Source: Dawidia soli (GTDB lineage: Bacteria; Bacteroidota; Bacteroidia; Cytophagales; Cyclobacteriaceae). From it: a stretch of 64,000 nucleotides of DNA. A model generated the notes under the pieces. It made no database searches and was not told the origin of the DNA. It saw only the letters and a program-made list of their open reading frames with translations. The DNA is taken from assembly GCF_018598185.1 (NCBI RefSeq), contig NZ_JAHESC010000002.1, positions 186,001 through 250,000 of the forward strand, read 5' to 3'. Made by a program: the position numbers and the translations under genes. Positions 1 to 64,000 of the stretch are shown here, piece after piece. The stretch's first letter is position 1, and each line of letters opens with the position of its first letter.

Positions 1-975
1 AATGGCATTTACGACGTAGCCATCATAGAACGTCTCTTTCGGCGCCATGCCTTTCTCCATCGAATCGAACATGTCCATGAACATGTGATTGTAGCCGAGC
101 TCGTTCAGTTCGTCCCCCACGGGGAATAACCAGCCGGAGTTGCTCTCGGCTTTCTCGGCTACATAGTCGGCGCCTTTGCCCGTGGTGAACATGTCGAAGC
201 CCGTACGCAGGAAGCTGTTGATCCAGATCGTGCCTTCGCTGCCCATGACCTCGTCGCGCAGGTCGAGGCCGCCGCGGAACGTCCAGCTCACTTCGAACTG
301 GCCGATGGCCCCGTTCTCATATTTTACCAGTCCGATCGCATGATCTTCTGCGTCGATGGGCTTCACTTGTGTATCGGCCCAGCACATTACCTCTACGGGT
401 TTGATGTCTTTGCCGATATAGCTGCGGGTGATCTCCACGCAGTGGCAGCCCAGGTCGAGGATGCATCCGCCGCCGGCTTGCTCGATGTCCCAGAACCAGT
501 CGCTGTGCGGGCCGGGGTGTGTTTCGCGCGACTTGGCCCAGAGGATGCGGCCGAGGGCACCGTTCTTTACGCTCTCGAGGGCTTTGATGAACTTGGGGGT
601 ATACACGAGGTCTTCCAGGTAGCCGTTAAAGATACCGGCTTTCTCTACGGCCTCGAGCATGCGCTTGGCTTCTTCGGCGTTGCGGCCCAGGGGCTTGGTG
701 GTGATCACGGCCTTTTTGTGCTTGCAGCATAGCATGACAGCCTCTTCGTGGAGGTTGTTGGGCAGGGAGATACAAACCACGTCTACTTCGGGGCGGTTGA
801 TGGCGGCCTCCATGTTGGTGGTGGCGAAGGCCACGTTGTAGTCGGTGGCAAATTTCTTAGCACTCTCTTCGCGGCGCGAATAGATGGTGACGACTTTGTC
901 TTTGCTCCGGTAACCTTGCAGGGAGTCGGCATAAAATCTCCCGATAAATCCAGAGCCGAGCATGGCGATATTCAT
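1..975 (-). CDS. Gfo/Idh/MocA family oxidoreductase (3' end outside window)
   Basis: This is the N-terminal 325 residues of an NAD(P)-dependent sugar or inositol dehydrogenase-like enzyme; the reading frame stays open to base 1, so the C-terminus is missing. The protein begins [19 protein letters not shown], giving the GxGxxG Rossmann dinucleotide motif at about residues 7-12. A motif of the type [15 protein letters not shown] near residue 90 fits the conserved E/K-KP region of the family, and [16 protein letters not shown] near residue 160 fits the central alpha/beta domain. The start 21 bp downstream of the permease stop on the same strand suggests an operon of a transporter followed by the enzyme that oxidises the imported compound. 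No signal peptide is seen. The substrate cannot be told from sequence. Confidence 0.88.
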
Positions 976-996
976 AGTGCGGTATATTTTTTTGTT

Positions 997-2211
997 TTAG
1001 GATGATTGCTTGATCTCACTCTTCTCTTTGAAGAAGAGTATGAAGTAGAGTACTACGGCCACGGCGATGTACACGGGTACGAACCAGATGCCCGTCCAGT
1101 TGTGTACTTTGTCGGCGGAGGTATAGTGGTCGACCGTAAAGCCGGAGAACCATGTGCCGATGAACATGCCTACACCATAGGTAGCAAAGGTGAACAGGCC
1201 TTGTGCAGCGTTCTTGATCTTTTCACCGGCTTTCTTTTCGGTATACATATAGCCGGTCACGAAGAAAAAGTCGTAGCAGATGCCGTGCAGCACGATGCCG
1301 GCGTAGAGCATCCAAAGGTTGGCGTCGGAGTTTCCGTAGGCGAAGAAGATGTAGCGCAGGATCCACGCCACCATGCCGAGCAGCAGCATTCGCTTCACGC
1401 CGATGCTGTTAAAGAGAAAGGGGATCGCGAGGATAAAAACGGCTTCCGAGAACTGACCCAGGATCATTTTACCGGCGGCTTCGTTCATGCCGACTTCCTT
1501 CAGGAAGAGGTTGGCAAAGCCGTAGTAGAATGATAGCGGAATACATACCAGGATGGCCGCGATAAAAAAGATGAGATAGGGTTTGTCTTTGAACAGAACA
1601 AATGCGTCGGAGCCCAGTGCGCTAGAGGCGCTGGCATCAGACGACTTGCCCTTCGGCGGTGTGTTGGGCAGTATAAAGCTGATGACACCCAGCAGGGCCG
1701 ATGCACCGGCGGCCATCTGGAACGTGAAGGGCAGTTTGTCAGCCGAGCTCTCTAACGCCAGGTAGCCAATGAGCAGACCGGCAATGATCCAACCCACCGT
1801 ACCGAACACGCGGATCCACGGAAACTGTCGCCCGGGGTCGGTCATCTGCTGGAAGGCGATGCTATTCGACAAGGCGATGGTGGGTGTGTACAGCAGGGAG
1901 TAAAAAAGGATGATCCAATAGAAAACGGTGTTGTCGGTGATCTTCGTAGCGAAGAACAGCAGCACGGCGCCCAGCAGGTGCAGCACGCCCATGATACGTT
2001 GCGCGGCGAAATACCGGTCGGCCACCATGCCGACAAAGAACGGCGAGATCATCGTGGCGATGGCCAGGGCACTATAGGCCGCGCCAATCTGCACGCCGCT
2101 GGCGTTAAGGACAGTAGACATGTACGTTCCCATTGTAACGTACCAGGCGCCCCACACAAAATACTCCAGGAGCATCATGGCGGAGAGTTTAACAAAGACA
2201 GTAGACCTCAT
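997..2211 (-). CDS. MFS permease, nucleoside:H+ symporter family
   Basis: A 404-residue, very hydrophobic inner-membrane protein with about 12 membrane segments. The N-terminal stretch LLEYFVWGAWYVTMGTYM is typical of the NupG/XapB/YegT branch of the major facilitator superfamily (Nuc_H_symport). I chose the ATG at 2209-2211, beginning MRSTVFVKLSAMML; an upstream in-frame ATG would add 28 residues with no resemblance to this family. In Bacteroidota, permeases of this branch often sit beside Gfo/Idh/MocA oxidoreductases, as here, so the substrate may be a sugar, sugar acid or polyol rather than a nucleoside; that is inference. Confidence 0.85.
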   Translation of the reverse strand: MRSTVFVKLSAMMLLEYFVWGAWYVTMGTYMSTVLNASGVQIGAAYSALAIATMISPFFVGMVADRYFAAQRIMGVLHLLGAVLLFFATKITDNTVFYWIILFYSLLYTPTIALSNSIAFQQMTDPGRQFPWIRVFGTVGWIIAGLLIGYLALESSADKLPFTFQMAAGASALLGVISFILPNTPPKGKSSDASASSALGSDAFVLFKDKPYLIFFIAAILVCIPLSFYYGFANLFLKEVGMNEAAGKMILGQFSEAVFILAIPFLFNSIGVKRMLLLGMVAWILRYIFFAYGNSDANLWMLYAGIVLHGICYDFFFVTGYMYTEKKAGEKIKNAAQGLFTFATYGVGMFIGTWFSGFTVDHYTSADKVHNWTGIWFVPVYIAVAVVLYFILFFKEKSEIKQSS

Positions 2212-2236
2212 AGGACGGATTAATTTTACGAGCCTA

Positions 2237-2263
2237 GAAAGATACAGGGATGCTCCGTAGCAA
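2237..2263 (-). promoter_or_regulatory. Candidate promoter for the permease-oxidoreductase operon
   Basis: On the minus strand TTG (2263-2261) is followed after 16 nt by TATCTTTC (2244-2237). This is one mismatch from the Bacteroidota -7 box TAnnTTTG, about 25 nt upstream of the permease start. The spacer is slightly short and the last base deviates. Confidence 0.4.
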
Positions 2264-2323
2264 CGAAGACCACTTGCATAATTTATTGTGCCCAACGACC
2301 GTTGTGCGCGTGTGTGTTGTGCG

Positions 2324-3301
2324 CTACGACTGCCGTTCGATCAGCGCTTGCGTGTATCCCCGCAGCGTGTCTTTGGCCGCGGCGGCCACGGAGAGCTTTT
2401 CCAATTGATTAAAGCCCTTGGTGAAGAAGCTGTTGATCTTCTTTTCGGTAAGTGTCGGAATGGAGAGATCGTCGTAGATCGCTTTGACCGCCGTTACTTT
2501 CTCTTTCTTGCTGAAGCGTGTTGCCTCCAGCCAGGCTTGCAGCTCTTTTTTCTGTTTGCCCTTGGCTTGCTCCTGGGCCTTGATGAGCAGGAATGTTTTT
2601 TTGTTGGCAATGATGTCGCCGCCAACCTGCTTGCCGAACTTCTTCGGGTCGGCATACGCATCGAGCAGGTCGTCTTTCAGCTGAAAGCCGATGCCGATGC
2701 TGGTGCCGAACGCACGGAGCGCTTTACGGTCTTGTTCGGGGGCGTCGGCCAGGATGGCGCCAAGCTCTAACCCGAACCCGAGCAGCACGGCCGTCTTCAA
2801 CCGGATCATTTGAATGTAGGCCGCTTCCGTTACGGTAGGGCTGGTCTCAAATTCCATATCCCATTGCTGCCCTTCGCATACTTCCGCGGCGCATTGGTTA
2901 AAGGCCCGGAGTACCGTCTTCAGCACGGCAGGCTCCAGGCCCATAAACATCTCGTATGCTTTTATGAGCATGACGTCGCCCGAGAGGATGGCGGTGTTGG
3001 TGTTCCACTTCTCGTGCACGGTGGCATGGCCGCGGCGCAGCGGTGCCTTGTCCATGATATCGTCGTGCATAAGGGTGAAGTTGTGAAATACTTCTACCGC
3101 AGCGGCATAGGGCAGAATACTTTTGACGTCGCTTTTGTACAGCGAGTACGACAGCAACGTGAGCATGGGGCGCAGTCGTTTACCGCCCAGGCCCATGAGG
3201 TACCGTATGGGTTCGTACAGCGAGGCAGGCTGCCGGCCATAGTTGTGGCGGGCTATTTCCTTTTCCAGTAATGCCAAGTACGATTTTACCTGTTGCTCCA
3301 T
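2324..3301 (-). CDS. Polyprenyl synthetase (trans-isoprenyl diphosphate synthase)
   Basis: A 325-residue cytoplasmic enzyme that joins isopentenyl diphosphate units onto an allylic diphosphate, supplying precursors for quinones or lipid carriers. The first aspartate-rich motif DDIMD is at residues 80-84, followed by the expected LRRG, and the second motif DDLLD is at 210-214, preceded by GFQLKD. Upstream GGKRLRP at about 40-46 binds isopentenyl diphosphate. Length is normal for the family. Product chain length (geranylgeranyl, octaprenyl and so on) cannot be assigned from the motifs alone. It lies downstream of rnr, separated by a strong hairpin, with no obvious promoter in between. Confidence 0.92.
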   Translation of the reverse strand: MEQQVKSYLALLEKEIARHNYGRQPASLYEPIRYLMGLGGKRLRPMLTLLSYSLYKSDVKSILPYAAAVEVFHNFTLMHDDIMDKAPLRRGHATVHEKWNTNTAILSGDVMLIKAYEMFMGLEPAVLKTVLRAFNQCAAEVCEGQQWDMEFETSPTVTEAAYIQMIRLKTAVLLGFGLELGAILADAPEQDRKALRAFGTSIGIGFQLKDDLLDAYADPKKFGKQVGGDIIANKKTFLLIKAQEQAKGKQKKELQAWLEATRFSKKEKVTAVKAIYDDLSIPTLTEKKINSFFTKGFNQLEKLSVAAAAKDTLRGYTQALIERQS

Positions 3302-3313
3302 GCGTATACGTAT

Positions 3314-3345
3314 AAAAAAAGCCTGGTAGCACAGGCTACCAGGCT
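3314..3345 (-). terminator. Intrinsic terminator after rnr
   Basis: GCCTGGTAGC (3321-3330) and GCTACCAGGC (3335-3344) form a perfect 10-bp stem (11 with the flanking A-T pair) around a 4-nt loop. On the minus strand it is followed by seven T (3320-3314). It sits between the rnr stop at 3367 and the polyprenyl synthetase start at 3301. Confidence 0.9.
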
Positions 3346-3366
3346 GCTAAGAGAGCGAATTATACG

Positions 3367-5673
3367 CTAATCTTCAAACCTTTTTTTGCTACCCTTTCTG
3401 GCTCTTCCGCCTTTCCGGGGTCTTCCACTTTTCTCGGGTCGTCCGCCTTTGTCGGCTCTTTCACCCTTGTCGCCCTTCTCGGCCCGGCCGTCGGCGAAGA
3501 CCAGATCGATGAGGCGTTTGTCGATGTCGGTCTTTTTCACCTTCACCTTTACCTTGTCGCCCAGTGTATAGATCTTCCTTGTCTTGCGGCCGATCACACG
3601 GTAGCTGCGTTCGTCAAACTCGTAGAAGTCGTCGGAAAGATCGGCCAGGCGGATCATGCCTTCGCACTTGGTCTCGACGATCTCGACATACAGGCCCCAT
3701 TCGGTCACGCCGGAGATCAGGCCTTCGTACACACGGTCCTCGGCGTTGGCCATGAACTCTACCTGTTTGTATTTGATAGACGCCCGCTCGGCATCGGCAG
3801 CACGCTTTTCGCGTTCGGAGGAGTGTACACACTTCTCTTCATACTCGTTCTTGTTGACCGACTTGCCTTCGTCTATATAGTGCTGCAGCAGACGGTGTGC
3901 CATCATGTCCGGATAACGACGGATCGGCGACGTAAAGTGCGAGTAATGATCGAACGCCAGTCCGAAGTGTCCTTTGGCTTCCGTAGAATACTTGGCCTTG
4001 GCCATGGTACGGATGGCGAGCTGCTCGAGTATATTTTGCTCGGGCTTGCCTTCGATGGAGGTCATCAGCTTGTTCAGCGACTGGCTGATGGATGCGTCGT
4101 CGATGTTGATCTTGTGACCAAACTGTTTGGCGAATGTGGCGAAATCCTGAACCTTTTCCGGATCGGGCGAGTCGTGGATCCGGTATACATAGGTGTTCTT
4201 GTCTTTGCCTTTCTTGAGGTCGTATACATGCGTGGCCACGCGTTTGTTGGCCAGCAGCATAAACTCTTCGATCAGTTTATGGGCATCCTTGCGCACCTTG
4301 GGAATAACGGCCAGCGGCTTGCCTTTTTCGTCAAGCTTAAACTTCACTTCCGTCGTCTCGAAGTTCACGGCGCCTTTGGCAAAGCGTTGCTTGCGCAGCT
4401 TCTTGGCAATGTCGTTCAGGATCTTCAGCTCTTCGGACAGGTTGCCCATGCCGCGTTCCAGGATCTCCTGTGCTTCTTCGTAGGTAAAGCGTACGTCGGA
4501 GTGAATGACGGTACGCCCGAACCACTCTTTTTTGATCTTGCCCGAGGCGTCCATTTCAAAGACCGCCGAGAAGGTAAGCTTGTCTTCGTGCGGCCGTAGC
4601 GAGCACAACCCGTTGGATAGGTGCTCGGGCAACATCGGAATGGTACGGTCTACCAGGTATACCGACGTGGCGCGCTCGTATGCTTCTTTTTCCAGCTCGG
4701 AGTCGGGCTTTACATAGTGGGTCACGTCGGCAATGTGCACGCCGATCTCATAGTTGCCGTTGGGCAGCGTTTGAAACGACAGCGCATCGTCAAAGTCTTT
4801 TGCATCGAACGGGTCGATCGTAAACGTGGTGATCTCGCGAAAGTCCCAGCGTTTTTTGATCTCTTCTTTGGTAATACCCTCTTTGATCTTGTTGGCCTCT
4901 GCTTCCACTTCCTGCGGGAAACGGAATGGCAGCCCGAACTCCGCCATGATCGAGTGGATCTCGGCTTCGTTCTCGCCGGCCCGGCCGAGTACTTCGATGA
5001 CCTTGGCTTCGGGCTTCCGGTCGTCTGCGGCCCACGAAGTGATCTCTACGATCACCTTGTCGCCCGTACGGGCACCGTTGACGTTCTCCGGGTAAATGAA
5101 GAAGTCCTGGTGCATCTTGCGATAGTCAGGCTTAACAAAGGCGAAGTTCTTGGAGATCTCGATCTTACCGGCAAAGCGTGTACGGCTGCGGCGTATGACC
5201 TCCGTCACTTTGCCTTCCTGATGGTCGCCATGTCGTGTTGCCAGCAGCGTGATCTTCACGGTATCGCCGTCCACGGCGCCGCCGAGGTCGCGGCCATTGA
5301 TATAGATATCGTCCTTGCCTTCACCCAGGCGGATGTAGGCGAAGCGTGAGCTGACGTGGTCAACAATGCCCGTGAGTTCTTCCTGTGCACGGTTGCTGAC
5401 AAAGCTGCCGTTCCTGAGCTCTTTTATCTGTTCGTCGTCTTCGAGTTGATAGATGGTGAGCGTGGCCAGTTTGATATCGTCCCGCTTTTTGAGGTCCAGC
5501 TTTTTCAGGATCTGCTTGATGCTGTAACCCCGTTCGCCCGAATTATCGAGCATGTTGAGAATGGCCTGTTGAAAGAATTTCCGAAGGTCTTTGCCTTTCG
5601 CTTTTTTAGTCCCTTTGGGAGTCTTCGTTCCTTTCGGAGATTTGATCTTTGTGTTTTTTGTCTTTTTGCTCAT
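3367..5673 (-). CDS. rnr: Ribonuclease R
   Basis: A 768-residue 3'-to-5' exoribonuclease of the RNR/RNase II family that degrades structured RNA processively in the cytoplasm. In order: a lysine-rich tail (1-30), a winged-helix-like region (about 31-95), cold-shock domains (about 100-235), the RNB catalytic domain with TIDPFDAKDFDDA at 285-297 carrying the metal-binding aspartates, and a C-terminal S1 domain around 640-725. The last 45 residues are an Arg/Lys/Gly-rich low-complexity tail. Both basic tails are plausible RNA-binding extensions. Its mRNA appears to end at the strong hairpin at 3314-3345. Confidence 0.96.
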   Translation of the reverse strand: MSKKTKNTKIKSPKGTKTPKGTKKAKGKDLRKFFQQAILNMLDNSGERGYSIKQILKKLDLKKRDDIKLATLTIYQLEDDEQIKELRNGSFVSNRAQEELTGIVDHVSSRFAYIRLGEGKDDIYINGRDLGGAVDGDTVKITLLATRHGDHQEGKVTEVIRRSRTRFAGKIEISKNFAFVKPDYRKMHQDFFIYPENVNGARTGDKVIVEITSWAADDRKPEAKVIEVLGRAGENEAEIHSIMAEFGLPFRFPQEVEAEANKIKEGITKEEIKKRWDFREITTFTIDPFDAKDFDDALSFQTLPNGNYEIGVHIADVTHYVKPDSELEKEAYERATSVYLVDRTIPMLPEHLSNGLCSLRPHEDKLTFSAVFEMDASGKIKKEWFGRTVIHSDVRFTYEEAQEILERGMGNLSEELKILNDIAKKLRKQRFAKGAVNFETTEVKFKLDEKGKPLAVIPKVRKDAHKLIEEFMLLANKRVATHVYDLKKGKDKNTYVYRIHDSPDPEKVQDFATFAKQFGHKINIDDASISQSLNKLMTSIEGKPEQNILEQLAIRTMAKAKYSTEAKGHFGLAFDHYSHFTSPIRRYPDMMAHRLLQHYIDEGKSVNKNEYEEKCVHSSEREKRAADAERASIKYKQVEFMANAEDRVYEGLISGVTEWGLYVEIVETKCEGMIRLADLSDDFYEFDERSYRVIGRKTRKIYTLGDKVKVKVKKTDIDKRLIDLVFADGRAEKGDKGERADKGGRPEKSGRPRKGGRARKGSKKRFED

Positions 5674-5827
5674 GGTGAGCTTGTTTTAGTTGGGGTGTAG
5701 GAGTCAAAAAAAATGCCCCAGGTTATTTTGACATCTAAATATCAGCAATTCAGCCAATTCCTGCATATTTGTGGCCGCTATATTCAAAAAATATCGCTGT
5801 GCTTGCCCGGATCATGGTTCATTAAAC

Positions 5828-5956
5828 ATGGAATGGGTCGGCGGAATCAATTATTATCAACAACTGATTGCAACGGTAAATCGTCAGGCTGGGGAAGCCC
5901 CTACACACCTTCTAACGGTAAACGGCCCGATATGGTTCGATCCTTGCTGCGGGTAG
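5828..5956 (+). CDS. Possible small protein (42 aa), unproven
   Basis: This ATG frame encodes 42 residues beginning MEWVGGINYYQQLIATVNRQ and ending DPCCG. It lies in the 295-bp gap between rnr and the LEA-like lipoprotein gene, just before the latter and on the same strand. The composition reads like protein, but it has no recognised family and no clear ribosome site. The box CATATTTG at 5764-5771 could promote either this frame or the downstream gene. Apart from these two items I see nothing else in the gap. Confidence 0.2.
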   Translation: MEWVGGINYYQQLIATVNRQAGEAPTHLLTVNGPIWFDPCCG

Positions 5957-5968
5957 TATGTTACGAAT

Positions 5969-6436
5969 TTGTTTATTATGTATAGAGCTACGTTAAAATT
6001 CCTGGTGGCCGGCCTGTTGATGGTGCTGGCATCGTCGTGTAAAACGCCCAAGGAAGACATTGTCCTGCGCCAGATCAAAGACGTTGTGGTGGACGGCACC
6101 ACGGCACCCATGCTGAAAGCACAGGCCATCTTTTTTAACCCCAACCCCCAGCATGGCAAGTTGAAGCGCATCAACGTCGAGATCTTTGTCGACGGCAAAA
6201 AGGCAGGCACCGTAGACCAGGAGCTGAACACCATCATTCCCGCCAGGGGCGAGTTTACCGTGCCGCTGGAAGTAAAGCTCGCCATGCAGGAACTAGGCTT
6301 CCTGGATACGATCTTTAGCGTGTTGGGAGGAAAGAAGTTCGAAGTGCGCTACGAAGGCATGCTCAAGGTGAACTATCATGGCTTTCCGCTAAAAGTACCG
6401 GTCAAGTATAAAGACGAGGTCCGCGTCAGATTCTAA
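5969..6436 (+). CDS. LEA type 2 / WHy-like lipoprotein
   Basis: A 155-residue predicted lipoprotein (152 if the second ATG at 5978 is used). The N-terminus has a basic start, a hydrophobic core and a lipobox ending in SSC, then a single beta-rich domain. The spacing of the phrases LKAQAIFFNPNPQHGKLKRI, VDGKKAGTV and FTVPLEV matches the WHy/LEA-2 beta-sandwich fold found in many Bacteroidota envelope proteins. Its role is unknown; such domains are usually linked to protection or binding at the membrane surface. It converges with proC and ends inside a terminator hairpin. Confidence 0.7.
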   Translation: MFIMYRATLKFLVAGLLMVLASSCKTPKEDIVLRQIKDVVVDGTTAPMLKAQAIFFNPNPQHGKLKRINVEIFVDGKKAGTVDQELNTIIPARGEFTVPLEVKLAMQELGFLDTIFSVLGGKKFEVRYEGMLKVNYHGFPLKVPVKYKDEVRVRF

Positions 6437-6462
6437 GCCGCGGACCGTTCCGTTTTTATTTT
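6418..6462 (+). terminator. Terminator between LEA-like gene and proC
   Basis: GGTCCGCG (6418-6425) pairs with CGCGGACC (6439-6446) around a 13-nt loop that contains the stop codon of the LEA-like gene. A T-rich tract (6453-6462) follows, overlapping the proC stop. Confidence 0.6.
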
Positions 6463-7253
6463 ACGATCTTATCGTACGACGCGCCGATGCCTTTGATGAG
6501 CGATGAGCTGAAGCCCTGATGTTCCATTTCGTTCAGGCCCACAATGGTGCAGCCTTTGGGCGTTGTTACTTTGTCGATCTCTTCTTCCGGGTGTCGGTTC
6601 AGTTTGAGCAGCAGCTCGGCCGCGCCCTTCACCGTTTGCGCCGCGATGAGGTTCGCGGTCTTAGCATCAAAGCCGATCTCGATACCGCCCTGTGTAGACG
6701 CGCGGATAAAGCGCAGCGCGTAGGCAATGCCACACGCGCCCAGCACGGTAGCCGCATCCATCAGCTTCTCGTCGATGCTGATGGTGATGCCAAGCTGATC
6801 GAACAACTCGGTGACATAGGATACCTGCTCGACGCTGGCGCCCTGGTGGCAGAGGCAGGTGACCGACTCCTGAATGGCGATGGCTGTGTTGGGCATGGCG
6901 CGGAAAATAGGTACGCCTGTTTTAACAATGCCTTGCAGGTCTTTCAGGAATACACCCGTTACCACGCTGATCACGATGTGGCGCGCGGGGTCGAAGTTCT
7001 CCTTCAGGCTCTCGAGGATCTCGCGAACGTTATAGGGCTTTACGGCCACGATAATGACTTCGCTGTCGTGTATGGCTTTTTTGTTATCGCTGGTAGTGTG
7101 TACACCTTGCTGGGCGAGGGTACCGAGGGCATCGGTGTTCCGGCGTGTAACCGTCAGGTGGTCGGGCGTGATGAACTTACTTTTAAGTAAGCCTTCGGCA
7201 ATGGCCGCGCCCAGGTTTCCGCCTCCGATGATGGCTATTTTTGAATGCTTCAT
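6456..7253 (-). CDS. proC: Pyrroline-5-carboxylate reductase
   Basis: A 265-residue cytoplasmic enzyme that reduces 1-pyrroline-5-carboxylate to proline with NAD(P)H, the last step of proline synthesis. The N-terminal Rossmann motif GGGNLGAAIAEGLLKS lies at about residues 10-25, and the central RAMPNTAIAI segment (about 140) and the C-terminal TPKGCTIVGLNEM segment (about 230-245) are hallmarks of ProC. Length is normal. It appears to be a single gene, convergent with the LEA-like lipoprotein. Confidence 0.96.
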   Translation of the reverse strand: MKHSKIAIIGGGNLGAAIAEGLLKSKFITPDHLTVTRRNTDALGTLAQQGVHTTSDNKKAIHDSEVIIVAVKPYNVREILESLKENFDPARHIVISVVTGVFLKDLQGIVKTGVPIFRAMPNTAIAIQESVTCLCHQGASVEQVSYVTELFDQLGITISIDEKLMDAATVLGACGIAYALRFIRASTQGGIEIGFDAKTANLIAAQTVKGAAELLLKLNRHPEEEIDKVTTPKGCTIVGLNEMEHQGFSSSLIKGIGASYDKIVK

Positions 7254-7393
7254 ATAGTAACCGATTAGGTTCTGAGATGTGAAAATCAGAATACTTTCGG
7301 AGACTTCTCAGCACCCGGCGGGAAATTTAATCACAACCGTGTACGGTACGTGGGCTTACTTTTGTTCGGTAGTATACATCGTGCAGCCTTTGC

Positions 7394-8107
7394 TTACTGC
7401 GCGTTGCTGCTGCTCAGCACAACGTTCACTTTGCTGTAGTATACAGTGGTGACGCCCTGGAAGGTGCTTTCGGTTCCGATCATGAGCCACAGCTCGCCTT
7501 TGCTATTGGTCTTGGCGATGAAGGGGCCGGGTGTTTCCCCATTTGAACGTGTGATGAGCTGAAAATCTTTGGTGCCTTCCGTCGTGCCGATGTTGCCGAT
7601 CGGGATCATATCTTCGCCGCGTGAATAGGCTTCGCCCTTGTCGACGTTCAGTACATAGTTGCCGTTGTCGATCAGCGTTTTAGGCTCGGAATAGGTGGCG
7701 CCGGCTTTCAGCGACACATCTTTCCCCAATCCTCTTGCGGGAAGCTCAGAGGCCAGCTCGATATCGAAGATGACGGTGTAGTTCACATCGGGTACCAGCC
7801 CGGTGATCTTTTTCTTGATGTACATAAAAAGCTTTTCGCCCTGGTTGTTGCCGGTCAGCATGATGGCGCTGACGTTGCCCAGGTTTTCGGGGCGGGCTGC
7901 ATATTGCGAGCTGAGCTCATATTGGGCGGCTTTGGCGGAATCGACGGGATAATCGGCAAAGTCTGCCTGCCAGTCGTATTGCTCCTTACTGAAATCAAAT
8001 AAAAAAGTAGAGATCACCAGCCCACTATCGGCCGGCTCCGGCTCGCCTACGACGCCGCATGCTGCCAACAGCATACCTACCCAGATCATAAAAATTCTCG
8101 ACTTCAT
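7394..8107 (-). CDS. Predicted lipoprotein of unknown function
   Basis: A 237-residue protein starting at the ATG 8107-8105. It has a short signal peptide and a lipobox LLAAC with Cys at residue 17. The rest is a soluble, probably beta-rich domain containing the phrase FLFDFSKEQYDWQADFADYP near the start. I do not recognise the family with confidence. It is divergent from the GAF-domain gene, with 201 bp between the starts that must hold both promoters; no convincing TAnnTTTG box was found there. Confidence 0.7.
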   Translation of the reverse strand: MKSRIFMIWVGMLLAACGVVGEPEPADSGLVISTFLFDFSKEQYDWQADFADYPVDSAKAAQYELSSQYAARPENLGNVSAIMLTGNNQGEKLFMYIKKKITGLVPDVNYTVIFDIELASELPARGLGKDVSLKAGATYSEPKTLIDNGNYVLNVDKGEAYSRGEDMIPIGNIGTTEGTKDFQLITRSNGETPGPFIAKTNSKGELWLMIGTESTFQGVTTVYYSKVNVVLSSSNAQ

Positions 8108-8308
8108 TGTCCTTTTCCTGCGTTGTCTGTATAGACACATGCACGCACTTTTAGGTTGCAAAGTCCTCAAAAATAAGGTTTTGGAGCATTTTTTGGCAAC
8201 CCATACGTGTCATTTCATACATATTTCATAACAGACCGATCGTGTTTTCCGGCTCTTTTTCAGAACCCTGCACACGCTGTCGCGTATTACCTGCGAAACC
8301 TTCCCTTT

Positions 8309-10684
8309 ATGTCGAGCGCCCACCACCGTGCATTCCCGTTTAAAACCGTATTAAGCCTGCGGCTGCTGGTGGAATACTGGGAGGAGCGCATCCGGAGCGG
8401 CGAGGTGCCTGCCTTTGCCGAGCAGCTGCTGGCGTACATCAACCAGGCCCCCGAATTGCGTCAGCCTATTGACGACTATGCGGTATTGGAAAAGCACCGC
8501 ACGTTCATCAACTTCCTGATGACGGCGGCCATTCCGCTGGCCACCGCCTCTACGGACCTGATGGCGGTGGTTGAGCCGTTTAACTTCAGGGCCATTTATA
8601 CCACGCCGGCCTTTAACGCCCACGTCGACCTGGCCAACTTCGAAGAGCAGGCGGTAGCCAATGTGCCGGGCGGTCGCATAACCCTGGGAAAAACCCTGCG
8701 GGCCTGCCTCATGATCCTGGAAAAATACCAGGACGGCCGCATCGTGTCGAGTAACCCCAAGCCGGTGCTCGTCACCCTGAAAGATAACGTTACGGGGTTG
8801 GACCGGGTGTACAAGGCAGAGCTGAGTCATCAGTTCTGCGAGATCATACCCCACATAACGCCCGAGCCGATCGACAAAGGCATTATCAAATTCCTGATCG
8901 AAAAGCTCTACGACGTCGATCTGTGGCTGCAATATTTCCGGCCGGGAGATTATACGTTTCAGGGCTTCCTGATCCTGCGCATGATCGATGTGACCGAACA
9001 GGAGATGTTGTCGTCGATCAAGTACGATCTGCTGGAGCGCCAGGCGCTGATGCAACCGGAGAGCTTTAATCGCATCGAGTACAAAGTGCGTTCATTGTTT
9101 GGCCTGCCCGACATTCGCATGAATATAGCGTATCTCGATCCCAGCAATCGCATGGTGATCAGCTACCCCGCTACCGAGCGGTGGACGACGCTGCTCCATA
9201 CCGTCAGCGACCTGCAGGGAACGCAACGGTCGGGGTCGGTGTACGAGCGCAGCTGGAGCGAGCAGCGCAACATTACGGTGGAGAACTTGCAAGAGTATCC
9301 GTTCCGGTCGCGCATCGAAGAGGATTTGCTCGCAGAGGGTGTCCGGAGTGTCCTGCTGGCGCCGCTGGTAGACGAAGGAGAAACGATCGGTATGCTGGAG
9401 CTTGTATCGCCCGCACCGGGTCAGCTTAACCCCGTCAGTGCCCACAAAATGGAACATGTGTTGCCGATGTTTACCACGGCCGTAAAGCGTGTGAAGGAAG
9501 AGCTGTCGACAGAAGTGCGTGCGTTGATCCAGGAAGAGTGTACGGCCATACACGCCACGGTGCAGTGGCGTTTCTTTGAGGCGGGTGTAAACCTGATGAA
9601 CAAACGCCGCACAAACGACAAGGCCGTTCTGGAAGAGATCGTTTTTAAAGATGTATACCCACTGTTCGGCATGGCCGACGTGCGCAATTCTTCCATCGAG
9701 CGGAACGTCGCCATTCAGCGCGATCTGCAAGAGAACCTGGTGCTGGCGGGCACACTGCTGCACACGTTCCAGGAGCACATGACCTTGCCGTTGCTGGATG
9801 CCGCGCAGGTAAAGATAGAAGAACATTTTGCGCGGTTGAGCCGCGGGCTGGTATCGAGCGACGAAAGCGATGTGCTCGACTTTTTGAAACAGGAGATCCA
9901 CCCGCTGTTGGCGCGCTTTGAGAGCGAAACCTCCTTGCAGCCCGCCATCGGGCATTACCGCGCGCAGCTGGATCCGTTCTTTGGTGTGGTATACACGCGC
10001 CGGCAGGCGTTTGAAGAAAGCCTGCAACAGATCAACCATACCATCGGGGCCTGCCTGGACGATGCCGACGACGAGGCGCAAAAGATGTTTCCGCATTACT
10101 TCGAAAAGTATAAAACCGACGGGGTGGAGTTCACCCTATACCTGGGCAGCTCGCTGCTGAAAGACCGGCAGTTCGACACCTATAGCCTGCAGAACTTCCG
10201 GTTGTGGCAGCTGCTGACGATGGTGGACATCGCGCGGAAGGTGACATCGCTAAAAGCCACCCTGAAGGCACAGCTGGATATTACGCAGCTCATCCTGGTG
10301 CACGACCAGCCCCTGTCGATCCGGTTCCGCCCAGACGAGCGCCAGTTCGACGTAGACGGTGCGTATGACATCCGCTACGAGATCGTCAAGAAACGCATCG
10401 ATAAAGCCTGTATCAAAAACACCGGCGAGCGGCTGACCCAACCCGGCAAGATCGCCATTGTATATAACCAGGTGAAGATCGAAGATGAATACGAGCGGTA
10501 CTTCCACTACCTGCGGGCCCGGAACCTGATCGAGGGCGTGGTGGAAGTGCTGGAGCTGGAGCCGCTGCCCGGCGCCACGGGCTTGCGCGCCCTGCGCATA
10601 GCCGTCGCCCCCGAGGAGCACGGTACGAACGGAGAAACACCGTCGCTGGCGGCGGGGATGGAAGAAGCATTGCGGTTGTTATAA
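8309..10684 (+). CDS. Large GAF-domain protein
   Basis: A 791-residue protein with no signal peptide or membrane segment, so probably cytoplasmic. I take the ATG at 8309 (MSSAHHRAFPFKTVL); the upstream ATG at 8207 adds 34 residues that do not fit. An all-alpha N-terminal region (about 1-240) is followed by a GAF-like fold at about 250-400, where the phrase VRSVLLAPLVDEGETIGMLE is typical of the last strands of GAF domains. The remaining half is helical and has no histidine kinase, cyclase or HTH motif. GAF domains bind small ligands or chromophores; no output domain can be named. It stands alone between two lipoprotein genes. Confidence 0.72.
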   Translation: MSSAHHRAFPFKTVLSLRLLVEYWEERIRSGEVPAFAEQLLAYINQAPELRQPIDDYAVLEKHRTFINFLMTAAIPLATASTDLMAVVEPFNFRAIYTTPAFNAHVDLANFEEQAVANVPGGRITLGKTLRACLMILEKYQDGRIVSSNPKPVLVTLKDNVTGLDRVYKAELSHQFCEIIPHITPEPIDKGIIKFLIEKLYDVDLWLQYFRPGDYTFQGFLILRMIDVTEQEMLSSIKYDLLERQALMQPESFNRIEYKVRSLFGLPDIRMNIAYLDPSNRMVISYPATERWTTLLHTVSDLQGTQRSGSVYERSWSEQRNITVENLQEYPFRSRIEEDLLAEGVRSVLLAPLVDEGETIGMLELVSPAPGQLNPVSAHKMEHVLPMFTTAVKRVKEELSTEVRALIQEECTAIHATVQWRFFEAGVNLMNKRRTNDKAVLEEIVFKDVYPLFGMADVRNSSIERNVAIQRDLQENLVLAGTLLHTFQEHMTLPLLDAAQVKIEEHFARLSRGLVSSDESDVLDFLKQEIHPLLARFESETSLQPAIGHYRAQLDPFFGVVYTRRQAFEESLQQINHTIGACLDDADDEAQKMFPHYFEKYKTDGVEFTLYLGSSLLKDRQFDTYSLQNFRLWQLLTMVDIARKVTSLKATLKAQLDITQLILVHDQPLSIRFRPDERQFDVDGAYDIRYEIVKKRIDKACIKNTGERLTQPGKIAIVYNQVKIEDEYERYFHYLRARNLIEGVVEVLELEPLPGATGLRALRIAVAPEEHGTNGETPSLAAGMEEALRLL

Positions 10685-10742
10685 TGAAATTTCAATCGTT
10701 TTAGTTTATACACTTCCGCCAAAGCTTTGTACCTTCACTCTT

Positions 10743-11279
10743 ATGAGAGTGCTTTGTATCAGCTTGTTTTTCCTGGGTCTCATCGGTTGCCAGGAGATTA
10801 CGTACCGCGAGCCGCAGCCCAGGGGCGTAAACACCCTGGCGGAGATACCCGAGGCCCTGCGCGGACACTACCTGCTGCCGGAAGACAACCGCGCCGTACG
10901 CGACACGTTGGTGGTGGAGGCCCATACCTATTTTGCCCTGAGCGACAAGGGCGACAAGCGCGTGCTGGGCGACAGTCTGTTGTTGCGCTACTATAAAGGA
11001 TATTATTTCATCAACCTGTACAACAACCCCGAATGGCTGGTGCGCGCGATGCGGCTCGAGCCCAACGGAGACATCGCCTACTTCATGCTGGGCGCGGAGG
11101 AAAAAGAATTTCCTGCGTTCATCCGGAATTTTGGACGCGAGATCAAGGTAGACTCGTCGGTTGTCAGGGGCAAGAAATTATACCAGATCGACCCGAACCC
11201 TGCGCAGTTGCTCGGCCTTTTGAAAAAGGGCCAGTTCAGACAGGTCGCTATTCTCAAACGGATTCAGGTGACGCCATAA
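10743..11279 (+). CDS. Predicted lipoprotein, unknown
   Basis: A 178-residue protein with a signal peptide and lipobox LIGC (Cys16). The mature part is soluble and basic near its C-terminus. I do not recognise a family. The start lies 58 bp after the GAF-protein stop on the same strand, so the two could be cotranscribed, though AAGCTTTG at 10722-10729 is a partial match to a -7 box. Confidence 0.68.
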   Translation: MRVLCISLFFLGLIGCQEITYREPQPRGVNTLAEIPEALRGHYLLPEDNRAVRDTLVVEAHTYFALSDKGDKRVLGDSLLLRYYKGYYFINLYNNPEWLVRAMRLEPNGDIAYFMLGAEEKEFPAFIRNFGREIKVDSSVVRGKKLYQIDPNPAQLLGLLKKGQFRQVAILKRIQVTP

Positions 11280-11323
11280 CGGCTGCGGTATTGGTGGCTG
11301 GTATTGCCCGATGCGCGAAACGC

Positions 11324-12031
11324 CTATTCCTGCTTTTCTTCCGACTCCTCCCGTACTAAGAATGGCGACGCCTGCTGATGCAGCCGTATCGCCTTCCGCG
11401 CCAGCACAAAACCCAATACCAGCGATGCCACGCCGCCGACCCACAGGGCGGGCAGGTGCGACATGAACCAGAAGTAGTCATATGCCCCGTGTAATACCGC
11501 CGCAGCGCCAAGGCCGATCACACTGTAGTAGAATTGCCGGTAGGGCGCAAACCGTGCCTTGCCTACAAAGTATCCCATCAACACGCCAAAGATGGCATGC
11601 GCAGGCACGGCCGTAAACATGCGGAGGATGCCTGTGCGTACACCAAAGTCATAGACATACACAATGTTCTCGAGCGTGGCAAACCCCATGCTCACCATGA
11701 CGGCATAGACAATACCGTCGAACGGCTCGTTGAAGTTCTTGTTATGGAACAACACAAAACGGACAAAGAGGAACTTACTCAGCTCCTCGACCAGCGCCAC
11801 TTTGAAGAATGCATTATAGAACTCGCCTACCACATCGTGGGACTTCGTGACGAGGAACATGTTTAGCGGAAAACTGATCACCAGCGTGATCACCGTGCTG
11901 AGCATGCCATAGAAAAAGCTGATCAGCAGCAGGGAGACCGGCTCCCGCTCGTGTTGGTCTTTTAAGTATATGTACAGGCCAATGGCCACCCCGGGTGCGA
12001 CGGCCAGGGCCAGCAGGCTGAAAGGATCCAT
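11324..12031 (-). CDS. PrsW family intramembrane metalloprotease
   Basis: A 235-residue polytopic membrane protein with about seven hydrophobic segments. The PrsW/CPBP-like catalytic features are present: the glutamate pair in VEELSK (E82-E83), GFATLEN (residues 116-122) and the histidine in AVPAHAIFG (H145). In Bacillus, PrsW cleaves an anti-sigma factor; the substrate here is unknown and no anti-sigma gene is adjacent. It is convergent with the upstream lipoprotein. Confidence 0.88.
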   Translation of the reverse strand: MDPFSLLALAVAPGVAIGLYIYLKDQHEREPVSLLLISFFYGMLSTVITLVISFPLNMFLVTKSHDVVGEFYNAFFKVALVEELSKFLFVRFVLFHNKNFNEPFDGIVYAVMVSMGFATLENIVYVYDFGVRTGILRMFTAVPAHAIFGVLMGYFVGKARFAPYRQFYYSVIGLGAAAVLHGAYDYFWFMSHLPALWVGGVASLVLGFVLARKAIRLHQQASPFLVREESEEKQE

Positions 12032-12101
12032 TTAAAAGGAAATTGACGACCCAAGGTACTCTTAAATCGTCAATTCCAGTCAAAACAGACGCAAAAGGCT
12101 T

Positions 12102-12641
12102 TTATTCGATGACTTCTTCTACCTTATCGAGCTTGGCGGTCGAGAATTTGCCGGACGTGGCGTAGACAATCTTGCCCGTTTCGTCCAGCACGAAGAAGTA
12201 CGGAATGTCTTTCTTCTCGAAGTCGAGCGCCTCCTTGTACGGCTTCAGCTCGCCCCGATAGAACAGGATGTAGGGCAGCAATTGGGGGTCGATGTTTTTC
12301 ATGGCCTTGCGTTTGGCAGTGCCGGTAGCGGCCGCGTTCACGCCGGTGAACATGGGCACGAAGTATACGTTCACATCATAGCCGAACCCCGACATCAGGC
12401 CGGTAGTCTTTTGAATGAACTTCTCGAACACGGGTTGGAACCACGAGTTCAGCTCGTCTTCCGATTTTTTGGAGTACGCCAGGCCCAGCAGGGTATACTT
12501 GCCTTTGACGTCGTCGGGCAGCTTTACTTTTTTATCTTCAACACTCTCGGCTTCCATGGCGGGAAACATCTTGCCAACGACCTGGGCATGCGCCACAACA
12601 CCCATAATCATCATGACGAGAGACAGTACAAAGTGTTTCAT
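12102..12641 (-). CDS. Secreted thioredoxin-fold protein without CxxC
   Basis: A 179-residue exported protein with a cleavable signal peptide ending in AHAQ, read from the ATG at 12641-12639; a longer frame upstream adds 38 implausible residues. The order of strands and helices (KYTLLGLAYSKKSEDELNSW near residue 50, then IPYFFVLDETGKIVYAT near 150) is that of a thioredoxin/AhpC-like fold, and it resembles ATP10-type proteins. There is no CxxC and the mature chain appears to lack cysteine, so it is unlikely to be a redox enzyme. A chaperone or scaffold role is a guess. Confidence 0.6.
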   Translation of the reverse strand: MKHFVLSLVMMIMGVVAHAQVVGKMFPAMEAESVEDKKVKLPDDVKGKYTLLGLAYSKKSEDELNSWFQPVFEKFIQKTTGLMSGFGYDVNVYFVPMFTGVNAAATGTAKRKAMKNIDPQLLPYILFYRGELKPYKEALDFEKKDIPYFFVLDETGKIVYATSGKFSTAKLDKVEEVIE

Positions 12642-12832
12642 ACAATTGTGTTTAGGAGTGAATGTCTTAAACGACGGGAATAGTAACCGTCGGAAAGACA
12701 AATGTAGGAGACAAATCGATACCCTGGGGGCAAAAACACGAGGAGGTCGGTGCATAACGGGTGGGTTCGACCAAAGGCGGCAGAATGTGTGGTCTCACGC
12801 ACACGTTCCACATGCCTTTATTGTTGCGGTGC

Positions 12833-13426
12833 TTATCCTTCAACCCATGTCACCTTTTCGTCGACAGGCTTGCGACGGCTGTCGGGCACGGCGCCTTTGA
12901 TCTTGCCAACGTGCAGGAAGCCGATCAGTTTGTCGTCCGGGCCGAGGTTGAACAGGGCCCTGGCTTCTTCCCAGTGGGTAATGCCGCCGGTGCTCAGGTA
13001 ACAACCCACGCCATAGGCGGTGGCCGTGAGATACATGTTCTCGATCGCGCAATACACCGCGCCTACCTCTTCAATTTCCGGCAGGGATTTCTTTTCGTCG
13101 CGCTTCATGGCCACGGCAATGATGTGCGACGAGAGCTTGGGTTTCGTCAACAGGTTTTGATAGCGGTCTTCGCTATAGGTCCCTTTGGCCGTAGTGACCT
13201 GGCGATAGAGCGCGGCCTGCTCTTCGGCCAGCTTTTGAATGCCGTTGCCGGTAAAGACGATGAAGCGCCACGGCTCCGTCAGTTTGTGCGTAGGCGCCCA
13301 GTTGGCGTTCTCCAGCATCTGGCGGATGATGGCGTCGTCCACCTTCTCATCGGTGTATTGTTGTTGAAAAACAGAACGGCGGTTCCGGATCAGGGTATTA
13401 ACAAGATCAGCTCTTTCTTGGCTCAT
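12833..13426 (-). CDS. Nitroreductase family protein
   Basis: A 197-residue FMN-dependent oxidoreductase, most similar in layout to the short YdjA-type members. The N-terminal RNRRSVFQQQYTD segment (phosphate-binding Arg), NANWAPTHKLTEPWRFIVF (about 41-59), and a late GCYLSTGGITHWEEA stretch near 150-165 are typical of the family. It is cytoplasmic. The physiological substrate is not predictable. The next gene upstream on the same strand is an exported amidohydrolase whose stop is 27 bp away. Confidence 0.9.
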   Translation of the reverse strand: MSQERADLVNTLIRNRRSVFQQQYTDEKVDDAIIRQMLENANWAPTHKLTEPWRFIVFTGNGIQKLAEEQAALYRQVTTAKGTYSEDRYQNLLTKPKLSSHIIAVAMKRDEKKSLPEIEEVGAVYCAIENMYLTATAYGVGCYLSTGGITHWEEARALFNLGPDDKLIGFLHVGKIKGAVPDSRRKPVDEKVTWVEG

Positions 13427-13453
13427 GTGTGTGAATAAAAAATGAATGTTGTG

Positions 13454-14566
13454 TTATTTCGGAAATTGTGATGCGTCGATGTGCGGAATGATCTTCAGGG
13501 CGTTTTTGTAATAGATCTTTTTCAGGATGTCGTCGGGCAGATCGAGGCCGTACATCCGCCAGAAGGCGTGGTAACGCTTGTGATACGGAAAATACTCGTC
13601 TGCCGTTTCGAGCACGCGAAAATACGTTTCATATTCGTCCGGCACCCACGAGTCCTTACCAAATAATACGCGATCCTGGTACTTGGTCAGAAAGGCTTTG
13701 GCGGCACGCGGCTGGCGGCCCAGCTCGGCGATCACCGCGCCGATCTCGGTATACATGTTGGGGAACTGGTCGAGCAGCTCGCCCAGCTTCTTCAGGTCGT
13801 TGCCATACCAGGCCAGGTGGGCGGCGATGAAGGTGGTCTTGGGATGTTTGCGAATGATGTTGTGCTGCTCGGCGATGATCGTTTCCCACGACACGGGGTC
13901 GCTGTCGTGCCGGCGACCCGGGTGCAGCTTGAGCTCCAGCCATCGCTCGTTGTTCTCGTCGATGGGTTGCCAGAACTGCTTAGGGTCTGCCGCGTGGATG
14001 AGCACGGGTATGCCCAGCTGACCACACTTCTCCCAGATAGGATCGATGCGCGGATCGTCGATGTGTACACGCTTGCCTTTGCTGTCTTCGGTGAACATGC
14101 CCAGGCTCTTATAGATCTTCAGACCGTTGGCGCCTTTGCGCACGTCATCCTCCAATTGCTTCAGCATGCGGCCCTGCCACTGCGGGTCGTCGATGGCGGC
14201 AAAGTCCATGTTGGTAAAAACAATGAAGCGGCCGCTGTTGTTTTTCTTTACGTTCTCCAGCGATCGTTCGAGGTGCTCGGTGCTGCCGCGGCCCCGGCCG
14301 CTGAGGTTTACCATCACCTGCATGTTGAGCTTGTCCATTTCTTTGGCCAGGGCGTTGAGGTCCTGGCTGGGCATGTTGAACTGGTGGTTGTGCACGTCGA
14401 TGAAGGGGAACTTCGCCCGGGTCAGGTGATGCTCGGGCACCACCAGCGTGGACGGCGGATCGTATTCTTCAAAGTCCATTTTCTGGTCCAACGGTTTTTC
14501 CTGCGCCCACGCCACGGTGATACTGCAGAGCGCGGCCCAGGCTATCGGGTATATTCTCGTCATCAT
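13454..14566 (-). CDS. Exported amidohydrolase (Amidohydro_2 family)
   Basis: A 370-residue metal-dependent hydrolase or decarboxylase with an N-terminal signal peptide (MMTRIYPIAWAALCSITVAW). The metal ligands of the TIM-barrel fold are visible: HNH in FIDVHNHQF (about residue 58), the His in VLIHAAD (about 197), the His in FIAAHLAWYG (about 252) and the Asp in VLFGKDSW (about 309). This matches PF04909. Export to the periplasm is unusual for the family in general but common among Bacteroidota paralogues. The substrate is unknown. Confidence 0.85.
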   Translation of the reverse strand: MMTRIYPIAWAALCSITVAWAQEKPLDQKMDFEEYDPPSTLVVPEHHLTRAKFPFIDVHNHQFNMPSQDLNALAKEMDKLNMQVMVNLSGRGRGSTEHLERSLENVKKNNSGRFIVFTNMDFAAIDDPQWQGRMLKQLEDDVRKGANGLKIYKSLGMFTEDSKGKRVHIDDPRIDPIWEKCGQLGIPVLIHAADPKQFWQPIDENNERWLELKLHPGRRHDSDPVSWETIIAEQHNIIRKHPKTTFIAAHLAWYGNDLKKLGELLDQFPNMYTEIGAVIAELGRQPRAAKAFLTKYQDRVLFGKDSWVPDEYETYFRVLETADEYFPYHKRYHAFWRMYGLDLPDDILKKIYYKNALKIIPHIDASQFPK

Positions 14567-14686
14567 AAAAAGCTTTTTGCGTGAAAATACACGAAAAAGT
14601 CTACAGTCACCGGCCGGTATTTGATGACGGGCAGCAAGCTGATGTCAGGCTTTATTTTTACCTTGCCGTGATATTAACACGACCTC

Positions 14687-15796
14687 ATGGGAAAATGGGT
14701 ATTTTTTGTGCTGGGCTGCCTTGTCGCCGTAACGGTGTGTGCCCAGGACGCGCAAGTAGAAGGTGCCAGGAAGAAGATCCAGGCAAATGATTTTGCCGGG
14801 GCCAAGACAGACCTTACGAAGCTCATCGATGCCAACCCACGCAACAAGCTGGCGCTGAACCTGCGCGGCCAGGCACGCATGGGCCTGGAAGATTTCTACG
14901 GCGCCATCGGCGACTTCAACTTCGCCCTGGAGCTGGACTCTACCTTTGCCGAAGCCTGGAATAACCGCGGCGAAGCCAAGATCGCCCTCGGCGACGACGA
15001 GAGCGCCATTAACGATTTCACCAAAGCCATCAAGTTCAACGCCAAACTGGTGCTGGCCTATACCAACCGCGGCCTGGCCAAATACGACATCGAAGACCTG
15101 CAAGGCGCCTACCAGGATTTCTCGAAGGCCCTCGACCTGGGCCCCGCCGACGCCGACAAATATTTTAACCGCGGCGTAGTAAAGGCGGAGTTGGGTGAGT
15201 TCATCAGCGCCATCGACGACTATACCAAAGCTATCGAGCTGGACAAGACCGACGCGGGATTGTATAACTACCGCGGCGTGGCATACTACAACACCGGCAA
15301 CCTCGACCAGGCCGTCGCCGACTATGATCAGGCGATCAAGCTCGATCCCAAAGACCCGCTGAAGTATGAGAACCGTGCGCTGGCGAAGAATGCGAAAGAG
15401 AACTTTAAAGGGGCGCTGGAAGATTTTAACAAGGCCATCGAGCTCGATGCCACGCAGGCCGAGACCTATAACCTGCGCGGCGTGGCCAGGTTCAACCTCG
15501 AAGACCACGACGGCGCCATTGCCGATTACACCAAGGCCATCGAGCTGGATGAGACCAATCCCGTGTATTACGACAACCGGGCGCTGTGCAAGACGGAAAA
15601 AGAAGACTACGCGGGTGCGGTAGAAGATTATTCATCCTCGATCGAGCTGTATCCCACGGATCCGGAAACATATTATCAACGTGGGCTTGTAAAGCTTTCC
15701 ATGAACAACAAGTATGACGCGTGCCTTGACTTCAAAAAAGCGGAAGAGCTGGGATCGACTGAAGTGAAGGCCATCATCAAGAAGAACTGTAAGTGA
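14687..15796 (+). CDS. Secreted TPR-repeat protein
   Basis: A 369-residue protein with a signal peptide (MGKWVFFVLGCLVAVTVCAQ) followed by about nine or ten tetratricopeptide repeats that fill the rest of the chain. The repeats are close copies of the type NNRGEAKIALGDDESAINDF, each ending near xAIELD. Such solenoids mediate protein-protein contacts; this one would act in the periplasm or at the outer membrane. It is divergent from the amidohydrolase and followed by an unrelated response regulator. The partner is unknown. Confidence 0.88.
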   Translation: MGKWVFFVLGCLVAVTVCAQDAQVEGARKKIQANDFAGAKTDLTKLIDANPRNKLALNLRGQARMGLEDFYGAIGDFNFALELDSTFAEAWNNRGEAKIALGDDESAINDFTKAIKFNAKLVLAYTNRGLAKYDIEDLQGAYQDFSKALDLGPADADKYFNRGVVKAELGEFISAIDDYTKAIELDKTDAGLYNYRGVAYYNTGNLDQAVADYDQAIKLDPKDPLKYENRALAKNAKENFKGALEDFNKAIELDATQAETYNLRGVARFNLEDHDGAIADYTKAIELDETNPVYYDNRALCKTEKEDYAGAVEDYSSSIELYPTDPETYYQRGLVKLSMNNKYDACLDFKKAEELGSTEVKAIIKKNCK

Positions 15797-15802
15797 TCGG
15801 TG

Positions 15803-15819
15803 GTGGGAATGATTCCCAC
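15803..15819. promoter_or_regulatory. Perfect dyad upstream of the response regulator gene
   Basis: GTGGGAAT, one base, then ATTCCCAC form an 8-bp inverted repeat centred 66 bp upstream of the response regulator ATG. There is no T-run, so it looks more like a protein-binding site than a terminator for the TPR gene. Confidence 0.45.
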
Positions 15820-15876
15820 ATGTTTATGTGATTGGAAGGTGTTTCAGACAAGACCAGGCTTCTGTTACTTTGCACT

Positions 15877-16509
15877 ATGATATCAGTCAGTATAGTAGAA
15901 GACGATGAGCAGATCCGCAAGGGCGTGCAGACGTTCTTGAGTCGTCAACCCGGCTTTTCGAGCGAGCATGTTTACGGCTCCATCGAAGAGTTGTTGAAAG
16001 GCATCAACCAGGGCAGCATTCCCAACGTCATCATCATGGACCTGGGCCTGCCCGGCATGTCGGGCATTGAAGGCATCAAGCTCGTAAAAGAGAAAAATCC
16101 CGACATCGATATCATTGTCTTCTCGGTGTACAACGACCCCAAGCGCATTTTCGATTCGCTGTGCGCCGGTGCCACGGGCTACCTGCTGAAGAACACGCCG
16201 CTGGAAGAGATCAAGGAAGGCATCGAGCTGCTGGCCCACGGGGGCTCGCCCATGTCGCCGCAGATCGCCCGCAAGGTGATTGAATACTTCGGTCAGCCGG
16301 AGAAAAAGAAAGAAGCAGCATCACCGTTGTCGGCCAAAGAGAAAGAGATTGTGGTAGGCCTGGTAGACGGTCTGAGCTACAAGCTTATTGCCGACCGCAT
16401 GGACATCAGCATCGAAACGGTGCGCTTCCACATCAAGAATATCTATCGCAAGCTGCACGTACACGGCAAGGCGGAGGTGATCTCCAAATCGCTTCGCGGA
16501 GAGATCTAG
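15877..16509 (+). CDS. Response regulator, NarL/LuxR family
   Basis: A 210-residue cytoplasmic regulator. The receiver domain (1-120) has the acidic pair at E8-D10, the phosphoacceptor D55 in VIIMDLGLPGMSG and the conserved K in LLKNTPLEEI. The C-terminal LuxR-type helix-turn-helix (about 148-210) contains LSAKEKEIVVGLVDGLSYKL and ETVRFHIKNIYRKL. I use the ATG at 15877 because the upstream ATG at 15832 adds residues before the first strand of the receiver. TTACTTTG at 15865-15872 is close to a -7 box, so the mRNA may begin at or next to the ATG. No kinase gene is adjacent. Confidence 0.93.
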   Translation: MISVSIVEDDEQIRKGVQTFLSRQPGFSSEHVYGSIEELLKGINQGSIPNVIIMDLGLPGMSGIEGIKLVKEKNPDIDIIVFSVYNDPKRIFDSLCAGATGYLLKNTPLEEIKEGIELLAHGGSPMSPQIARKVIEYFGQPEKKKEAASPLSAKEKEIVVGLVDGLSYKLIADRMDISIETVRFHIKNIYRKLHVHGKAEVISKSLRGEI

Positions 16510-16510
16510 A

Positions 16511-16897
16511 TCAATCCATGATATCCTGAAGCTTGTACTTCCGGATGATGTAATACAGGAAATTGAACGAGAGCACGGAGTCGTCTTCGTCGTTGCTCTG
16601 ACGGGCAGTGTTTTTGTTGGCGTCGGTGCTGCTGGAAGGTACTGCCAGGGATTTGATCGGCGCGGTGCGGGCAGAGTCGCGGGACAGGACAGGCGTGTGC
16701 ACACGGGTGGTGCCGCTGGTCATCGATTCTCCTTCTCCACCGGGGCTGTAGTGGCTGCGTTCTTTCGTTTCGCTGTCACTGTCATTGCCGCCTTCGTTGA
16801 AGTACCCGGAGTCCTGAGCGTTTATGCAAACGATTCCGGAAGGAGTCAGAATGGCCAGACTTAAGGTGAAGACGATATGGTACAAACTGATCTTCAT
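16511..16897 (-). CDS. Small exported protein, unknown
   Basis: A 128-residue protein from the ATG at 16897-16895, with a signal peptide (MKISLYHIVFTLSLAIL). The middle is rich in Ser, Asp, Gly and Thr and probably disordered. The C-terminus DSVLSFNFLYYIIRKYKLQD is hydrophobic-aromatic and looks like a conserved docking or membrane-associating segment. No family is recognised. It converges with the response regulator, with one base between the stops. Confidence 0.55.
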   Translation of the reverse strand: MKISLYHIVFTLSLAILTPSGIVCINAQDSGYFNEGGNDSDSETKERSHYSPGGEGESMTSGTTRVHTPVLSRDSARTAPIKSLAVPSSSTDANKNTARQSNDEDDSVLSFNFLYYIIRKYKLQDIMD

Positions 16898-17063
16898 GTT
16901 CCTTGTCCAGATGTCTGAGGTAACGTCCGAATATAATTTTTTGTTCCGGCTCAAAGTACAAAATAAAACTTGGATTGCCAGCTATTTGAGATAACTTCTG
17001 TCGGTTTATGGCCAAAATGGAGGTATTTATATACTTTTTAACATTTCAATAACAAATTGCAGC

Positions 17064-17396
17064 ATGATCAGCTGGGACGACTTTGCCAAAGTAGACTTCC
17101 GGGCGGGAACCATCGTCCGGGCGGAGCCATTTAAAGAAGCAAAAAAACCTGCGTTCAAGGTCTGGGTCGACCTGGGTGCAGCGCTCGGTATAAAACAATC
17201 CAGCGCACAGATCACCGCGCACTATACACCGGAAGAGCTCATCGGCCGGCAGGTGATCTGCGTAGTGAATTTCCCACCGAAACAGATCGCAAATTTTATC
17301 TCGGAAGTTTTGGTGACAGGTTTTCCGGACGAACAAAAAAATGTTGTTTTGAGTAGTATTGATAAAAAAGTGCCCAACGGTGCACGTCTCTTTTAA
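17064..17396 (+). CDS. csaA: CsaA-like tRNA-binding-domain protein
   Basis: A 110-residue OB-fold protein that matches CsaA along its full length. It starts with [18 protein letters not shown] and contains [24 protein letters not shown] and ends VPNGARLF. CsaA is a homodimeric cytoplasmic chaperone or tRNA-binding protein related to the C-terminal domain of MetRS. It is followed after 3 nt by murF-alr, so the two are surely cotranscribed. Confidence 0.92.
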
Positions 17397-17399
17397 ACC

Positions 17400-19838
17400 A
17401 TGATCTTTTTCTCCGAGCTTCCGGCCTTGCTGGGCGGCACCGTCCTGCAGCTGTCGGAAGATGCAGGCATAACACTTCTGACACTCGACAGCCGCAAGGC
17501 TATCCCCGGTAAAGGCACGCTCTTCTTTGCCATTCGCGGCGAACGCCACGATGGCCACGTCTACCTGGCTGAGCTCTACCAAAAGGGCATTCGACAATTT
17601 GTAGTCGAGCAGCCCGTAGCGACACACGCTTTCCCGGAAGCGAATATCATACAGGTGCCCGCAGCGGTGGACGCCTTGCAGCGACTGGCGGCGCATCACC
17701 GCGCGAAGTTCCCGATACCCGTAGTGGGCATCACGGGCAGCAACGGCAAGACGATCGTTAAAGAGTGGTTGTTTCAAATGCTGTCGAAGTATCTCAGCAT
17801 CGTAAAGAACCCCGGCAGCTATAATTCTCAGGTAGGTGTGCCGTTGTCGGTATGGCAGATGCAGGCGCATCACCAACTTGGCATTTTCGAGGCGGGCATC
17901 TCCCGTCCCGGTGAGATGGAAAGGCTGGCCGCGATCATCCGGCCTACCATCGGTGTGTTCTCGACCATCGGTCCTGCGCACGACGAAGGCTTTGCTTCGA
18001 TGACGGAGAAGATCCACGAGAAGCTCAGGCTGTTTAACGATGCCTCGGTGATCGTCTATTGTAAAGATCACGAGGCGATAGACGCTGCCATCACACCGCT
18101 GCATAGAACGACTTTTTCCTGGGGGCGCTCGTCGGGTGTGGACATACTCGTGGTGCCGTCGGAGCAAGGGGGCTATGCGGTTTCCTATCGTGGCCAGGTC
18201 GGCGAGTTGCGCCTGCCGTTTTCCGACCAGGCGTCTGTGGAGAACTGTTTTCACTGTGTGGCCGTGATGGTGTGGATGGGCTATAGCCTGCACCAGGTGC
18301 AGGAGGCGATCAACAGCCTGCGGGTTGTGCCGATGCGCCTGGAGCTCAAAGAAGGCATCAATCACTGCCAGCTGATAGACGATACCTATAACAACGACCT
18401 GGGTGGACTGGAGATCAGTCTTCAATTCCTGGCGCACCAGCACCAGCGCACGCGCAAGCGCGTGATACTCTCCGACATTCTCGAATCCGGATTGGCCGAG
18501 GCGACGCTGGCCGAGCAGGTATCCGACCTGTTGGCGAAACATCATATACAACAGTTCATCGGCGTCGGACCGATGTTCCACGCCTATCAGCAGCTGTTTC
18601 CCGCGGGTTCGTTGTTCTATTCTTCGACCGAAGACTTCCTGGAACAGTTTGATACCTCTACGCTGTACGAGGAGATCATCCTGGTGAAAGGGGCGCGGCC
18701 GTTTCAGTTCGAGCGGATCGTCAACCAACTGCAGCGCAAAGTGCACGGCACGGTCATGGAAGTAGACCTGGGCGCCCTGGTACACAACCTGAACTTCTTC
18801 CGCGCACGGCTGCGACCGGCGACCCGCATCATGGTGATGGTAAAGGCCTTTGCCTATGGCAGCGGCAGCAACGAGGTGGCCAACATGTTGCAATACCACA
18901 AGGTAGACTACCTGGGCGTGGCCTATGCGGACGAAGGCGTAGAGCTGCGGCGTAACAACATCACATTGCCCATTATGGTCATGAATCCTTCGGAAGAAAG
19001 CTTTGCGACCTTGCTGGCGTATAATCTCGAGCCGGAGATCTATAGCTTCCGCATCCTGGCCGCATTGCTCAAATTCCTTAACAACAAACCGTGCCGGATA
19101 CATCTGAAGCTCGATACCGGCATGCGTCGCCTGGGCTTTGACGGCGGCGAATTGGAGGAGCTCATCACGATCCTGAAAGCCAATCCGCAGTTGACGGTGG
19201 CGACGATGTTCAGCCACCTGGCAGGTGCCGATGAGCACGAGCACGACAGCTTCTCACATGAACAGGCAGACAAGTTCAAAACGTGGGCGACGACGGTGGC
19301 CGACGCGATCGGTCAGAAGCCGGTGTTGCACATGCTGAATTCGCCGGGCATCCTGCGCCTGCCCGAACTGCAATTCGACATGGTGCGCCTGGGCATCGGC
19401 CTCTATGGCATCGACCCGACGGAAGAAGGCACCCAGGGGCTACGCCCGGTGGCCACCTTAAAAACCATCATCTCGCAACTAAAGCACATCCGCGCCGGCG
19501 AAAGCATTGGCTATGGTCGCCGTGGCCGGGCTACGGCCGATATGACGCTGGCCACGATCGCCATTGGCTATGCGGACGGTTTCAGCCGGGCGTTCAGCCG
19601 CGGTGTAGGCAAGGTGCTGATCCGCGGCCGGCGCGCCCCCGTCATCGGCAATGTCTGCATGGACATGACCATGGTGGATGTGACCGGTATCGGCGCCCGG
19701 GAGGGTGACGAGGTGATCCTTTTTGGCGGGGCACTGCCCATTCAGGAGGTCGCCCGGAGCATCAGTACCATTCCGTACGAGATCCTGACCAATACCCGCG
19801 AGCGCATAAAACGCATTTTTGTCGCCGAGGGCATCTGA
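17400..19838 (+). CDS. MurF-alanine racemase fusion
   Basis: An 812-residue bifunctional cell-wall enzyme. Residues 1 to about 455 are a MurF-type ligase that adds D-Ala-D-Ala to UDP-MurNAc-tripeptide: the ATP loop GITGSNGKTIVKEW is near residue 113. From about 458 on is alanine racemase, which supplies D-alanine: the PLP-binding lysine is K482 in MVMVKAFAYGSGS, and SIGYGRRGRA and GNVCMDMTMVD carry the second-subunit catalytic tyrosine region. This fusion is widespread in Bacteroidota. The two activities are consecutive in D-Ala metabolism. The ATP-loop sequence GKTIV is a mild variant of the usual GKTT/S. Confidence 0.95.
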   Translation: MIFFSELPALLGGTVLQLSEDAGITLLTLDSRKAIPGKGTLFFAIRGERHDGHVYLAELYQKGIRQFVVEQPVATHAFPEANIIQVPAAVDALQRLAAHHRAKFPIPVVGITGSNGKTIVKEWLFQMLSKYLSIVKNPGSYNSQVGVPLSVWQMQAHHQLGIFEAGISRPGEMERLAAIIRPTIGVFSTIGPAHDEGFASMTEKIHEKLRLFNDASVIVYCKDHEAIDAAITPLHRTTFSWGRSSGVDILVVPSEQGGYAVSYRGQVGELRLPFSDQASVENCFHCVAVMVWMGYSLHQVQEAINSLRVVPMRLELKEGINHCQLIDDTYNNDLGGLEISLQFLAHQHQRTRKRVILSDILESGLAEATLAEQVSDLLAKHHIQQFIGVGPMFHAYQQLFPAGSLFYSSTEDFLEQFDTSTLYEEIILVKGARPFQFERIVNQLQRKVHGTVMEVDLGALVHNLNFFRARLRPATRIMVMVKAFAYGSGSNEVANMLQYHKVDYLGVAYADEGVELRRNNITLPIMVMNPSEESFATLLAYNLEPEIYSFRILAALLKFLNNKPCRIHLKLDTGMRRLGFDGGELEELITILKANPQLTVATMFSHLAGADEHEHDSFSHEQADKFKTWATTVADAIGQKPVLHMLNSPGILRLPELQFDMVRLGIGLYGIDPTEEGTQGLRPVATLKTIISQLKHIRAGESIGYGRRGRATADMTLATIAIGYADGFSRAFSRGVGKVLIRGRRAPVIGNVCMDMTMVDVTGIGAREGDEVILFGGALPIQEVARSISTIPYEILTNTRERIKRIFVAEGI

Positions 19839-19914
19839 AAAAGCTACCCCTCGTGGCGGTTTATGCGCCTCTGATGCCACTTTTGGCCATTTTCATCACT
19901 TTTTTGGTTTTCTC

Positions 19915-19946
19915 TTTGGGGTTTTGGACTTGCCGTAGCATATTTG
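19915..19946 (+). promoter_or_regulatory. Promoter for the TauE/SafE gene
   Basis: TTTG (19915-19918), a 20-nt spacer, then CATATTTG (19939-19946), one base from the Bacteroidota consensus TAnnTTTG. The gene starts about 40 nt downstream. Confidence 0.6.
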
Positions 19947-19988
19947 TCTATTATTTCAATAGAGAATATAGCCGTATAGCGTTTTAGC

Positions 19989-20918
19989 ATGGAAGGTGAA
20001 GAGCTGATACAAAAGACTCCAGGATCGTTTGAGGTTGAGCAAAAAGAATCCGTTGGCTGGCGATATGCATACATAACGCTGATCACGCTTGTTTTGCTCG
20101 TTGCGGCCGCTACGATCGTCTATTCTTACAATCTGCTGGATGTTGTGGGGGGGTGGGTGAAATCGCTGGATAACGACTTTTACCTGTTTATGCTGGCGGG
20201 CTTTATTGCGCAAATGATCGACGGCGCCCTGGGCATGGCCTACGGCGTGAGCGCTTCTACGTTTTTGCTTTCGTTTGGTGTTCCGCCCGCCGCGGCGAGC
20301 GCCAGCATTCATACATCCGAGATCTTCACCAGCGGGGTATCAGGCCTGATGCACCTGCGCTTTCAGAATGTCAATAAAAAGCTTTTCAAGACGCTTTTAA
20401 TTCCGGGCGTGGTAGGCGCGGCGCTGGGTGCGTACGTGCTATCGTCGCTGGAGCAATACAACAACTACCTCAAGCCCGTAATTGCCGTGTACACCCTGTA
20501 CCTGGGCATTGTCATCATCCGCAAGGCGATCACCGGTAGCCGTAGCAAGATCAAGACCAAGAACATTCCCAAACTGGCCACGTTCGGTGGCTTCATGGAC
20601 TCCATCGGCGGTGGCGGTTGGGGCCCGATCGTTTCTTCCACGCTTATTGCCGGTGGCCGGCACCCGCGTTACACCATTGGCTCGGTGAACCTCACGGAAT
20701 TCTTCGTGGCATTGGCCAGCTCACTCACCTTTATTGCCGTGATCGGCATCAGCCACTGGCAGATCATCGCCGGGCTCATTGCGGGCGGCGTTATTGCAGC
20801 ACCCATCGCGGCATACCTCTCCAGCCGTCTGCGGTTGAAAAAGATGATGATCTTCGTGGGCATCATGGTGATCCTCGTCAGCGTGCGCATCATCGTCAAG
20901 AGCGTGACCAGCTGGTAA
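19989..20918 (+). CDS. TauE/SafE family sulfite/sulfonate exporter-like permease
   Basis: A 309-residue inner-membrane protein with about eight transmembrane segments. QMIDGALGMAYGVSASTFLL (about 75-95) and the second internal repeat MDSIGGGGWGPIVSSTLI (about 203-220) are the two signature loops of TauE/SafE (PF01925). The family exports sulfite, sulfoacetate or related anions; the substrate is not known here. The N-terminal 25 residues are charged and cytoplasmic. It has its own promoter and converges with the small gene at 20925. Confidence 0.9.
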   Translation: MEGEELIQKTPGSFEVEQKESVGWRYAYITLITLVLLVAAATIVYSYNLLDVVGGWVKSLDNDFYLFMLAGFIAQMIDGALGMAYGVSASTFLLSFGVPPAAASASIHTSEIFTSGVSGLMHLRFQNVNKKLFKTLLIPGVVGAALGAYVLSSLEQYNNYLKPVIAVYTLYLGIVIIRKAITGSRSKIKTKNIPKLATFGGFMDSIGGGGWGPIVSSTLIAGGRHPRYTIGSVNLTEFFVALASSLTFIAVIGISHWQIIAGLIAGGVIAAPIAAYLSSRLRLKKMMIFVGIMVILVSVRIIVKSVTSW

Positions 20919-20924
20919 GACCTT

Positions 20925-21122
20925 TTATCCACAACCCAGATTTTTCTTTAAGTCGCGCGTCGGCAAACCGCCAAAGTCGAACGGCTTTTCTTCCGGCTGT
21001 TCCTGTGGTGGCGCCGGGGCCGCCGGTGGTGTTTCCGCCTTTTGGGGCTTCATATCTGCTTTTTTCTTCTTTTTCATACGATCAAAGATCGTCGCCGCCG
21101 CGTGTAAAATCAACCACCTCAT
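20925..21122 (-). CDS. Small protein with conserved-looking Gly-Cys-Gly tail
   Basis: A 65-residue protein: a hydrophobic N-terminus (MRWLILHAAATIF), a lysine cluster, a Pro/Ala/Glu-rich linker, then FGGLPTRDLKKNLGCG at the very C-terminus. The strong motif at the end argues that the frame is real even though it is short. It could be a membrane-anchored tail-displaying protein. It is divergent from feoA with 74 bp between the starts, so it might share iron regulation. Function unknown. Confidence 0.6.
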   Translation of the reverse strand: MRWLILHAAATIFDRMKKKKKADMKPQKAETPPAAPAPPQEQPEEKPFDFGGLPTRDLKKNLGCG

Positions 21123-21137
21123 AATCTGCTAAAATCA

Positions 21138-21168
21138 TTGCGCAGCAGGGGAACCGCGTATATCTTTG
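21138..21168 (+). promoter_or_regulatory. Promoter for feoAB
   Basis: TTG (21138-21140), a 20-nt spacer, then the exact -7 consensus TATCTTTG (21161-21168). The predicted start site leaves a leader of about 20-25 nt before feoA. Confidence 0.75.
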
Positions 21169-21196
21169 CCTTGTTTAAAATTGATCTAAATAGAGC

Positions 21197-21427
21197 ATGG
21201 AGCTGGTCAGGAATGTAGCGCAGATGAAGCCTGGAGAGGTGGGTGTGGTGTCGGGCTTTACCGATGATCATTTGTCAATCAAGCTGATGGAGATGGGCTG
21301 CTTGCCGGGTGCTCCCGTTCGATTTAATTTTGCCGCCCCCCTGGGCGATCCTATTTGTATCAGCGTAGCCGGGTACGAGCTCTCTCTTCGGTTGGAAGAA
21401 GCGGCTACCATTTCAATCCTCAATTAA
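21197..21427 (+). CDS. feoA: Ferrous iron transport protein A
   Basis: A 76-residue SH3-like cytoplasmic protein that partners FeoB. It contains the family pattern LMEMGCLPGAPVRF and the closing SLRLEEAATISI. It overlaps the feoB start by one base (TAATG), indicating translational coupling. Confidence 0.93.
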   Translation: MELVRNVAQMKPGEVGVVSGFTDDHLSIKLMEMGCLPGAPVRFNFAAPLGDPICISVAGYELSLRLEEAATISILN

Positions 21428-23547
21428 TGGCGTCTGCTTCCAAAACAAAGATTGCGTTAGTCGGTAATCCAAATTCGGGCAAGTCATCACTGTTCAATCA
21501 ACTTACCGGTCTCAACCAAAAGGTTGGAAATTTTCCCGGCGTTACGGTCGACAAAAAATCCGGCTTCACGACGTTGCCTGACGGTACCGTTGCAGAGATT
21601 GTAGACCTGCCCGGCATCTATAGTATTTATCCCCGCAGTCTCGACGAGCGCATCGTGTCGGAGATCTTGCTGGATCACCGCTCGGCGGCACTTCCCGATA
21701 AGATCGTCGTTGTGGCCGACGCCACGAACCTGAAACGCAGCTTGCTGTTGCTCACACAGATCGTCGACATGGGGTTGCCCGTCATGCTGGTCTTAAACAT
21801 GATGGACCTCGTGGCCAGGGCGGGCATCAGCTACGACTTCACCGCGCTGTCCCGGCGCCTGGGCGTACCGGTAGTAGCGGTCAACGCGCGCAAGGGTGAA
21901 GGCATCAAAGAGCTCAAGGAACAATTGAGCAAGCCGCTGGCCGTCTCACAACGGCCGTGCTTTACCATTTGGGAAGAAGCGAAGGCACCGGTAAAAGAGC
22001 TGCGCGACACGCTGGGTGTCGACAACGACTACGAAGCATACCTGTTCCTGGAGCAACCCGACTCGCTCAAGTTCCTGCCGGCAGACCGGAAGAACAACGT
22101 CGATCGTATCCGTACGGCGCACAAATTCCATCCCGGCAAGTTTCAGGGCGCAGAGACGATACAGCGGTACAGCTTCATACAAGACCTGCTGAACGACATT
22201 ACGTTGCGGGCAACCGATCACTCGTGGAAGAAACATTCGAACCAGCTGGATCGGATCCTCACCCACAAGGTGTGGGGGTATCTTATTTTCCTGGGACTGT
22301 TGCTGCTCATCTTCCAGGCCATCTTTGCCTGGGCCACGGTACCGATGGATTTTATCGATGCCGTGTTTGCCGACCTCAGCCAATGGGTTGGTTCTGCGTT
22401 GCCCGCGGGTCCCGCTACCAGCTTGCTGGCGGAAGGTATAATACCGGGCCTCGGTGGCATTGTCATCTTTGTACCGCAGATCGCGATCTTGTTTGCGTTT
22501 ATTTCTATTCTGGAAGAATCGGGTTATATGGCGCGCGTGGTGTTTCTGATGGACAAGATCATGCGCCGCTTTGGATTGAACGGCAAGAGCGTGGTGCCGC
22601 TGATCTCGGGCGTAGCCTGTGCTATCCCGGCCATCATGGCAACCCGCACGATCGATAACTGGAAGGAGCGTACCATCACGATCATGATCACGCCGCTGAT
22701 CAGTTGCTCCGCCCGCCTTCCCATCTTCACGATCATCATCGCCTTGATCGTGCCGGACGAAACCGCCCTTGGTTTCTTCAACCTGCAAGGCCTCGCCCTG
22801 ATGGCGCTCTACCTGCTGGGGTTTGTCATGGCCATTACGTCGGCATGGATCATGAACCTGATCATCCGCGTGCGCGAGCGTAGCTACCTCGTGATGGAAA
22901 TGCCGACGTACCGAATCCCGAAGTGGTCGAACGTTGGTTATACCATCCTGGAAAAGACAAAGGCCTTTGTGTTTGAAGCCGGCAAGGTGATCATGGCCAT
23001 CTCGATCGTGCTGTGGGTGCTGGCGAGCTACGGCCCCGGTGATATTACCACCCGTGCGACGGCGTCGGTGCAGCAGGAGTCTGCCAACCTTCGTCTGACC
23101 GAAGAAGGTTTACAAGATCGCATCGCGGCGCGCAAGCTGGAGTATTCCTATGCCGGTATTATTGGCAAGGCCATCGAGCCGGTGATCCGGCCCCTGGGCT
23201 ATGACTGGAAGATCGGCATCGCGCTGATCACGTCGTTCGCGGCCCGCGAAGTGTTTGTGGGTACGATGGCCACGATCTATAGCATCGGCAGCGCGGGCGA
23301 CGAAGACGAAACGACCATCAAGACACGCATGCGCGAAGAGGTCAATCCCGAAACAGGCGAGGCGCGGTTTACGCCGGCGGTAGGCTTTTCGCTGTTGATC
23401 TTCTACACGTTTGCCATGCAATGTATGAGTACGATTGCCGTGGTATACCGCGAAACGAAGGGCTGGAAATGGCCCTTGCTGCAATTTGCATATATGACCG
23501 CGCTGGCGTATGTATCGGCATTTATCGTGTACCAGGTATTGCGGTAA
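21427..23547 (+). CDS. feoB: Ferrous iron transporter B
   Basis: A 706-residue inner-membrane Fe(II) permease with an N-terminal GTPase. I use the ATG at 21427 (MASASKTKIALVGNPNSGKS), which overlaps the feoA stop; the longer frame from 21355 lies inside feoA. G1 is GNPNSGKS (13-20), G3 is DLPGIYS (about 60) and G4 is NMMD (about 125). The membrane domain has the two Gate motifs, including VPLISGVACAIPAIMATR (about 395-412) and, in the second repeat, ALITSFAAREVFVGTM (about 600). Length is typical. It mediates anaerobic or acidic Fe(II) uptake. Confidence 0.97.
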   Translation: MASASKTKIALVGNPNSGKSSLFNQLTGLNQKVGNFPGVTVDKKSGFTTLPDGTVAEIVDLPGIYSIYPRSLDERIVSEILLDHRSAALPDKIVVVADATNLKRSLLLLTQIVDMGLPVMLVLNMMDLVARAGISYDFTALSRRLGVPVVAVNARKGEGIKELKEQLSKPLAVSQRPCFTIWEEAKAPVKELRDTLGVDNDYEAYLFLEQPDSLKFLPADRKNNVDRIRTAHKFHPGKFQGAETIQRYSFIQDLLNDITLRATDHSWKKHSNQLDRILTHKVWGYLIFLGLLLLIFQAIFAWATVPMDFIDAVFADLSQWVGSALPAGPATSLLAEGIIPGLGGIVIFVPQIAILFAFISILEESGYMARVVFLMDKIMRRFGLNGKSVVPLISGVACAIPAIMATRTIDNWKERTITIMITPLISCSARLPIFTIIIALIVPDETALGFFNLQGLALMALYLLGFVMAITSAWIMNLIIRVRERSYLVMEMPTYRIPKWSNVGYTILEKTKAFVFEAGKVIMAISIVLWVLASYGPGDITTRATASVQQESANLRLTEEGLQDRIAARKLEYSYAGIIGKAIEPVIRPLGYDWKIGIALITSFAAREVFVGTMATIYSIGSAGDEDETTIKTRMREEVNPETGEARFTPAVGFSLLIFYTFAMQCMSTIAVVYRETKGWKWPLLQFAYMTALAYVSAFIVYQVLR

Positions 23548-23593
23548 GGATGAAGGAAATGATTATCTTCGTTGGCTAAACAACCCTCTCCCC

Positions 23594-23974
23594 ATGACCG
23601 CTAACTACCACCTGGGCTTGCTTTACCTGGTAAGGCTGCTGATCGATGCCGACGGCATTACCGACACCATGGAGCTTGCCGCCCTGCAGGCCATCAAAGA
23701 CCGCGAAAACATCCCGGAAGAGATCTTTGAACAATTTGAGGAGGAAGCGCGGGGCCTGTCGTACCAGGAGTTATACACCGCGGGCATCGACCTGATCAAC
23801 GCGTGTAGCTACGAAGAGAAGCTGCGTACGTTCGGTGTGTTGTATCGCCTGTCGGAAGTAGACGGCCGGGTACATCTGAAAGAAATACGGTTACTGTTGA
23901 ATTCCATTAAAACGGCGGGGCTTGAATTTGATGCGGTGGTAAATGTGGCGAAGGCCATGCCGGTGATCCTGTAA
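23594..23974 (+). CDS. TerB-like helical protein
   Basis: A 126-residue all-alpha protein starting at the ATG 23594. The spacing of ADGITDTMELAALQAIKDRE (about 15-34) and SEVDGRVHLKEIRLLLNSI (about 90-108), each an acidic turn followed by an amphipathic helix, is the two-fold repeat of TerB-like domains. These domains may bind metal through the acidic turns. The gene follows feoB by 46 bp on the same strand. Role unknown. Confidence 0.7.
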   Translation: MTANYHLGLLYLVRLLIDADGITDTMELAALQAIKDRENIPEEIFEQFEEEARGLSYQELYTAGIDLINACSYEEKLRTFGVLYRLSEVDGRVHLKEIRLLLNSIKTAGLEFDAVVNVAKAMPVIL

Positions 23975-23989
23975 GTTATCGAGCCTTGT

Positions 23990-25912
23990 ATGCGTATAGT
24001 TTCTTTTTCCCTCGCTGCCGCCGTCGCGCTGGCAGGTTGTACACGTGGCGTAGAATCACCCGACACGTCCGTCAATAAATTCACCGACCCTGTTTTCGTG
24101 AAGATCGCCGATCTTCAGGACCGGCGGCAAACCGACAGTTTGCTGGTATACCTGGCGCATGACCACGCGGGATACCGCCAGGCCGCGGCACTGGCGTTTG
24201 CTTCTGTGCAGGATTCCGCGGCGGTAGAGAAGTTAGGCGCAAGCCTGAAGGATGCCGAAGTGTCCGTGCGCCTGGCGGCAGCGTATGCGTTGGGGCAGAC
24301 GGTGTCGCGGGGAAGTGCGCAATTACTAAGCGGCTTCATACATGAAAAAGATGACAGCGTGCGGGCCGTGATGCTGGAAGCATATGGCAAAGTAGCCGCG
24401 CGATATAAGGCACTGGAAGATCCGCAGGCTTTTCGTGACACTACTACACTCGGTTCGGCCATGGTGTGGTCGTTGTACCGCGCGGCGGTCCGGAATAAGG
24501 TCGATACCACCTACAGTGTGATACCCTATAATTTACTGGAAGCCGGCGCGCCGACGTGGGCGCGGTTTGGTGCCGCACAATATTTCTCACGGCCGACAAC
24601 ACCTGCCGGCCGGTATACCGACCGACTCATAGCAGCGGCTAAACACGATCCCGACGCGCTTGTGCGCATGTCGGCCGCGCTGGCATTAAAGAAAGCAAAA
24701 GCCGATACCATCGTAAAGGTATTAACCGGTATTATTACCGCTGATAAAGATTATCGCGTGCGCGTAAGCGCTGTGCGTGCATTACAGGCGTTTCCGTTGG
24801 AGCACACCTGGCCGGCGTTGCAAAATGCATTGCTGGATCAGTCACTGCAGGTGCAGGTAGCGGCATCGGAGGTAATGATCGCGGTAGCGGCCAAACAGCA
24901 AGCCGTGGTGATCGCAGAGTCGGCGCGGGCCGCGCGAGATGCGCGCGTGAAAGCCAATCTATACGAGGCAGCGCTCGTGGCAGGTGCCGGTGATAAAGTA
25001 TTGCAGGAAGTAATGGAGCTGGCAAAGAAAGAAAGCGATCCGTATCACAAAGCATTTTTGATAGGTGCCCTGGGGCAGTCGCTTACCGCCTATACCTTTT
25101 TGCACCAGCAGCTGCTCGCGGCAGATACACCCGTGGTGCGTTCTTCGGCAGCGGAAGCACTGATAGGCTTGAATGATCACAAAGACTTCCCGGCGAAGTT
25201 AAAGCCTGTGTTTGCCGGCCTGTATAAAGATGCCATCAACACGGGCGATGCCGCCGTGATCGGAATCGTGGCCGGCGTGCTGGCAGACTCTGCGCTGGGG
25301 TATAAACAAGTGGTGAAAGATTTTTCTTTCCTGCGCGCGGCGCGGGAGAAGCTGTCGCTGCCACGCGACAACGAGGCGATCCAACCGTTGGAAGCAGCGC
25401 TGGCACACTTCGAAGGACGTAAAGCGCCGGCGGTGAAAAATGAATTTAACCACCCCATCGATTGGGCATTGGTCGGGACGATCGCGCGCGATCAAAAGGT
25501 ACGCATTCAAACAACAAAGGGTGACATCGTGGTGCGGCTGCTGGTCGAAGAAGCGCCGGGCTCGGTGGCAAACTTCGTGGCGCTGTTACAACAAGGTTAC
25601 TTCGACAAAAAATTCTTTCACCGCGTCGTGCCCAACTTTGTGATCCAGGCCGGATGTAACCGCGGCGATGGCTGGGGGAGCGAAGACTACTCCATCCGCT
25701 CGGAGTTTTCGGGCCGCCGGTATACTACCGGCAGTGTAGGGTTTGCATCGGCCGGAAAAGATACCGAGGGCACGCAATGGTTTATCACCCACTCGCCCAC
25801 GCCGCACCTGGACGGTCGCTATTCGATCTTTGCAGAAGTTGTCTCGGGCATGGACGTGGTCGATACCGTGGAGGTGGGCGACCAGATAGTGCGTATTGCG
25901 CTGGTGCCGTAA
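23990..25912 (+). CDS. HEAT-repeat lipoprotein with C-terminal cyclophilin domain
   Basis: A 640-residue predicted lipoprotein: signal peptide with lipobox LAGC (Cys17). Residues about 60-460 are a run of HEAT-type helical repeats, recognisable by recurring units of the type DAEVSVRLAAAYALG and DPDALVRMSAALALK. Residues about 495-640 are a cyclophilin peptidyl-prolyl isomerase: KGDIVVRLLVEEAPGSVANF, FHRVVPNFVIQAG and GTQWFITHSPTPHLDGRYS contain the catalytic Arg (FHRV), Phe and Gln. It is probably a periplasmic folding factor in which the HEAT solenoid recruits clients. The stop overlaps the start chosen for purK. Confidence 0.88.
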   Translation: MRIVSFSLAAAVALAGCTRGVESPDTSVNKFTDPVFVKIADLQDRRQTDSLLVYLAHDHAGYRQAAALAFASVQDSAAVEKLGASLKDAEVSVRLAAAYALGQTVSRGSAQLLSGFIHEKDDSVRAVMLEAYGKVAARYKALEDPQAFRDTTTLGSAMVWSLYRAAVRNKVDTTYSVIPYNLLEAGAPTWARFGAAQYFSRPTTPAGRYTDRLIAAAKHDPDALVRMSAALALKKAKADTIVKVLTGIITADKDYRVRVSAVRALQAFPLEHTWPALQNALLDQSLQVQVAASEVMIAVAAKQQAVVIAESARAARDARVKANLYEAALVAGAGDKVLQEVMELAKKESDPYHKAFLIGALGQSLTAYTFLHQQLLAADTPVVRSSAAEALIGLNDHKDFPAKLKPVFAGLYKDAINTGDAAVIGIVAGVLADSALGYKQVVKDFSFLRAAREKLSLPRDNEAIQPLEAALAHFEGRKAPAVKNEFNHPIDWALVGTIARDQKVRIQTTKGDIVVRLLVEEAPGSVANFVALLQQGYFDKKFFHRVVPNFVIQAGCNRGDGWGSEDYSIRSEFSGRRYTTGSVGFASAGKDTEGTQWFITHSPTPHLDGRYSIFAEVVSGMDVVDTVEVGDQIVRIALVP

Positions 25913-27095
25913 GGTTATCCTTTCTACCTTGCTGCGTCAAAAACAGCGCGTTTTGAGCCTTTCGTTTCAACAGAACTTCAAGCTGGGCATCCTGGGCGGT
26001 GGCCAGCTTGGTCGTATGCTTATTCAATCGGGAATAGACTTTAATATCCCGTTCTCCATTCTCGACCCCGACCCGCAGGCGCCGTGCTCGGCCCTGGCGG
26101 AATTTCAGACGGGTAAGCTGACGGACTTCGACACGGTCATGAAGTTCGGCGCGCCCTGCGACATCATCACCATCGAGATTGAAAACGTCAATACGGCGGC
26201 CTTAAAAGAGCTTGTCAAACAAGGCAAGAAGGTTTTTCCCCAGCCCGACGTCATCGAGCTGATACAGGATAAGCGTACACAAAAGATCTTCTACCGCGAC
26301 AGCGGCATCCCCACCGCCGAGTTTGTGCTGACGGAAAATGCCGAAGACGTACGCCGGCATGCGGACTTCCTGCCGGCCGTGAACAAGCTCGGCCGCGAAG
26401 GCTACGATGGCCGCGGCGTACAGATCCTCCGTTCGGAGAAAGACCTGGCCAACGCCTTTGATGCACCCGGGCTGCTGGAGAAGCTGATCGACTTTGAGAA
26501 GGAGATCTCCGTGATCGTGGCCCGCAATGAACAGGGTGAAGTAAAAACCTTCCCCGTGGTGGAGATGGTGTTTCACCCCGTGCAGAACCTGGTGGAATAT
26601 TTATTCGCCCCGGCAGCGCTGCCCGAGGCGATTGCAAAAGAAGCCGACGCGATCGCCCGCACGATCATCGACAGCCTGAAGATGGTAGGCCTGCTGGCCG
26701 TGGAAATGTTTGTGACGAAAGACGGCAAAGTGCTCGTGAACGAGATCGCGCCCCGCCCCCACAACAGCGGCCACCAGACCATAGAAGCCAACATCACGTC
26801 GCAATATGAGCAGCACCTGCGCGCGATCCTGAACTGGCCGCTGGGCGATACATCCATGGTGATCCCCGGGGCGATGGTAAACCTGTTGGGAGAGCCGGGC
26901 CACGAAGGCGTGGCGAAGTACCAGGGGTTTGAAGCGGTAGCCAGGCTCGCGGGGGTGCATGTACACCTGTATGGCAAACGCTTTACCAAGCCCTTTCGCA
27001 AGATGGGGCATGTAACGATCGTTGATAACGACCTGGCGCGCCTGCGCGAGAAGACCATGTTTGTAAAAGAGACTTTAAAAGTTATTGCATCATAA
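25896..27095 (+). CDS. purK: N5-carboxyaminoimidazole ribonucleotide synthase
   Basis: An ATP-grasp enzyme of purine synthesis that carboxylates AIR with bicarbonate and ATP; 399 residues from the ATG at 25896. The N-terminal KLGILGGGQLGRMLIQSG motif, KLGREGYDGRGVQIL (about 165-180) and NEIAPRPHNSGHQTIEA (about 285-300) are diagnostic. The ATG overlaps the preceding gene by 17 bp and encodes about 20 extra residues; an in-frame TTG at 25953 (giving MSLSFQQNFKLGILGG) is the likelier true start. It is coupled to purE with a 2-nt gap. Confidence 0.95.
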   Translation: MRWCRKVILSTLLRQKQRVLSLSFQQNFKLGILGGGQLGRMLIQSGIDFNIPFSILDPDPQAPCSALAEFQTGKLTDFDTVMKFGAPCDIITIEIENVNTAALKELVKQGKKVFPQPDVIELIQDKRTQKIFYRDSGIPTAEFVLTENAEDVRRHADFLPAVNKLGREGYDGRGVQILRSEKDLANAFDAPGLLEKLIDFEKEISVIVARNEQGEVKTFPVVEMVFHPVQNLVEYLFAPAALPEAIAKEADAIARTIIDSLKMVGLLAVEMFVTKDGKVLVNEIAPRPHNSGHQTIEANITSQYEQHLRAILNWPLGDTSMVIPGAMVNLLGEPGHEGVAKYQGFEAVARLAGVHVHLYGKRFTKPFRKMGHVTIVDNDLARLREKTMFVKETLKVIAS

Positions 27096-27097
27096 GT

Positions 27098-27610
27098 ATG
27101 AGTAAACCTGTCGTAGGGATCATTATGGGCAGCCAGTCCGATCTGCGGATCATGAAGGAGGCGGCCGAAGTATTAGACGAATTGAAAGTGGCCTATGAGG
27201 TCACCGTTGTATCGGCGCACCGTACGCCGCTGCGCATGGTAGAGTACGCCACCGCGGCGCGTGGCCGGGGCATACAGGTGATCGTTGCCGGCGCCGGTGG
27301 TGCCGCGCATTTGCCGGGCATGGTGGCGTCGCTTACGTCGCTGCCGGTAATTGGTGTGCCGGTAAAATCATCGAACTCCATCGACGGGTGGGACTCGGTC
27401 TTATCGATCCTGCAAATGCCTGCGGGTGTACCCGTGGCCACCGTAGCGCTCGACGGCGCGCGCAATGCCGGTATACTGGCGGCGCAGATCGTAGGGGCCG
27501 CCGATGCGGCGTTGGGGCAACGCATCGATGCCTTTAAGGAATCGCTGAAAGTGAAAGTAGAAACTACGGCGAAAGATATGGAAACGAAGGGGTGGAGGAG
27601 CGCGCTGTGA
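27098..27610 (+). CDS. purE: N5-carboxyaminoimidazole ribonucleotide mutase
   Basis: A 170-residue cytoplasmic enzyme that converts N5-CAIR to CAIR, acting directly after PurK. The N-terminal GIIMGSQSDLRIMKEA, the VVSAHRTPLRM loop (about 42-52) and GAGGAAHLPGMVASLTSLPVIGVP are class I PurE signatures. The stop codon TGA is the first half of the palindrome TGATCA, whose other half is the stop codon of the convergent terC-family gene. Confidence 0.96.
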   Translation: MSKPVVGIIMGSQSDLRIMKEAAEVLDELKVAYEVTVVSAHRTPLRMVEYATAARGRGIQVIVAGAGGAAHLPGMVASLTSLPVIGVPVKSSNSIDGWDSVLSILQMPAGVPVATVALDGARNAGILAAQIVGAADAALGQRIDAFKESLKVKVETTAKDMETKGWRSAL

Positions 27611-28615
27611 TCAGCTGCTCACCTCATCCTTTTCTTCCGGCTCATCTTTGCGCGGTACCAGTACGGAGAAGATGATCGACAGCGTCAGCGTGGCGATGAT
27701 GACCGAGAACGAAGTATATACACCCACGTCGATGTCGAAGATCTCGAGCAACATCTTGGCACCGATAAAGAACAGGATGATCGAGAGTCCTTTCTGCAGC
27801 AAATAGAACTTGTCGATGATGCCGGCCAACAGGAAGAACATCGCCCGGAGGCCCATCACGGCAAAGATGTTGGAAGTATAGATCAGGAATTCGTTCTGCG
27901 TAATGGCAAACGCCGCCGGGATGGAGTCTACCGCAAAGATCAGGTCGGTGGTTTCGACCAGGGCGATCACCAGGAACAGCGGGGTGAACACCAGCCGCCC
28001 GTTCTCGCGTACCACGAAGCTGCCGCCGTGCTCGTTCTTGGTCATGGGCAGGAAGCGCAGACAGAACTTCATGATGGGGTTCTTCTCCGGCTCGATCTTC
28101 TCGTCGCCGTCTTCAAAGTAGATGCGGATGCCGGAATAGATCAGGAACACGCCAAAGATGTACAGAATCCAGTGGAACTGGTGAATGAGGTACGCACCCA
28201 CAAAGATGAATACACCCCGGAACACGATCGCGCCCAGGATCCCCCAGAAAAGTGTCTTGTGATAATATTCTTCCTTTACGCGGAAGTACTTTAGGATAAG
28301 CAGGATGACAAAGATGTTATCGACGGAAAGCGCATACTCGGTCAGGTAAGCCGAGAAGTATTCCACGGCGCCTTCTGCACCGCTGTCGTCGTATTTGTAA
28401 ATGAAGAAGCCAAAGAGGGTGGAGATACAAACCCAGAAAATGGATTGATACAACGCCGATTTGGTGGAAATGCGCCGGGCCTGTTTGTGAAAGAGCCCCA
28501 GATCAAGCACCAGGAACAGGATGATGATGATAGCAAAGACGCCAAAAAGAATGGTCTCCCGTTCACTCTGATTTCTGAAGAGGGAGAAAAGGAGTATGTT
28601 CAGGGCTGATAACAA
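27611..28615 (-). CDS. TerC family integral membrane protein
   Basis: A 334-residue inner-membrane protein with about nine transmembrane segments. The TerC/Alx signature YALSVDNIFVILLILKYF (about 92-109) with its intramembrane Asp, and ALVETTDLIFAVDSIPAAFA (about 218-237), with the second conserved Asp pair, are clear. Members of the family export manganese or help metal loading of exported proteins. A loop EDGDEKIEPEKNPIMKF is predicted to be cytoplasmic. The gene has its own promoter overlapped by a dyad, downstream of a Fur-family regulator gene. Confidence 0.92.
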   Translation of the reverse strand: MLSALNILLFSLFRNQSERETILFGVFAIIIILFLVLDLGLFHKQARRISTKSALYQSIFWVCISTLFGFFIYKYDDSGAEGAVEYFSAYLTEYALSVDNIFVILLILKYFRVKEEYYHKTLFWGILGAIVFRGVFIFVGAYLIHQFHWILYIFGVFLIYSGIRIYFEDGDEKIEPEKNPIMKFCLRFLPMTKNEHGGSFVVRENGRLVFTPLFLVIALVETTDLIFAVDSIPAAFAITQNEFLIYTSNIFAVMGLRAMFFLLAGIIDKFYLLQKGLSIILFFIGAKMLLEIFDIDVGVYTSFSVIIATLTLSIIFSVLVPRKDEPEEKDEVSS

Positions 28616-28671
28616 GGGGGAGTATTCCGGTTAATGATTAAAAGCTTTTATAAACATCAAAAAATCACATC

Positions 28672-28694
28672 TTTGGCAATTTGTGAATGCCAAA
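28672..28694. promoter_or_regulatory. Inverted repeat overlapping the terC promoter
   Basis: TTTGGCA (28672-28678) and TGCCAAA (28688-28694) form a perfect 7-bp inverted repeat with a 9-bp centre. It covers part of the -7 box and the expected transcription start, a typical repressor position. The gene for a Fur-family regulator ends 81 bp away on the same strand. Confidence 0.5.
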
Positions 28695-28718
28695 ACTACA
28701 AATATATTTCAATCTCAA
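28691..28718 (-). promoter_or_regulatory. Promoter for the terC-family gene
   Basis: On the minus strand TTG (28718-28716), a 17-nt spacer and TAGTTTTG (28698-28691), an exact TAnnTTTG box. A second exact box, TATATTTG, lies at 28706-28699 but has no -33 element at normal distance. Confidence 0.6.
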
Positions 28719-28774
28719 AAACTTAGCCTTCTGGAATTTATAACCGTTTTAAAAAAACCGTACGGCTGTTAACA

Positions 28775-29191
28775 CTATTTCGAGCAACGTTCGCAAACCC
28801 CTTGTATCAACAGGTTTTGCTCACTGGCGCGGTAGCCTTTGGGCAGCTTGACCGCAGGGATCTCTACGCTCAGGCAGCTGGTTTGCCCACACGCCGTACA
28901 TTTGAAATGCACGTGGTCGTGATGGTGCCCGGCCGTGTTGCAGGCTTCGTTACACAAGGCGTACTTCAGACTCCCCTCATCGTCCAGTACTTTGTGGATA
29001 AGCCCTTTGTCCAGAAAGGTTTTAAGTGTCCTGTAAACCGTTACACGATCAAAATCGTTGTTGATCTCCTTCTCGATGTCGCCATGCGAAAGGGCATATG
29101 TACGCCGGAGAAAGAGGTGTAGGATCTCCTGCCGGGTGGGTGTGGAACGCAGCCGGAAGTTTTTCAGGAGCCGATCGGATGCAACATTCAT
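28775..29191 (-). CDS. Fur family metal-responsive repressor
   Basis: A 138-residue DNA-binding regulator. The winged helix holds RSTPTRQEILHLFL and FDRVTVYRTLKTFLDKG; the dimer and metal region holds HHHDHVHFKCTACG, with a CxxC zinc pair, and the second pair CERC sits at the C-terminus. I cannot tell Fur from Zur or PerR by sequence alone, though the short chain and double CxxC would fit a Zur-like member. It starts 8 nt after the stop of an ABC exporter gene, so it is cotranscribed with it. Confidence 0.92.
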   Translation of the reverse strand: MNVASDRLLKNFRLRSTPTRQEILHLFLRRTYALSHGDIEKEINNDFDRVTVYRTLKTFLDKGLIHKVLDDEGSLKYALCNEACNTAGHHHDHVHFKCTACGQTSCLSVEIPAVKLPKGYRASEQNLLIQGVCERCSK

Positions 29192-29199
29192 ACGGGTAG

Positions 29200-30990
29200 T
29201 TATTGCAGCTGTAGCTTCAGCAAGGTACTATAAATACCGTTTTCGTGCTGAGTAAGTTCAGTGTGCGAGCCGGTTTCCGCCAGGGCGCCATCCTGGATCA
29301 CAAAAATGCGGTCGGTTTTCTTCACCGTGCTGAGGCGGTGAGCAATGATGATGGTCGTGCGGCCTTCCATCAGTTTCTCCAGGGCCTCCTGCACAAGCGC
29401 CTCCGTATGTGCATCCAGCGAGCTGGTGGCTTCGTCGAGGATGAGGATGGCAGGGTCTTTCAGGATGGCACGGGCAATGGCGATGCGCTGCCGCTGACCA
29501 CCCGATAGCTTCACGCCGCGTTCGCCCACCAGGGTATCGAACTTGTCGTCAAAGCGCTCGATGAACTCCAGCGCGTTGGCGCGACGCGCGGCTTCGCGCA
29601 CCTCGGCTTCGGTCGCGCCCGGCTTGCCGTACGCAATGTTTTCGCGGATGGTGCCGCCAAAGAGGATGACCTCTTGCGGCACGATGCCCAGGTTCTGGCG
29701 GTAAGCCGACAGGTTCAGCCCTTCGATGTTCTGACCGTCGATGGTGATCGTTCCTTCCGACAACGGATAAAAGCGTAACAGCAAATTAATAATGGTAGAC
29801 TTGCCCGAGCCGCTGCGGCCGATGAGCGCCACCTTTTCGCCCGGGCGGATCTCGAAGTTTAGGCCACTCAGCACCGTGTTGTCGGGCCGCGTGGGGTATG
29901 CGAACGATACATTGTTGAAACGGATGCCTCCGTACAGTTTGATGGGAGGCGCCGTGGTGCGCGAGGTGTCCTCTTCTTTTTCGTGCAGGATGTCTAACAC
30001 CCGTTCGGACGCACCGATGGACCGCTGCAGCTGGGTATAGATGTCGCCCAAGCCGGCAATGGAGAAGCCGATGAACGAGGTGTATAGTACAAAGGAGAAC
30101 AGCTCGCCCGTCGTGGTTTCACCCGACTGCACCAGGCTGGCTCCATACCAACCTACGGCTACGATGCCGCTGAAGATAACAAAGATGACAAAGGAGATAA
30201 AGAACCCGCGGTAACGTGCCGTGTAGATGGCGATGCGCATCGACTCCTCAATGGCATTGCTATAACGCCTGGTCTCGAAGGCTTCGTTGGTAAAGGCTTT
30301 CACCACGGGGATGGATTGCAACGATTCTTCTACTATAACATTGGCCGCCGCCAGTCTGTCTTGTGTCTTGCCCGATAGTTTGCGGATGAATTTGCCGAAG
30401 ATCAGGGCGGAGATAACCAATACCGGAAACGTCAGGAGCATGAACGCTGCCAGCTTGGGTGTCATGTAAAAGAGAATGGCAGTGCCGAAGACCAACGTCA
30501 GGATCTGGCGCAAAAGCTCGGCCAGCGTCGTGCTGAACGTGTCTTGCAGGGTGCTGATGTCAGACGTGAGACGGCTCATGATCTCGCCCACGCGGCGGTT
30601 GTCGAAGAATGTAAGCGGCAGCCAAATGACCTTCTCATAGATGGCTTTGCGAATACTGCCCATGCTTCGCTCGTTGACGATCGCAAAGGTATATACGCGG
30701 ATGAATGAGAAGACGGCTTGTATGAGCAGAATGACGATCAGCGCCACGGCCGCCTGGTTGATCGTCTGAAAGTATGTGGGCTTGCCGTTGGCGATGTCCA
30801 GCAACTCGCCCGACAGACGCGGGAAGGCGAGCAGCGTAACCGTGGAGAGTCCCAGTGCAACCAGTCCAAGAATAAAAAGTCCCTTGTACGGCAGCATGAA
30901 CCGGAGCACGCTGGCCAGGTTCTTCAGGTTGGCCTTGTTCAGCTTCCGCTTGTCTTCCTCTTTCAAAGGCTCTTTAACTTGTTTTGCCAT
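29200..30990 (-). CDS. ABC exporter, fused permease and ATPase (homodimer type)
   Basis: A 596-residue half-transporter: six membrane helices (about 35-310) then an ATPase domain. Walker A is IGRSGSGKSTIINL, the signature is LSGGQRQR, Walker B is ILILDEATSSLD with catalytic Glu present, and the switch is IIAHRLSTV. All motifs are canonical, so it can work as a homodimer, in contrast to the pair at 42-47 kb. The layout is MsbA-like; lipid or drug export is plausible but not shown. It lies within the minus-strand run gpmI, lipoprotein, ABC, Fur. Confidence 0.92.
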   Translation of the reverse strand: MAKQVKEPLKEEDKRKLNKANLKNLASVLRFMLPYKGLFILGLVALGLSTVTLLAFPRLSGELLDIANGKPTYFQTINQAAVALIVILLIQAVFSFIRVYTFAIVNERSMGSIRKAIYEKVIWLPLTFFDNRRVGEIMSRLTSDISTLQDTFSTTLAELLRQILTLVFGTAILFYMTPKLAAFMLLTFPVLVISALIFGKFIRKLSGKTQDRLAAANVIVEESLQSIPVVKAFTNEAFETRRYSNAIEESMRIAIYTARYRGFFISFVIFVIFSGIVAVGWYGASLVQSGETTTGELFSFVLYTSFIGFSIAGLGDIYTQLQRSIGASERVLDILHEKEEDTSRTTAPPIKLYGGIRFNNVSFAYPTRPDNTVLSGLNFEIRPGEKVALIGRSGSGKSTIINLLLRFYPLSEGTITIDGQNIEGLNLSAYRQNLGIVPQEVILFGGTIRENIAYGKPGATEAEVREAARRANALEFIERFDDKFDTLVGERGVKLSGGQRQRIAIARAILKDPAILILDEATSSLDAHTEALVQEALEKLMEGRTTIIIAHRLSTVKKTDRIFVIQDGALAETGSHTELTQHENGIYSTLLKLQLQ

Positions 30991-31035
30991 AGTTCGTCGT
31001 CCATTCCACCGCCGGGGCGGAAGCGTTGTTTAGTA

Positions 31036-31650
31036 TTAATTCGGTAAGGAAACTTTTGCAGAAACAGTATAGGCCACGGTGTCACCCATAAAGATCTTCT
31101 GCCCGCCGGTAACGGCATAGGCCTGTAAGACCGGCTGCTCGTGCAGCGCGTAAAATTCCATGGTCAGGAAGCGTGCGCTGTGGTACAGCGAATTGTCTTC
31201 CTGAAACTGGGCTTCGATGCGACGCACCCGCGCAGGCGTACCGTGGTAGAACACTTTCAGGGAGCGCACGGGAAGTGACTGCTGTGTTTCGATGGATTTG
31301 ATGCGCAGGTTGCTGTGCGGGTCGGGCAGGTCGTCGGTGACCGTATAGGCGCCCACGTTGGTCGGTTTGTTCAGGGTCTTCAGTTCCAGGAACAGGTCCA
31401 GCTCTTTGGCCCAGGCCACCGAGTCGGCCGGGACAAACGTGGCCGTGTCCTGCTGCGCGCCCAGCGTCGCCGTTTTTGTAAGGACGGCATGGCGCGCCGC
31501 GAGGAACCGGATCTGCGCCTGTACCAGGCTGTCGATCGCGTAGTACCGCGCGGGCGTGCGCGCCTGCTGCGAGCAGGCGAACAGGCCCCCCGTTAGTACG
31601 GCGGCGACCAGAAGCCGGAGGCACCCGGTAACAAAACGTTGTCGTGTCAC
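31036..31650 (-). CDS. Predicted lipoprotein, unknown
   Basis: A 204-residue protein with a signal peptide and lipobox LFAC (Cys26). The mature part is soluble. It begins 4 nt after the stop of gpmI and ends 45 nt before the ABC exporter start, so the three are likely one transcript. No family is recognised; the C-terminal phrase GQKIFMGDTVAYTVSAKV suggests beta strands. Confidence 0.65.
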   Translation of the reverse strand: MTRQRFVTGCLRLLVAAVLTGGLFACSQQARTPARYYAIDSLVQAQIRFLAARHAVLTKTATLGAQQDTATFVPADSVAWAKELDLFLELKTLNKPTNVGAYTVTDDLPDPHSNLRIKSIETQQSLPVRSLKVFYHGTPARVRRIEAQFQEDNSLYHSARFLTMEFYALHEQPVLQAYAVTGGQKIFMGDTVAYTVSAKVSLPN

Positions 31651-31654
31651 GATC

Positions 31655-33181
31655 TTAGTTCTCCAACAATATGTGGCCGCTCATTTCGGCGGGCACCGGT
31701 ATCCCCATCAACGTCAGGATAGTCGGCGCCAGGTCGCCCAGCTTACCGTTCTTGAGCTTGCCTTTGTAGCTGTCGTCTACCAGGATGCACGGCACCAGGT
31801 TGGTGGTGTGAGCCGTGTTGGGAGTACCGTCTTCGTTGATCATCATGTCGGCATTACCGTGGTCGGCAATGATGATGGTGGTATAACCGTTCTTCAAGGC
31901 GGCCTCCGTCACCTGTTGTGCGCAGGCGTCTACGGTCTCGACCGCTTTTACGACCGCTTCGAATACACCGGTGTGGCCGACCATGTCGGGGTTGGCGAAG
32001 TTCAGGCAGATGAAGTCGGGCTCTTTTTTGTTGAGCTCGGGAATGATCTTATCCTTCAGGTCGTTGGCGCTCATCTCGGGCGCCAGGTCGTACGTGGCTA
32101 CTTTCGGTGACGGGCACAGGATGCGCGACTCGCCCTCGAAGACGGTCTCGCGGCCGCCCGAGAAGAAGAACGTCACGTGCGGATATTTCTCCGTCTCGGC
32201 AATACGGATCTGTTTCTTGCCCGCTAGCGATACGACTTCACCCAGGGTCTTCTCCAGGTTGTCTTTGTCGAAGATCACTTTCACGCCTTTGAACGAGTCG
32301 TCGTAGTTCGTCAGCGTGATATAATCCAGGCGCAGGGCCTTCATGTCTTGCTCGGGAAAGTCTTGTTGGGTCAGCGCCTGTGTGATCTGGCGGCCGCGGT
32401 CGGTGCGGAAGTTGAAGCAGATCACCACGTCGCCTTCCTGGATGGTGGCGACGGGTTGTTGCTGGGCGTTCACCATCACGATGGGCTTGATAAACTCATC
32501 GGTCACACCCGCGTCGTAGGATGCCTGAACGGCTTTCAGGGCATCCGTTGATTTTTCCCCTACGCCTTTTACGAGCAGATCGTACGCCAGCTTGACGCGC
32601 TCCCAGCGTTTGTCGCGGTCCATGGCGTAGTAGCGGCCTACTACGCTGGCCAGTTTGGAAGAAGTTTTCTCCATATGGGCCAACAGGTCTTTGAGGTAGC
32701 CCAGGCCGCCCTTGGGATCGGTGTCGCGGCCGTCGGTGAAAGCGTGAACAAATACGTTCTGCAGGCCGTTGTTCTGCGCGATGGTCAGCAGGCCTTTGAG
32801 GTGCTCGATGTGTGCGTGTACCCCACCGTCGGAAACCAGGCCGATGAAGTGCACATTCTTGTTGTTCTTTTTAGCATAGGCAAAGGCGTCCAGCAGCGTG
32901 CTGTTGCTGTCGAGCTCTTTTTCTTCGACGGCTTTGTTGACGCGCACCAGGTCCTGGTACACCACGCGGCCGGCACCGATGTTCATGTGGCCTACTTCGG
33001 AGTTGCCCATCTGGCCGGCGGGCAGGCCCACGGCCAGGCCAGAGGCCTCGAGTTTGCTGTTGGCGTACTTGCCGTAGAGTGAGCTGATGAAGGGGGTTTT
33101 GGCTTTGTCGATAGCCGATACAGCCTTATTGGTGGCGATGCCCCAGCCGTCGAGGATCATCAGCAGTACTTTCTTGTTCAT
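31655..33181 (-). CDS. gpmI: 2,3-bisphosphoglycerate-independent phosphoglycerate mutase
   Basis: A 508-residue cytoplasmic glycolytic enzyme of the alkaline phosphatase superfamily that interconverts 3- and 2-phosphoglycerate using Mn2+. D11 in LMILDGWGI and the phosphorylated S61 in GNSEVGHMNIGAGR are the metal and catalytic residues; VHAFTDGRDTDPKGG (about 148-162) and NADMMINEDGTPNTAHT near 445 supply the rest. Length is standard (about 510). Confidence 0.97.
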   Translation of the reverse strand: MNKKVLLMILDGWGIATNKAVSAIDKAKTPFISSLYGKYANSKLEASGLAVGLPAGQMGNSEVGHMNIGAGRVVYQDLVRVNKAVEEKELDSNSTLLDAFAYAKKNNKNVHFIGLVSDGGVHAHIEHLKGLLTIAQNNGLQNVFVHAFTDGRDTDPKGGLGYLKDLLAHMEKTSSKLASVVGRYYAMDRDKRWERVKLAYDLLVKGVGEKSTDALKAVQASYDAGVTDEFIKPIVMVNAQQQPVATIQEGDVVICFNFRTDRGRQITQALTQQDFPEQDMKALRLDYITLTNYDDSFKGVKVIFDKDNLEKTLGEVVSLAGKKQIRIAETEKYPHVTFFFSGGRETVFEGESRILCPSPKVATYDLAPEMSANDLKDKIIPELNKKEPDFICLNFANPDMVGHTGVFEAVVKAVETVDACAQQVTEAALKNGYTTIIIADHGNADMMINEDGTPNTAHTTNLVPCILVDDSYKGKLKNGKLGDLAPTILTLMGIPVPAEMSGHILLEN

Positions 33182-33218
33182 GAAATCGATTTTTTAGTTC
33201 GCGATGTAATATGCGGCG

Positions 33219-33226
33219 CAAATATA
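33219..33226 (-). promoter_or_regulatory. -7 box for the gpmI operon
   Basis: TATATTTG on the minus strand is an exact match to TAnnTTTG, about 38 nt upstream of the gpmI ATG. No TTG is found at the usual spacing upstream. Confidence 0.45.
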
Positions 33227-33371
33227 ACGAGGATTTGCAGCTTGCGGGGGTGGAAAAGGCGAATGGCGGTATTTTTTCAATGTACTGTAAACGATTTAGA
33301 CGCATCATGTTACCATAATAATTTCCTTATCTTGCAGACGTGGCACAATTTTGGCCCCAATAAAAGTTGCC

Positions 33372-33773
33372 ATGAAGGTGAACAGAAATACGACGTATTT
33401 AGTCTTGGTGCTGGTTTGTTTGCAGGTGATCACGCTTTTTGCCCAGAGCGACGTCATCAGCCAGGTGAAAGAAACCATTAAGGCCGGAAGCGCCAAGGAA
33501 CTTTCGAAATACCTGAATCAGACGGTAGACGTAACCATCGATGACAAGATGCAGCCCTACAGCAAGGCGCAGGCGGAGTTTATTTTCCGTGATTTTTTCC
33601 GTCAGCATCCGGCCAACGAGTTTAACATCATCCACCAGGGATCGTCCAAGGGTGGACAACCCTTTGCCATCGGCCAGTACAAAAGCGGCGCCGAGACGTA
33701 CCGGGTATTTATGAAGATCAAAACCGTCGGCAACCAGCAGCTCGTACACGAGATATCCTTTGTGAAAGAGTGA
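33372..33773 (+). CDS. DUF4783 exported protein
   Basis: A 133-residue protein from the ATG at 33372, with a signal peptide ending near LFAQ. The mature domain, with phrases KAGSAKELSKYLNQTVDVTI and FIFRDFFRQHPANEF, matches DUF4783 (an NTF2-like or cystatin-like fold) found across Bacteroidota. It commonly precedes nadC in these genomes, as here, 31 bp before it. The function is not known. Confidence 0.82.
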   Translation: MKVNRNTTYLVLVLVCLQVITLFAQSDVISQVKETIKAGSAKELSKYLNQTVDVTIDDKMQPYSKAQAEFIFRDFFRQHPANEFNIIHQGSSKGGQPFAIGQYKSGAETYRVFMKIKTVGNQQLVHEISFVKE

Positions 33774-33792
33774 TAACTCTGAATTACTCGCC

Positions 33793-33800
33793 TATTTTTG
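33793..33800 (+). promoter_or_regulatory. -7 box abutting nadC
   Basis: TATTTTTG is an exact TAnnTTTG box ending four bases before the GTG start of nadC. Transcription would start at or beside the start codon, giving a leaderless mRNA. No matching -33 element is present at normal distance. Confidence 0.5.
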
Positions 33801-33804
33801 CAGG

Positions 33805-34665
33805 GTGAGACCAGCCTACATCACCCCCGATTTCCTGAAAACATTCATATCCGCTGCCCTGGCAGAGGATGCCGGTGAAGGCGATCATTCGTCACTGGCG
33901 AGCATTCCGGCCACCGCCACGCACCGCGCCCACCTGCTCGTAAAAGAGGCGGGCATTCTGGCCGGCGTGGAGCTCGCGCTGGAAATTTTCCACCAGGTAG
34001 ACAGGAGCCTGAAGATCGAAGTCTTTCTGCACGACGGTGCCGCGGTAAAACCGGGCGACGTAGCCTTTGTGGTGAGCGGTCCCGCGCGGTCTATTCTGCT
34101 GGCCGAGCGCCTCGTGCTCAACTGCATGCAACGCATGAGCGCGCTCGCCACCAAGACGCACAACCTGACGGCCCTGCTGGCCGGCACCTCCGTCCGTCTG
34201 CTCGACACCCGTAAAACGACACCCAACTTCCGGTTGCCCGAGAAATGGGCCGTGCTCATCGGTGGTGGTCAGAACCACCGCATGGGCCTTTACGACCTGA
34301 TCATGCTCAAGGACAATCATATTGACATGGCGGGCGGCATCGAACAGGCAATCATTCGAACAAAAGAGTATCTTCGCGCCGGCAATAAAACGCTCCAGAT
34401 CGAAGTGGAAACCCGCAACCTGGACGAGGTGAAGGAAGTCCTTCGCGTGGGTGGCGCAGACATTATCATGCTGGACAACATGAGCCTCGCGGCCATGCAG
34501 GAAGCGGTGGCCCTGATCGGCGGCCGGTGTAAAACAGAAGCCAGCGGTGGCGTGACCGAGCTGACCATTCGCGACATCGCCCTGACCGGCGTGGACTTTA
34601 TATCGGTCGGTGCGTTGACCCACTCCATGAAAAGCATGGACTTAAGCCTGAAGGCGATTGCCTAG
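33805..34665 (+). CDS. nadC: Nicotinate-nucleotide pyrophosphorylase (carboxylating)
   Basis: A 286-residue enzyme of NAD synthesis that converts quinolinate and PRPP to nicotinate mononucleotide. RLLDTRKTTPNFRLPEKWAV (about 131-150), GGGQNHRMGLYDLIMLKDNH (about 153-172) and the late TEASGGVT and DFISVGALTHS are diagnostic. The start is a GTG directly behind a -7 box. No other NAD gene is adjacent. Confidence 0.96.
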   Translation: MRPAYITPDFLKTFISAALAEDAGEGDHSSLASIPATATHRAHLLVKEAGILAGVELALEIFHQVDRSLKIEVFLHDGAAVKPGDVAFVVSGPARSILLAERLVLNCMQRMSALATKTHNLTALLAGTSVRLLDTRKTTPNFRLPEKWAVLIGGGQNHRMGLYDLIMLKDNHIDMAGGIEQAIIRTKEYLRAGNKTLQIEVETRNLDEVKEVLRVGGADIIMLDNMSLAAMQEAVALIGGRCKTEASGGVTELTIRDIALTGVDFISVGALTHSMKSMDLSLKAIA

Positions 34666-34700
34666 ACAATACGTTTGAACTGAATATAGTGACTTAGCAT

Positions 34701-35186
34701 ATGATCGTTAAAACCAAAAATTACAAGCTCGAAAAGAAGACGTACATCAGCCTGGCCTTGAAAAGCGTGCTCAAGAAGCAGGGATGGATCGCCGCGGCCG
34801 CGGCCGTAGCCATCTGTCTGCTCTATATATGGATCGCCAGCATCTGGTGGTTTATCGTCGCCTTTGTCGGGTTAGGTTTATACTTGTTGTTCTGGTGGGT
34901 ACAGTTCTACGGCGTTACGCAGCTGGAGCAAGGCAAGATGCTCTTCGAGAAGTTCCACTACGAGATCAGCAGCCAGCAGATCCTGATGAAGATCAATCCG
35001 CGCGAAGGCATGCCGTTGAAGTGGGAGCAGATTCAAACAGCGCAGATCGGCGAAGATTTTTTTGCCCTGTTCGTAAACAAGGCGCAGATCATCTACTGGC
35101 CCTTCAAGATCTTTAATACCGATAACGAGCGGAAATTTGTCGCCAGCATCCTCGAGAAGAAAGGACTTGTGAAGCCGAAGAAATAG
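34701..35186 (+). CDS. YcxB-like membrane protein
   Basis: A 161-residue protein with two adjacent membrane helices (about residues 29-70) followed by a cytosolic domain that starts HYEISSQQILMKINPREG and contains LKWEQIQTAQIGEDFFALF. That pattern matches YcxB/PH-like C-terminal domains. Function unknown. It follows nadC by 35 bp and precedes recX by 11 bp, so it may be part of the same transcript. Confidence 0.75.
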   Translation: MIVKTKNYKLEKKTYISLALKSVLKKQGWIAAAAAVAICLLYIWIASIWWFIVAFVGLGLYLLFWWVQFYGVTQLEQGKMLFEKFHYEISSQQILMKINPREGMPLKWEQIQTAQIGEDFFALFVNKAQIIYWPFKIFNTDNERKFVASILEKKGLVKPKK

Positions 35187-35197
35187 CAGCGCGCTGT

Positions 35198-35677
35198 ATG
35201 GAGCACGGAAAAAGACTCACTCCCGCGGCTGCCAAACAAAAGATATACCGCTACTGTGCTTACCAGGAACGGTCACATCAGGAGGTACGCGACAAGCTGT
35301 ACGAATACGGCCTGTATACCAGCGACGTCGACGAGATCTTGTCACACCTGATTACCGAAGGCTTTCTGAATGAAGAACGTTTTGCCAAGGCGTTTGCCGG
35401 GGGCAAGTTCCGCATGCAACATTGGGGACGGGTAAAGATCGTGCACGAGCTCGAAGCACACGGCCTGACGAAGAACTGCATCAACTTGGGTCTGAAAGAG
35501 ATCGACGAGGAAGATTACCAGCGCGTGCTCCACGATGTGTTGGCACGCAAGCTCGCCCAGCTCGATGTGACCAACCCCTTCGTAACGCGCGATAAGCTGG
35601 CCCGCTATGCTATTCAAAAGGGGTTTGAGCCGGACCTGGTCTGGCCCCTGGTAAAAGACCTTGTGCCCGTGGCGTGA
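35198..35677 (+). CDS. recX: RecX family regulatory protein
   Basis: A 159-residue all-alpha protein that modulates RecA filaments. The three tandem three-helix units are visible: RYCAYQERSHQEVRDKLYEY, LITEGFLNEERFAKAFAGGK and the C-terminal YAIQKGFEPDLVWPLVKDL. No recA lies beside it. Confidence 0.93.
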   Translation: MEHGKRLTPAAAKQKIYRYCAYQERSHQEVRDKLYEYGLYTSDVDEILSHLITEGFLNEERFAKAFAGGKFRMQHWGRVKIVHELEAHGLTKNCINLGLKEIDEEDYQRVLHDVLARKLAQLDVTNPFVTRDKLARYAIQKGFEPDLVWPLVKDLVPVA

Positions 35678-35699
35678 TGTTCTCATTAGATCTTCTTTT

Positions 35700-36749
35700 A
35701 TGGCGTTGAAGTCGCGTATCGCGCAAAGTAATTTTTTTACGAAAGCCCGGCATTGGGAGTATTGGCCGTTCGGCATTGTACAGTTTCCGCTGTTCATATA
35801 CTATGGCTGGCTGGCACTGCGCGCCCGGTCGTTCACCTTCTTTACAGCGTCGAACCCCGGCATTACCATGGGGGGTATGTTTGGAGAGTCCAAATATGAC
35901 GTACTGATGAAAGTGCCGGCCGCGAACCGGCCCCGGACGGCCCGCGTGAAAGGTCCCGCTACCACAGAAACGGTTGTACACTGCCTGGAAGAATATGGTT
36001 TCTCCCTTCCGGTGATCTTCAAACCCGACATCGGCGAACGCGGGTTTATGGTAAAGCGTATCTCCTCGCGGGCAGAGATCGATCTATACCTGGCTCAGAT
36101 GCCGCACGATTTTATTATCCAGGACCTGGTAGACCTGCCCGTGGAGATGGGTGTTTTTTATGTGCGCCTGCCTTCGGCGGGCCAGGGGCATGTCAACTCG
36201 GTGGTCATAAAAGAAATGCTTTCGGTCACGGGAGACGGCGTACAGACATTGCAAGCACTGATACTACAAAAAGACAGGGCGCGGCTGCAGTGGCCGGCGT
36301 TGCAACAGCGTTTTGCCGGGCGTTTGTCCGACGTGGTCCCTGCGGGAGAATCCATCGAGCTGGTATCGATCGGCAATCATTGCCTGGGGACGAAGTTCCT
36401 GGACGGTACACATTTGATCAATGACCGTTTGTCGGAAACGTTCGATACCGTGAGTAAACAGATTGAAGGCTTTTACTTCGGACGGTTCGATCTGCGGTGC
36501 GCCACGGTGGAAGACCTGTATGCGGGACGTTTCCTGGTGATGGAGCTGAACGGCTGTGGCGCCGAGCCGGCGCATATATACCACCCCGGCTTCCCGTTGT
36601 CACGGGCACTGCGTATCTTGTTCAGGCACTGGCATACGATCTTCCGCATCGCGCGGGAGAATACGGCGCGCGGTGTTTCCTACATGCCCTGGAAACAAGC
36701 CGTGGCATATTACCGGGAGTTCAAACAAAAAACGACGCCGATAGTCTGA
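35700..36749 (+). CDS. ATP-grasp family enzyme, specificity unknown
   Basis: A 349-residue protein starting at the ATG 35700. The order FSLPVIFKPDIGERGFMVKR (ATP-binding Lys, about residue 115), DFIIQDLVDLPVEMGVFYVR (about 150-169) and FLVMELNGCGAEPAHIY (about 280-296), with the metal-binding Glu/Asn, fits D-Ala-D-Ala-ligase-like ATP-grasp folds. The N-terminal domain is not a standard one. The acceptor and carboxylate substrates are unknown. The stop overlaps the start of the LysE-family gene (TGATG), suggesting that the product could be exported by that transporter. Confidence 0.78.
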   Translation: MALKSRIAQSNFFTKARHWEYWPFGIVQFPLFIYYGWLALRARSFTFFTASNPGITMGGMFGESKYDVLMKVPAANRPRTARVKGPATTETVVHCLEEYGFSLPVIFKPDIGERGFMVKRISSRAEIDLYLAQMPHDFIIQDLVDLPVEMGVFYVRLPSAGQGHVNSVVIKEMLSVTGDGVQTLQALILQKDRARLQWPALQQRFAGRLSDVVPAGESIELVSIGNHCLGTKFLDGTHLINDRLSETFDTVSKQIEGFYFGRFDLRCATVEDLYAGRFLVMELNGCGAEPAHIYHPGFPLSRALRILFRHWHTIFRIARENTARGVSYMPWKQAVAYYREFKQKTTPIV

Positions 36750-37378
36750 TGGAAGCCCTTGTCGCCTTCCTGGTGGCCTTTGCCTTTAGCTTTACAGGAT
36801 CTATACCGCCGGGCACGCTGAACCTGACCATTATACAGTTAGGCCTGGAGCATCGCCTCGTGGCGGCGCGTCGGTTTGCAATAGCCGCGGCGTTGGTGGA
36901 GTATCCCTATGCATGGCTCGCGGCCGTCTCGGGTGAATGGATCACGACGTCCACCGGCGGACTGAACGAGCTGCGCCTGGCTACGGCACTGGTTATGATC
37001 ACGCTGGGTGTGTGTGGCATCGTGTCGGCGTCAACGCCGCCGGCCCGTGTACAGCGCTCGCCCAAAAGCGGCTTTCGGAAGGGCATCGTACTGGGGATCC
37101 TCAACCCGCTGGCATTTATATACTGGCTCGGCATATCCACGTACCTGCAGGGTCAGCAGTGGATCGATCTTTCCAGCACCGTTACATTGCACAGCTATCT
37201 CGCCGGCGTGACGCTGGGCGCCTTTGCGTTGTTATTCCTGCTGGCGCATCTGGCCCGGCGGCTCGCGGTATATGTGCAGCAAAGTCATTGGCTGCGACGG
37301 CTACCGGGGTTGTTACTGACAGGCCTGGGATTGTATGCGCTGGGACAGTATCTCGCTTCGGTTATACAAGGGGTGTAA
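36749..37378 (+). CDS. LysE family exporter
   Basis: A 209-residue inner-membrane protein with about six hydrophobic segments. The N-terminus FLVAFAFSFTGSIPPGTLNL carries the PPG(P/T) motif of LysE/RhtB amino-acid exporters. It is translationally coupled to the ATP-grasp gene. It overlaps the convergent LD-carboxypeptidase gene by 17 bp. Substrate unknown. Confidence 0.85.
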   Translation: MEALVAFLVAFAFSFTGSIPPGTLNLTIIQLGLEHRLVAARRFAIAAALVEYPYAWLAAVSGEWITTSTGGLNELRLATALVMITLGVCGIVSASTPPARVQRSPKSGFRKGIVLGILNPLAFIYWLGISTYLQGQQWIDLSSTVTLHSYLAGVTLGAFALLFLLAHLARRLAVYVQQSHWLRRLPGLLLTGLGLYALGQYLASVIQGV

Positions 37379-38276
37379 TGATCGACTGCGCTGCGGTCAC
37401 CTCCAACGACACCCGGGCTCCCTGTACCCACGCCAGGTTGGGGTTCTCATGGCCGGAAGGAAAGCGGAAGGCAACCGGATAGTGGTACGCACGGGTATGG
37501 TTCAGGATGATCTGCTCGGGGGTCTCCTCGAAGGCCAGGCTCGGATCTTCTTTGATGTCGGTCATGTGGCCGATCAGGAGTCCTGCCAGGTTCGCCAGCT
37601 TGCCGGCGCGCTTCAACTGGTTGACCATGCGGTCTACGCGGTAGACCAACTCTCCTATCTCTTCGATCACCAGTATTTTCCCGTTTGTATCCAGCTCGCT
37701 GGCGGTGCCCAGGCTATCCACTAACAACGACAGGTTGCCGCCGACCAGTACGCCTTCTGCGCGGCCGGGTTTGTTGGCGGGTGCTGCCGGTGCTGTGATG
37801 GCATCGGGTTTTCCGAAGAGGGCGTTGCGCAGGCTTTCGATGGAAGGTATGCTGGCGGGGTTGGCAAAGAGTACGGGCATGGTGCCGTGGATGCTGGCGA
37901 TGCCGAGGCTTAGCAGCTTAAGCTGCAGGGCGGTGACGTCGCTGAAGCCGACGATCCACTTGGGGTGTTGCTGCAGGGTGGCATAGTTCGCGCGGTCGAT
38001 GATGCGGCCGCTGCCATAACCACCGCGGGCACAGAGAATGGCGTCGATCGTAGGATCGTCGAGGGCGGCTTGCAGGTCGGCAAGGCGCTGGTCGTCCGTG
38101 CCGGCCAGGTAGGCATGGGCCTGGCTTAACAAATTATTGGCGGGGACAACGGTCAGGCCCCAGGCGGTCAGTACCCGGCGGGCATGGCTTACGTGCTCTT
38201 CGGAGGCTCTGCGGCTGAGGGCGACGAGGGCGACCCGGGCGCCGGGTTTTAAGGGCGGTGGGATCAGGATGGACAT
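37362..38276 (-). CDS. LD-carboxypeptidase (peptidase family S66)
   Basis: A 304-residue enzyme that cleaves the terminal D-alanine from the tetrapeptide of recycled murein. ARGGYGSGRIID (about 83-94) and GFSDVTALQLKLL (about 108-120, with the catalytic Ser) are S66 hallmarks; the C-terminal FPSGHENPN supplies the catalytic His region. It is cytoplasmic by lack of a signal peptide, consistent with murein recycling. It may be transcribed from within the repeat island that precedes it. Confidence 0.93.
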   Translation of the reverse strand: MSILIPPPLKPGARVALVALSRRASEEHVSHARRVLTAWGLTVVPANNLLSQAHAYLAGTDDQRLADLQAALDDPTIDAILCARGGYGSGRIIDRANYATLQQHPKWIVGFSDVTALQLKLLSLGIASIHGTMPVLFANPASIPSIESLRNALFGKPDAITAPAAPANKPGRAEGVLVGGNLSLLVDSLGTASELDTNGKILVIEEIGELVYRVDRMVNQLKRAGKLANLAGLLIGHMTDIKEDPSLAFEETPEQIILNHTRAYHYPVAFRFPSGHENPNLAWVQGARVSLEVTAAQSIITPLV

Positions 38277-38690
38277 CCGTGCAAGTACGGGAAGTTTGCG
38301 GGTTGGGGCAAGCTTTGTATAAGGTTGCTGTATGTCGGGGATATGTCATGGATAGCTATGGGATAAGGTTGATACGGGTAATCCCTGGCGTTGGCCCGGG
38401 TGAAGCCTGGGAATGGAGCGGGCTTTCCGGAGGATTACCCGTATCAAACCCCTATCAAAGTGCTATCGAAGCACTATATAAAGGCTATCGGATTGTATCC
38501 AAAGGCACGGCCAGTACCTCAGAGGCGTATCAAAGGCACGGTTGTAGCAGTGTTGTAGCACTGTTGCGGCAGAGTTCCGGCACGGATATAGCGACCCATA
38601 AATGCGTGCGCCGGTCTAACACTGGTTCAACGATCCTGAGGCAGTGCTTTATCTATGCTGTAACCGGGCTTTGGCCTGGGAGATGATACT
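38277..38690. repeat. Gene-free island of short degenerate repeats and inverted repeats
   Basis: This stretch between the LD-carboxypeptidase and DUF1573 genes holds no convincing gene. It contains a 16-bp perfect inverted repeat (38369-38384 against 38432-38447), a hairpin AGTGCT-5 nt-AGCACT at 38459-38475, three tandem 11-mers of the type GTTGTAGCANT (38541-38573), and a run of TATC-started elements at 38452-38540. TATCCAAAGGCACGG and TATCAAAGGCACGG are near-copies. An open frame (38258-38686) crosses it and translates to a low-complexity Tyr/Ser/Arg string such as YKGYRIVSKG, which looks like an echo of the repeats. Confidence 0.6.
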
Positions 38691-38692
38691 AC

Positions 38693-38726
38693 AAAAAAGC
38701 CATTCGCTGGCTGGCGAATGGCTTTT
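38693..38726 (-). terminator. Terminator after the DUF1573 gene
   Basis: GCCATTCGC (38699-38707) and GCGAATGGC (38714-38722) form a perfect 9-bp stem with a 6-nt loop, extended by A-T pairs. On the minus strand it is followed by six T (38698-38693). Confidence 0.85.
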
Positions 38727-38748
38727 GATAGTATTGAACTAAAATTTC

Positions 38749-39291
38749 TTAGTGTGCAGCCGGGGCGTTGCCAGCCTTCGGCGTGATCATCGCCTTGAAA
38801 CGCAGCACGGTTTGTTTAGGCCAGGTGTTGGCCGTTACCGTGATGGTTTTGTTTTGAACGTTTTGTTTGCCGTTGCTGTCGAATTTGGCCTTTACATAGC
38901 CTGTGCCGCCCACGGGGATCGGCTCTTTTGAAAAATCCGGTACGGTGCAACCGCAAGAGGGTTGTGCGCCCTGAATGATCAACGGAGCTTCGCCGGTGTT
39001 TTTCACTTTGTACGTGTATTCTACGATGTCGCCTTCTTTGATGGTGCCGAAGTCGTGTTCAGTGGTTTCAAACTGGATGACCGGTAGCGGGCCTTCGGGT
39101 TTTTCTTCGGGGGCTGCAACGGTCGGGTTCGGTGCGGGTACGGTCGTACCGGCGGCCTTCTTGCCTTCTACTTCTGCCAGTCGGCTTTCCAGTTCTGCTA
39201 TTCGCTTTTCGCTGGCGCGATCTTTACATGCCGTAAAGCATACCAACACCGCTGCGAAAAATAGCATCGATTTAAAGATTGCTGTTTTCAT
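38749..39291 (-). CDS. DUF1573 lipoprotein
   Basis: A 180-residue lipoprotein (lipobox VCFTAC, Cys22). A short coiled coil (ASEKRIAELESRLAEVEGKK) and a Pro-rich linker lead to a DUF1573 immunoglobulin-like domain (about 70-175) with EHDFGTIKEGDIVEYTYKVK and the invariant PSCGCTVPDFSKEPI. It probably sits in the periplasm. In Bacteroidota it usually follows nusB, as it does here with a YtxH gene in between. Confidence 0.9.
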   Translation of the reverse strand: MKTAIFKSMLFFAAVLVCFTACKDRASEKRIAELESRLAEVEGKKAAGTTVPAPNPTVAAPEEKPEGPLPVIQFETTEHDFGTIKEGDIVEYTYKVKNTGEAPLIIQGAQPSCGCTVPDFSKEPIPVGGTGYVKAKFDSNGKQNVQNKTITVTANTWPKQTVLRFKAMITPKAGNAPAAH

Positions 39292-39329
39292 ATCCCTGCC
39301 TTCTTGATTATTGATTTTTTTGAATGTGC

Positions 39330-39641
39330 TTATTCTTTGCGGCCGCCGCGGATCTGTTCCAGCAGATCGTCTACGTCTTCGAGGAGACGCTCAGCCTTGT
39401 TTTTGGCTTCGTCCACCACCTTCTGGCCCTGCGATTTCGCTTCGCTGGTCAGCGGGGTCTCTTTGCCATCGACAAAATCGTTGATGAGGTCTTGCAGGAT
39501 CTTGCGGTATTTGTCCAGTTGGAAAGACAACTTCTCGCGTGTGTTTGATCCTTTGTCGGGCGCGTACAGGATGCCCAAAATTGCACCGGTAGCGGCGCCA
39601 GCCAGGAACGCCATCAGAAAATTTCCACTCTTTTTGCTCAT
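39330..39641 (-). CDS. YtxH domain protein
   Basis: A 103-residue protein with one N-terminal membrane helix rich in glycine and alanine (FLAGAATGAILGILYAPDKG), followed by a charged amphipathic helix. LYAPDKG is the YtxH signature. The family is stress-associated; the role is unknown. It lies 92 bp downstream of nusB. Confidence 0.85.
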   Translation of the reverse strand: MSKKSGNFLMAFLAGAATGAILGILYAPDKGSNTREKLSFQLDKYRKILQDLINDFVDGKETPLTSEAKSQGQKVVDEAKNKAERLLEDVDDLLEQIRGGRKE

Positions 39642-39733
39642 AGCACTTTCAAAGTTAGTTATCGACTTCGCGCAAATTCAAAATTTTAACAATTTTTAAC
39701 AAAGGGCCACGATAATTTTCAGTGCGGCAGCCT

Positions 39734-40873
39734 CTATTTATTGTCCATTAGACCCCGGCCGCTTTTCTTCACTACGCCAGTGTCTTTCAGCTCTTTAGCG
39801 ATCACGTCCAGAATGCCGTTGATAAATTGGCGGCTCTTCGGCGTACTGTAGTTTTTGGCGAGCTCGATGTATTCGTTGATGGTGACCTTCACGGGAATGC
39901 CCGGGAATTCCAGGAGCTCGGCGATAGCCATTTCCAGGATCATGCGGTCGGTGAGCGGCAGGCGGTCGACTTCCCAGTTACGGGTGTTGTTTGCAATCAG
40001 CTCTTTGTAGGGTTGCTCGAGGTCGCAGGCCTTGTTGTACAGCTTCTCCACAAACTCGCGGTCTTCCTCCCAGTTGATCGACAGGGTGTGCAGCTGCACC
40101 GCGCTGGCGGGTGTGCCGTCATACGATTTCACCGTCTTTTCCACCAGGCCTTTGACGATCTCTTTGTCTTCGGCCCACCGCAGCACTTCTTCTTCAAAGA
40201 ATTCGTTGATGACGGTCTTGCCCAGGATCACCTTTTTGAAGAGGTGGTTGATGAATTTTTTCTGGTCGTCCAGCGTGGGGCTCTTTTTATCCAGATAATT
40301 GAGATATTCATTATCCTGCCGCACCACGTCGCGGAACCAGCCCTTGATCTTGTCGGGCTTGTCTTGCCAGTGCCGGCCGAGCTTCAGCGCGTCTTTGCGC
40401 AGGCCTTCGTGCTGGCGCAGGGCGTTGATCCACGAGTTGCTGACAAAGTTTTTGTGACTCACTTTTTTGTCGGCTTCCGCCAGCTCGGCAAAGGCCGGGG
40501 GCAGGCTGAGCACGGCGATGTAGTGGTCGTAGATCTTTTCGATCTCGCTGATGGTGTTCTTCAGGAAGAAGTCGGTGTCTTTCTTCGCCTGCTTGTTGTA
40601 GAAGATAAAGCAATCGTTCACCGCTTTCTTGATGCGCGGGTCTTCGTGGTCAACCGAGCTCTCGAATTGCTTAAAGGCTTTTTCAAAAAGCTTTGTGGCG
40701 GTCTTCTTTTGTTGGGTAAGAGCTGCCTTGTCCTGAACTTCCATGGAGTTCAGATCGGGTGCAAAAGCATCGCTGATCTGTTCGAGGCAGAGTTCGTAGT
40801 TGGCCTCTTTGCACTGCTCGAGCGCGAACAGGCTTTGCATAACTTTAATACGGAGACTTCTTCGGTTGAGCAT
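39734..40873 (-). CDS. nusB: Transcription antitermination factor NusB, long form
   Basis: A 379-residue protein, far longer than the 140 residues of E. coli NusB. The NusB fold is at the C-terminus (about 240-365), with LTDRMILEMAIAELLEFP and TPKSRQFINGILDVIAKEL. The N-terminal half starts like NusB (MLNRRSLRIKVMQSLFALEQ) but then carries a long charged helical insertion, the usual arrangement in Bacteroidota. NusB binds boxA RNA with S10 in rRNA antitermination. Confidence 0.93.
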   Translation of the reverse strand: MLNRRSLRIKVMQSLFALEQCKEANYELCLEQISDAFAPDLNSMEVQDKAALTQQKKTATKLFEKAFKQFESSVDHEDPRIKKAVNDCFIFYNKQAKKDTDFFLKNTISEIEKIYDHYIAVLSLPPAFAELAEADKKVSHKNFVSNSWINALRQHEGLRKDALKLGRHWQDKPDKIKGWFRDVVRQDNEYLNYLDKKSPTLDDQKKFINHLFKKVILGKTVINEFFEEEVLRWAEDKEIVKGLVEKTVKSYDGTPASAVQLHTLSINWEEDREFVEKLYNKACDLEQPYKELIANNTRNWEVDRLPLTDRMILEMAIAELLEFPGIPVKVTINEYIELAKNYSTPKSRQFINGILDVIAKELKDTGVVKKSGRGLMDNK

Positions 40874-40904
40874 GGTAAAGAACGACTTCTAGTGATCTGA
40901 GGCG

Positions 40905-40935
40905 CAAAAATAGAATATCGCGGGGGGTTGGGCAA
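40905..40935 (-). promoter_or_regulatory. Promoter for nusB
   Basis: On the minus strand TTG (40935-40933), a 20-nt spacer and TATTTTTG (40912-40905), an exact -7 box, about 32 nt before the start codon. It lies just downstream of the leucine dehydrogenase terminator. Confidence 0.7.
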
Positions 40936-40953
40936 CTCAAATACCGGCCGATC

Positions 40954-40993
40954 AAAAAAAAGGCTCCCGATGGCCAGTATACCACCGGAAGCC
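40954..40993 (-). terminator. Terminator after leucine dehydrogenase gene
   Basis: Segments 40962-40973 and 40982-40993 form a 12-bp stem on the minus-strand RNA (two G-U pairs) with an 8-nt loop, followed by eight T (40961-40954). Confidence 0.85.
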
Positions 40994-41025
40994 TGGAGGG
41001 GTCTTTTGTGTCTTTCCTGTCGTGC

Positions 41026-42126
41026 TTAACGCGACATGCGGAGGCGTCCGATGTCCTGGATGCGCTTTTCGGCCAGTTGCATGGCAGCCTCTTGCGGCGA
41101 AAGTTTCTCTTGTGCGGCAAACGAGAGCGTGTTCAAACACGTGGCATAAATGTTCTCGGCTTGCTCCAGCACACGTTTACGGTTGTAGTTGCCCAGGTGC
41201 TCGTGGTATACGTTCATCAGACCGCCGGCGTTGATCAGGAAGTCGGGGGCGTAGGTTATGCTGCGGTCTACCAGCATGTAGCCATGCTTCACGTCATCTT
41301 TCAACTGGTTGTTGGCGGCACCGGCAATGACCTGACACTTCAGGCGGCCGATGGTCTCGTCGTTGATCGAAGCGCCCAGCGCGCAGGGTGCATAGATGTC
41401 CATGTCCAGGTCGTAGATCTTTTCCTGGCCCACGGTGCGCACACCATACCGGGCAGCCACTTCCTTCATGCGGTCTTCAGAGATATCGGTAATGAACACA
41501 TTGGCATTTTCTTTTACCAGGTGCTCGACAAGGTGCATTCCTACCTGGCCTACGCCCTGTACGCCGATGGTTTTATGGGCGAGGCTGTCGCTGCCAAAGG
41601 CTTTTTTCACAGCGGCTTTCATGCCGAGGTATACACCGTAGGCGGTTACCGGTGAAGGGTCGCCACCGCCACCCATCGATTCGGGCAGACCGGTAACGTG
41701 TTTGGTCTCCATGGAAATATATTCCATGTCGGCGGTCTTCATGTTTACGTCTTCGGCCGTAATGTATTTGCCGTTGAGGCTATTGACAAATTTGCCGAAG
41801 CGGCGCAGGAATGCTTCCGTCTTCATGGTCTTGGCGTCGCCCATGATGACGGCCTTTCCGCCGCCCAGGTTGATGCCGCTGATGGCGGCTTTGAAAGTCA
41901 TGCCGCGTGATAATCTCAATACGTCTGTCAATGCTTCCTGTTCCGAAGCATAATGCCACATACGGGTACCGCCCAGTGCCGGACCGAGTACGGTGTTGTG
42001 AATGGCAATGATGGCCTTCAGACCGGTGGCCTGGTCGTGGCACCATACAACCTGCTCGTGACCCAGTTGTGTGAGGGTTCCAAAGATGCTTCCTTCTTGC
42101 ACTTTTTCCAGTTCTTTGATCTCCAT
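41026..42126 (-). CDS. Leucine/valine dehydrogenase (Glu/Leu/Phe/Val dehydrogenase family)
   Basis: A 366-residue NAD-dependent branched-chain amino-acid dehydrogenase that gives the 2-oxo acid and ammonia. TVLGPALGGTRMWHY (about 45-59) and the catalytic lysine motif GINLGGGKAVIMGD (about 84-97) are clear, and GVQGVGQVGMHLVEHL (about 186-201) is the NAD-binding loop. The family includes leucine, valine and phenylalanine dehydrogenases; the length fits leucine dehydrogenase best. The branched-chain oxo acids it makes are possible substrates of the E1 enzyme at 51.8 kb, though the loci are not linked. Confidence 0.9.
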   Translation of the reverse strand: MEIKELEKVQEGSIFGTLTQLGHEQVVWCHDQATGLKAIIAIHNTVLGPALGGTRMWHYASEQEALTDVLRLSRGMTFKAAISGINLGGGKAVIMGDAKTMKTEAFLRRFGKFVNSLNGKYITAEDVNMKTADMEYISMETKHVTGLPESMGGGGDPSPVTAYGVYLGMKAAVKKAFGSDSLAHKTIGVQGVGQVGMHLVEHLVKENANVFITDISEDRMKEVAARYGVRTVGQEKIYDLDMDIYAPCALGASINDETIGRLKCQVIAGAANNQLKDDVKHGYMLVDRSITYAPDFLINAGGLMNVYHEHLGNYNRKRVLEQAENIYATCLNTLSFAAQEKLSPQEAAMQLAEKRIQDIGRLRMSR

Positions 42127-42200
42127 GCGGATTACATTTACGTTTGATTATTGTAGTTTTAATCCCCCGTTCTTGGGATACCTTTCGGCCAGGATTTAAG

Positions 42201-42208
42201 CAAAATTA
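42201..42208 (-). promoter_or_regulatory. -7 box for leucine dehydrogenase gene
   Basis: TAATTTTG on the minus strand is an exact TAnnTTTG box about 75 nt before the start. No TTG lies at normal spacing. Confidence 0.35.
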
Positions 42209-42281
42209 GCCAGTTTCAAACGTTTGCAGGAACTATTGGAAGGATATTTCGTTTAACCGGGGGGTCGCCAAATTTTTTTGC

Positions 42282-44099
42282 ATGCGAGAACTGAAGTACA
42301 TCAATAAATACCTGTATAAATACAAGTGGCATCTGGTGCTCGGCCTGGTGTTTGTCATCCTCTCCAACGTCTTTCAAATCATTCCGGCACAGCTCGTGCG
42401 CGATGCGATCGACCTGGTGGTAGACAACATCCGCATGTACCGGGGCTTGGGCCATACCGATGTACAGCAGGATTTCTTCTCGGTCTTTGCCTTCGGCATC
42501 CTGATCTACGCGGGCCTTATTTTAGTGATGGCTTTTCTGCGCGGTATATTTTTATACTTCGTGCGGCAGACGCTCATCGTCATGTCACGGTTGATCGAAT
42601 TCGACCTGAAGAACGAAGTATTCGAACACTATCAAACACTGCCGCTGAGCTTCTATCGCAAGAACAATACGGGTGACCTGATGAACCGCATTTCAGAAGA
42701 TGTAAGCCGGGTGCGGATGTACCTCGGCCCGGCAATCATGTATGGGCTGACGTTGTTCACGCTCTTCATGATGCTGATCCCGATCATGTTCAGCATCAGC
42801 CCGAAACTGACGTGGTATGCGCTCAGCCCGCTGCCGTTACTTTCCATCAGCATCTTTTTTGTCAACAACATAATCGAGCGCCGGTCGGAGCAGATCCAAA
42901 AACACCAGTCGCGGCTATCGACGTTCGTACAAGAGGCCTTCAGTGGTATACGCGTGTTGAAGTCGTTCAACCGCGAGCAGGAGTCGATGGGGCGTTTTGA
43001 AAAAGAGGTGGAGGCCTATAAACATCAATCGCTCAAGCTCACGCGCATTCAGGCCTTGTTCTTCCCGATCATTATGGGCCTGGTCGGCATCAGCACGATC
43101 CTGACGGTATATGCGGGCAGCACGGAAGTGATCAATGGCAACCTGACCTTTGGCAATATTGCCGAGTTTATCATCTATGTAAACTTGCTTACCTGGCCGG
43201 TAACGTCGTTGGGCTGGACCAGCAGCCTGGTGCAGCGCGCGGAAGCTTCGCAGAAGCGGATCAACGAGTTTCTGCGCACGCAGACCAACATCGTTTCGGA
43301 GAAAGAGCTGGTGCGCGAGATCCAGGGGAAAGTAGTGTTCAAAGATGTGGTCTTTACCTATCCGGATACCGGTATTCGCGCATTGAAAGGCGTTTCATTT
43401 TCCATCAACCCCGGCGAGTCGCTGGCGATCATCGGTACGACCGGCTCGGGCAAAAGCACGGTGGCCAACCTCGTATCGCGGCTTTATGATGCGCGCGACG
43501 GACAGATCCTCATCGATGATGTGCCGATTGCCGACTACAATCTTACCTCGCTGCGCAGCCAGATCGGCTATGTGCCGCAGGATGTATTCTTGTTCAGCGA
43601 TACGATCTTTAACAACATCGGCTTTGGTATAAAGAATCCGGATGCAGAACGCATCACGCAAGCCGCCAAAGACGCGGACGTATATAATAACATCGTCGAG
43701 TTTCCGCTGGGCTTTGAAACCCGCGTGGGGGAACGCGGCATTACGCTGTCGGGTGGGCAGAAACAGCGGGTGTCTATCGCCCGGGCCATTGTGCGTGAGC
43801 CGAAGATCCTGATGCTGGACGACGCCTTGTCGGCCGTCGATACCAAGACGGAGAACAACATTCTCGGCAGCATGCGCAGGATCATGAAAGGCCGGACCAC
43901 CATCATCATCTCACACCGCGTCTCATCGGCCAAGCTGGCCAACAAGATCATCGTGCTGGAAGACGGTGGGGTGACAGAAGAAGGCTCGCACGAGTCGCTG
44001 CTGGCGCACAACGGCGTGTACAAGGAGCTATACGACAAGCAGGTGCTGCAAGAGCGCGAGGCGAAGAAGGCCGATGCCGACCTGGATGTCAGAAATTAA
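42282..44099 (+). CDS. ABC exporter half with degenerate Walker B (MdlA/BmrC-like)
   Basis: A 605-residue fused permease-ATPase: six membrane helices (about 15-310) and an ATPase domain. Walker A GTTGSGKSTVANL, Q-loop YVPQDVFLF, signature LSGGQKQR and the switch IISHR are intact. The Walker B is ILMLDDALSAVD: residue 514, normally the catalytic Glu, is Asp. This substitution marks the degenerate subunit of heterodimeric exporters such as BmrCD, LmrCD and TM287/288. The partner is likely the gene at 45502-47274, which has the complementary defect. The ATG follows closely behind a TTTTTTTG tract, so the mRNA may have a very short leader. Confidence 0.92.
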   Translation: MRELKYINKYLYKYKWHLVLGLVFVILSNVFQIIPAQLVRDAIDLVVDNIRMYRGLGHTDVQQDFFSVFAFGILIYAGLILVMAFLRGIFLYFVRQTLIVMSRLIEFDLKNEVFEHYQTLPLSFYRKNNTGDLMNRISEDVSRVRMYLGPAIMYGLTLFTLFMMLIPIMFSISPKLTWYALSPLPLLSISIFFVNNIIERRSEQIQKHQSRLSTFVQEAFSGIRVLKSFNREQESMGRFEKEVEAYKHQSLKLTRIQALFFPIIMGLVGISTILTVYAGSTEVINGNLTFGNIAEFIIYVNLLTWPVTSLGWTSSLVQRAEASQKRINEFLRTQTNIVSEKELVREIQGKVVFKDVVFTYPDTGIRALKGVSFSINPGESLAIIGTTGSGKSTVANLVSRLYDARDGQILIDDVPIADYNLTSLRSQIGYVPQDVFLFSDTIFNNIGFGIKNPDAERITQAAKDADVYNNIVEFPLGFETRVGERGITLSGGQKQRVSIARAIVREPKILMLDDALSAVDTKTENNILGSMRRIMKGRTTIIISHRVSSAKLANKIIVLEDGGVTEEGSHESLLAHNGVYKELYDKQVLQEREAKKADADLDVRN

Positions 44100-44703
44100 C
44101 CCGGGCGCCGGTACCGCCAGAGAATTTTACAGCACCCGGGCGGTCGGCAATTTCGATGAGCAAGCTGACCTCACCAAAAAGCGTGAGGGGTATATCTTCA
44201 AAGGTATATTCCATACCGATGATGCCCTCGGGGCCGAACGTAATGTCGTTGCGGGTGTCGTTCTTAACCAACTGCGGCGGAGCATTCTCCTGGTAGTGAT
44301 ATCGTACTTTTGCGCTGCGCAGCATAGCACCAATGCCCCAATACCATTCGACTGTACCCTCTGAGGCCGGCGGGTCCATGGGGATGTTATAGTGGAACAG
44401 ATAACGCCCCAGCAGGGTAAAGGTGGATTCCACCCGGTGGCTGAGGTAACGATCGCCGTCGTAGCGGGAAAAATGATCGAACGAATTCTTATAGTAAGAG
44501 CGGTACCAGCCGTGAACACCGGAACCGAGTACAAACTCCAAAGCCTTGTTGGCAGGCAGGTAGCGCTTGTAGCTCACGCCCAGGGGATCGCCCAGGCGGA
44601 TGCCGATGCTGTTAGGGGTTTCGTTGCGCTGGGCTTGTACGGTAGGGACAAACGCCACCAGCAACAAAAATATAGCGAACACTTTTGTCAGGGACATGGT
44701 CAT
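44089..44703 (-). CDS. Outer-membrane-type beta protein, paralogue A
   Basis: A 204-residue exported protein with a signal peptide ending VQAQ. The mature chain alternates polar and hydrophobic residues and ends in a C-terminal Phe, as in outer-membrane beta-barrels. The segment IGIRLGDPLGVSYKRYLP and the later GPEGIIGMEYTFEDIPLTLF align with the neighbouring paralogue. It overlaps the stop of the convergent ABC gene by 11 bp. It probably forms one transcript with paralogue B and the second ABC gene. Function unknown. Confidence 0.72.
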   Translation of the reverse strand: MTMSLTKVFAIFLLLVAFVPTVQAQRNETPNSIGIRLGDPLGVSYKRYLPANKALEFVLGSGVHGWYRSYYKNSFDHFSRYDGDRYLSHRVESTFTLLGRYLFHYNIPMDPPASEGTVEWYWGIGAMLRSAKVRYHYQENAPPQLVKNDTRNDITFGPEGIIGMEYTFEDIPLTLFGEVSLLIEIADRPGAVKFSGGTGARVNF

Positions 44704-44715
44704 GCGATGCGTAGG

Positions 44716-45465
44716 TTAAAAGATATAACGTAATCCGACTCCTCCTTCCACACGGCTCCAACCGGGATCAATTTCTACGTCGGTGAAATATTCCAGCTCC
44801 ATAAAAGCGGAAATGGGCAATTGAAAATAGGAGTATTCAATGCCGATGACCGCCTGGGGGCCCTGTGTGAAACGCGAAGTTGAGAAATTTCCCAGATTAT
44901 TCAGATCATTCGGTCCCGGAAGCCCCCCACTTTCATATACATAATCGTACCGTAACCGCGTATTCTTCCACTCCCAGCCGGCGCCGACATAAAATTGCAG
45001 ACCGGGGGATATTACTTTGGCGTCGATGTGGTACAGAAGTTTCGCCTCCAGGATAAAGTCGGATTTTACTTTATGCGTGAGGTACGTAATGCTGGCGCCT
45101 TCGGACATGGTGTCCAGCTGTGTGTAGTAAGAGCCGAATTGCTGACGGTAGTAGTGGTTGTACAAACCGCTGGCGGGTTTGCCGGCGTCGATGGCCAGGG
45201 AAAAGTTTTTGTTGGGATAGAATTTATACGTCAGCGCGAAAGGATCGCCCAGCTTAAAACCGAAGCCGTGATAAGGATATTTGCTGTCTTCGAAAATAGG
45301 ACAGGCAACTTTCGCTTTGGCGCCTTTCACCCGTGCGGCGTTGTAGTTATAGCGGTCCCGCGTATACGAGCTTTTTTTGATGCTGCGCGATCGCGATCGT
45401 TGTGCCTGCGCGCTCAAACAAAGTGCGGCAAAAAGGATGAGGAGGATGGCCTTTTTGAAATACAT
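44716..45465 (-). CDS. Outer-membrane-type beta protein, paralogue B
   Basis: A 249-residue exported protein (signal peptide ending SAQAQ), with a basic stretch RSRSRSIKKSSYTRDRYN just after it. The rest resembles paralogue A in order and spacing: FGFKLGDPFALTYKFYPNKN, LTHKVKSDFILEAKLLYHID, GPQAVIGIEYSYFQLPISAF and a C-terminal Phe. The two therefore arose by tandem duplication. The barrel assignment rests on the strand pattern and terminal aromatic residue. The start lies 12 nt behind a -7 box. Confidence 0.72.
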   Translation of the reverse strand: MYFKKAILLILFAALCLSAQAQRSRSRSIKKSSYTRDRYNYNAARVKGAKAKVACPIFEDSKYPYHGFGFKLGDPFALTYKFYPNKNFSLAIDAGKPASGLYNHYYRQQFGSYYTQLDTMSEGASITYLTHKVKSDFILEAKLLYHIDAKVISPGLQFYVGAGWEWKNTRLRYDYVYESGGLPGPNDLNNLGNFSTSRFTQGPQAVIGIEYSYFQLPISAFMELEYFTDVEIDPGWSRVEGGVGLRYIF

Positions 45466-45470
45466 TGGAG

Positions 45471-45478
45471 CAAATATA
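45471..45478 (-). promoter_or_regulatory. -7 box before paralogue B
   Basis: TATATTTG on the minus strand is an exact TAnnTTTG box ending 6 nt before the ATG, suggesting a leaderless or near-leaderless mRNA and an internal start within the ABC-barrel run. A TTTG lies 24 nt upstream, slightly too far. Confidence 0.45.
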
Positions 45479-45501
45479 ACCGTTTTGCTCCGTTATCGCC
45501 C

Positions 45502-47274
45502 TCAAACAAACTCCTTATACTGCATTTTATGGAGCTGTGAATAATATCCCTCGCGCAACAGCAGCTCTTCGTGATGGCCGCTTTCCTTGATTTCGCCGTG
45601 ATCCAGTACCAGGATCTTGTCTGCGCGCTGGATGGTAGACAACCGGTGGGCGATAACGATCGACGTCCGGCCCGACATCATTTTAACAATGGCCTGCTGG
45701 ATCATCTCTTCTGTTTCGGTATCGACCGACGAGGTGGCCTCATCGAGCACCAGGATCTTCGGATCATATACCATGGCCCGGATAAACGAGATCAGCTGAC
45801 GCTGCCCCACCGAAAGCGTGGCGCCGCGTTCCATGACATTATACGACAGTTTGCCGGGCAGCCGCTCGATAAATTTGCGGGCGCCGACCAACTCGGCGGC
45901 ATGCCATACCATGGCTTCGGTAACGTCGGGGTTGCCGAGCGTAATATTATTAAAGATGGTGTCGCTAAACAGGAATACGTCTTGTAAAACCACGCCGATA
46001 TTGCGGCGCAGTGTGCCCAAATCGTAGTCGTTGAGGTTTACGCCGTCTACGCGGATGGTGCCCTTGTTGATTTCGTAGAACCGGTTCAACAGGTTGATGA
46101 TCGACGACTTGCCCGCACCGGTGGCGCCCACCAGCGCGATGGTTTGCCCCGCGCGTATGTGCAGGGTTATATCTTTGAGCACATAGTCGGGTTCGTTGTA
46201 CGCAAACCACACATGCTCGAACGATACTTCACCGTTCAGGTGATCGGGTTTGTGCGCGCCGTTCTTTTGTACATGCTCTTCTTCGTCGAGCAGGTTCATG
46301 ATGCGCGAGGAGCTTACAATGCCCATCTGCAAGGTATTATACCGGTCTGCGATCATGCGGATGGGCCGGAAGAACATCTGGATGTACATGATGAAGGCAA
46401 TGAGCTTGCCGATGGTGATGCCGGTCTCTTCGTAGTTGATGACCCCCTTCGCGCCGTACCACACCAGCAGGCCGATACCGGCGGCGGCAATGATCTCGGC
46501 TACGGGATAGTATACCGAATAATACAACACCGAGCGCAGGTTGGATTGTTTGTGCTCCTCGTTGATCTCTTTGAATTTTTCAAACTCACGTTTCTCGCTG
46601 CCAAAGATTTGCACGATGTTCATGCCCGTGATGTGCTCTTGTACGAACGTGTTGAGGTTTGCCACGGCGTTGCGCACATCGTTAAACGCTACCTTGATCT
46701 TCTCTTTGAAGACATACGTGCTGAGCAGCAGCAGCGGCAGCGTAGACAGGCTGAGCAAGGCCAGCCGCCAGTCCTCGTAGAACATAAAACCCAGGATGAA
46801 AATGATCTGCAGGAGGTCGCCGGCCATGGCCGCCAGACCTTCACTAAAGACATCCGAGAGTGTCTCGACATCGGAGATGGTGCGGGTAACGAGACGGCCG
46901 ATAGGGGTCTTATCAAAGAAGCGCAGCCGCAAGCCGATGATGTGTTGATACAGGCGTGCGCGGATGTCGCGGATCACTTGTTGCCCGAGCCATCCGGACA
47001 GGTATGTGTGTACGTACTGGGCAATGGAATTGATGACGAGCAGTACCAGGAGGATGACCATCATGTGCACCATGGCATCGTAGTTGCCGGTCGCGACATC
47101 TTTGTCCAGTGTATATTGGATGAGCACGGGCCGGGTGGGTGCCAGCACGCCCAGCACCAGGGTAAGCAGGATCACAGTAATGAATCGGCCCCGGTAGGGT
47201 GTCACAAATTTCATCAACCGGCTGAGCACTGACCAGTCTATAATGTTGCCGCTGCTTACTTTTTCCTTCTCCAC
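45502..47274 (-). CDS. ABC exporter half with degenerate signature (MdlB/BmrD-like)
   Basis: A 590-residue fused permease-ATPase. Walker A GATGAGKSSIINL, Walker B ILVLDEATSSVD with catalytic E512, and the switch VIAHRLSTI are canonical, but the signature reads LSVGQRQL instead of LSGGQ(Q/R)QR. In heterodimeric exporters the subunit with intact Walker B carries such a degenerate signature, leaving one active and one inactive ATP site. The complementary half is encoded convergently at 42282-44099. Paralogues B and A of the outer-membrane-type protein follow on the same strand, 36 bp away. Confidence 0.92.
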   Translation of the reverse strand: MEKEKVSSGNIIDWSVLSRLMKFVTPYRGRFITVILLTLVLGVLAPTRPVLIQYTLDKDVATGNYDAMVHMMVILLVLLVINSIAQYVHTYLSGWLGQQVIRDIRARLYQHIIGLRLRFFDKTPIGRLVTRTISDVETLSDVFSEGLAAMAGDLLQIIFILGFMFYEDWRLALLSLSTLPLLLLSTYVFKEKIKVAFNDVRNAVANLNTFVQEHITGMNIVQIFGSEKREFEKFKEINEEHKQSNLRSVLYYSVYYPVAEIIAAAGIGLLVWYGAKGVINYEETGITIGKLIAFIMYIQMFFRPIRMIADRYNTLQMGIVSSSRIMNLLDEEEHVQKNGAHKPDHLNGEVSFEHVWFAYNEPDYVLKDITLHIRAGQTIALVGATGAGKSSIINLLNRFYEINKGTIRVDGVNLNDYDLGTLRRNIGVVLQDVFLFSDTIFNNITLGNPDVTEAMVWHAAELVGARKFIERLPGKLSYNVMERGATLSVGQRQLISFIRAMVYDPKILVLDEATSSVDTETEEMIQQAIVKMMSGRTSIVIAHRLSTIQRADKILVLDHGEIKESGHHEELLLREGYYSQLHKMQYKEFV

Positions 47275-47398
47275 GGAGTTGCGATGGTCTTAAAAAATTG
47301 GTGGTGTCCCGCCTACAGACTGCGAGAACTTATGTTTGAACGCTGAAAGGCACACAGATGTTCGCCGCCCCGGCTTTTTTTGCCCGGGCGGCATATTT

Positions 47399-48637
47399 CT
47401 AGGATACAGCCTTGTAATGCAGGGTGCTGGCATTCTCTTCCTGCAAGGTGCGGGCGGCCACGCGCTGCACGTCGGCTGCCGTTACGCGATTGATGCGGCT
47501 GCCCTCTTCGTTTACCAGGTTGGCATCGCCGGAAAGCTTGGAGAAGGCCAGGTTCATGGCGCGGTTCATCACTTCCATTTCCCCAAACTCCAGGCTGGAC
47601 TCGGCTTGGTTTTTCACCTTCTCCAGTTCTTGCTCTGACACACCTTCGCGGATCAGCGTCTCGAGGATCTTGTCGACGGCCTGCTCGGCTTGCTCCAGGG
47701 TGAATCCGTCGCGCACGCGGCCGCTGATGACCAGCAGCCCTGGATCGATCGTGCCGGTGACAAAAGAAGAGATCGATGTAAAAATCTCCTGTTCCTTCAC
47801 CAGCTGTTGGTACAACCGGCTGGACTGCCCGCGGCTGAGGATGTCGCTTAACAAGTCGGCAGCGTAATAATCGTCGTCAAAACGTCCCGGCATGTGCCAT
47901 GCTTTGTACAGCGCGTTGGCGGGTACTTTGGCTTCTACCGTCGCCAGGCGCTTGCTGCGTTGGCGAGGCTCGGGGGGCAACTGCCGCGACCGGCCCTTGC
48001 CCGCGGGAATAGGTCCGAACCATTTTTCAGACAGCGCTTTGACCTGTGCCAGGGTAACGTTGCCGGCTACTACCAGAATGGCATTGTTGGGTACGTAGTG
48101 GGTAAAGAAAAAATCCTTTACGTCTTCCATCGTAGCTTCTTCAATGTGGCTGATCTCTTTGCCGATGGTGGCCCATTGGTAGGGGTGATGGTGGTACGCC
48201 AGGGGGCGAAGCTTGAGCCACACATCGCCGTAAGGCTGGTTGAGGTAGCGCTGCTTAAACTCTTCGATCACCACCTTGCGTTGCACCTCCAGTACTTTGG
48301 GGTCGAACGACAGGCTGAGCATGCGGTCGCTTTCCAGCCAGAAACCTGTCTCGAGGTTGGCGGAAGGCAACGTGAGGTAATAGTTGGTGATATCGGTGTT
48401 GGTAAAGGCGTTGTTCTCGCCACCGACGCGTTGCAGCGGTTCGTCGTAGCTCGCAATGTTGCCCGAGCCGCCGAACATGAGGTGCTCGAACAAGTGCGCA
48501 AAGCCGGTCTTTTCGGGACGTTCGTCGCGGGAGCCGACGTCGTATAGTATGTTCATGACGGCGATCTGTACGGTATGGTCCTCATGGACGATCACGCGTA
48601 GGCCGTTTTCGAGGGTGAATTCGTTGAATGTGATCAT
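47399..48637 (-). CDS. M16 family zinc peptidase
   Basis: A 412-residue pitrilysin-type protease. The inverted zinc motif HLFEH is at residues 48-52, with the third ligand Glu in VVIEEF near 125. The C-terminal half is the non-catalytic M16_C domain (about 160-340), with the active-face pattern SRLYQQLVKEQEIF. It has no signal peptide, so it is probably cytoplasmic, unlike many exported M16 members. It has a -7 box directly at its start. Confidence 0.92.
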   Translation of the reverse strand: MITFNEFTLENGLRVIVHEDHTVQIAVMNILYDVGSRDERPEKTGFAHLFEHLMFGGSGNIASYDEPLQRVGGENNAFTNTDITNYYLTLPSANLETGFWLESDRMLSLSFDPKVLEVQRKVVIEEFKQRYLNQPYGDVWLKLRPLAYHHHPYQWATIGKEISHIEEATMEDVKDFFFTHYVPNNAILVVAGNVTLAQVKALSEKWFGPIPAGKGRSRQLPPEPRQRSKRLATVEAKVPANALYKAWHMPGRFDDDYYAADLLSDILSRGQSSRLYQQLVKEQEIFTSISSFVTGTIDPGLLVISGRVRDGFTLEQAEQAVDKILETLIREGVSEQELEKVKNQAESSLEFGEMEVMNRAMNLAFSKLSGDANLVNEEGSRINRVTAADVQRVAARTLQEENASTLHYKAVS

Positions 48638-48644
48638 GTGGCGC

Positions 48645-48652
48645 CAAAAATA
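48645..48652 (-). promoter_or_regulatory. -7 box abutting the M16 peptidase gene
   Basis: TATTTTTG on the minus strand ends 8 nt before the ATG, so the mRNA would be leaderless or nearly so. No -33 TTG at normal distance. Confidence 0.45.
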
Positions 48653-48684
48653 ACAAGATCGGTGGAATTCTCTGCCGCCCGCTG

Positions 48685-51600
48685 TTATGCCGTGGGCGAA
48701 GCGGGGTTTAACGCTGGCAGCGTTATGATAAAGGTCGTGCCTTCGTCCAGCTTCGACCGTGCCTCGACCGTGCCGCCCAACTTCAGAACCGATTCTTTCA
48801 GGATGTACAGGCCCAGGCCTGAGCCTTGTGCCTGCTCGCTGGCACGGTAGAACATGTCAAAGATGTGCCCCAGGTGATGGTTGTCAATGCCGCGGCCATT
48901 ATCGCGCACAACGATGGTGTAATGCGTAGTGGTGGCGGTGAGCGAGATGCAAACGACCGGCTCGCGGTCGCCGCCAAACCAATGAAACTTGATGGCGTTG
49001 GAGATCAGGTTGTTGAGGATGATCTTAAGCCGCACAACGTCGGCTACGATGGGCTGACCACCGGTGCCGTCTTCTACATCAAATTTGATCTTGCCGTAGT
49101 TCGGCGCATACTGGTGGTCGAGCAACAGGTTCTGCACAAAGACGGTAAATAAAAATGTTTCGGGCTTTACCGGCATGCGCGTGTTGCGCGAGTAACTCAC
49201 CACCTCTTCGATAAACTTCTCCAGCTTGCGAATGCTGCGCTCCATCATGTCGAGGTATTGCTCGTGATTGGCGATGGACTTGTCCATGCGCGCCACCATG
49301 ATCAGTCCCAGTACCGATTTGAGCGGGGCGCTGAGGTCGTGCGAAGCGCTGTAGACAAAGCGGTCCAGCTCGGCGTTGCGCTGCAGCAGCTCTTCGTTGG
49401 CCTTCTGCAGATCCAACGTACGTTCTTTGATCAGGTCGTGCAGGTAGGCCTTGCGTTTTTTCATGATGGCAGCGCTGACGGCATAAGAGGCCCAGGCGAT
49501 CATGAGCGCGGCGAGGAGGATTAGAAAAATGAACTCGGCTTTTTGCCAATAGGGCTTGCCGATCGTCACGGTCGTCTCGGTGGGATCGCTCCACCCCAGT
49601 CCTGTATTTTTTTTCGCGCGTACCTGGAGCCTATGGCGGCCCGCCGACAGATCGGAGAGTGTGAGCGTATGGTCGTACATGGAGTGCCAGACGCTGTCGT
49701 CGTCCAGCCGCCACTGCATGTTGATCTTGTTCTCGGGAAAGGTGATGGGTGAGAACATCAGGGTGATAAAGGCGCCGTAGGGCGCCTGCAGGCCATGGCG
49801 AAAGCGCCGCGTCATGCCGTTCACGCTGGCATAGGTACAGAACGGCTGGGCGGTGGTGGCGTTGGTGCGGATGGACTTCGAGGCCAGGGCCAGGCCGAAC
49901 GAGGTGCCGATCCAAAGCCGGTTATACCGGTCGATGAGGATGCCGTGGTCGGTGATGGTGTTGGAGGGCAAGCCGGTGTTTTCGTCGTATAGCCAGAGGT
50001 CTCCCGTGATCACATCATAGCGCATCAGGCCATAAGAATTGGAGAAGAGTATATAGCGGTCGTCGAGCGTTTCCACCGAGCTGACGGACGAGCTGGTAAG
50101 GGGCTCGCCAAGGTCGATGCGCTGCGTGGTATGCCCGTCGTAGCGCAGCAGCCCTTCGGTGGAAGCCAGCCAGACTATATCTTTCTGTACGGCCAGGTCG
50201 TGTATATTCAGGTCGCTTTCGACGGGGAAGTTTACCGGAAGGCTGACGTTCTGGAAGGTGTCGGCTTCGTGGGACTTGAAGAAGAGGTATCCACCCGCGC
50301 CGCTGGAGGCGAGGTATATACCGTCGTCGCCTTCACGCACCAGGTTGATCTGGCTTTGTTTCAGCAACGGCACATCGTAATACCGCAGCGAGAAGTCTTG
50401 GGTCGACATCCTTTTTACACGGCGGGCGCGCCCCTGACTGAGCCAGATATTCTGCTGCTTGTCGATAAACACATCGGCGATAAAGCCGCCTTCTTTTGCA
50501 AAGTCCCATCGCTTCTTCAGCTTGTCGTGTTGGAACAGCAATACCTCGAACGACGTGCCGGCCCACAGACCCTGTTCGTTAAATTGCAGCGTTTGAAAAT
50601 ATCCATCGCGATTGAAATAGAGCAGCCGGTGTTCCCAGGCGCCGTCGCGACCGTGGTATAACCCGATCAGCGCTTCTTTGGAGCAGTAATACAACACGTC
50701 GTGTTCGGCGTCGTGGGCCATGCCTTCGATGAAGTGTGCCTGCGAGCGCATGTCGAGTACCTGGAACTGATTCTTTTGCACCAGGATCAGCCCTTTGTCG
50801 GAGGCTACCCACAGGTCGTGTTCTTTACTGCTGAAGAGGGCGCTGGCGCCGATAAAGGAATAGGGTAACTTCTCGGCGTCTTCGTAGCGGCTGCCGGGCA
50901 CCCGGTATACCTCTTCGTTAAACGTGCACACCCAAAGTGCATCGGACGTACGCAGCAGGTACGAGCAGTTGAGTGCCGGCATCAGGCGATGCACGTTCTG
51001 GATCTCGCCATGGTGCAAGGTTGCTTCATATAAACCGTCGCCGGACGCGACCAGTAATTTACCCTTCTCAAAAAGTACGTGACTGGAGTGACCCGGTAAT
51101 GTCTGGGGCAGGAGCTCAAACGTGTCGGCGTTTTTGTTAAAGCGAAATACTTTGCCGGCATACCCCGCGGCGTAGAGGTTGCCGTCCTGGTCTTCGAAGA
51201 AATTATAGGATCGTATAAATACGGGTGATCGATGTTCGGGGCCGAAATCATAACGCTTCATGGCCTTGCCATCATACCGCACGACCGCCTGGGTCTCGGC
51301 GATCCAAATGTTCTCGTGACGGTCTTCGTACAGCGTCTTGCCATACCAGATGGTGGTGTCGGTGGGATTACGGGTACCGCGCAGCAGCGAGTGAAAGATG
51401 ACGGTGTCTACCTGGTTTTCGATCTCGATGAGGTCGAGATCGGCAATCGCGAGAAGCCTGCCTTTGCGGGTGGTGAGAAAACCCTTGGCATACTGGCTAT
51501 GCAAGGCTGACCGGTAGGTCGTGAAGCGCAAGCCGTCGTATTTCACAATGCCGTCGTCGGTGGCGATCCAGAAAAAACCGAGGGAGTCCTGGGCGGTGGC

Positions 51601-51720
51601 TTTGATAACATCGCTGGGGAGCCCTTGTTCTACGCGGTATTGATGAAAGCGATACTCCTGTGCGGACAGGTCCATGACAACGAGCGAGAAAACCAGGAGG
51701 AGTGGTAGTCGGGTCAGCAT
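48685..51720 (-). CDS. Two-component propeller histidine kinase
   Basis: A 1011-residue sensor. After a signal peptide come beta-propeller repeats of the type GLPSDVIKATAQDSLGFFWI (about 25-640), a Y_Y_Y domain (about 660-740), one membrane helix (FLILLAALMIAWASYAVSA, near 755), a coiled coil, a HisKA domain with the phosphoacceptor H794 in SASHDLSAPLKS and a HATPase domain with LNNLISNAIKFHW, DNGRGID and GSGLGLYILK. Unlike hybrid HTCS proteins it has no receiver or AraC domain, so it must pass phosphate to a separate regulator, and none is adjacent. It is divergent from the E1 gene. Confidence 0.93.
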   Translation of the reverse strand: MLTRLPLLLVFSLVVMDLSAQEYRFHQYRVEQGLPSDVIKATAQDSLGFFWIATDDGIVKYDGLRFTTYRSALHSQYAKGFLTTRKGRLLAIADLDLIEIENQVDTVIFHSLLRGTRNPTDTTIWYGKTLYEDRHENIWIAETQAVVRYDGKAMKRYDFGPEHRSPVFIRSYNFFEDQDGNLYAAGYAGKVFRFNKNADTFELLPQTLPGHSSHVLFEKGKLLVASGDGLYEATLHHGEIQNVHRLMPALNCSYLLRTSDALWVCTFNEEVYRVPGSRYEDAEKLPYSFIGASALFSSKEHDLWVASDKGLILVQKNQFQVLDMRSQAHFIEGMAHDAEHDVLYYCSKEALIGLYHGRDGAWEHRLLYFNRDGYFQTLQFNEQGLWAGTSFEVLLFQHDKLKKRWDFAKEGGFIADVFIDKQQNIWLSQGRARRVKRMSTQDFSLRYYDVPLLKQSQINLVREGDDGIYLASSGAGGYLFFKSHEADTFQNVSLPVNFPVESDLNIHDLAVQKDIVWLASTEGLLRYDGHTTQRIDLGEPLTSSSVSSVETLDDRYILFSNSYGLMRYDVITGDLWLYDENTGLPSNTITDHGILIDRYNRLWIGTSFGLALASKSIRTNATTAQPFCTYASVNGMTRRFRHGLQAPYGAFITLMFSPITFPENKINMQWRLDDDSVWHSMYDHTLTLSDLSAGRHRLQVRAKKNTGLGWSDPTETTVTIGKPYWQKAEFIFLILLAALMIAWASYAVSAAIMKKRKAYLHDLIKERTLDLQKANEELLQRNAELDRFVYSASHDLSAPLKSVLGLIMVARMDKSIANHEQYLDMMERSIRKLEKFIEEVVSYSRNTRMPVKPETFLFTVFVQNLLLDHQYAPNYGKIKFDVEDGTGGQPIVADVVRLKIILNNLISNAIKFHWFGGDREPVVCISLTATTTHYTIVVRDNGRGIDNHHLGHIFDMFYRASEQAQGSGLGLYILKESVLKLGGTVEARSKLDEGTTFIITLPALNPASPTA

Positions 51721-51816
51721 GTAGCGGAATCGGAGATAAAGTTAACAGTTTCTTTATAACAACGGGCCTCGGCGCTTTATATGATTTGCGGGTCAATGGT
51801 AAGTCAAAAACTCGGT

Positions 51817-51824
51817 TAACTTTG
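51817..51824 (+). promoter_or_regulatory. -7 box for the E1 dehydrogenase gene
   Basis: TAACTTTG is an exact TAnnTTTG box, 18 nt upstream of the ATG at 51843. The nearest upstream TTTG is 28 nt away, longer than normal. Confidence 0.5.
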
Positions 51825-51842
51825 CGCCACCAGAAACCATCT

Positions 51843-53822
51843 ATGCAGTTCGATCGCCAGAAACTCTCCGACAGCGTCCTCAAGAAGCTGTACGAAAACT
51901 TGTTATTGCCCCGCCTGATTGAAGAGAAGATGCTCATTTTGCTGCGGCAAAATAAGATCAGCAAATGGTTTAGCGGCATTGGCCAGGAAGCCATAGCTGT
52001 CGGCGTGACACAAGCCCTGGAACCCGATGAGTATATTTTGCCCATGCACCGCAACTTAGGGGTGTTCACCGGCCGCAATATGCCTTTTCACCGGCTGTTT
52101 GCGCAGTGGCAGGGCACGATGAGCGGGTATACCAAGGGGCGCGACCGCTCCTTTCACTTCGGCTCGCGCGAGCACCATATTGTCGGCATGATCTCACACC
52201 TGGGGCCGCAGAACGGTGTGGCCGACGGCATTGCGCTGGCTACCCAGCTGCAAAAGGAGGGAAAGGTAACAGTCGTCTTTAACGGCGATGGCGGTACCAG
52301 CGAAGGCGATTTTCACGAAGCGCTGAACGTAGCCTCGGTATGGGACCTGCCCGTGATCTTTATTGTCGAGAACAACGGCTACGGACTGTCGACACCCAGC
52401 CGCGAACAGTTTCGCTGTGAAAGCTTTATAGACAAGGCCATTGGCTATGGCATGGAAGGGGTGCAAGTAGACGGCAATAATGTCCTGGCCGTGTATAGCA
52501 CCGTGAAGCGCCTGGCAGAGGACATGCGCAAGCGCCCGCGGCCGGTCTTGTTGGAGTGTATGACCTTCCGGATGCGAGGACATGAAGAAGCGTCGGGTAC
52601 GAAATATGTGCCGCAGGAACTGCTGGATACCTGGGCGAAGAAAGACCCGCTCGAGAACTATGAAAAGTACCTCGTGCAAAGCGGTGTGATCGACGAGGGT
52701 TATATCGCCGCGCAACGTAAACGCGTGAAACAAGAGATTGAAGCGGGTCTTGAAACAGCCTTCCAGGAAAATCACCCGGTTGCGCAAACCGAACAGGAGC
52801 TGGAAGATGTATATGCACCTTTTAAACAAGTTGTCATTGCTCCTGCTTCTGATAAGAGATCGGAAAAACGTTTTATAGACGCTATCAGCGATGGCCTGCG
52901 CCAGAGCATGGAGCGCTTTGACAACCTGGTGCTGATGGGCCAGGACATTGCCGAGTACGGCGGTGTCTTTAAGATCACCGACGGCTTTGTGGCGCGCTTT
53001 GGCAAGCATCGTGTGCGGAATACACCGTTATGCGAGTCGGCCATCCTGGGCACCGGTTTGGGGCTGTCGGTAAAAGGTATGAAGTCCATGGTAGAGATGC
53101 AGTTTGCCGACTTTGTAACAGAAGGGTTTAATCAGATCGTCAATAACCTGGCCAAGACCCATTGGCGTTGGGGCCAGGCGGCCGACGTGGTGGTGCGCAT
53201 GCCTACGGGAGCCGGCACGGCCGCCGGACCGTTTCACTCGCAGAGCAACGAAGCGTGGTTTTTTCACACACCCGGATTAAAAATAGTATACCCGTCCAAT
53301 CCCTACGACGCGAAAGGTTTGTTATGTGCAGCGCTGGAGGATCCCAACCCCGTGATGTACTTCGAACATAAATTGATGTACCGTTCGCTGAAAGACCTGA
53401 TACCCGATGATTATTATACCATAGCGATCGGCGAAGCCGCCCTGCTAAGTGACGGCGCCGACCTGGGAATTATCACCTACGGCATGGGCGTGCACTGGGC
53501 CAGGCAAACGCTGGCGTCGATGCCGCAGGTTCAGGCTTCACTGTTAGACCTGCGCACATTATTGCCCTGGGACAAGGAAGCTGTTGCCGCGCTGGTGAAA
53601 AAGACGAACCGGGTGATCATCCTGCATGAAGATACCCTCACGGGCGGTGTGGGTGCGGAGATCAGCGCCTGGATCAGCGAGCATTGTTTCCGGGACCTGG
53701 ATGCGCCGGTGGTGCGGGTGGCCAGCCTGGACACGCCGATTCCTTTTGCGCCGACGCTGGAAGATAATTTTTTACCGAAAAACAGGCTTATCGGCGCCAT
53801 CGAAACGTTACTTACCTACTAA
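51843..53822 (+). CDS. 2-oxoacid dehydrogenase E1, fused alpha and beta subunits
   Basis: A 659-residue thiamine diphosphate enzyme. The alpha part (about 1-345) has the TPP motif GDGGTSEGDFHEALNVAS (about 148) and GQEAIAVGVTQAL. The beta part (about 350-659) starts RFIDAISDGLRQSMERFDNL and contains MGQDIAEYGGVFKITDGF and GAGTAAGPFHSQSNEAWFFH. This single-chain form is common in Bacteroidota and usually serves branched-chain 2-oxo acids. The start is the ATG at 51843; the longer frame from 51702 adds unrelated residues upstream of the -7 box. E2 and E3 genes are not in the window. Confidence 0.93.
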   Translation: MQFDRQKLSDSVLKKLYENLLLPRLIEEKMLILLRQNKISKWFSGIGQEAIAVGVTQALEPDEYILPMHRNLGVFTGRNMPFHRLFAQWQGTMSGYTKGRDRSFHFGSREHHIVGMISHLGPQNGVADGIALATQLQKEGKVTVVFNGDGGTSEGDFHEALNVASVWDLPVIFIVENNGYGLSTPSREQFRCESFIDKAIGYGMEGVQVDGNNVLAVYSTVKRLAEDMRKRPRPVLLECMTFRMRGHEEASGTKYVPQELLDTWAKKDPLENYEKYLVQSGVIDEGYIAAQRKRVKQEIEAGLETAFQENHPVAQTEQELEDVYAPFKQVVIAPASDKRSEKRFIDAISDGLRQSMERFDNLVLMGQDIAEYGGVFKITDGFVARFGKHRVRNTPLCESAILGTGLGLSVKGMKSMVEMQFADFVTEGFNQIVNNLAKTHWRWGQAADVVVRMPTGAGTAAGPFHSQSNEAWFFHTPGLKIVYPSNPYDAKGLLCAALEDPNPVMYFEHKLMYRSLKDLIPDDYYTIAIGEAALLSDGADLGIITYGMGVHWARQTLASMPQVQASLLDLRTLLPWDKEAVAALVKKTNRVIILHEDTLTGGVGAEISAWISEHCFRDLDAPVVRVASLDTPIPFAPTLEDNFLPKNRLIGAIETLLTY

Positions 53823-53876
53823 AATAGAGGGGTATCGTAAAATTCAGTTATCTTAGCCTGTTTCTTTCTCCATTTT

Positions 53877-56231
53877 TTGAACGCAACCAGAAGAAATACT
53901 GCTTTTTCCAGGCCTGCCGCCAAGTTGGTGATGCTGATGGCCCTGCTGTTATTGCTGGCGACACCTGTTTTGGCCCAAAATACCAAAGGGGACCGGCCGG
54001 GAGCACCCTCCGGGCAGCGCCGTGAGAGCCGGTTTAAAAGCACCTTCCGGAAAAAGAACAAAGCCTCTAAGAAACAACCCACGTATAATAACCGGGCAAC
54101 GACCCGCAGCCGGTCGCGCTCCAACTCCGGCCGCAGACAGGACAAAGTCGGAAAAGCCTCCGGCAATGTGTTGCGTCGCCAGCCGCCTAAGCCCAGCAAC
54201 ACGCAGCGTGCCTGGCAGGGAGATATCACACACCGGCGCATTCGCGGCAGGAACAGCAGCAGTGCCTCGAAGGCCAATGTACACCCGCAGAGCGGCCGGT
54301 ATGTTACACGCCATCCATCCAGCCGCGGCCGTACCGGCGGCGGTGTTGTTTCCAATCGTTCGCAGGTAGCGAGAGCAAAGGCATCATCCGGACCGCCGTC
54401 TTCGCCGCCGCGCAAACGGAAGGTGAAACCCCGGTCGGCATCGCGGCCGTTTATCGCCCGGAAGAGTATCAATGTATACGCCAATTTCCCGCGACCCAAA
54501 AAGCGCCCCGAGCGGGCACAGACCACAGACCTTGCGGGCCACCCGTTACGCCGGCGCAACTACGAGTCGCCGCGACCGGAGGTGAGCACACCGGCCAGAA
54601 CGTATTCACAAAAAAGACGCGTGGGCGAACGGCCCTACCGTGGGCCTGCTGCCGGCAGCTATCGCTCGGCCACCAACACACGGCCGAAGGCCTGGACCGG
54701 CGACATCGCCGGCCGGCGCATTCGCGGGAAGAATTTCACCAGCAAAAAACGTACGGAGGGCACTCCTATCCTATACCACGGGCGTCGTAAAAAGGCACGA
54801 TACGGGGACCATCGATATCGCGGCGCCATACCGGGCGGCGGCGCCCGCTCGGCCACGCGGTCGCGCACCGGCACGGTGCCCGTACAGGGTCGCGCGCCCG
54901 GCATCGGCGCGCGAGGGTTAGGCAATTACCAGGGAGATCTGAAAGGACGCCGCCGGGCAAAAGGGGGTGGCAGCGTCAGCGGTGGATTGTGGAACAACAA
55001 CGGCTCCGCTATTGCCGGTCGCCGGCCCCGCGAGACCCGTCCGGGTACCTTTCAAGGCAATATAAAAGGCCGCCGTCCCCTGAAGGGCGGTGGCAGCGTG
55101 AGCGGTCGGGGCTGGAACAACAACGGCTCGGCTATAGCAGGTCGCCAGCCGCGCGACATGCGCCCGGGTACTTTCCAAGGCAATATAAAAGGCCGCCGCC
55201 CCCTGAAAGGTGGTGGCAGCGTGAGCGGTCGCGGGTGGAACAACAACGGCAGTGCGATTGTAAGTCGTCGGCCCCGTGAAACGCGCTACGGCAACTTCCA
55301 GGGGAACATAAAGGGAGGGCGGCCCTTGAAAGGCGGCGGTAGTGTGAGCGGCCGTGGCTGGAACAACAATGGCCATGCGATCGCTGGTCGTCGGCCCCGT
55401 GAAACGCGCTACGGCAACTTCCAGGGGAACATAAAAGGGGGCCGGCCCTTGAAAGGCGGCGGCAGTGTAAGCGGCCGGTTGTGGAATAACAACGAGTCGG
55501 CCATCGCCGGACGTAAGCCACGCGAGACGCGCTATGGTAACTACCAGGGCACACTCAAGGCTCGTGGACCGGAACCGAAACCGGAGGCGTATAAGATCAA
55601 TGGATACCCCGGCAAGATGAAGCGTTTTTCGGCTTCCCCCGGTTTTGGCGATCAGGGCGAAGAATTTACCGGTTACATTCGCCACCGCGGGCTACGCAAG
55701 CCATACATCCGCAACGAAAAAGCGCATGAGGATGCGTTGCTGAAAAAGCGCCCCAGTGTGGCGGTCGACCAGGTATACGGTTTGCAGATACCGGTTAAGA
55801 CGCGTCGCTATGTCAAAAACAAAAATGCCGCCGAGGATGCAACGCCTAAGCTGTCGCCTACCAAGACCACCCGGGCGGTGGGTGAGCTGCAGGTAAAAGT
55901 GAAACAGTATCGCTACGTACGCAACGGTAGCAGCGCGGAAGAAGCGCTGAAGGTACGCGAGCCCGGAAAAGCATTTGCAAGGGCAACCGACTACCAGGGC
56001 AACATCAAGATGAAAAAGTACACGCTCTTCGACAAACGGGGCTTGCACCCGGATGCGAAGTTCGTCAAGATCAATAAAAACAATGTCGATGGTGAACGTG
56101 ACATGCTCACGAACTTTAAGCTATGGTGGTCGCGTTTATTCAAGAAAGAAGAAACACAGCCCGACCACTTGAAGGACAAGGGTCATAAGCCGCGGTATGA
56201 CAAAGGGGAAGCCGGGCTGTGGTATGACTAA
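53877..56231 (+). CDS. Highly basic exported repeat protein
   Basis: A 784-residue protein read from a TTG start (MNATRRNTAFSRPAAKL); if this is wrong, the ATG at 53931 gives a shorter signal peptide. The signal peptide ends TPVLAQ. The mature chain is extremely rich in Arg, Lys, Gly and Asn. Residues 351-555 are five tandem 41-residue repeats of the form FQGNIKGRRPLKGGGSVSG followed by RGWNNNGSAIAGRRPR, with a sixth partial. Similar single elements of the type W(Q/T)GDI(T/A)xRRIRG lie upstream, and FTGYIRHRGLRKPYIRN, KTRRYVKNK and YQGNIKMKKY lie downstream. The C-terminus DKGEAGLWYD looks conserved. No function is recognised; binding an acidic envelope polymer is a guess. Confidence 0.8.
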   Translation: MNATRRNTAFSRPAAKLVMLMALLLLLATPVLAQNTKGDRPGAPSGQRRESRFKSTFRKKNKASKKQPTYNNRATTRSRSRSNSGRRQDKVGKASGNVLRRQPPKPSNTQRAWQGDITHRRIRGRNSSSASKANVHPQSGRYVTRHPSSRGRTGGGVVSNRSQVARAKASSGPPSSPPRKRKVKPRSASRPFIARKSINVYANFPRPKKRPERAQTTDLAGHPLRRRNYESPRPEVSTPARTYSQKRRVGERPYRGPAAGSYRSATNTRPKAWTGDIAGRRIRGKNFTSKKRTEGTPILYHGRRKKARYGDHRYRGAIPGGGARSATRSRTGTVPVQGRAPGIGARGLGNYQGDLKGRRRAKGGGSVSGGLWNNNGSAIAGRRPRETRPGTFQGNIKGRRPLKGGGSVSGRGWNNNGSAIAGRQPRDMRPGTFQGNIKGRRPLKGGGSVSGRGWNNNGSAIVSRRPRETRYGNFQGNIKGGRPLKGGGSVSGRGWNNNGHAIAGRRPRETRYGNFQGNIKGGRPLKGGGSVSGRLWNNNESAIAGRKPRETRYGNYQGTLKARGPEPKPEAYKINGYPGKMKRFSASPGFGDQGEEFTGYIRHRGLRKPYIRNEKAHEDALLKKRPSVAVDQVYGLQIPVKTRRYVKNKNAAEDATPKLSPTKTTRAVGELQVKVKQYRYVRNGSSAEEALKVREPGKAFARATDYQGNIKMKKYTLFDKRGLHPDAKFVKINKNNVDGERDMLTNFKLWWSRLFKKEETQPDHLKDKGHKPRYDKGEAGLWYD
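54927..55541 (+). repeat. Five tandem 123-bp coding repeats
   Basis: Five units of exactly 123 bp, beginning at a Tyr/Phe-Gln-Gly codon triplet, lie in frame in the basic repeat protein, and a partial unit begins at 55542. Units 2-5 are nearly identical at protein level while silent sites differ, so the array is not brand new. Confidence 0.9.
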
Positions 56232-56240
56232 CGATCCGAT

Positions 56241-56585
56241 ATGAATTGGGAAACATTGACCTCACTGGATCAGCTGGAAGCGATCCGGAAAGAATCGACC
56301 GAGAAACCGGTCCTCATCTTTAAACACAGCACCCGTTGCTCTATCAGCAGAATGGTGCTGGACCGGCTGGAGCGGAATTGGGACGCGCAGGAAATGGAGC
56401 CCCACGTAAAGGCCTACTTCCTGGACCTGATCTCCTATCGCCAGATCTCCAACCAGATTGCCGATCTGTTTCAGGTCGAGCACGAATCTCCCCAGGTCCT
56501 TATTATCCGCGACGGCGCGTCGGTATACGACCGCTCACACATGGCGATCGACTACCAACACATCCGCGGTACGGTTAAAAATTAA
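56241..56585 (+). CDS. YtxJ-type thiol redox protein
   Basis: A 114-residue thioredoxin-fold protein with one active-site cysteine, C33 in FKHSTRCSISRMV. The single-Cys TRCSIS motif and the late SPQVLIIRDGASVYDRSHM are typical of YtxJ, which is linked to bacillithiol systems. It begins 9 nt after the basic repeat protein and overlaps the convergent osmC-family gene by 11 bp. Confidence 0.88.
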   Translation: MNWETLTSLDQLEAIRKESTEKPVLIFKHSTRCSISRMVLDRLERNWDAQEMEPHVKAYFLDLISYRQISNQIADLFQVEHESPQVLIIRDGASVYDRSHMAIDYQHIRGTVKN

Positions 56586-56979
56586 ACGTGATGGTCTGAA
56601 CGACCGTGTCGGAAAGGCTCAGGGCTACCGGACAGGTCATCGCAGCGCGTTTCAGCTTTTCTTTCTGAACATCCGTGGCGACCAGCGACGGGTGGGTGAA
56701 CACGATTTTGACTTCGGCAATCTTGCGCGGGTCACTGGCCATGATTTTTGTGATGTCAGAGGTCAGGCCGGTCAGGTCTATCCCTTCGCGGTTGGCCAGA
56801 ATGCCCATGAGTGTCATCATACAGCTGTTCAGCGAGGCGCAGGTCAGGTCGGTCGGGCTGAAGGCCTCGCCGCGGCCATTATTATCGGGAGGTGCATCGG
56901 TAACGATTGTATTGCCTGATTTGAGGTGTTTTACGCTTGTGCGTAAAGATCCTTCATAAATTCCGGTCATAGAAACCAT
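56575..56979 (-). CDS. OsmC family protein
   Basis: A 134-residue peroxidase-like protein. The two redox cysteines are C53 in LNSCMMTLMG and C116 in MTCPVALSL; there is an extra Cys at 47. SPTDLTCASL is the usual family segment. Members reduce organic peroxides. An alternative start three residues in (MTGIYEG) is possible. Its pairing with YtxJ suggests shared thiol-peroxide defence. Confidence 0.9.
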   Translation of the reverse strand: MVSMTGIYEGSLRTSVKHLKSGNTIVTDAPPDNNGRGEAFSPTDLTCASLNSCMMTLMGILANREGIDLTGLTSDITKIMASDPRKIAEVKIVFTHPSLVATDVQKEKLKRAAMTCPVALSLSDTVVQTITFNF

Positions 56980-57040
56980 ATCGAATAACTTGGGGTTAGT
57001 ATTTGCGTTAGGTAATTAAAAGTTTAAATTTAATTCAAAG

Positions 57041-57048
57041 TATCTTTG
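57041..57048 (+). promoter_or_regulatory. -7 box abutting the 57054 gene
   Basis: TATCTTTG is an exact TAnnTTTG box, ending 5 nt before the ATG at 57054. The preceding sequence is A+T rich but has no TTG at 17-23 nt. Confidence 0.5.
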
Positions 57049-57053
57049 TGAGG

Positions 57054-57782
57054 ATGTTGCGTCTGGATAAGATCTCCCTGTTATTGGGCTTTATGTTGGT
57101 GGCGATTGTGGCAAGTGCACAAACGCAAGATAGCTATGATTACCAATCAGAGTTTACCTGGGGGATCAATAAAAACACGGCGGGGGGGCTGATCGGCGGC
57201 CTGGTTTTCAAAAAAGCACGTAAACTAAGCGATCGCGTGCTGGAAACGTACGGCCTGGAGATCATGAATGTTAAGAACCCGCAGGAAGTGCGCACAAGCT
57301 CACCCAACACCGGCAACTTCTTTATTCTTGGCAAAAAGAATTATCTCTATGCGCTCCGCCTGCAATACGGCCGCGACTTTATCCTGTTCAAGAAAGCGCC
57401 GCAGCAAGGCGTGGAGATCAAGGCTATTTTCGCCGCGGGCCCGACGATCGGTATCGTAGCCCCGTACTATGTGGAATATAGCGTAGACAACACCTCGTTT
57501 GTAACCAATACCGCGCAGTACGATACCAACATCCCTGTCACATCGATCTTTGGTACCGGCCGGTTGTTCCAGGGCCTTGACGAGTCGAAGATCGCACCCG
57601 GCGCCAATATAAAAGCCGCACTTAACTTTGAGCTGGGCACCATCAAAAGCCAGGTAACGGGCTTCGAGGCGGGCTTCCTGCTGGATGCCTACACCGAGAA
57701 GGTGGAGCTGATGGCGGCCGCTAAAAACTATGCCATCTACCCGACGCTGTTTATCACGCTCTTTTACGGCAGTCGGAAATAA
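57054..57782 (+). CDS. Exported protein, unknown
   Basis: A 242-residue protein from the ATG at 57054 (a GTG at 57048 falls inside the -7 box). It has a signal peptide ending VASAQ. The mature part alternates polar and hydrophobic residues and includes FTWGINKNTAGGLIGGLVFK, YLYALRLQYGRDFILFKKAP and FEAGFLLDAYTEKVELMA, as in an outer-membrane beta-barrel, but the C-terminus is not a canonical Phe. Function unknown. It is followed by a strong terminator. Confidence 0.7.
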   Translation: MLRLDKISLLLGFMLVAIVASAQTQDSYDYQSEFTWGINKNTAGGLIGGLVFKKARKLSDRVLETYGLEIMNVKNPQEVRTSSPNTGNFFILGKKNYLYALRLQYGRDFILFKKAPQQGVEIKAIFAAGPTIGIVAPYYVEYSVDNTSFVTNTAQYDTNIPVTSIFGTGRLFQGLDESKIAPGANIKAALNFELGTIKSQVTGFEAGFLLDAYTEKVELMAAAKNYAIYPTLFITLFYGSRK

Positions 57783-57802
57783 TAGTATGCCTGCGGGCAT
57801 GG

Positions 57803-57840
57803 AGGAAGGCTATCCTGGGAAAGGATGGCCTTCCTGTTTT
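57803..57840 (+). terminator. Terminator after the 57054 gene
   Basis: AGGAAGGCTATCC (57803-57815) pairs with GGATGGCCTTCCT (57823-57835), one G-U pair, with a 7-nt loop and a GTTTT tail. Confidence 0.8.
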
Positions 57841-57908
57841 CTAGGCCTACAGTGCGGGATAACACGGGGATAACTTAGATTTAAGCCAGTGATGACCCAG
57901 TCCTAAAG

Positions 57909-57981
57909 CACTGGGAAAACACACGGGAATGTCCAGTGCCAGGCACAGGTTGCCGCGCACAGACTGTCCGGCATGTGCCGG
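57909..57981. other. Two inverted repeats in the uvrA upstream region
   Basis: CACTGG (57909-57914) and CCAGTG (57933-57938) form an inverted repeat, and CCGGCATGTGCCGG (57968-57981) is a perfect palindrome. Both lie upstream of the uvrA promoter within the 310-bp gap between the preceding gene and uvrA; otherwise I see nothing there. Confidence 0.35.
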
Positions 57982-58033
57982 GTTACCGGCAGGCGGAATT
58001 TGAAGAAAGATATGGCGATTCCGGTTTTTTCAT

Positions 58034-58064
58034 TTTGTAGGAAACAATCGGTACGGCATTTTTG
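58034..58064 (+). promoter_or_regulatory. Promoter for uvrA
   Basis: TTTG (58034-58037), a 19-nt spacer and CATTTTTG (58057-58064), one base from the consensus. The leader is about 23-28 nt. Confidence 0.6.
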
Positions 58065-58092
58065 TATTTCTCATTATTGGTAAGTTCAATTC

Positions 58093-60939
58093 ATGGCGAA
58101 AGCAGCAGAAAAAAAGATCCAGGACCAAACCGGTCATGAGTATATTGAAGTCATCGGTGCCCGTGAGCATAATCTGAAAAACATCAACGTAAGCTTTCCG
58201 CGTAACAAGTTGGTGGTCATTACCGGGATTAGCGGTAGCGGCAAATCGTCCCTCGCTTTTGATACGATCTACGCCGAAGGACAGCGCCGCTACATGGAGA
58301 GCTTTTCCGCCTACGCGCGCAGCTTCCTGGGCAACCTCGAGCGGCCGGACGTTGACAAGATCAACGGCCTTAGCCCCGTTATTTCCATCGAGCAAAAAAC
58401 GACGTCGCGGAACCCGCGCTCGACGGTGGGTACCGTCACGGAGATATACGACTTCATGCGTCTGTTGTACGCCCGGGCGGGCGAAGCTTTTTCGTACCTG
58501 TCGGGCGACAAGATGGTGCGGCAATCCGAAGAGCAGATCCTCGACGCGATCATCACAACCCTGAAGGGCAAAAAGCTGGTGTTGCTGGCGCCGATCATCA
58601 AAGGCCGCAAGGGTCACTACCGCGAGCTGTTCCAACAGATCCGGAAATCAGGTTATACCAAAGTGCGTGTAGACGGTGAGGTACAGGAGATCACCGCGAA
58701 AATGCAGGTGGACCGGTACAAGATCCACGACATTGAAGTGGTGATGGACCGGATCGTCGCCGATGCAAAAGACAAACACCGCATTGGGCAGTCCATCGCC
58801 AAATCGCTGAAAGAAGGTAAGGGCGTCATCATGGTGATGGAAGAAAACGGCAAGGTGCATCATTTTTCCAAGTTCCTGATGGATCCTAAAACCGGTCTGT
58901 CGTATGACGAGCCGGCGCCGAATACATTCTCGTTCAACTCGCCCTACGGCGCGTGCCCTACGTGTAACGGGCTGGGGCAGATCGAAGAGATCACCGAGGA
59001 CTCGATCATGCCCGACAAGAAGTTGAGCATAAGCCGCGGCGGCATTTTGCCGCTGGGGGAATACCGCGACATCTGGATTTTCAAAAAGATCGAGTCGATG
59101 CTGAAGCGCCACAAACTGACGCTGTCGACACCGATCAAAGATATACCCAAGGAGGTCATCAAAGTAATGCTCTACGGCGACGATGCACCGGTAGCGGTTG
59201 CTTCGGTAAAATATCCGGGCACCGACTGGAACGTGCGTTTCGAAGGCATTATCAACTTCCTCGAAAAACAACGCGACGAAGGTTCGGAGGCTATGCGGAA
59301 ATGGGTGGAGGATTTCACGATTATTCGTACGTGCCCCGAGTGTAACGGTGCCCGCCTGAAAAGGGAGTCGCTGCATTTTAAGATCGACGACAAGAACATT
59401 GCCGAGCTGGCAATGCTCGATATTCAGTCGCTGAAAAAATGGTTTGAAGGGTTGGAGGGTCGGCTCAATGCCAAGCAGAAGGTGATCGCGACGGAGGTGT
59501 TGAAAGAGATCCGGAAGCGCATCGGCTTTTTGCTGGACGTAGGCCTGGACTATCTGAATCTGAACCGCCCCATCCGCACGTTGAGCGGCGGGGAGTCGCA
59601 ACGTATCCGGTTGGCTACACAGATCGGCACACAGCTGGTCGGTGTGCTCTATATTCTCGACGAGCCCAGCATCGGGCTGCACGCACGCGACAACGTCAAG
59701 CTGATCAAGGCCCTCCAGGACCTGCGCGACATTGGCAACAGCGTGGTGGTGGTCGAGCACGACAAGGATATGATGCTGGAGTCCGACTATATACTCGACA
59801 TCGGTCCGGGTGCCGGGCGCCACGGTGGCCACGTAGTAGCGGCGGGTGATCCGAAAACATTTTTGAAGAACGACAGCACCACAGCGAAATACCTGAGCGG
59901 CAAGATCGGGATACAGTTCTCCAAGGACCGGCGCAAAGGCATCGGCGAGAAGCTGGTGCTGACGGGTGCGTCGGGCAACAACCTCAAAGACGTTACGCTG
60001 GAGATACCGCTGGGTACGCTCACCTGTATCTCGGGTGTATCGGGCAGCGGTAAGTCTACGCTGATCCACGAAACACTTTTTCCGATCCTCAACCGGCACT
60101 TTTATAACTCGCGCACGGAGCCGCTGGCTTATAAAAAGATGGAGGGGCTTGAGCATATCGACAAAGTGATCGAAGTGGATCAGTCGCCCATCGGTCGTAC
60201 GCCGCGGTCGAACCCCGCTACATATACCGGCGTATTCAGCGATATTCGCGACCTGTTCACACAGATGCCGGAGGCGAAGATCCGCGGATATAAAACGGGC
60301 CGGTTCTCTTTCAATGTGAAGGGTGGCCGCTGTGAAACGTGCGAAGGCGCGGGATTGCGCCTTATTGAAATGGAATTTCTGCCGGATGTATATGTGCCGT
60401 GCGAAACCTGTAAAGGCAAGCGGTATAACCGGGAGACGCTGGAAGTGCGGTTCAAAGGCAAGTCGATCAGCGACGTCTTGGATATGACGGTGGAAGAGGC
60501 GATCACGTTCTTTGAGAACCAGCCGAAGATCCTGCGCAAGATCCAGACGCTGGGAGAAGTGGGACTGGGCTATATCTCCCTGGGACAACACGCCACCACG
60601 CTGTCGGGCGGGGAAGCGCAACGTGTGAAGCTGGCGACCGAGCTGTCGAAGCGGGATACGGGCAAGACGATGTATATTCTGGATGAGCCCACCACGGGAC
60701 TGCACTTTCAGGATATCGCCCACCTGCTGGACGTATTGCAGAAACTAGTCGACAAAGGCAATACCGTATTGGTGATCGAGCACAACCTGGACGTGATCAA
60801 GTCGTCAGACCACATCGTGGACCTGGGACCGGAAGGCGGCGCCAAGGGCGGCAAGATCATCGCCCGGGGAACACCGGAAGAGGTGGCGAAAAATACCACC
60901 GGCTATACGGGCAAGTTCCTGAAGGCCGAATTGAATTAA
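58093..60939 (+). CDS. uvrA: UvrABC excinuclease subunit A
   Basis: A 948-residue damage-recognition ATPase of nucleotide excision repair. The first Walker [20 protein letters not shown] is near residue 47 and the second [17 protein letters not shown] near 650. The zinc modules CPTCNGLG (about 297) and [14 protein letters not shown] ... [10 protein letters not shown] (about 750-780) are present, as are the signatures [12 protein letters not shown] and [12 protein letters not shown]. Length is normal. It carries its own promoter. Confidence 0.98.
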
Positions 60940-60963
60940 CCACGATTTGCACACAGTATCAAC

Positions 60964-61212
60964 ATGATAGCACGCTTACGTCCGTACCTGGTCAGTTTCC
61001 TTTTCCTTCTCGTGGGGGCCTACCAGGTATACGCAGGAGATCTGCTCGAAGCTTCTTTGTATATATTGGCCAGCCTGGCCTTTGCGTTCAACTCCATGGC
61101 CGCCGAGCCGAAGCTTGTAGCGTATAAAAAAATGGTCGTGATCATTACCTGGTCGCTGATCATTGTGACGGGCATTCTTTTCCTATATCTCTTACAGTTT
61201 AAATACCTGTAG
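60964..61212 (+). CDS. Small membrane protein, unknown
   Basis: An 82-residue protein with three predicted membrane helices (about 8-24, 28-44 and 57-78). It follows uvrA by 24 bp on the same strand. No family is recognised; the layout is reminiscent of small accessory membrane proteins. Confidence 0.55.
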   Translation: MIARLRPYLVSFLFLLVGAYQVYAGDLLEASLYILASLAFAFNSMAAEPKLVAYKKMVVIITWSLIIVTGILFLYLLQFKYL

Positions 61213-61287
61213 ATCCGCCACCCACATAAATTTGGGATGCCGGGTGCCCGCGATTTGCGTATATTTTGAACTTTTCGCGGAGGCGAT

Positions 61288-62346
61288 ATGGTAAATAAGC
61301 ACAGACTGTATTGGACGTTGCAGACCGGCGGCTGGTTGTTTTACGCCGTCGTGCAGATCGTCTTTAGCGTCTTTGCTTCCGACGGCTTTGCCACCCGCCG
61401 CATCACGTTCCTCCTGTTCGAGGCATTCTTGTGCCTCATGATCACACACTTATTCCGCCTGTTCCTGAATCGCTGGCGGTGGTTGTACCTGCCCATGCCC
61501 AAGCTCATTCCGGGTGTGTTTGTGGCGGTGATCCTGATGGGGGTGACGGTATATTTCCTGCGCATACCCGTCAACCTGATCCTGGGCCGGTTATTTGACC
61601 CGCGCACGGCGTTCGATCCGGCACAAATATTGGGGCAAACGTCGTTCTATGCGATCGTCTTCTTTTTGTGGTCGGTGTTTTACTTCACCTATCACTATTT
61701 CGATCGGTATAACAAATCGCTGAAGTACGAAGCGTCCATGATCGAGATCGAACTCAACAATCTTAAATCGCAGCTCAACCCGCATTTTATTTTTAATGCG
61801 CTGAACAGCATCCGGGCGCTCGTGGACGAGAACCCCTCGAAGTCAAAGCAGGCCATAAACCAGCTGGCCAATATCTTACGAAACAGCCTGGCGATGGACA
61901 AGAAGGGTCTGACCAAGTTCGATGACGAGATGCGGTTGGTAAAAGATTACCTCGGGTTGGAGAGCATTCGTTTTGAGGAGCGACTGAAAACGGAGTTTGA
62001 CATACACCCGCAATCGCAAAACTTTCTGGTGCCGCCGCTCATGATCCAGACGCTGGTAGAGAACGGCATCAAGCACGGTATTTCAAAACTTACGCAGGGC
62101 GGCGTGATACAAGTGAAGACATCTGTTGATAATAACCGTTTGAAGGTCCATATTCGCAATACAGGGCACCTGGCGCAGGGGAACAAACGCAAGGGTGGCC
62201 TGGGGTTGAAAAATACCATGCAGCGCTTAAAACTGATCTATGGGGACGAGGCGTCGTTCCGGATTGTAAATGAAAACGATAATTTTGTACTTACAGAAAT
62301 AATCATTCCTCAAAATTTTACCTATGAGAGCATTAATCGTGGATGA
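61288..62346 (+). CDS. LytS/YehU-type sensor histidine kinase
   Basis: A 352-residue inner-membrane kinase with four membrane helices (about 10-135), then a His_kinase domain with phosphoacceptor H166 in LKSQLNPHFIFNALNS and a HATPase domain with PPLMIQTLVENGIKHGIS and GGLGLKNTMQRLKLIYG. A GGAGG sequence lies a few nt before the ATG. It overlaps the next gene by 23 bp, marking a coupled kinase-regulator pair. Confidence 0.94.
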   Translation: MVNKHRLYWTLQTGGWLFYAVVQIVFSVFASDGFATRRITFLLFEAFLCLMITHLFRLFLNRWRWLYLPMPKLIPGVFVAVILMGVTVYFLRIPVNLILGRLFDPRTAFDPAQILGQTSFYAIVFFLWSVFYFTYHYFDRYNKSLKYEASMIEIELNNLKSQLNPHFIFNALNSIRALVDENPSKSKQAINQLANILRNSLAMDKKGLTKFDDEMRLVKDYLGLESIRFEERLKTEFDIHPQSQNFLVPPLMIQTLVENGIKHGISKLTQGGVIQVKTSVDNNRLKVHIRNTGHLAQGNKRKGGLGLKNTMQRLKLIYGDEASFRIVNENDNFVLTEIIIPQNFTYESINRG

Positions 62347-63046
62347 TGAGCGCCTGGCGCGAAAAGAGCTAATGAAGTTGTTGGAAGATCATCCGATGAT
62401 CGAAGTAGTGGGTGAGGCGGCCAACGCCGACGAGGCGACCCAGTTGGTAAACGACCTGAATCCTGACCTGCTGTTCCTGGATATTCAGATGCCGGGGAAG
62501 ACAGGCTTCCAGTTGCTGGAGGAATTGGATGCCGTGCCGCTGGTCGTGTTCACGACCGCCTACGACGAATTTGCGATCAAGGCTTTTGAGGTCAACGCGC
62601 TGGATTATCTGTTAAAACCCATTCAACCGGAACGTCTACTGGAAACGGTCTCCAAGCTGGCGGAAAAAGAGCGCGCCAAGATTGCCGCCATTCGCGGACC
62701 GGAGAAAAAACTGGGGCTGAACGACCAGGTATTCGTAAAAGACGGCGACCGCTGCTGGTTTGTAAGCCTTTCGAATGTGCGCCTGTTCGAGTCCGACGGT
62801 AACTACATCAAAGTATACTTCGATGCCAACCGGCCGATGATCCACAAGTCGCTGAATGCGCTGGATGAGAAGCTGGACGAGCGCGCTTTCTTCCGCGCCA
62901 GCCGCAAGCACATTGTAAACCTGAGCTGGGTAGAAGGTATCGAGCCGTGGTTCAACGGAGGGCTGATGGTAAAGCTCCGGGGCGGTGACAAGGTCGAGGT
63001 AAGCCGCCGGCAGGCTGCGAAATTTAAAGACATGATGAGCCTGTAA
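62324..63046 (+). CDS. LytTR family response regulator
   Basis: A 240-residue regulator: receiver domain (1-118) with DDE at 7-9 and phosphoacceptor D53 in LLFLDIQMPG, and a LytTR DNA-binding domain (about 140-238) with VKDGDRCWFVSLSNVRLFES and the late FFRASRKHIVNLSWVEGI. It is the partner of the kinase upstream. Target genes are not evident. Confidence 0.95.
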   Translation: MRALIVDDERLARKELMKLLEDHPMIEVVGEAANADEATQLVNDLNPDLLFLDIQMPGKTGFQLLEELDAVPLVVFTTAYDEFAIKAFEVNALDYLLKPIQPERLLETVSKLAEKERAKIAAIRGPEKKLGLNDQVFVKDGDRCWFVSLSNVRLFESDGNYIKVYFDANRPMIHKSLNALDEKLDERAFFRASRKHIVNLSWVEGIEPWFNGGLMVKLRGGDKVEVSRRQAAKFKDMMSL

Positions 63047-63050
63047 TGGC

Positions 63051-63410
63051 TCAGGTTAAGACCAGCTCGATCAGCTCTTTCTGTACGTTCCAGTCTTTGG
63101 CAAGCTTCAGCATGGCCGTAGCCTCCATTTCGGTTACGTAGCCTTTTAGGTTATTGGCTTGCCAAACCATGTTGATAAGCTCTACACGCTTCTCTTTGGG
63201 ATAATCGCCGATGATCTCATTCAGGTAGTCGCGTGCCCGGTCGAAGGAAGTGACATAATCTTGTGCCACGAAGTCAAGCGCCCACTTGTATTCTTCCTGG
63301 GCGTTCAGCTCGCGCGCGGTTTTCTCCAGGTCGTTTTTTTCTATGTCGTCCAGGCCGTGGTAGTGAAAGATCACGGCTTTGAGCAGCATATACACTTTTT
63401 TTTCTTCCAT
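63051..63410 (-). CDS. Small helical protein, TerB-like layout
   Basis: A 119-residue acidic, all-alpha protein with no signal peptide or membrane segment. Its helix spacing resembles the TerB-like protein at 23594, but it lacks the acidic turns, so the relation is only suggestive. It converges with the LytTR regulator with 4 bp between the stops. Function unknown. Confidence 0.6.
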   Translation of the reverse strand: MEEKKVYMLLKAVIFHYHGLDDIEKNDLEKTARELNAQEEYKWALDFVAQDYVTSFDRARDYLNEIIGDYPKEKRVELINMVWQANNLKGYVTEMEATAMLKLAKDWNVQKELIELVLT

Positions 63411-63470
63411 GGGTCTCTGGTAGGGTCGTGAAAATTACGAAACTTCCGGCTTGGGCCTTGCGGCGCAGTT

Positions 63471-64000
63471 TTATTTTGTCGCAAATAAGTCGGCGGCGAT
63501 CTTATCGGCCAGCATCTTGCCCCGCTTGGTGAGGCATAAGGAATCGTCCGACACAATGGCCAGTTGTTTGGCGCAGAGTGTATCCAGGTAGGGGCCGTGC
63601 AGGGCTTGCACGTCGTAGTGAAATTCCTGCCGCAGCTTCTGCAGATCCGCGCCCCACGACGTACGCAGTGTCGTCAACAGGTAATCGTTTACGATATCGG
63701 CTGCCGTCAGCTCCTCACGTGTACACGGTATCGTGTCTTCCTGCAGGGATCGCAGGTAGGCATGGTTGTTCGCGACATTGTACTGCCGGCTCTTACCGTC
63801 GTAGGAGTGCGCGCTCGGGCCGATGCCGAGGTATTTTTTCTGCTGCCAATAGCTGCTGTTATGACGTGAGTAATATCCCGGACGGGCAAAGTTCGATACT
63901 TCATACTGCTCATAGCCGGCGGTGTCCAGCATCTCGACCAGCATCTCCAGCTGCGAGGCGGCAAGATCGTCGTCCACGGCCTGGAGCTTGCCGGTAGCTG
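63471..64000 (-). CDS. hemW: Radical-SAM heme chaperone HemW (5' part outside window)
   Basis: This is the C-terminal 176 residues of a HemW/HemN-like protein; the frame is open to base 64000, so the radical SAM CxxxCxxC region lies outside. The visible part has YEVSNFARPGYYSRHNSSYW, KKYLGIGPSAHSYDGKSRQY and the C-terminal LTKRGKMLADKIAADLF, all typical of HemW. HemW delivers heme to respiratory proteins; it is often misnamed coproporphyrinogen oxidase. Confidence 0.9.
   Translation of the reverse strand, partial: ATGKLQAVDDDLAASQLEMLVEMLDTAGYEQYEVSNFARPGYYSRHNSSYWQQKKYLGIGPSAHSYDGKSRQYNVANNHAYLRSLQEDTIPCTREELTAADIVNDYLLTTLRTSWGADLQKLRQEFHYDVQALHGPYLDTLCAKQLAIVSDDSLCLTKRGKMLADKIAADLFATK

Follow-up and report, generated by a model that had tools for sequence, protein, structure and literature searches.

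Intergenic arrays of 11-bp units in Dawidia soli and comparable arrays in other Bacteroidota

The focal locus and its period

We analysed a 64,000-nucleotide stretch of the Dawidia soli genome (hereafter the window). In it, a patch with no gene that we could recognise lies between an LD-carboxypeptidase gene (37362-38276) and a DUF1573 gene (38749-39291) that turns its 3-prime end towards the patch; both genes are on the minus strand. An earlier note on this DNA had described a 16-bp inverted repeat, a small hairpin, tandem 11-mers and TATC-type units in the patch. All of these are present: the inverted repeat is perfect (38369-38384 / 38432-38447), the hairpin AGTGCT/AGCACT has a 6-bp stem at 38459-38475, the tandem 11-mers begin at 38437 and the TATC-type units reach about 38535. 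The observation is confirmed, and it is stronger than first thought; a feature that had been overlooked is an exact 11-bp period across about 300 bp (38312-38600). The parts of the locus, with a second island of the window, are as follows.

38299-38692, ends read by eye: block of about 394 bp, present here versus 7 bp in Parachryseolinea silvisoli (G002), with the same flanks
38312-38384, minus strand: left arm, family 1; head GGATTACCCGTATCA, then degenerate 11-mers running outward
38385-38431, no strand: spacer separating the two heads, 47 nt between the inverted repeats
38432-38512, plus strand: right arm, same family as the left; head GGATTACCCGTATCA and TATC-type 11-mers, containing the small hairpin
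38526-38672, no strand: second array family, 11-mers of TTGTAGCAGTG / CTTTATCTATG type
38695-38726, minus strand: terminator-like hairpin, 13-bp inverted repeat with a T-run on the minus strand; adjoins the block, outside the stretch first noted
57849-57936, no strand: second period-11 island of the window, with a different 11-mer word

The two family-1 arms form a head-to-head pair, pointing away from each other, and are joined to the second inverted array, whose own arms (38533-38563 and 38642-38672) show 71% complementarity. A copy of this second family lies elsewhere in the genome (G000:C47:63545-63718, 76% identity over query positions 250-423), and its relatives at four loci (L034, L039, L050 and L054) are inverted pairs of 11-mer arrays. 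From its sequence, the hairpin at 38695-38726 resembles a terminator for the DUF1573 gene.

Over 38311-38620, the match rate was 0.45, 0.39, 0.34 and 0.35 at lags 11, 22, 33 and 44, and 0.18-0.30 at the remaining lags from 5 to 45. We defined an island as at least 36 of 66 matches at a given lag (34 of 66 in some scans) and scanned 864 kb of the D. soli genome, consisting of the window and 40 stretches of 20 kb from four contigs bearing family-1 copies; in two of these contigs, stretches with known copies were left out. Lag 11 gave 15 islands and lag 22 gave 5, while the other non-triplet lags from 5 to 40 gave 2 in total. Several triplet lags were also high (9 islands at lag 12 and 12 at lag 18, for example), which we put down to coding DNA. 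When the same sequence was shuffled in 200-bp blocks, five rounds of 864 kb produced 1 island versus the 15 observed. Islands of period 18 and period 21 at 3357-3519 and 14937-15058 of the window are probably coding repeats, their periods being multiples of 3.

The suggestion that the patch might be a decayed gene found no support: neither of the two plus-strand frames tested, the open frame at 38258-38686 (142 aa) and the frame at 38391-38558, matched Pfam at E 0.001, and the period is not a multiple of 3. Rfam gave no match at the gathering score anywhere in the window.

Copies, placement and unit phase

The locus does belong to a dispersed repeat family, as had been proposed. A search for the head 16-mer with up to 2 mismatches gave 53 occurrences in the D. 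soli genome, 16 of them exact, and none for the reversed control; some of the 2-mismatch sites may be chance. For a 15-mer with no more than 1 mismatch we counted 56 sites in D. soli, 9 in G002 and at most 4 per genome in 96 other relatives, matches beyond D. soli (G000) and G002 being few and near the level of the reversed control. Many family-1 arms carry head, middle and tail words in a common order.

Family-1 arms in gaps between tandem genes are evenly oriented relative to those genes (14:12), and we rejected a strand-specific function on this count. The remaining arms lie between two 5-prime ends (9), between two 3-prime ends (4), at contig edges (3) or inside genes (2). Among 44 island rows, at least three of which are the same place counted twice, 26 fall in tandem, 8 in convergent and 7 in divergent gaps, 2 overlap short predicted ORFs and 1 is at an edge. 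Against a background of 24708, 6172 and 13682 intergenic bp in tandem, convergent and divergent gaps (from a rough in-house gene caller), these counts show no more than a slight avoidance of divergent gaps, so that strict gap placement can be set aside; there is no clear preference for gene ends.

The 11-mer words vary between islands, and within the 44 family-1 arms the information per unit drops away from the head (20.8 bits for the head itself, then 10.6, 8.7, 8.1, 5.8 and 3.8). Two of the 44 (L028 plus and L055) are chance head matches inside genes, and their exclusion leaves 42 arms, selected by the head alone, for the phase counts. Among their 210 downstream units, 144 have TA at column 6, one has it at column 5 and none at column 7; TA is also seen 42 times at column 0 and 61 times at column 4, both of which likewise lie within the words. 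A step between units was taken as recognisable when 7 of 11 positions matched at some lag from 8 to 14. Of 210 steps 102 were recognisable, and 95 of these are exactly 11 bp; the others comprise three at 10, one each at 9, 12 and 14, and one tie of 10 and 11. Over all 210 steps, successive units differ by 996 substitutions, or 4.7 per step, and BLAST alignments of non-coding DNA between D. soli and G002 hold 328 indels to 1664 substitutions. Indels thus look strongly depleted in the arrays relative to non-coding DNA, in a comparison of counts that is no formal rate test and whose arms are related copies, not independent events.

We also examined 28 hand-picked islands from several genomes. In 18 of them, 4 or more of 5 units carry TA in phase, where a simulated null with a mutation rate of our own setting gives 22% (binomial p about 2e-6, for islands that are not fully independent); the 10 islands falling below this level include the best-scoring window of the focal island. 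Six head-to-head spacers, from a list that omits the L028 pair, measure 32, 24, 67, 55, 220 and 518 bp and leave residues of 10, 2, 1, 0, 0 and 1 modulo 11, which is suggestive of helical phasing, six being too few for a claim. Such pairs include only 12 of the 42 family-1 arms, and 30 are without a partner at the thresholds used.

Turnover among relatives and arrays in distant genera

The focal site is empty in the sister species P. silvisoli, with 441 bp in D. soli versus 49 bp in G002 between alignment blocks. Along about 207 kb of synteny we compared six D. soli islands, called at 34 of 66; opposite them, G002 has an array of the same family in one case and an array of another word in a second; two further sites are empty and two hold non-periodic sequence. 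The G002 site matching the second island of the window (57849-57936) holds an array of another word (L192:17292-17408). Judging from these alignments, the array element turns over quickly, by gain or loss and by rewriting, and single copies look dispensable. The same comparison showed a further difference: for a segment of the window of about 1.7 kb (~35682-37420), which holds two predicted ORFs, the G002 stretch offers no alignment longer than 200 bp, and there the alignment blocks on either side lie about 80 bp apart.

Among relatives the islands are patchy. G002 has 3 lag-11 islands in 200 kb, one of which is a known copy, and there are none in 200 kb of G003, in 200 kb of G004, or at 36 of 66 matches in 453 kb of 25 other contigs, mostly titled Cyclobacteriaceae or Flammeovirgaceae. 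In 200 kb of G006 we found 1 island at lag 11 and 4 at lag 7. G046 has 6 lag-11 islands in 400 kb together with 3-4 each at lags 7, 8, 10, 14 and 17, and period 11 is less clean in this genome. At 34 of 66, lag-7 islands number 6 in G006 and 4 in G004 in 200 kb each (L240-L259), and none occur in 464 kb of D. soli; in these two congeneric genomes they are possibly heptamer repeats.

The earlier note had pointed to similar strings in other Bacteroidota, and at the DNA level this is supported by period-11 words in distant genera. Across 395 genomes of the phylum, a fully specified two-unit word was found with up to 2 mismatches at 38 places in 16 genomes, and its reversed control at 8 places in 8 genomes. 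Among the 36 matches listed, exact ones occur in G000, G393, G615, G445 and G359; beyond G000, g162 and g213, the matches listed are single 2-mismatch ones at control level. In two distant genera of Bacteroidota the word TATCAAAG(C/A)CG repeats every 11 bp, taking the form TATCAAAGCCG in G615 and TATCAAAGACG in G445 and G359, and arrays of this type are seen at loci of G615, G445, G359 and G456. Those of genus g213 are mostly inverted arms about an AT-rich centre. Of seven distant-genus loci (G418 included), three have no overlap with an ORF of at least 60 aa, two others meet one with overlaps of 5 and 17 bp, and two overlap frames of 71 aa and 92 aa, respectively. Run in its period-10 version, a three-unit pattern matched 0 of 296 genomes.

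In G060, which belongs to another family, a two-unit pattern has 142 matches in a 4.1-Mb genome, with 0 for the control. Eleven of 12 stretches that we read contain TATCATAGCCG arrays within a longer conserved dispersed element (L142-L151 and L153), with well conserved flanks around the array.

Proposed protein sites on one helix face and rival readings

A non-triplet period, the lack of Pfam and Rfam matches, a mostly intergenic placement and the absence of strand bias together point to either a function at the DNA level or a passive repeat. Because one period recurs across words and genera, and phase is kept while sequence drifts, a constraint set by the helix is favoured. As far as sequence can tell, the pattern favours tandem sites for a putative DNA-binding protein, and we consider it an evenly balanced proposition that the element is a dispersed, non-coding row of such sites on one face of the helix. 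Its arms are built of 11-bp units, and each turn of the helix would typically present a single flexible motif with a TpA step (TAYCAAAGCCG type). The putative protein may start at the conserved head, proceed outward and bend or wrap the intergenic DNA, and new copies would arise by the copying of whole arms, which could leave each genome with a few word families. Several observations weigh against this reading. The differences in word between loci of one genome do not easily fit a single sequence-reading protein, 10 of the 28 hand-picked islands fall short of in-phase TA in 4 of 5 units, presence is patchy with several relatives lacking islands, two sites are empty in G002 and two more hold non-periodic sequence there, and the spacers vary.

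It is tempting to go further and suppose that Bacteroidota have an undescribed DNA-architectural system, in which one or more putative proteins read one motif per turn and polymerise or wrap along 11-bp arrays whose words drift by species while phase is under selection; this we offer tentatively, as a possibility on the doubtful side. Interspersed bacterial repeats are usually defined by sequence or hairpin, whereas in these arrays helical phase looks like the conserved property. To our knowledge, chromosome-organising proteins are poorly known in Bacteroidota, a large phylum, and if our reading is true, arrays with and without inserted bases would be a simple handle for a new nucleoid or regulatory protein there.

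We found no description of such 11-bp intergenic arrays among the papers listed in searches of the open-access PMC literature. A spacing of 11 bp is familiar from the tandem direct-repeat operators of PhoB/OmpR- and SARP-type regulators, which likewise have head-to-tail protein sites one turn apart; unlike them, the arrays here are longer and degenerate, use many words and occur in tandem, convergent and divergent gaps. PhoB sites are described as direct repeats in the relevant passage of PMC3348028. Arrays of the heptamer TAACTGA, reported from Beggiatoaceae, Cyanobacteria and five Bacteroidetes, share with ours a patchy distribution and direct repeats that are mostly intergenic, but differ in a unit of 7 and, in the genome described, a position mostly just upstream of start codons (PMC4679880). 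A CRISPR array was rejected, the units here being contiguous 11-mers without unique spacers.

The main rival is a passive mobile repeat, MITE- or REP-like, whose arms would have been copied by a putative enzyme and whose period would be only a relic of the founding element's origin. The many copies in one species (56 sites versus 9 in G002), the empty sites in G002 and the ordered words common to many arms would all suit it, but different words and genera reach the same period, and the best conserved sequence lies on the inner side of pairs rather than at their outer ends, so that we regard it as somewhat unlikely. MITEs have terminal inverted repeats at their outer ends and a target duplication; here the conserved inverted heads are internal, and inspection of the focal empty site by eye showed no duplication, which about 13% divergence could hide. 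REP and BIME elements with RAYT transposases are, as described in PMC3733652, short dispersed intergenic repeats with inverted pairs and species-specific families, much as here, and RAYT-type REPs are defined there by a small stem-loop with GTAG or CGTC next to it as a tag. Family-1 arms differ in having neither tag nor a common stem: at the focal locus they lack GTAG/CTAC and CGTC/GACG and any internal stem of 9 bp or more, and the 6-bp stem of the right arm was not noticed by eye in the other family-1 arms inspected. The focal second family does have 2 GTAG near a short CAGTG/CACTG stem; by eye, the second-family arrays at L034, L039, L050 and L054 are without GTAG.

Y1_Tnp is present in 6 of 7 genomes of the genus. 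D. soli has four such loci, and we rejected a RAYT-driven REP since none of these genes is flanked on both sides by an 11-bp array: L237 has an array on a single side, some 240 bp upstream, and L230 has none. The genes at L235 and L239 (G000:C40:75883 and C87:5154) are RAYT-like and, by eye, are flanked on both sides by a different dispersed repeat, GGCGCCGGTCT... / ...GGAGACCGCC, which speaks against the passive reading of the 11-bp arrays. This other repeat is also present in some intergenic gaps of the G002 synteny comparison and is possibly the genome's true REP/RAYT system.

In a specific form of the protein-site reading, which we consider unlikely, the arrays would be wrapped by DNA gyrase (BIME-2-like) or by an HU/IHF-type protein, with phased flexible steps that let the DNA wind next to genes. 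TATCAA would correspond to the first half of the IHF consensus of E. coli. The stretches of G003 and G004 and the 25 other contigs described above yielded no islands, though gyrase is universal, and the arrays show no clear gene-end preference. The E. coli gyrase motif is reported to have two flanks of about 47 bp with GC content periodic at 10.75 bp around a central 36-bp part (PMC6379681), and by analogy it is the nearest known physical counterpart: period-11 arms, usually with TA in phase, can be set beside those 10.75-bp flanks, and strong gyrase sites likewise have helically phased flanks suited to wrapping (PMC6379681 and PMC12393610). Unlike gyrase sites as described there, the arrays are direct repeats of a word with variable spacers and no constant core. 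The six head-to-head spacers range from 24 to 518 bp, at odds with a centre of roughly 36 bp, and no more than 12 of the 42 arms are paired at all; variable spacers and a patchy distribution together argue against a plain gyrase site.

A structured RNA, also raised in the earlier note, or a 3-prime UTR hairpin is not favoured and seems very unlikely to us. The focal arm pair folds well, with z-scores of -4.15 and -3.68, and both the second family and genus g213 also have inverted arms; both strands fold well, however, as is to be expected of an inverted repeat, 30 of 42 arms are without a head-to-head partner, Rfam gives no match and the orientation in tandem gaps is even. Least probable is a neutral minisatellite from replication slippage, for although tandem units in variable numbers, differences between orthologous arrays and islands at other short lags in relatives (G046, G006) would suit it, other non-triplet lags are nearly free of islands in D. 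soli and unit length stays constant despite sequence divergence.
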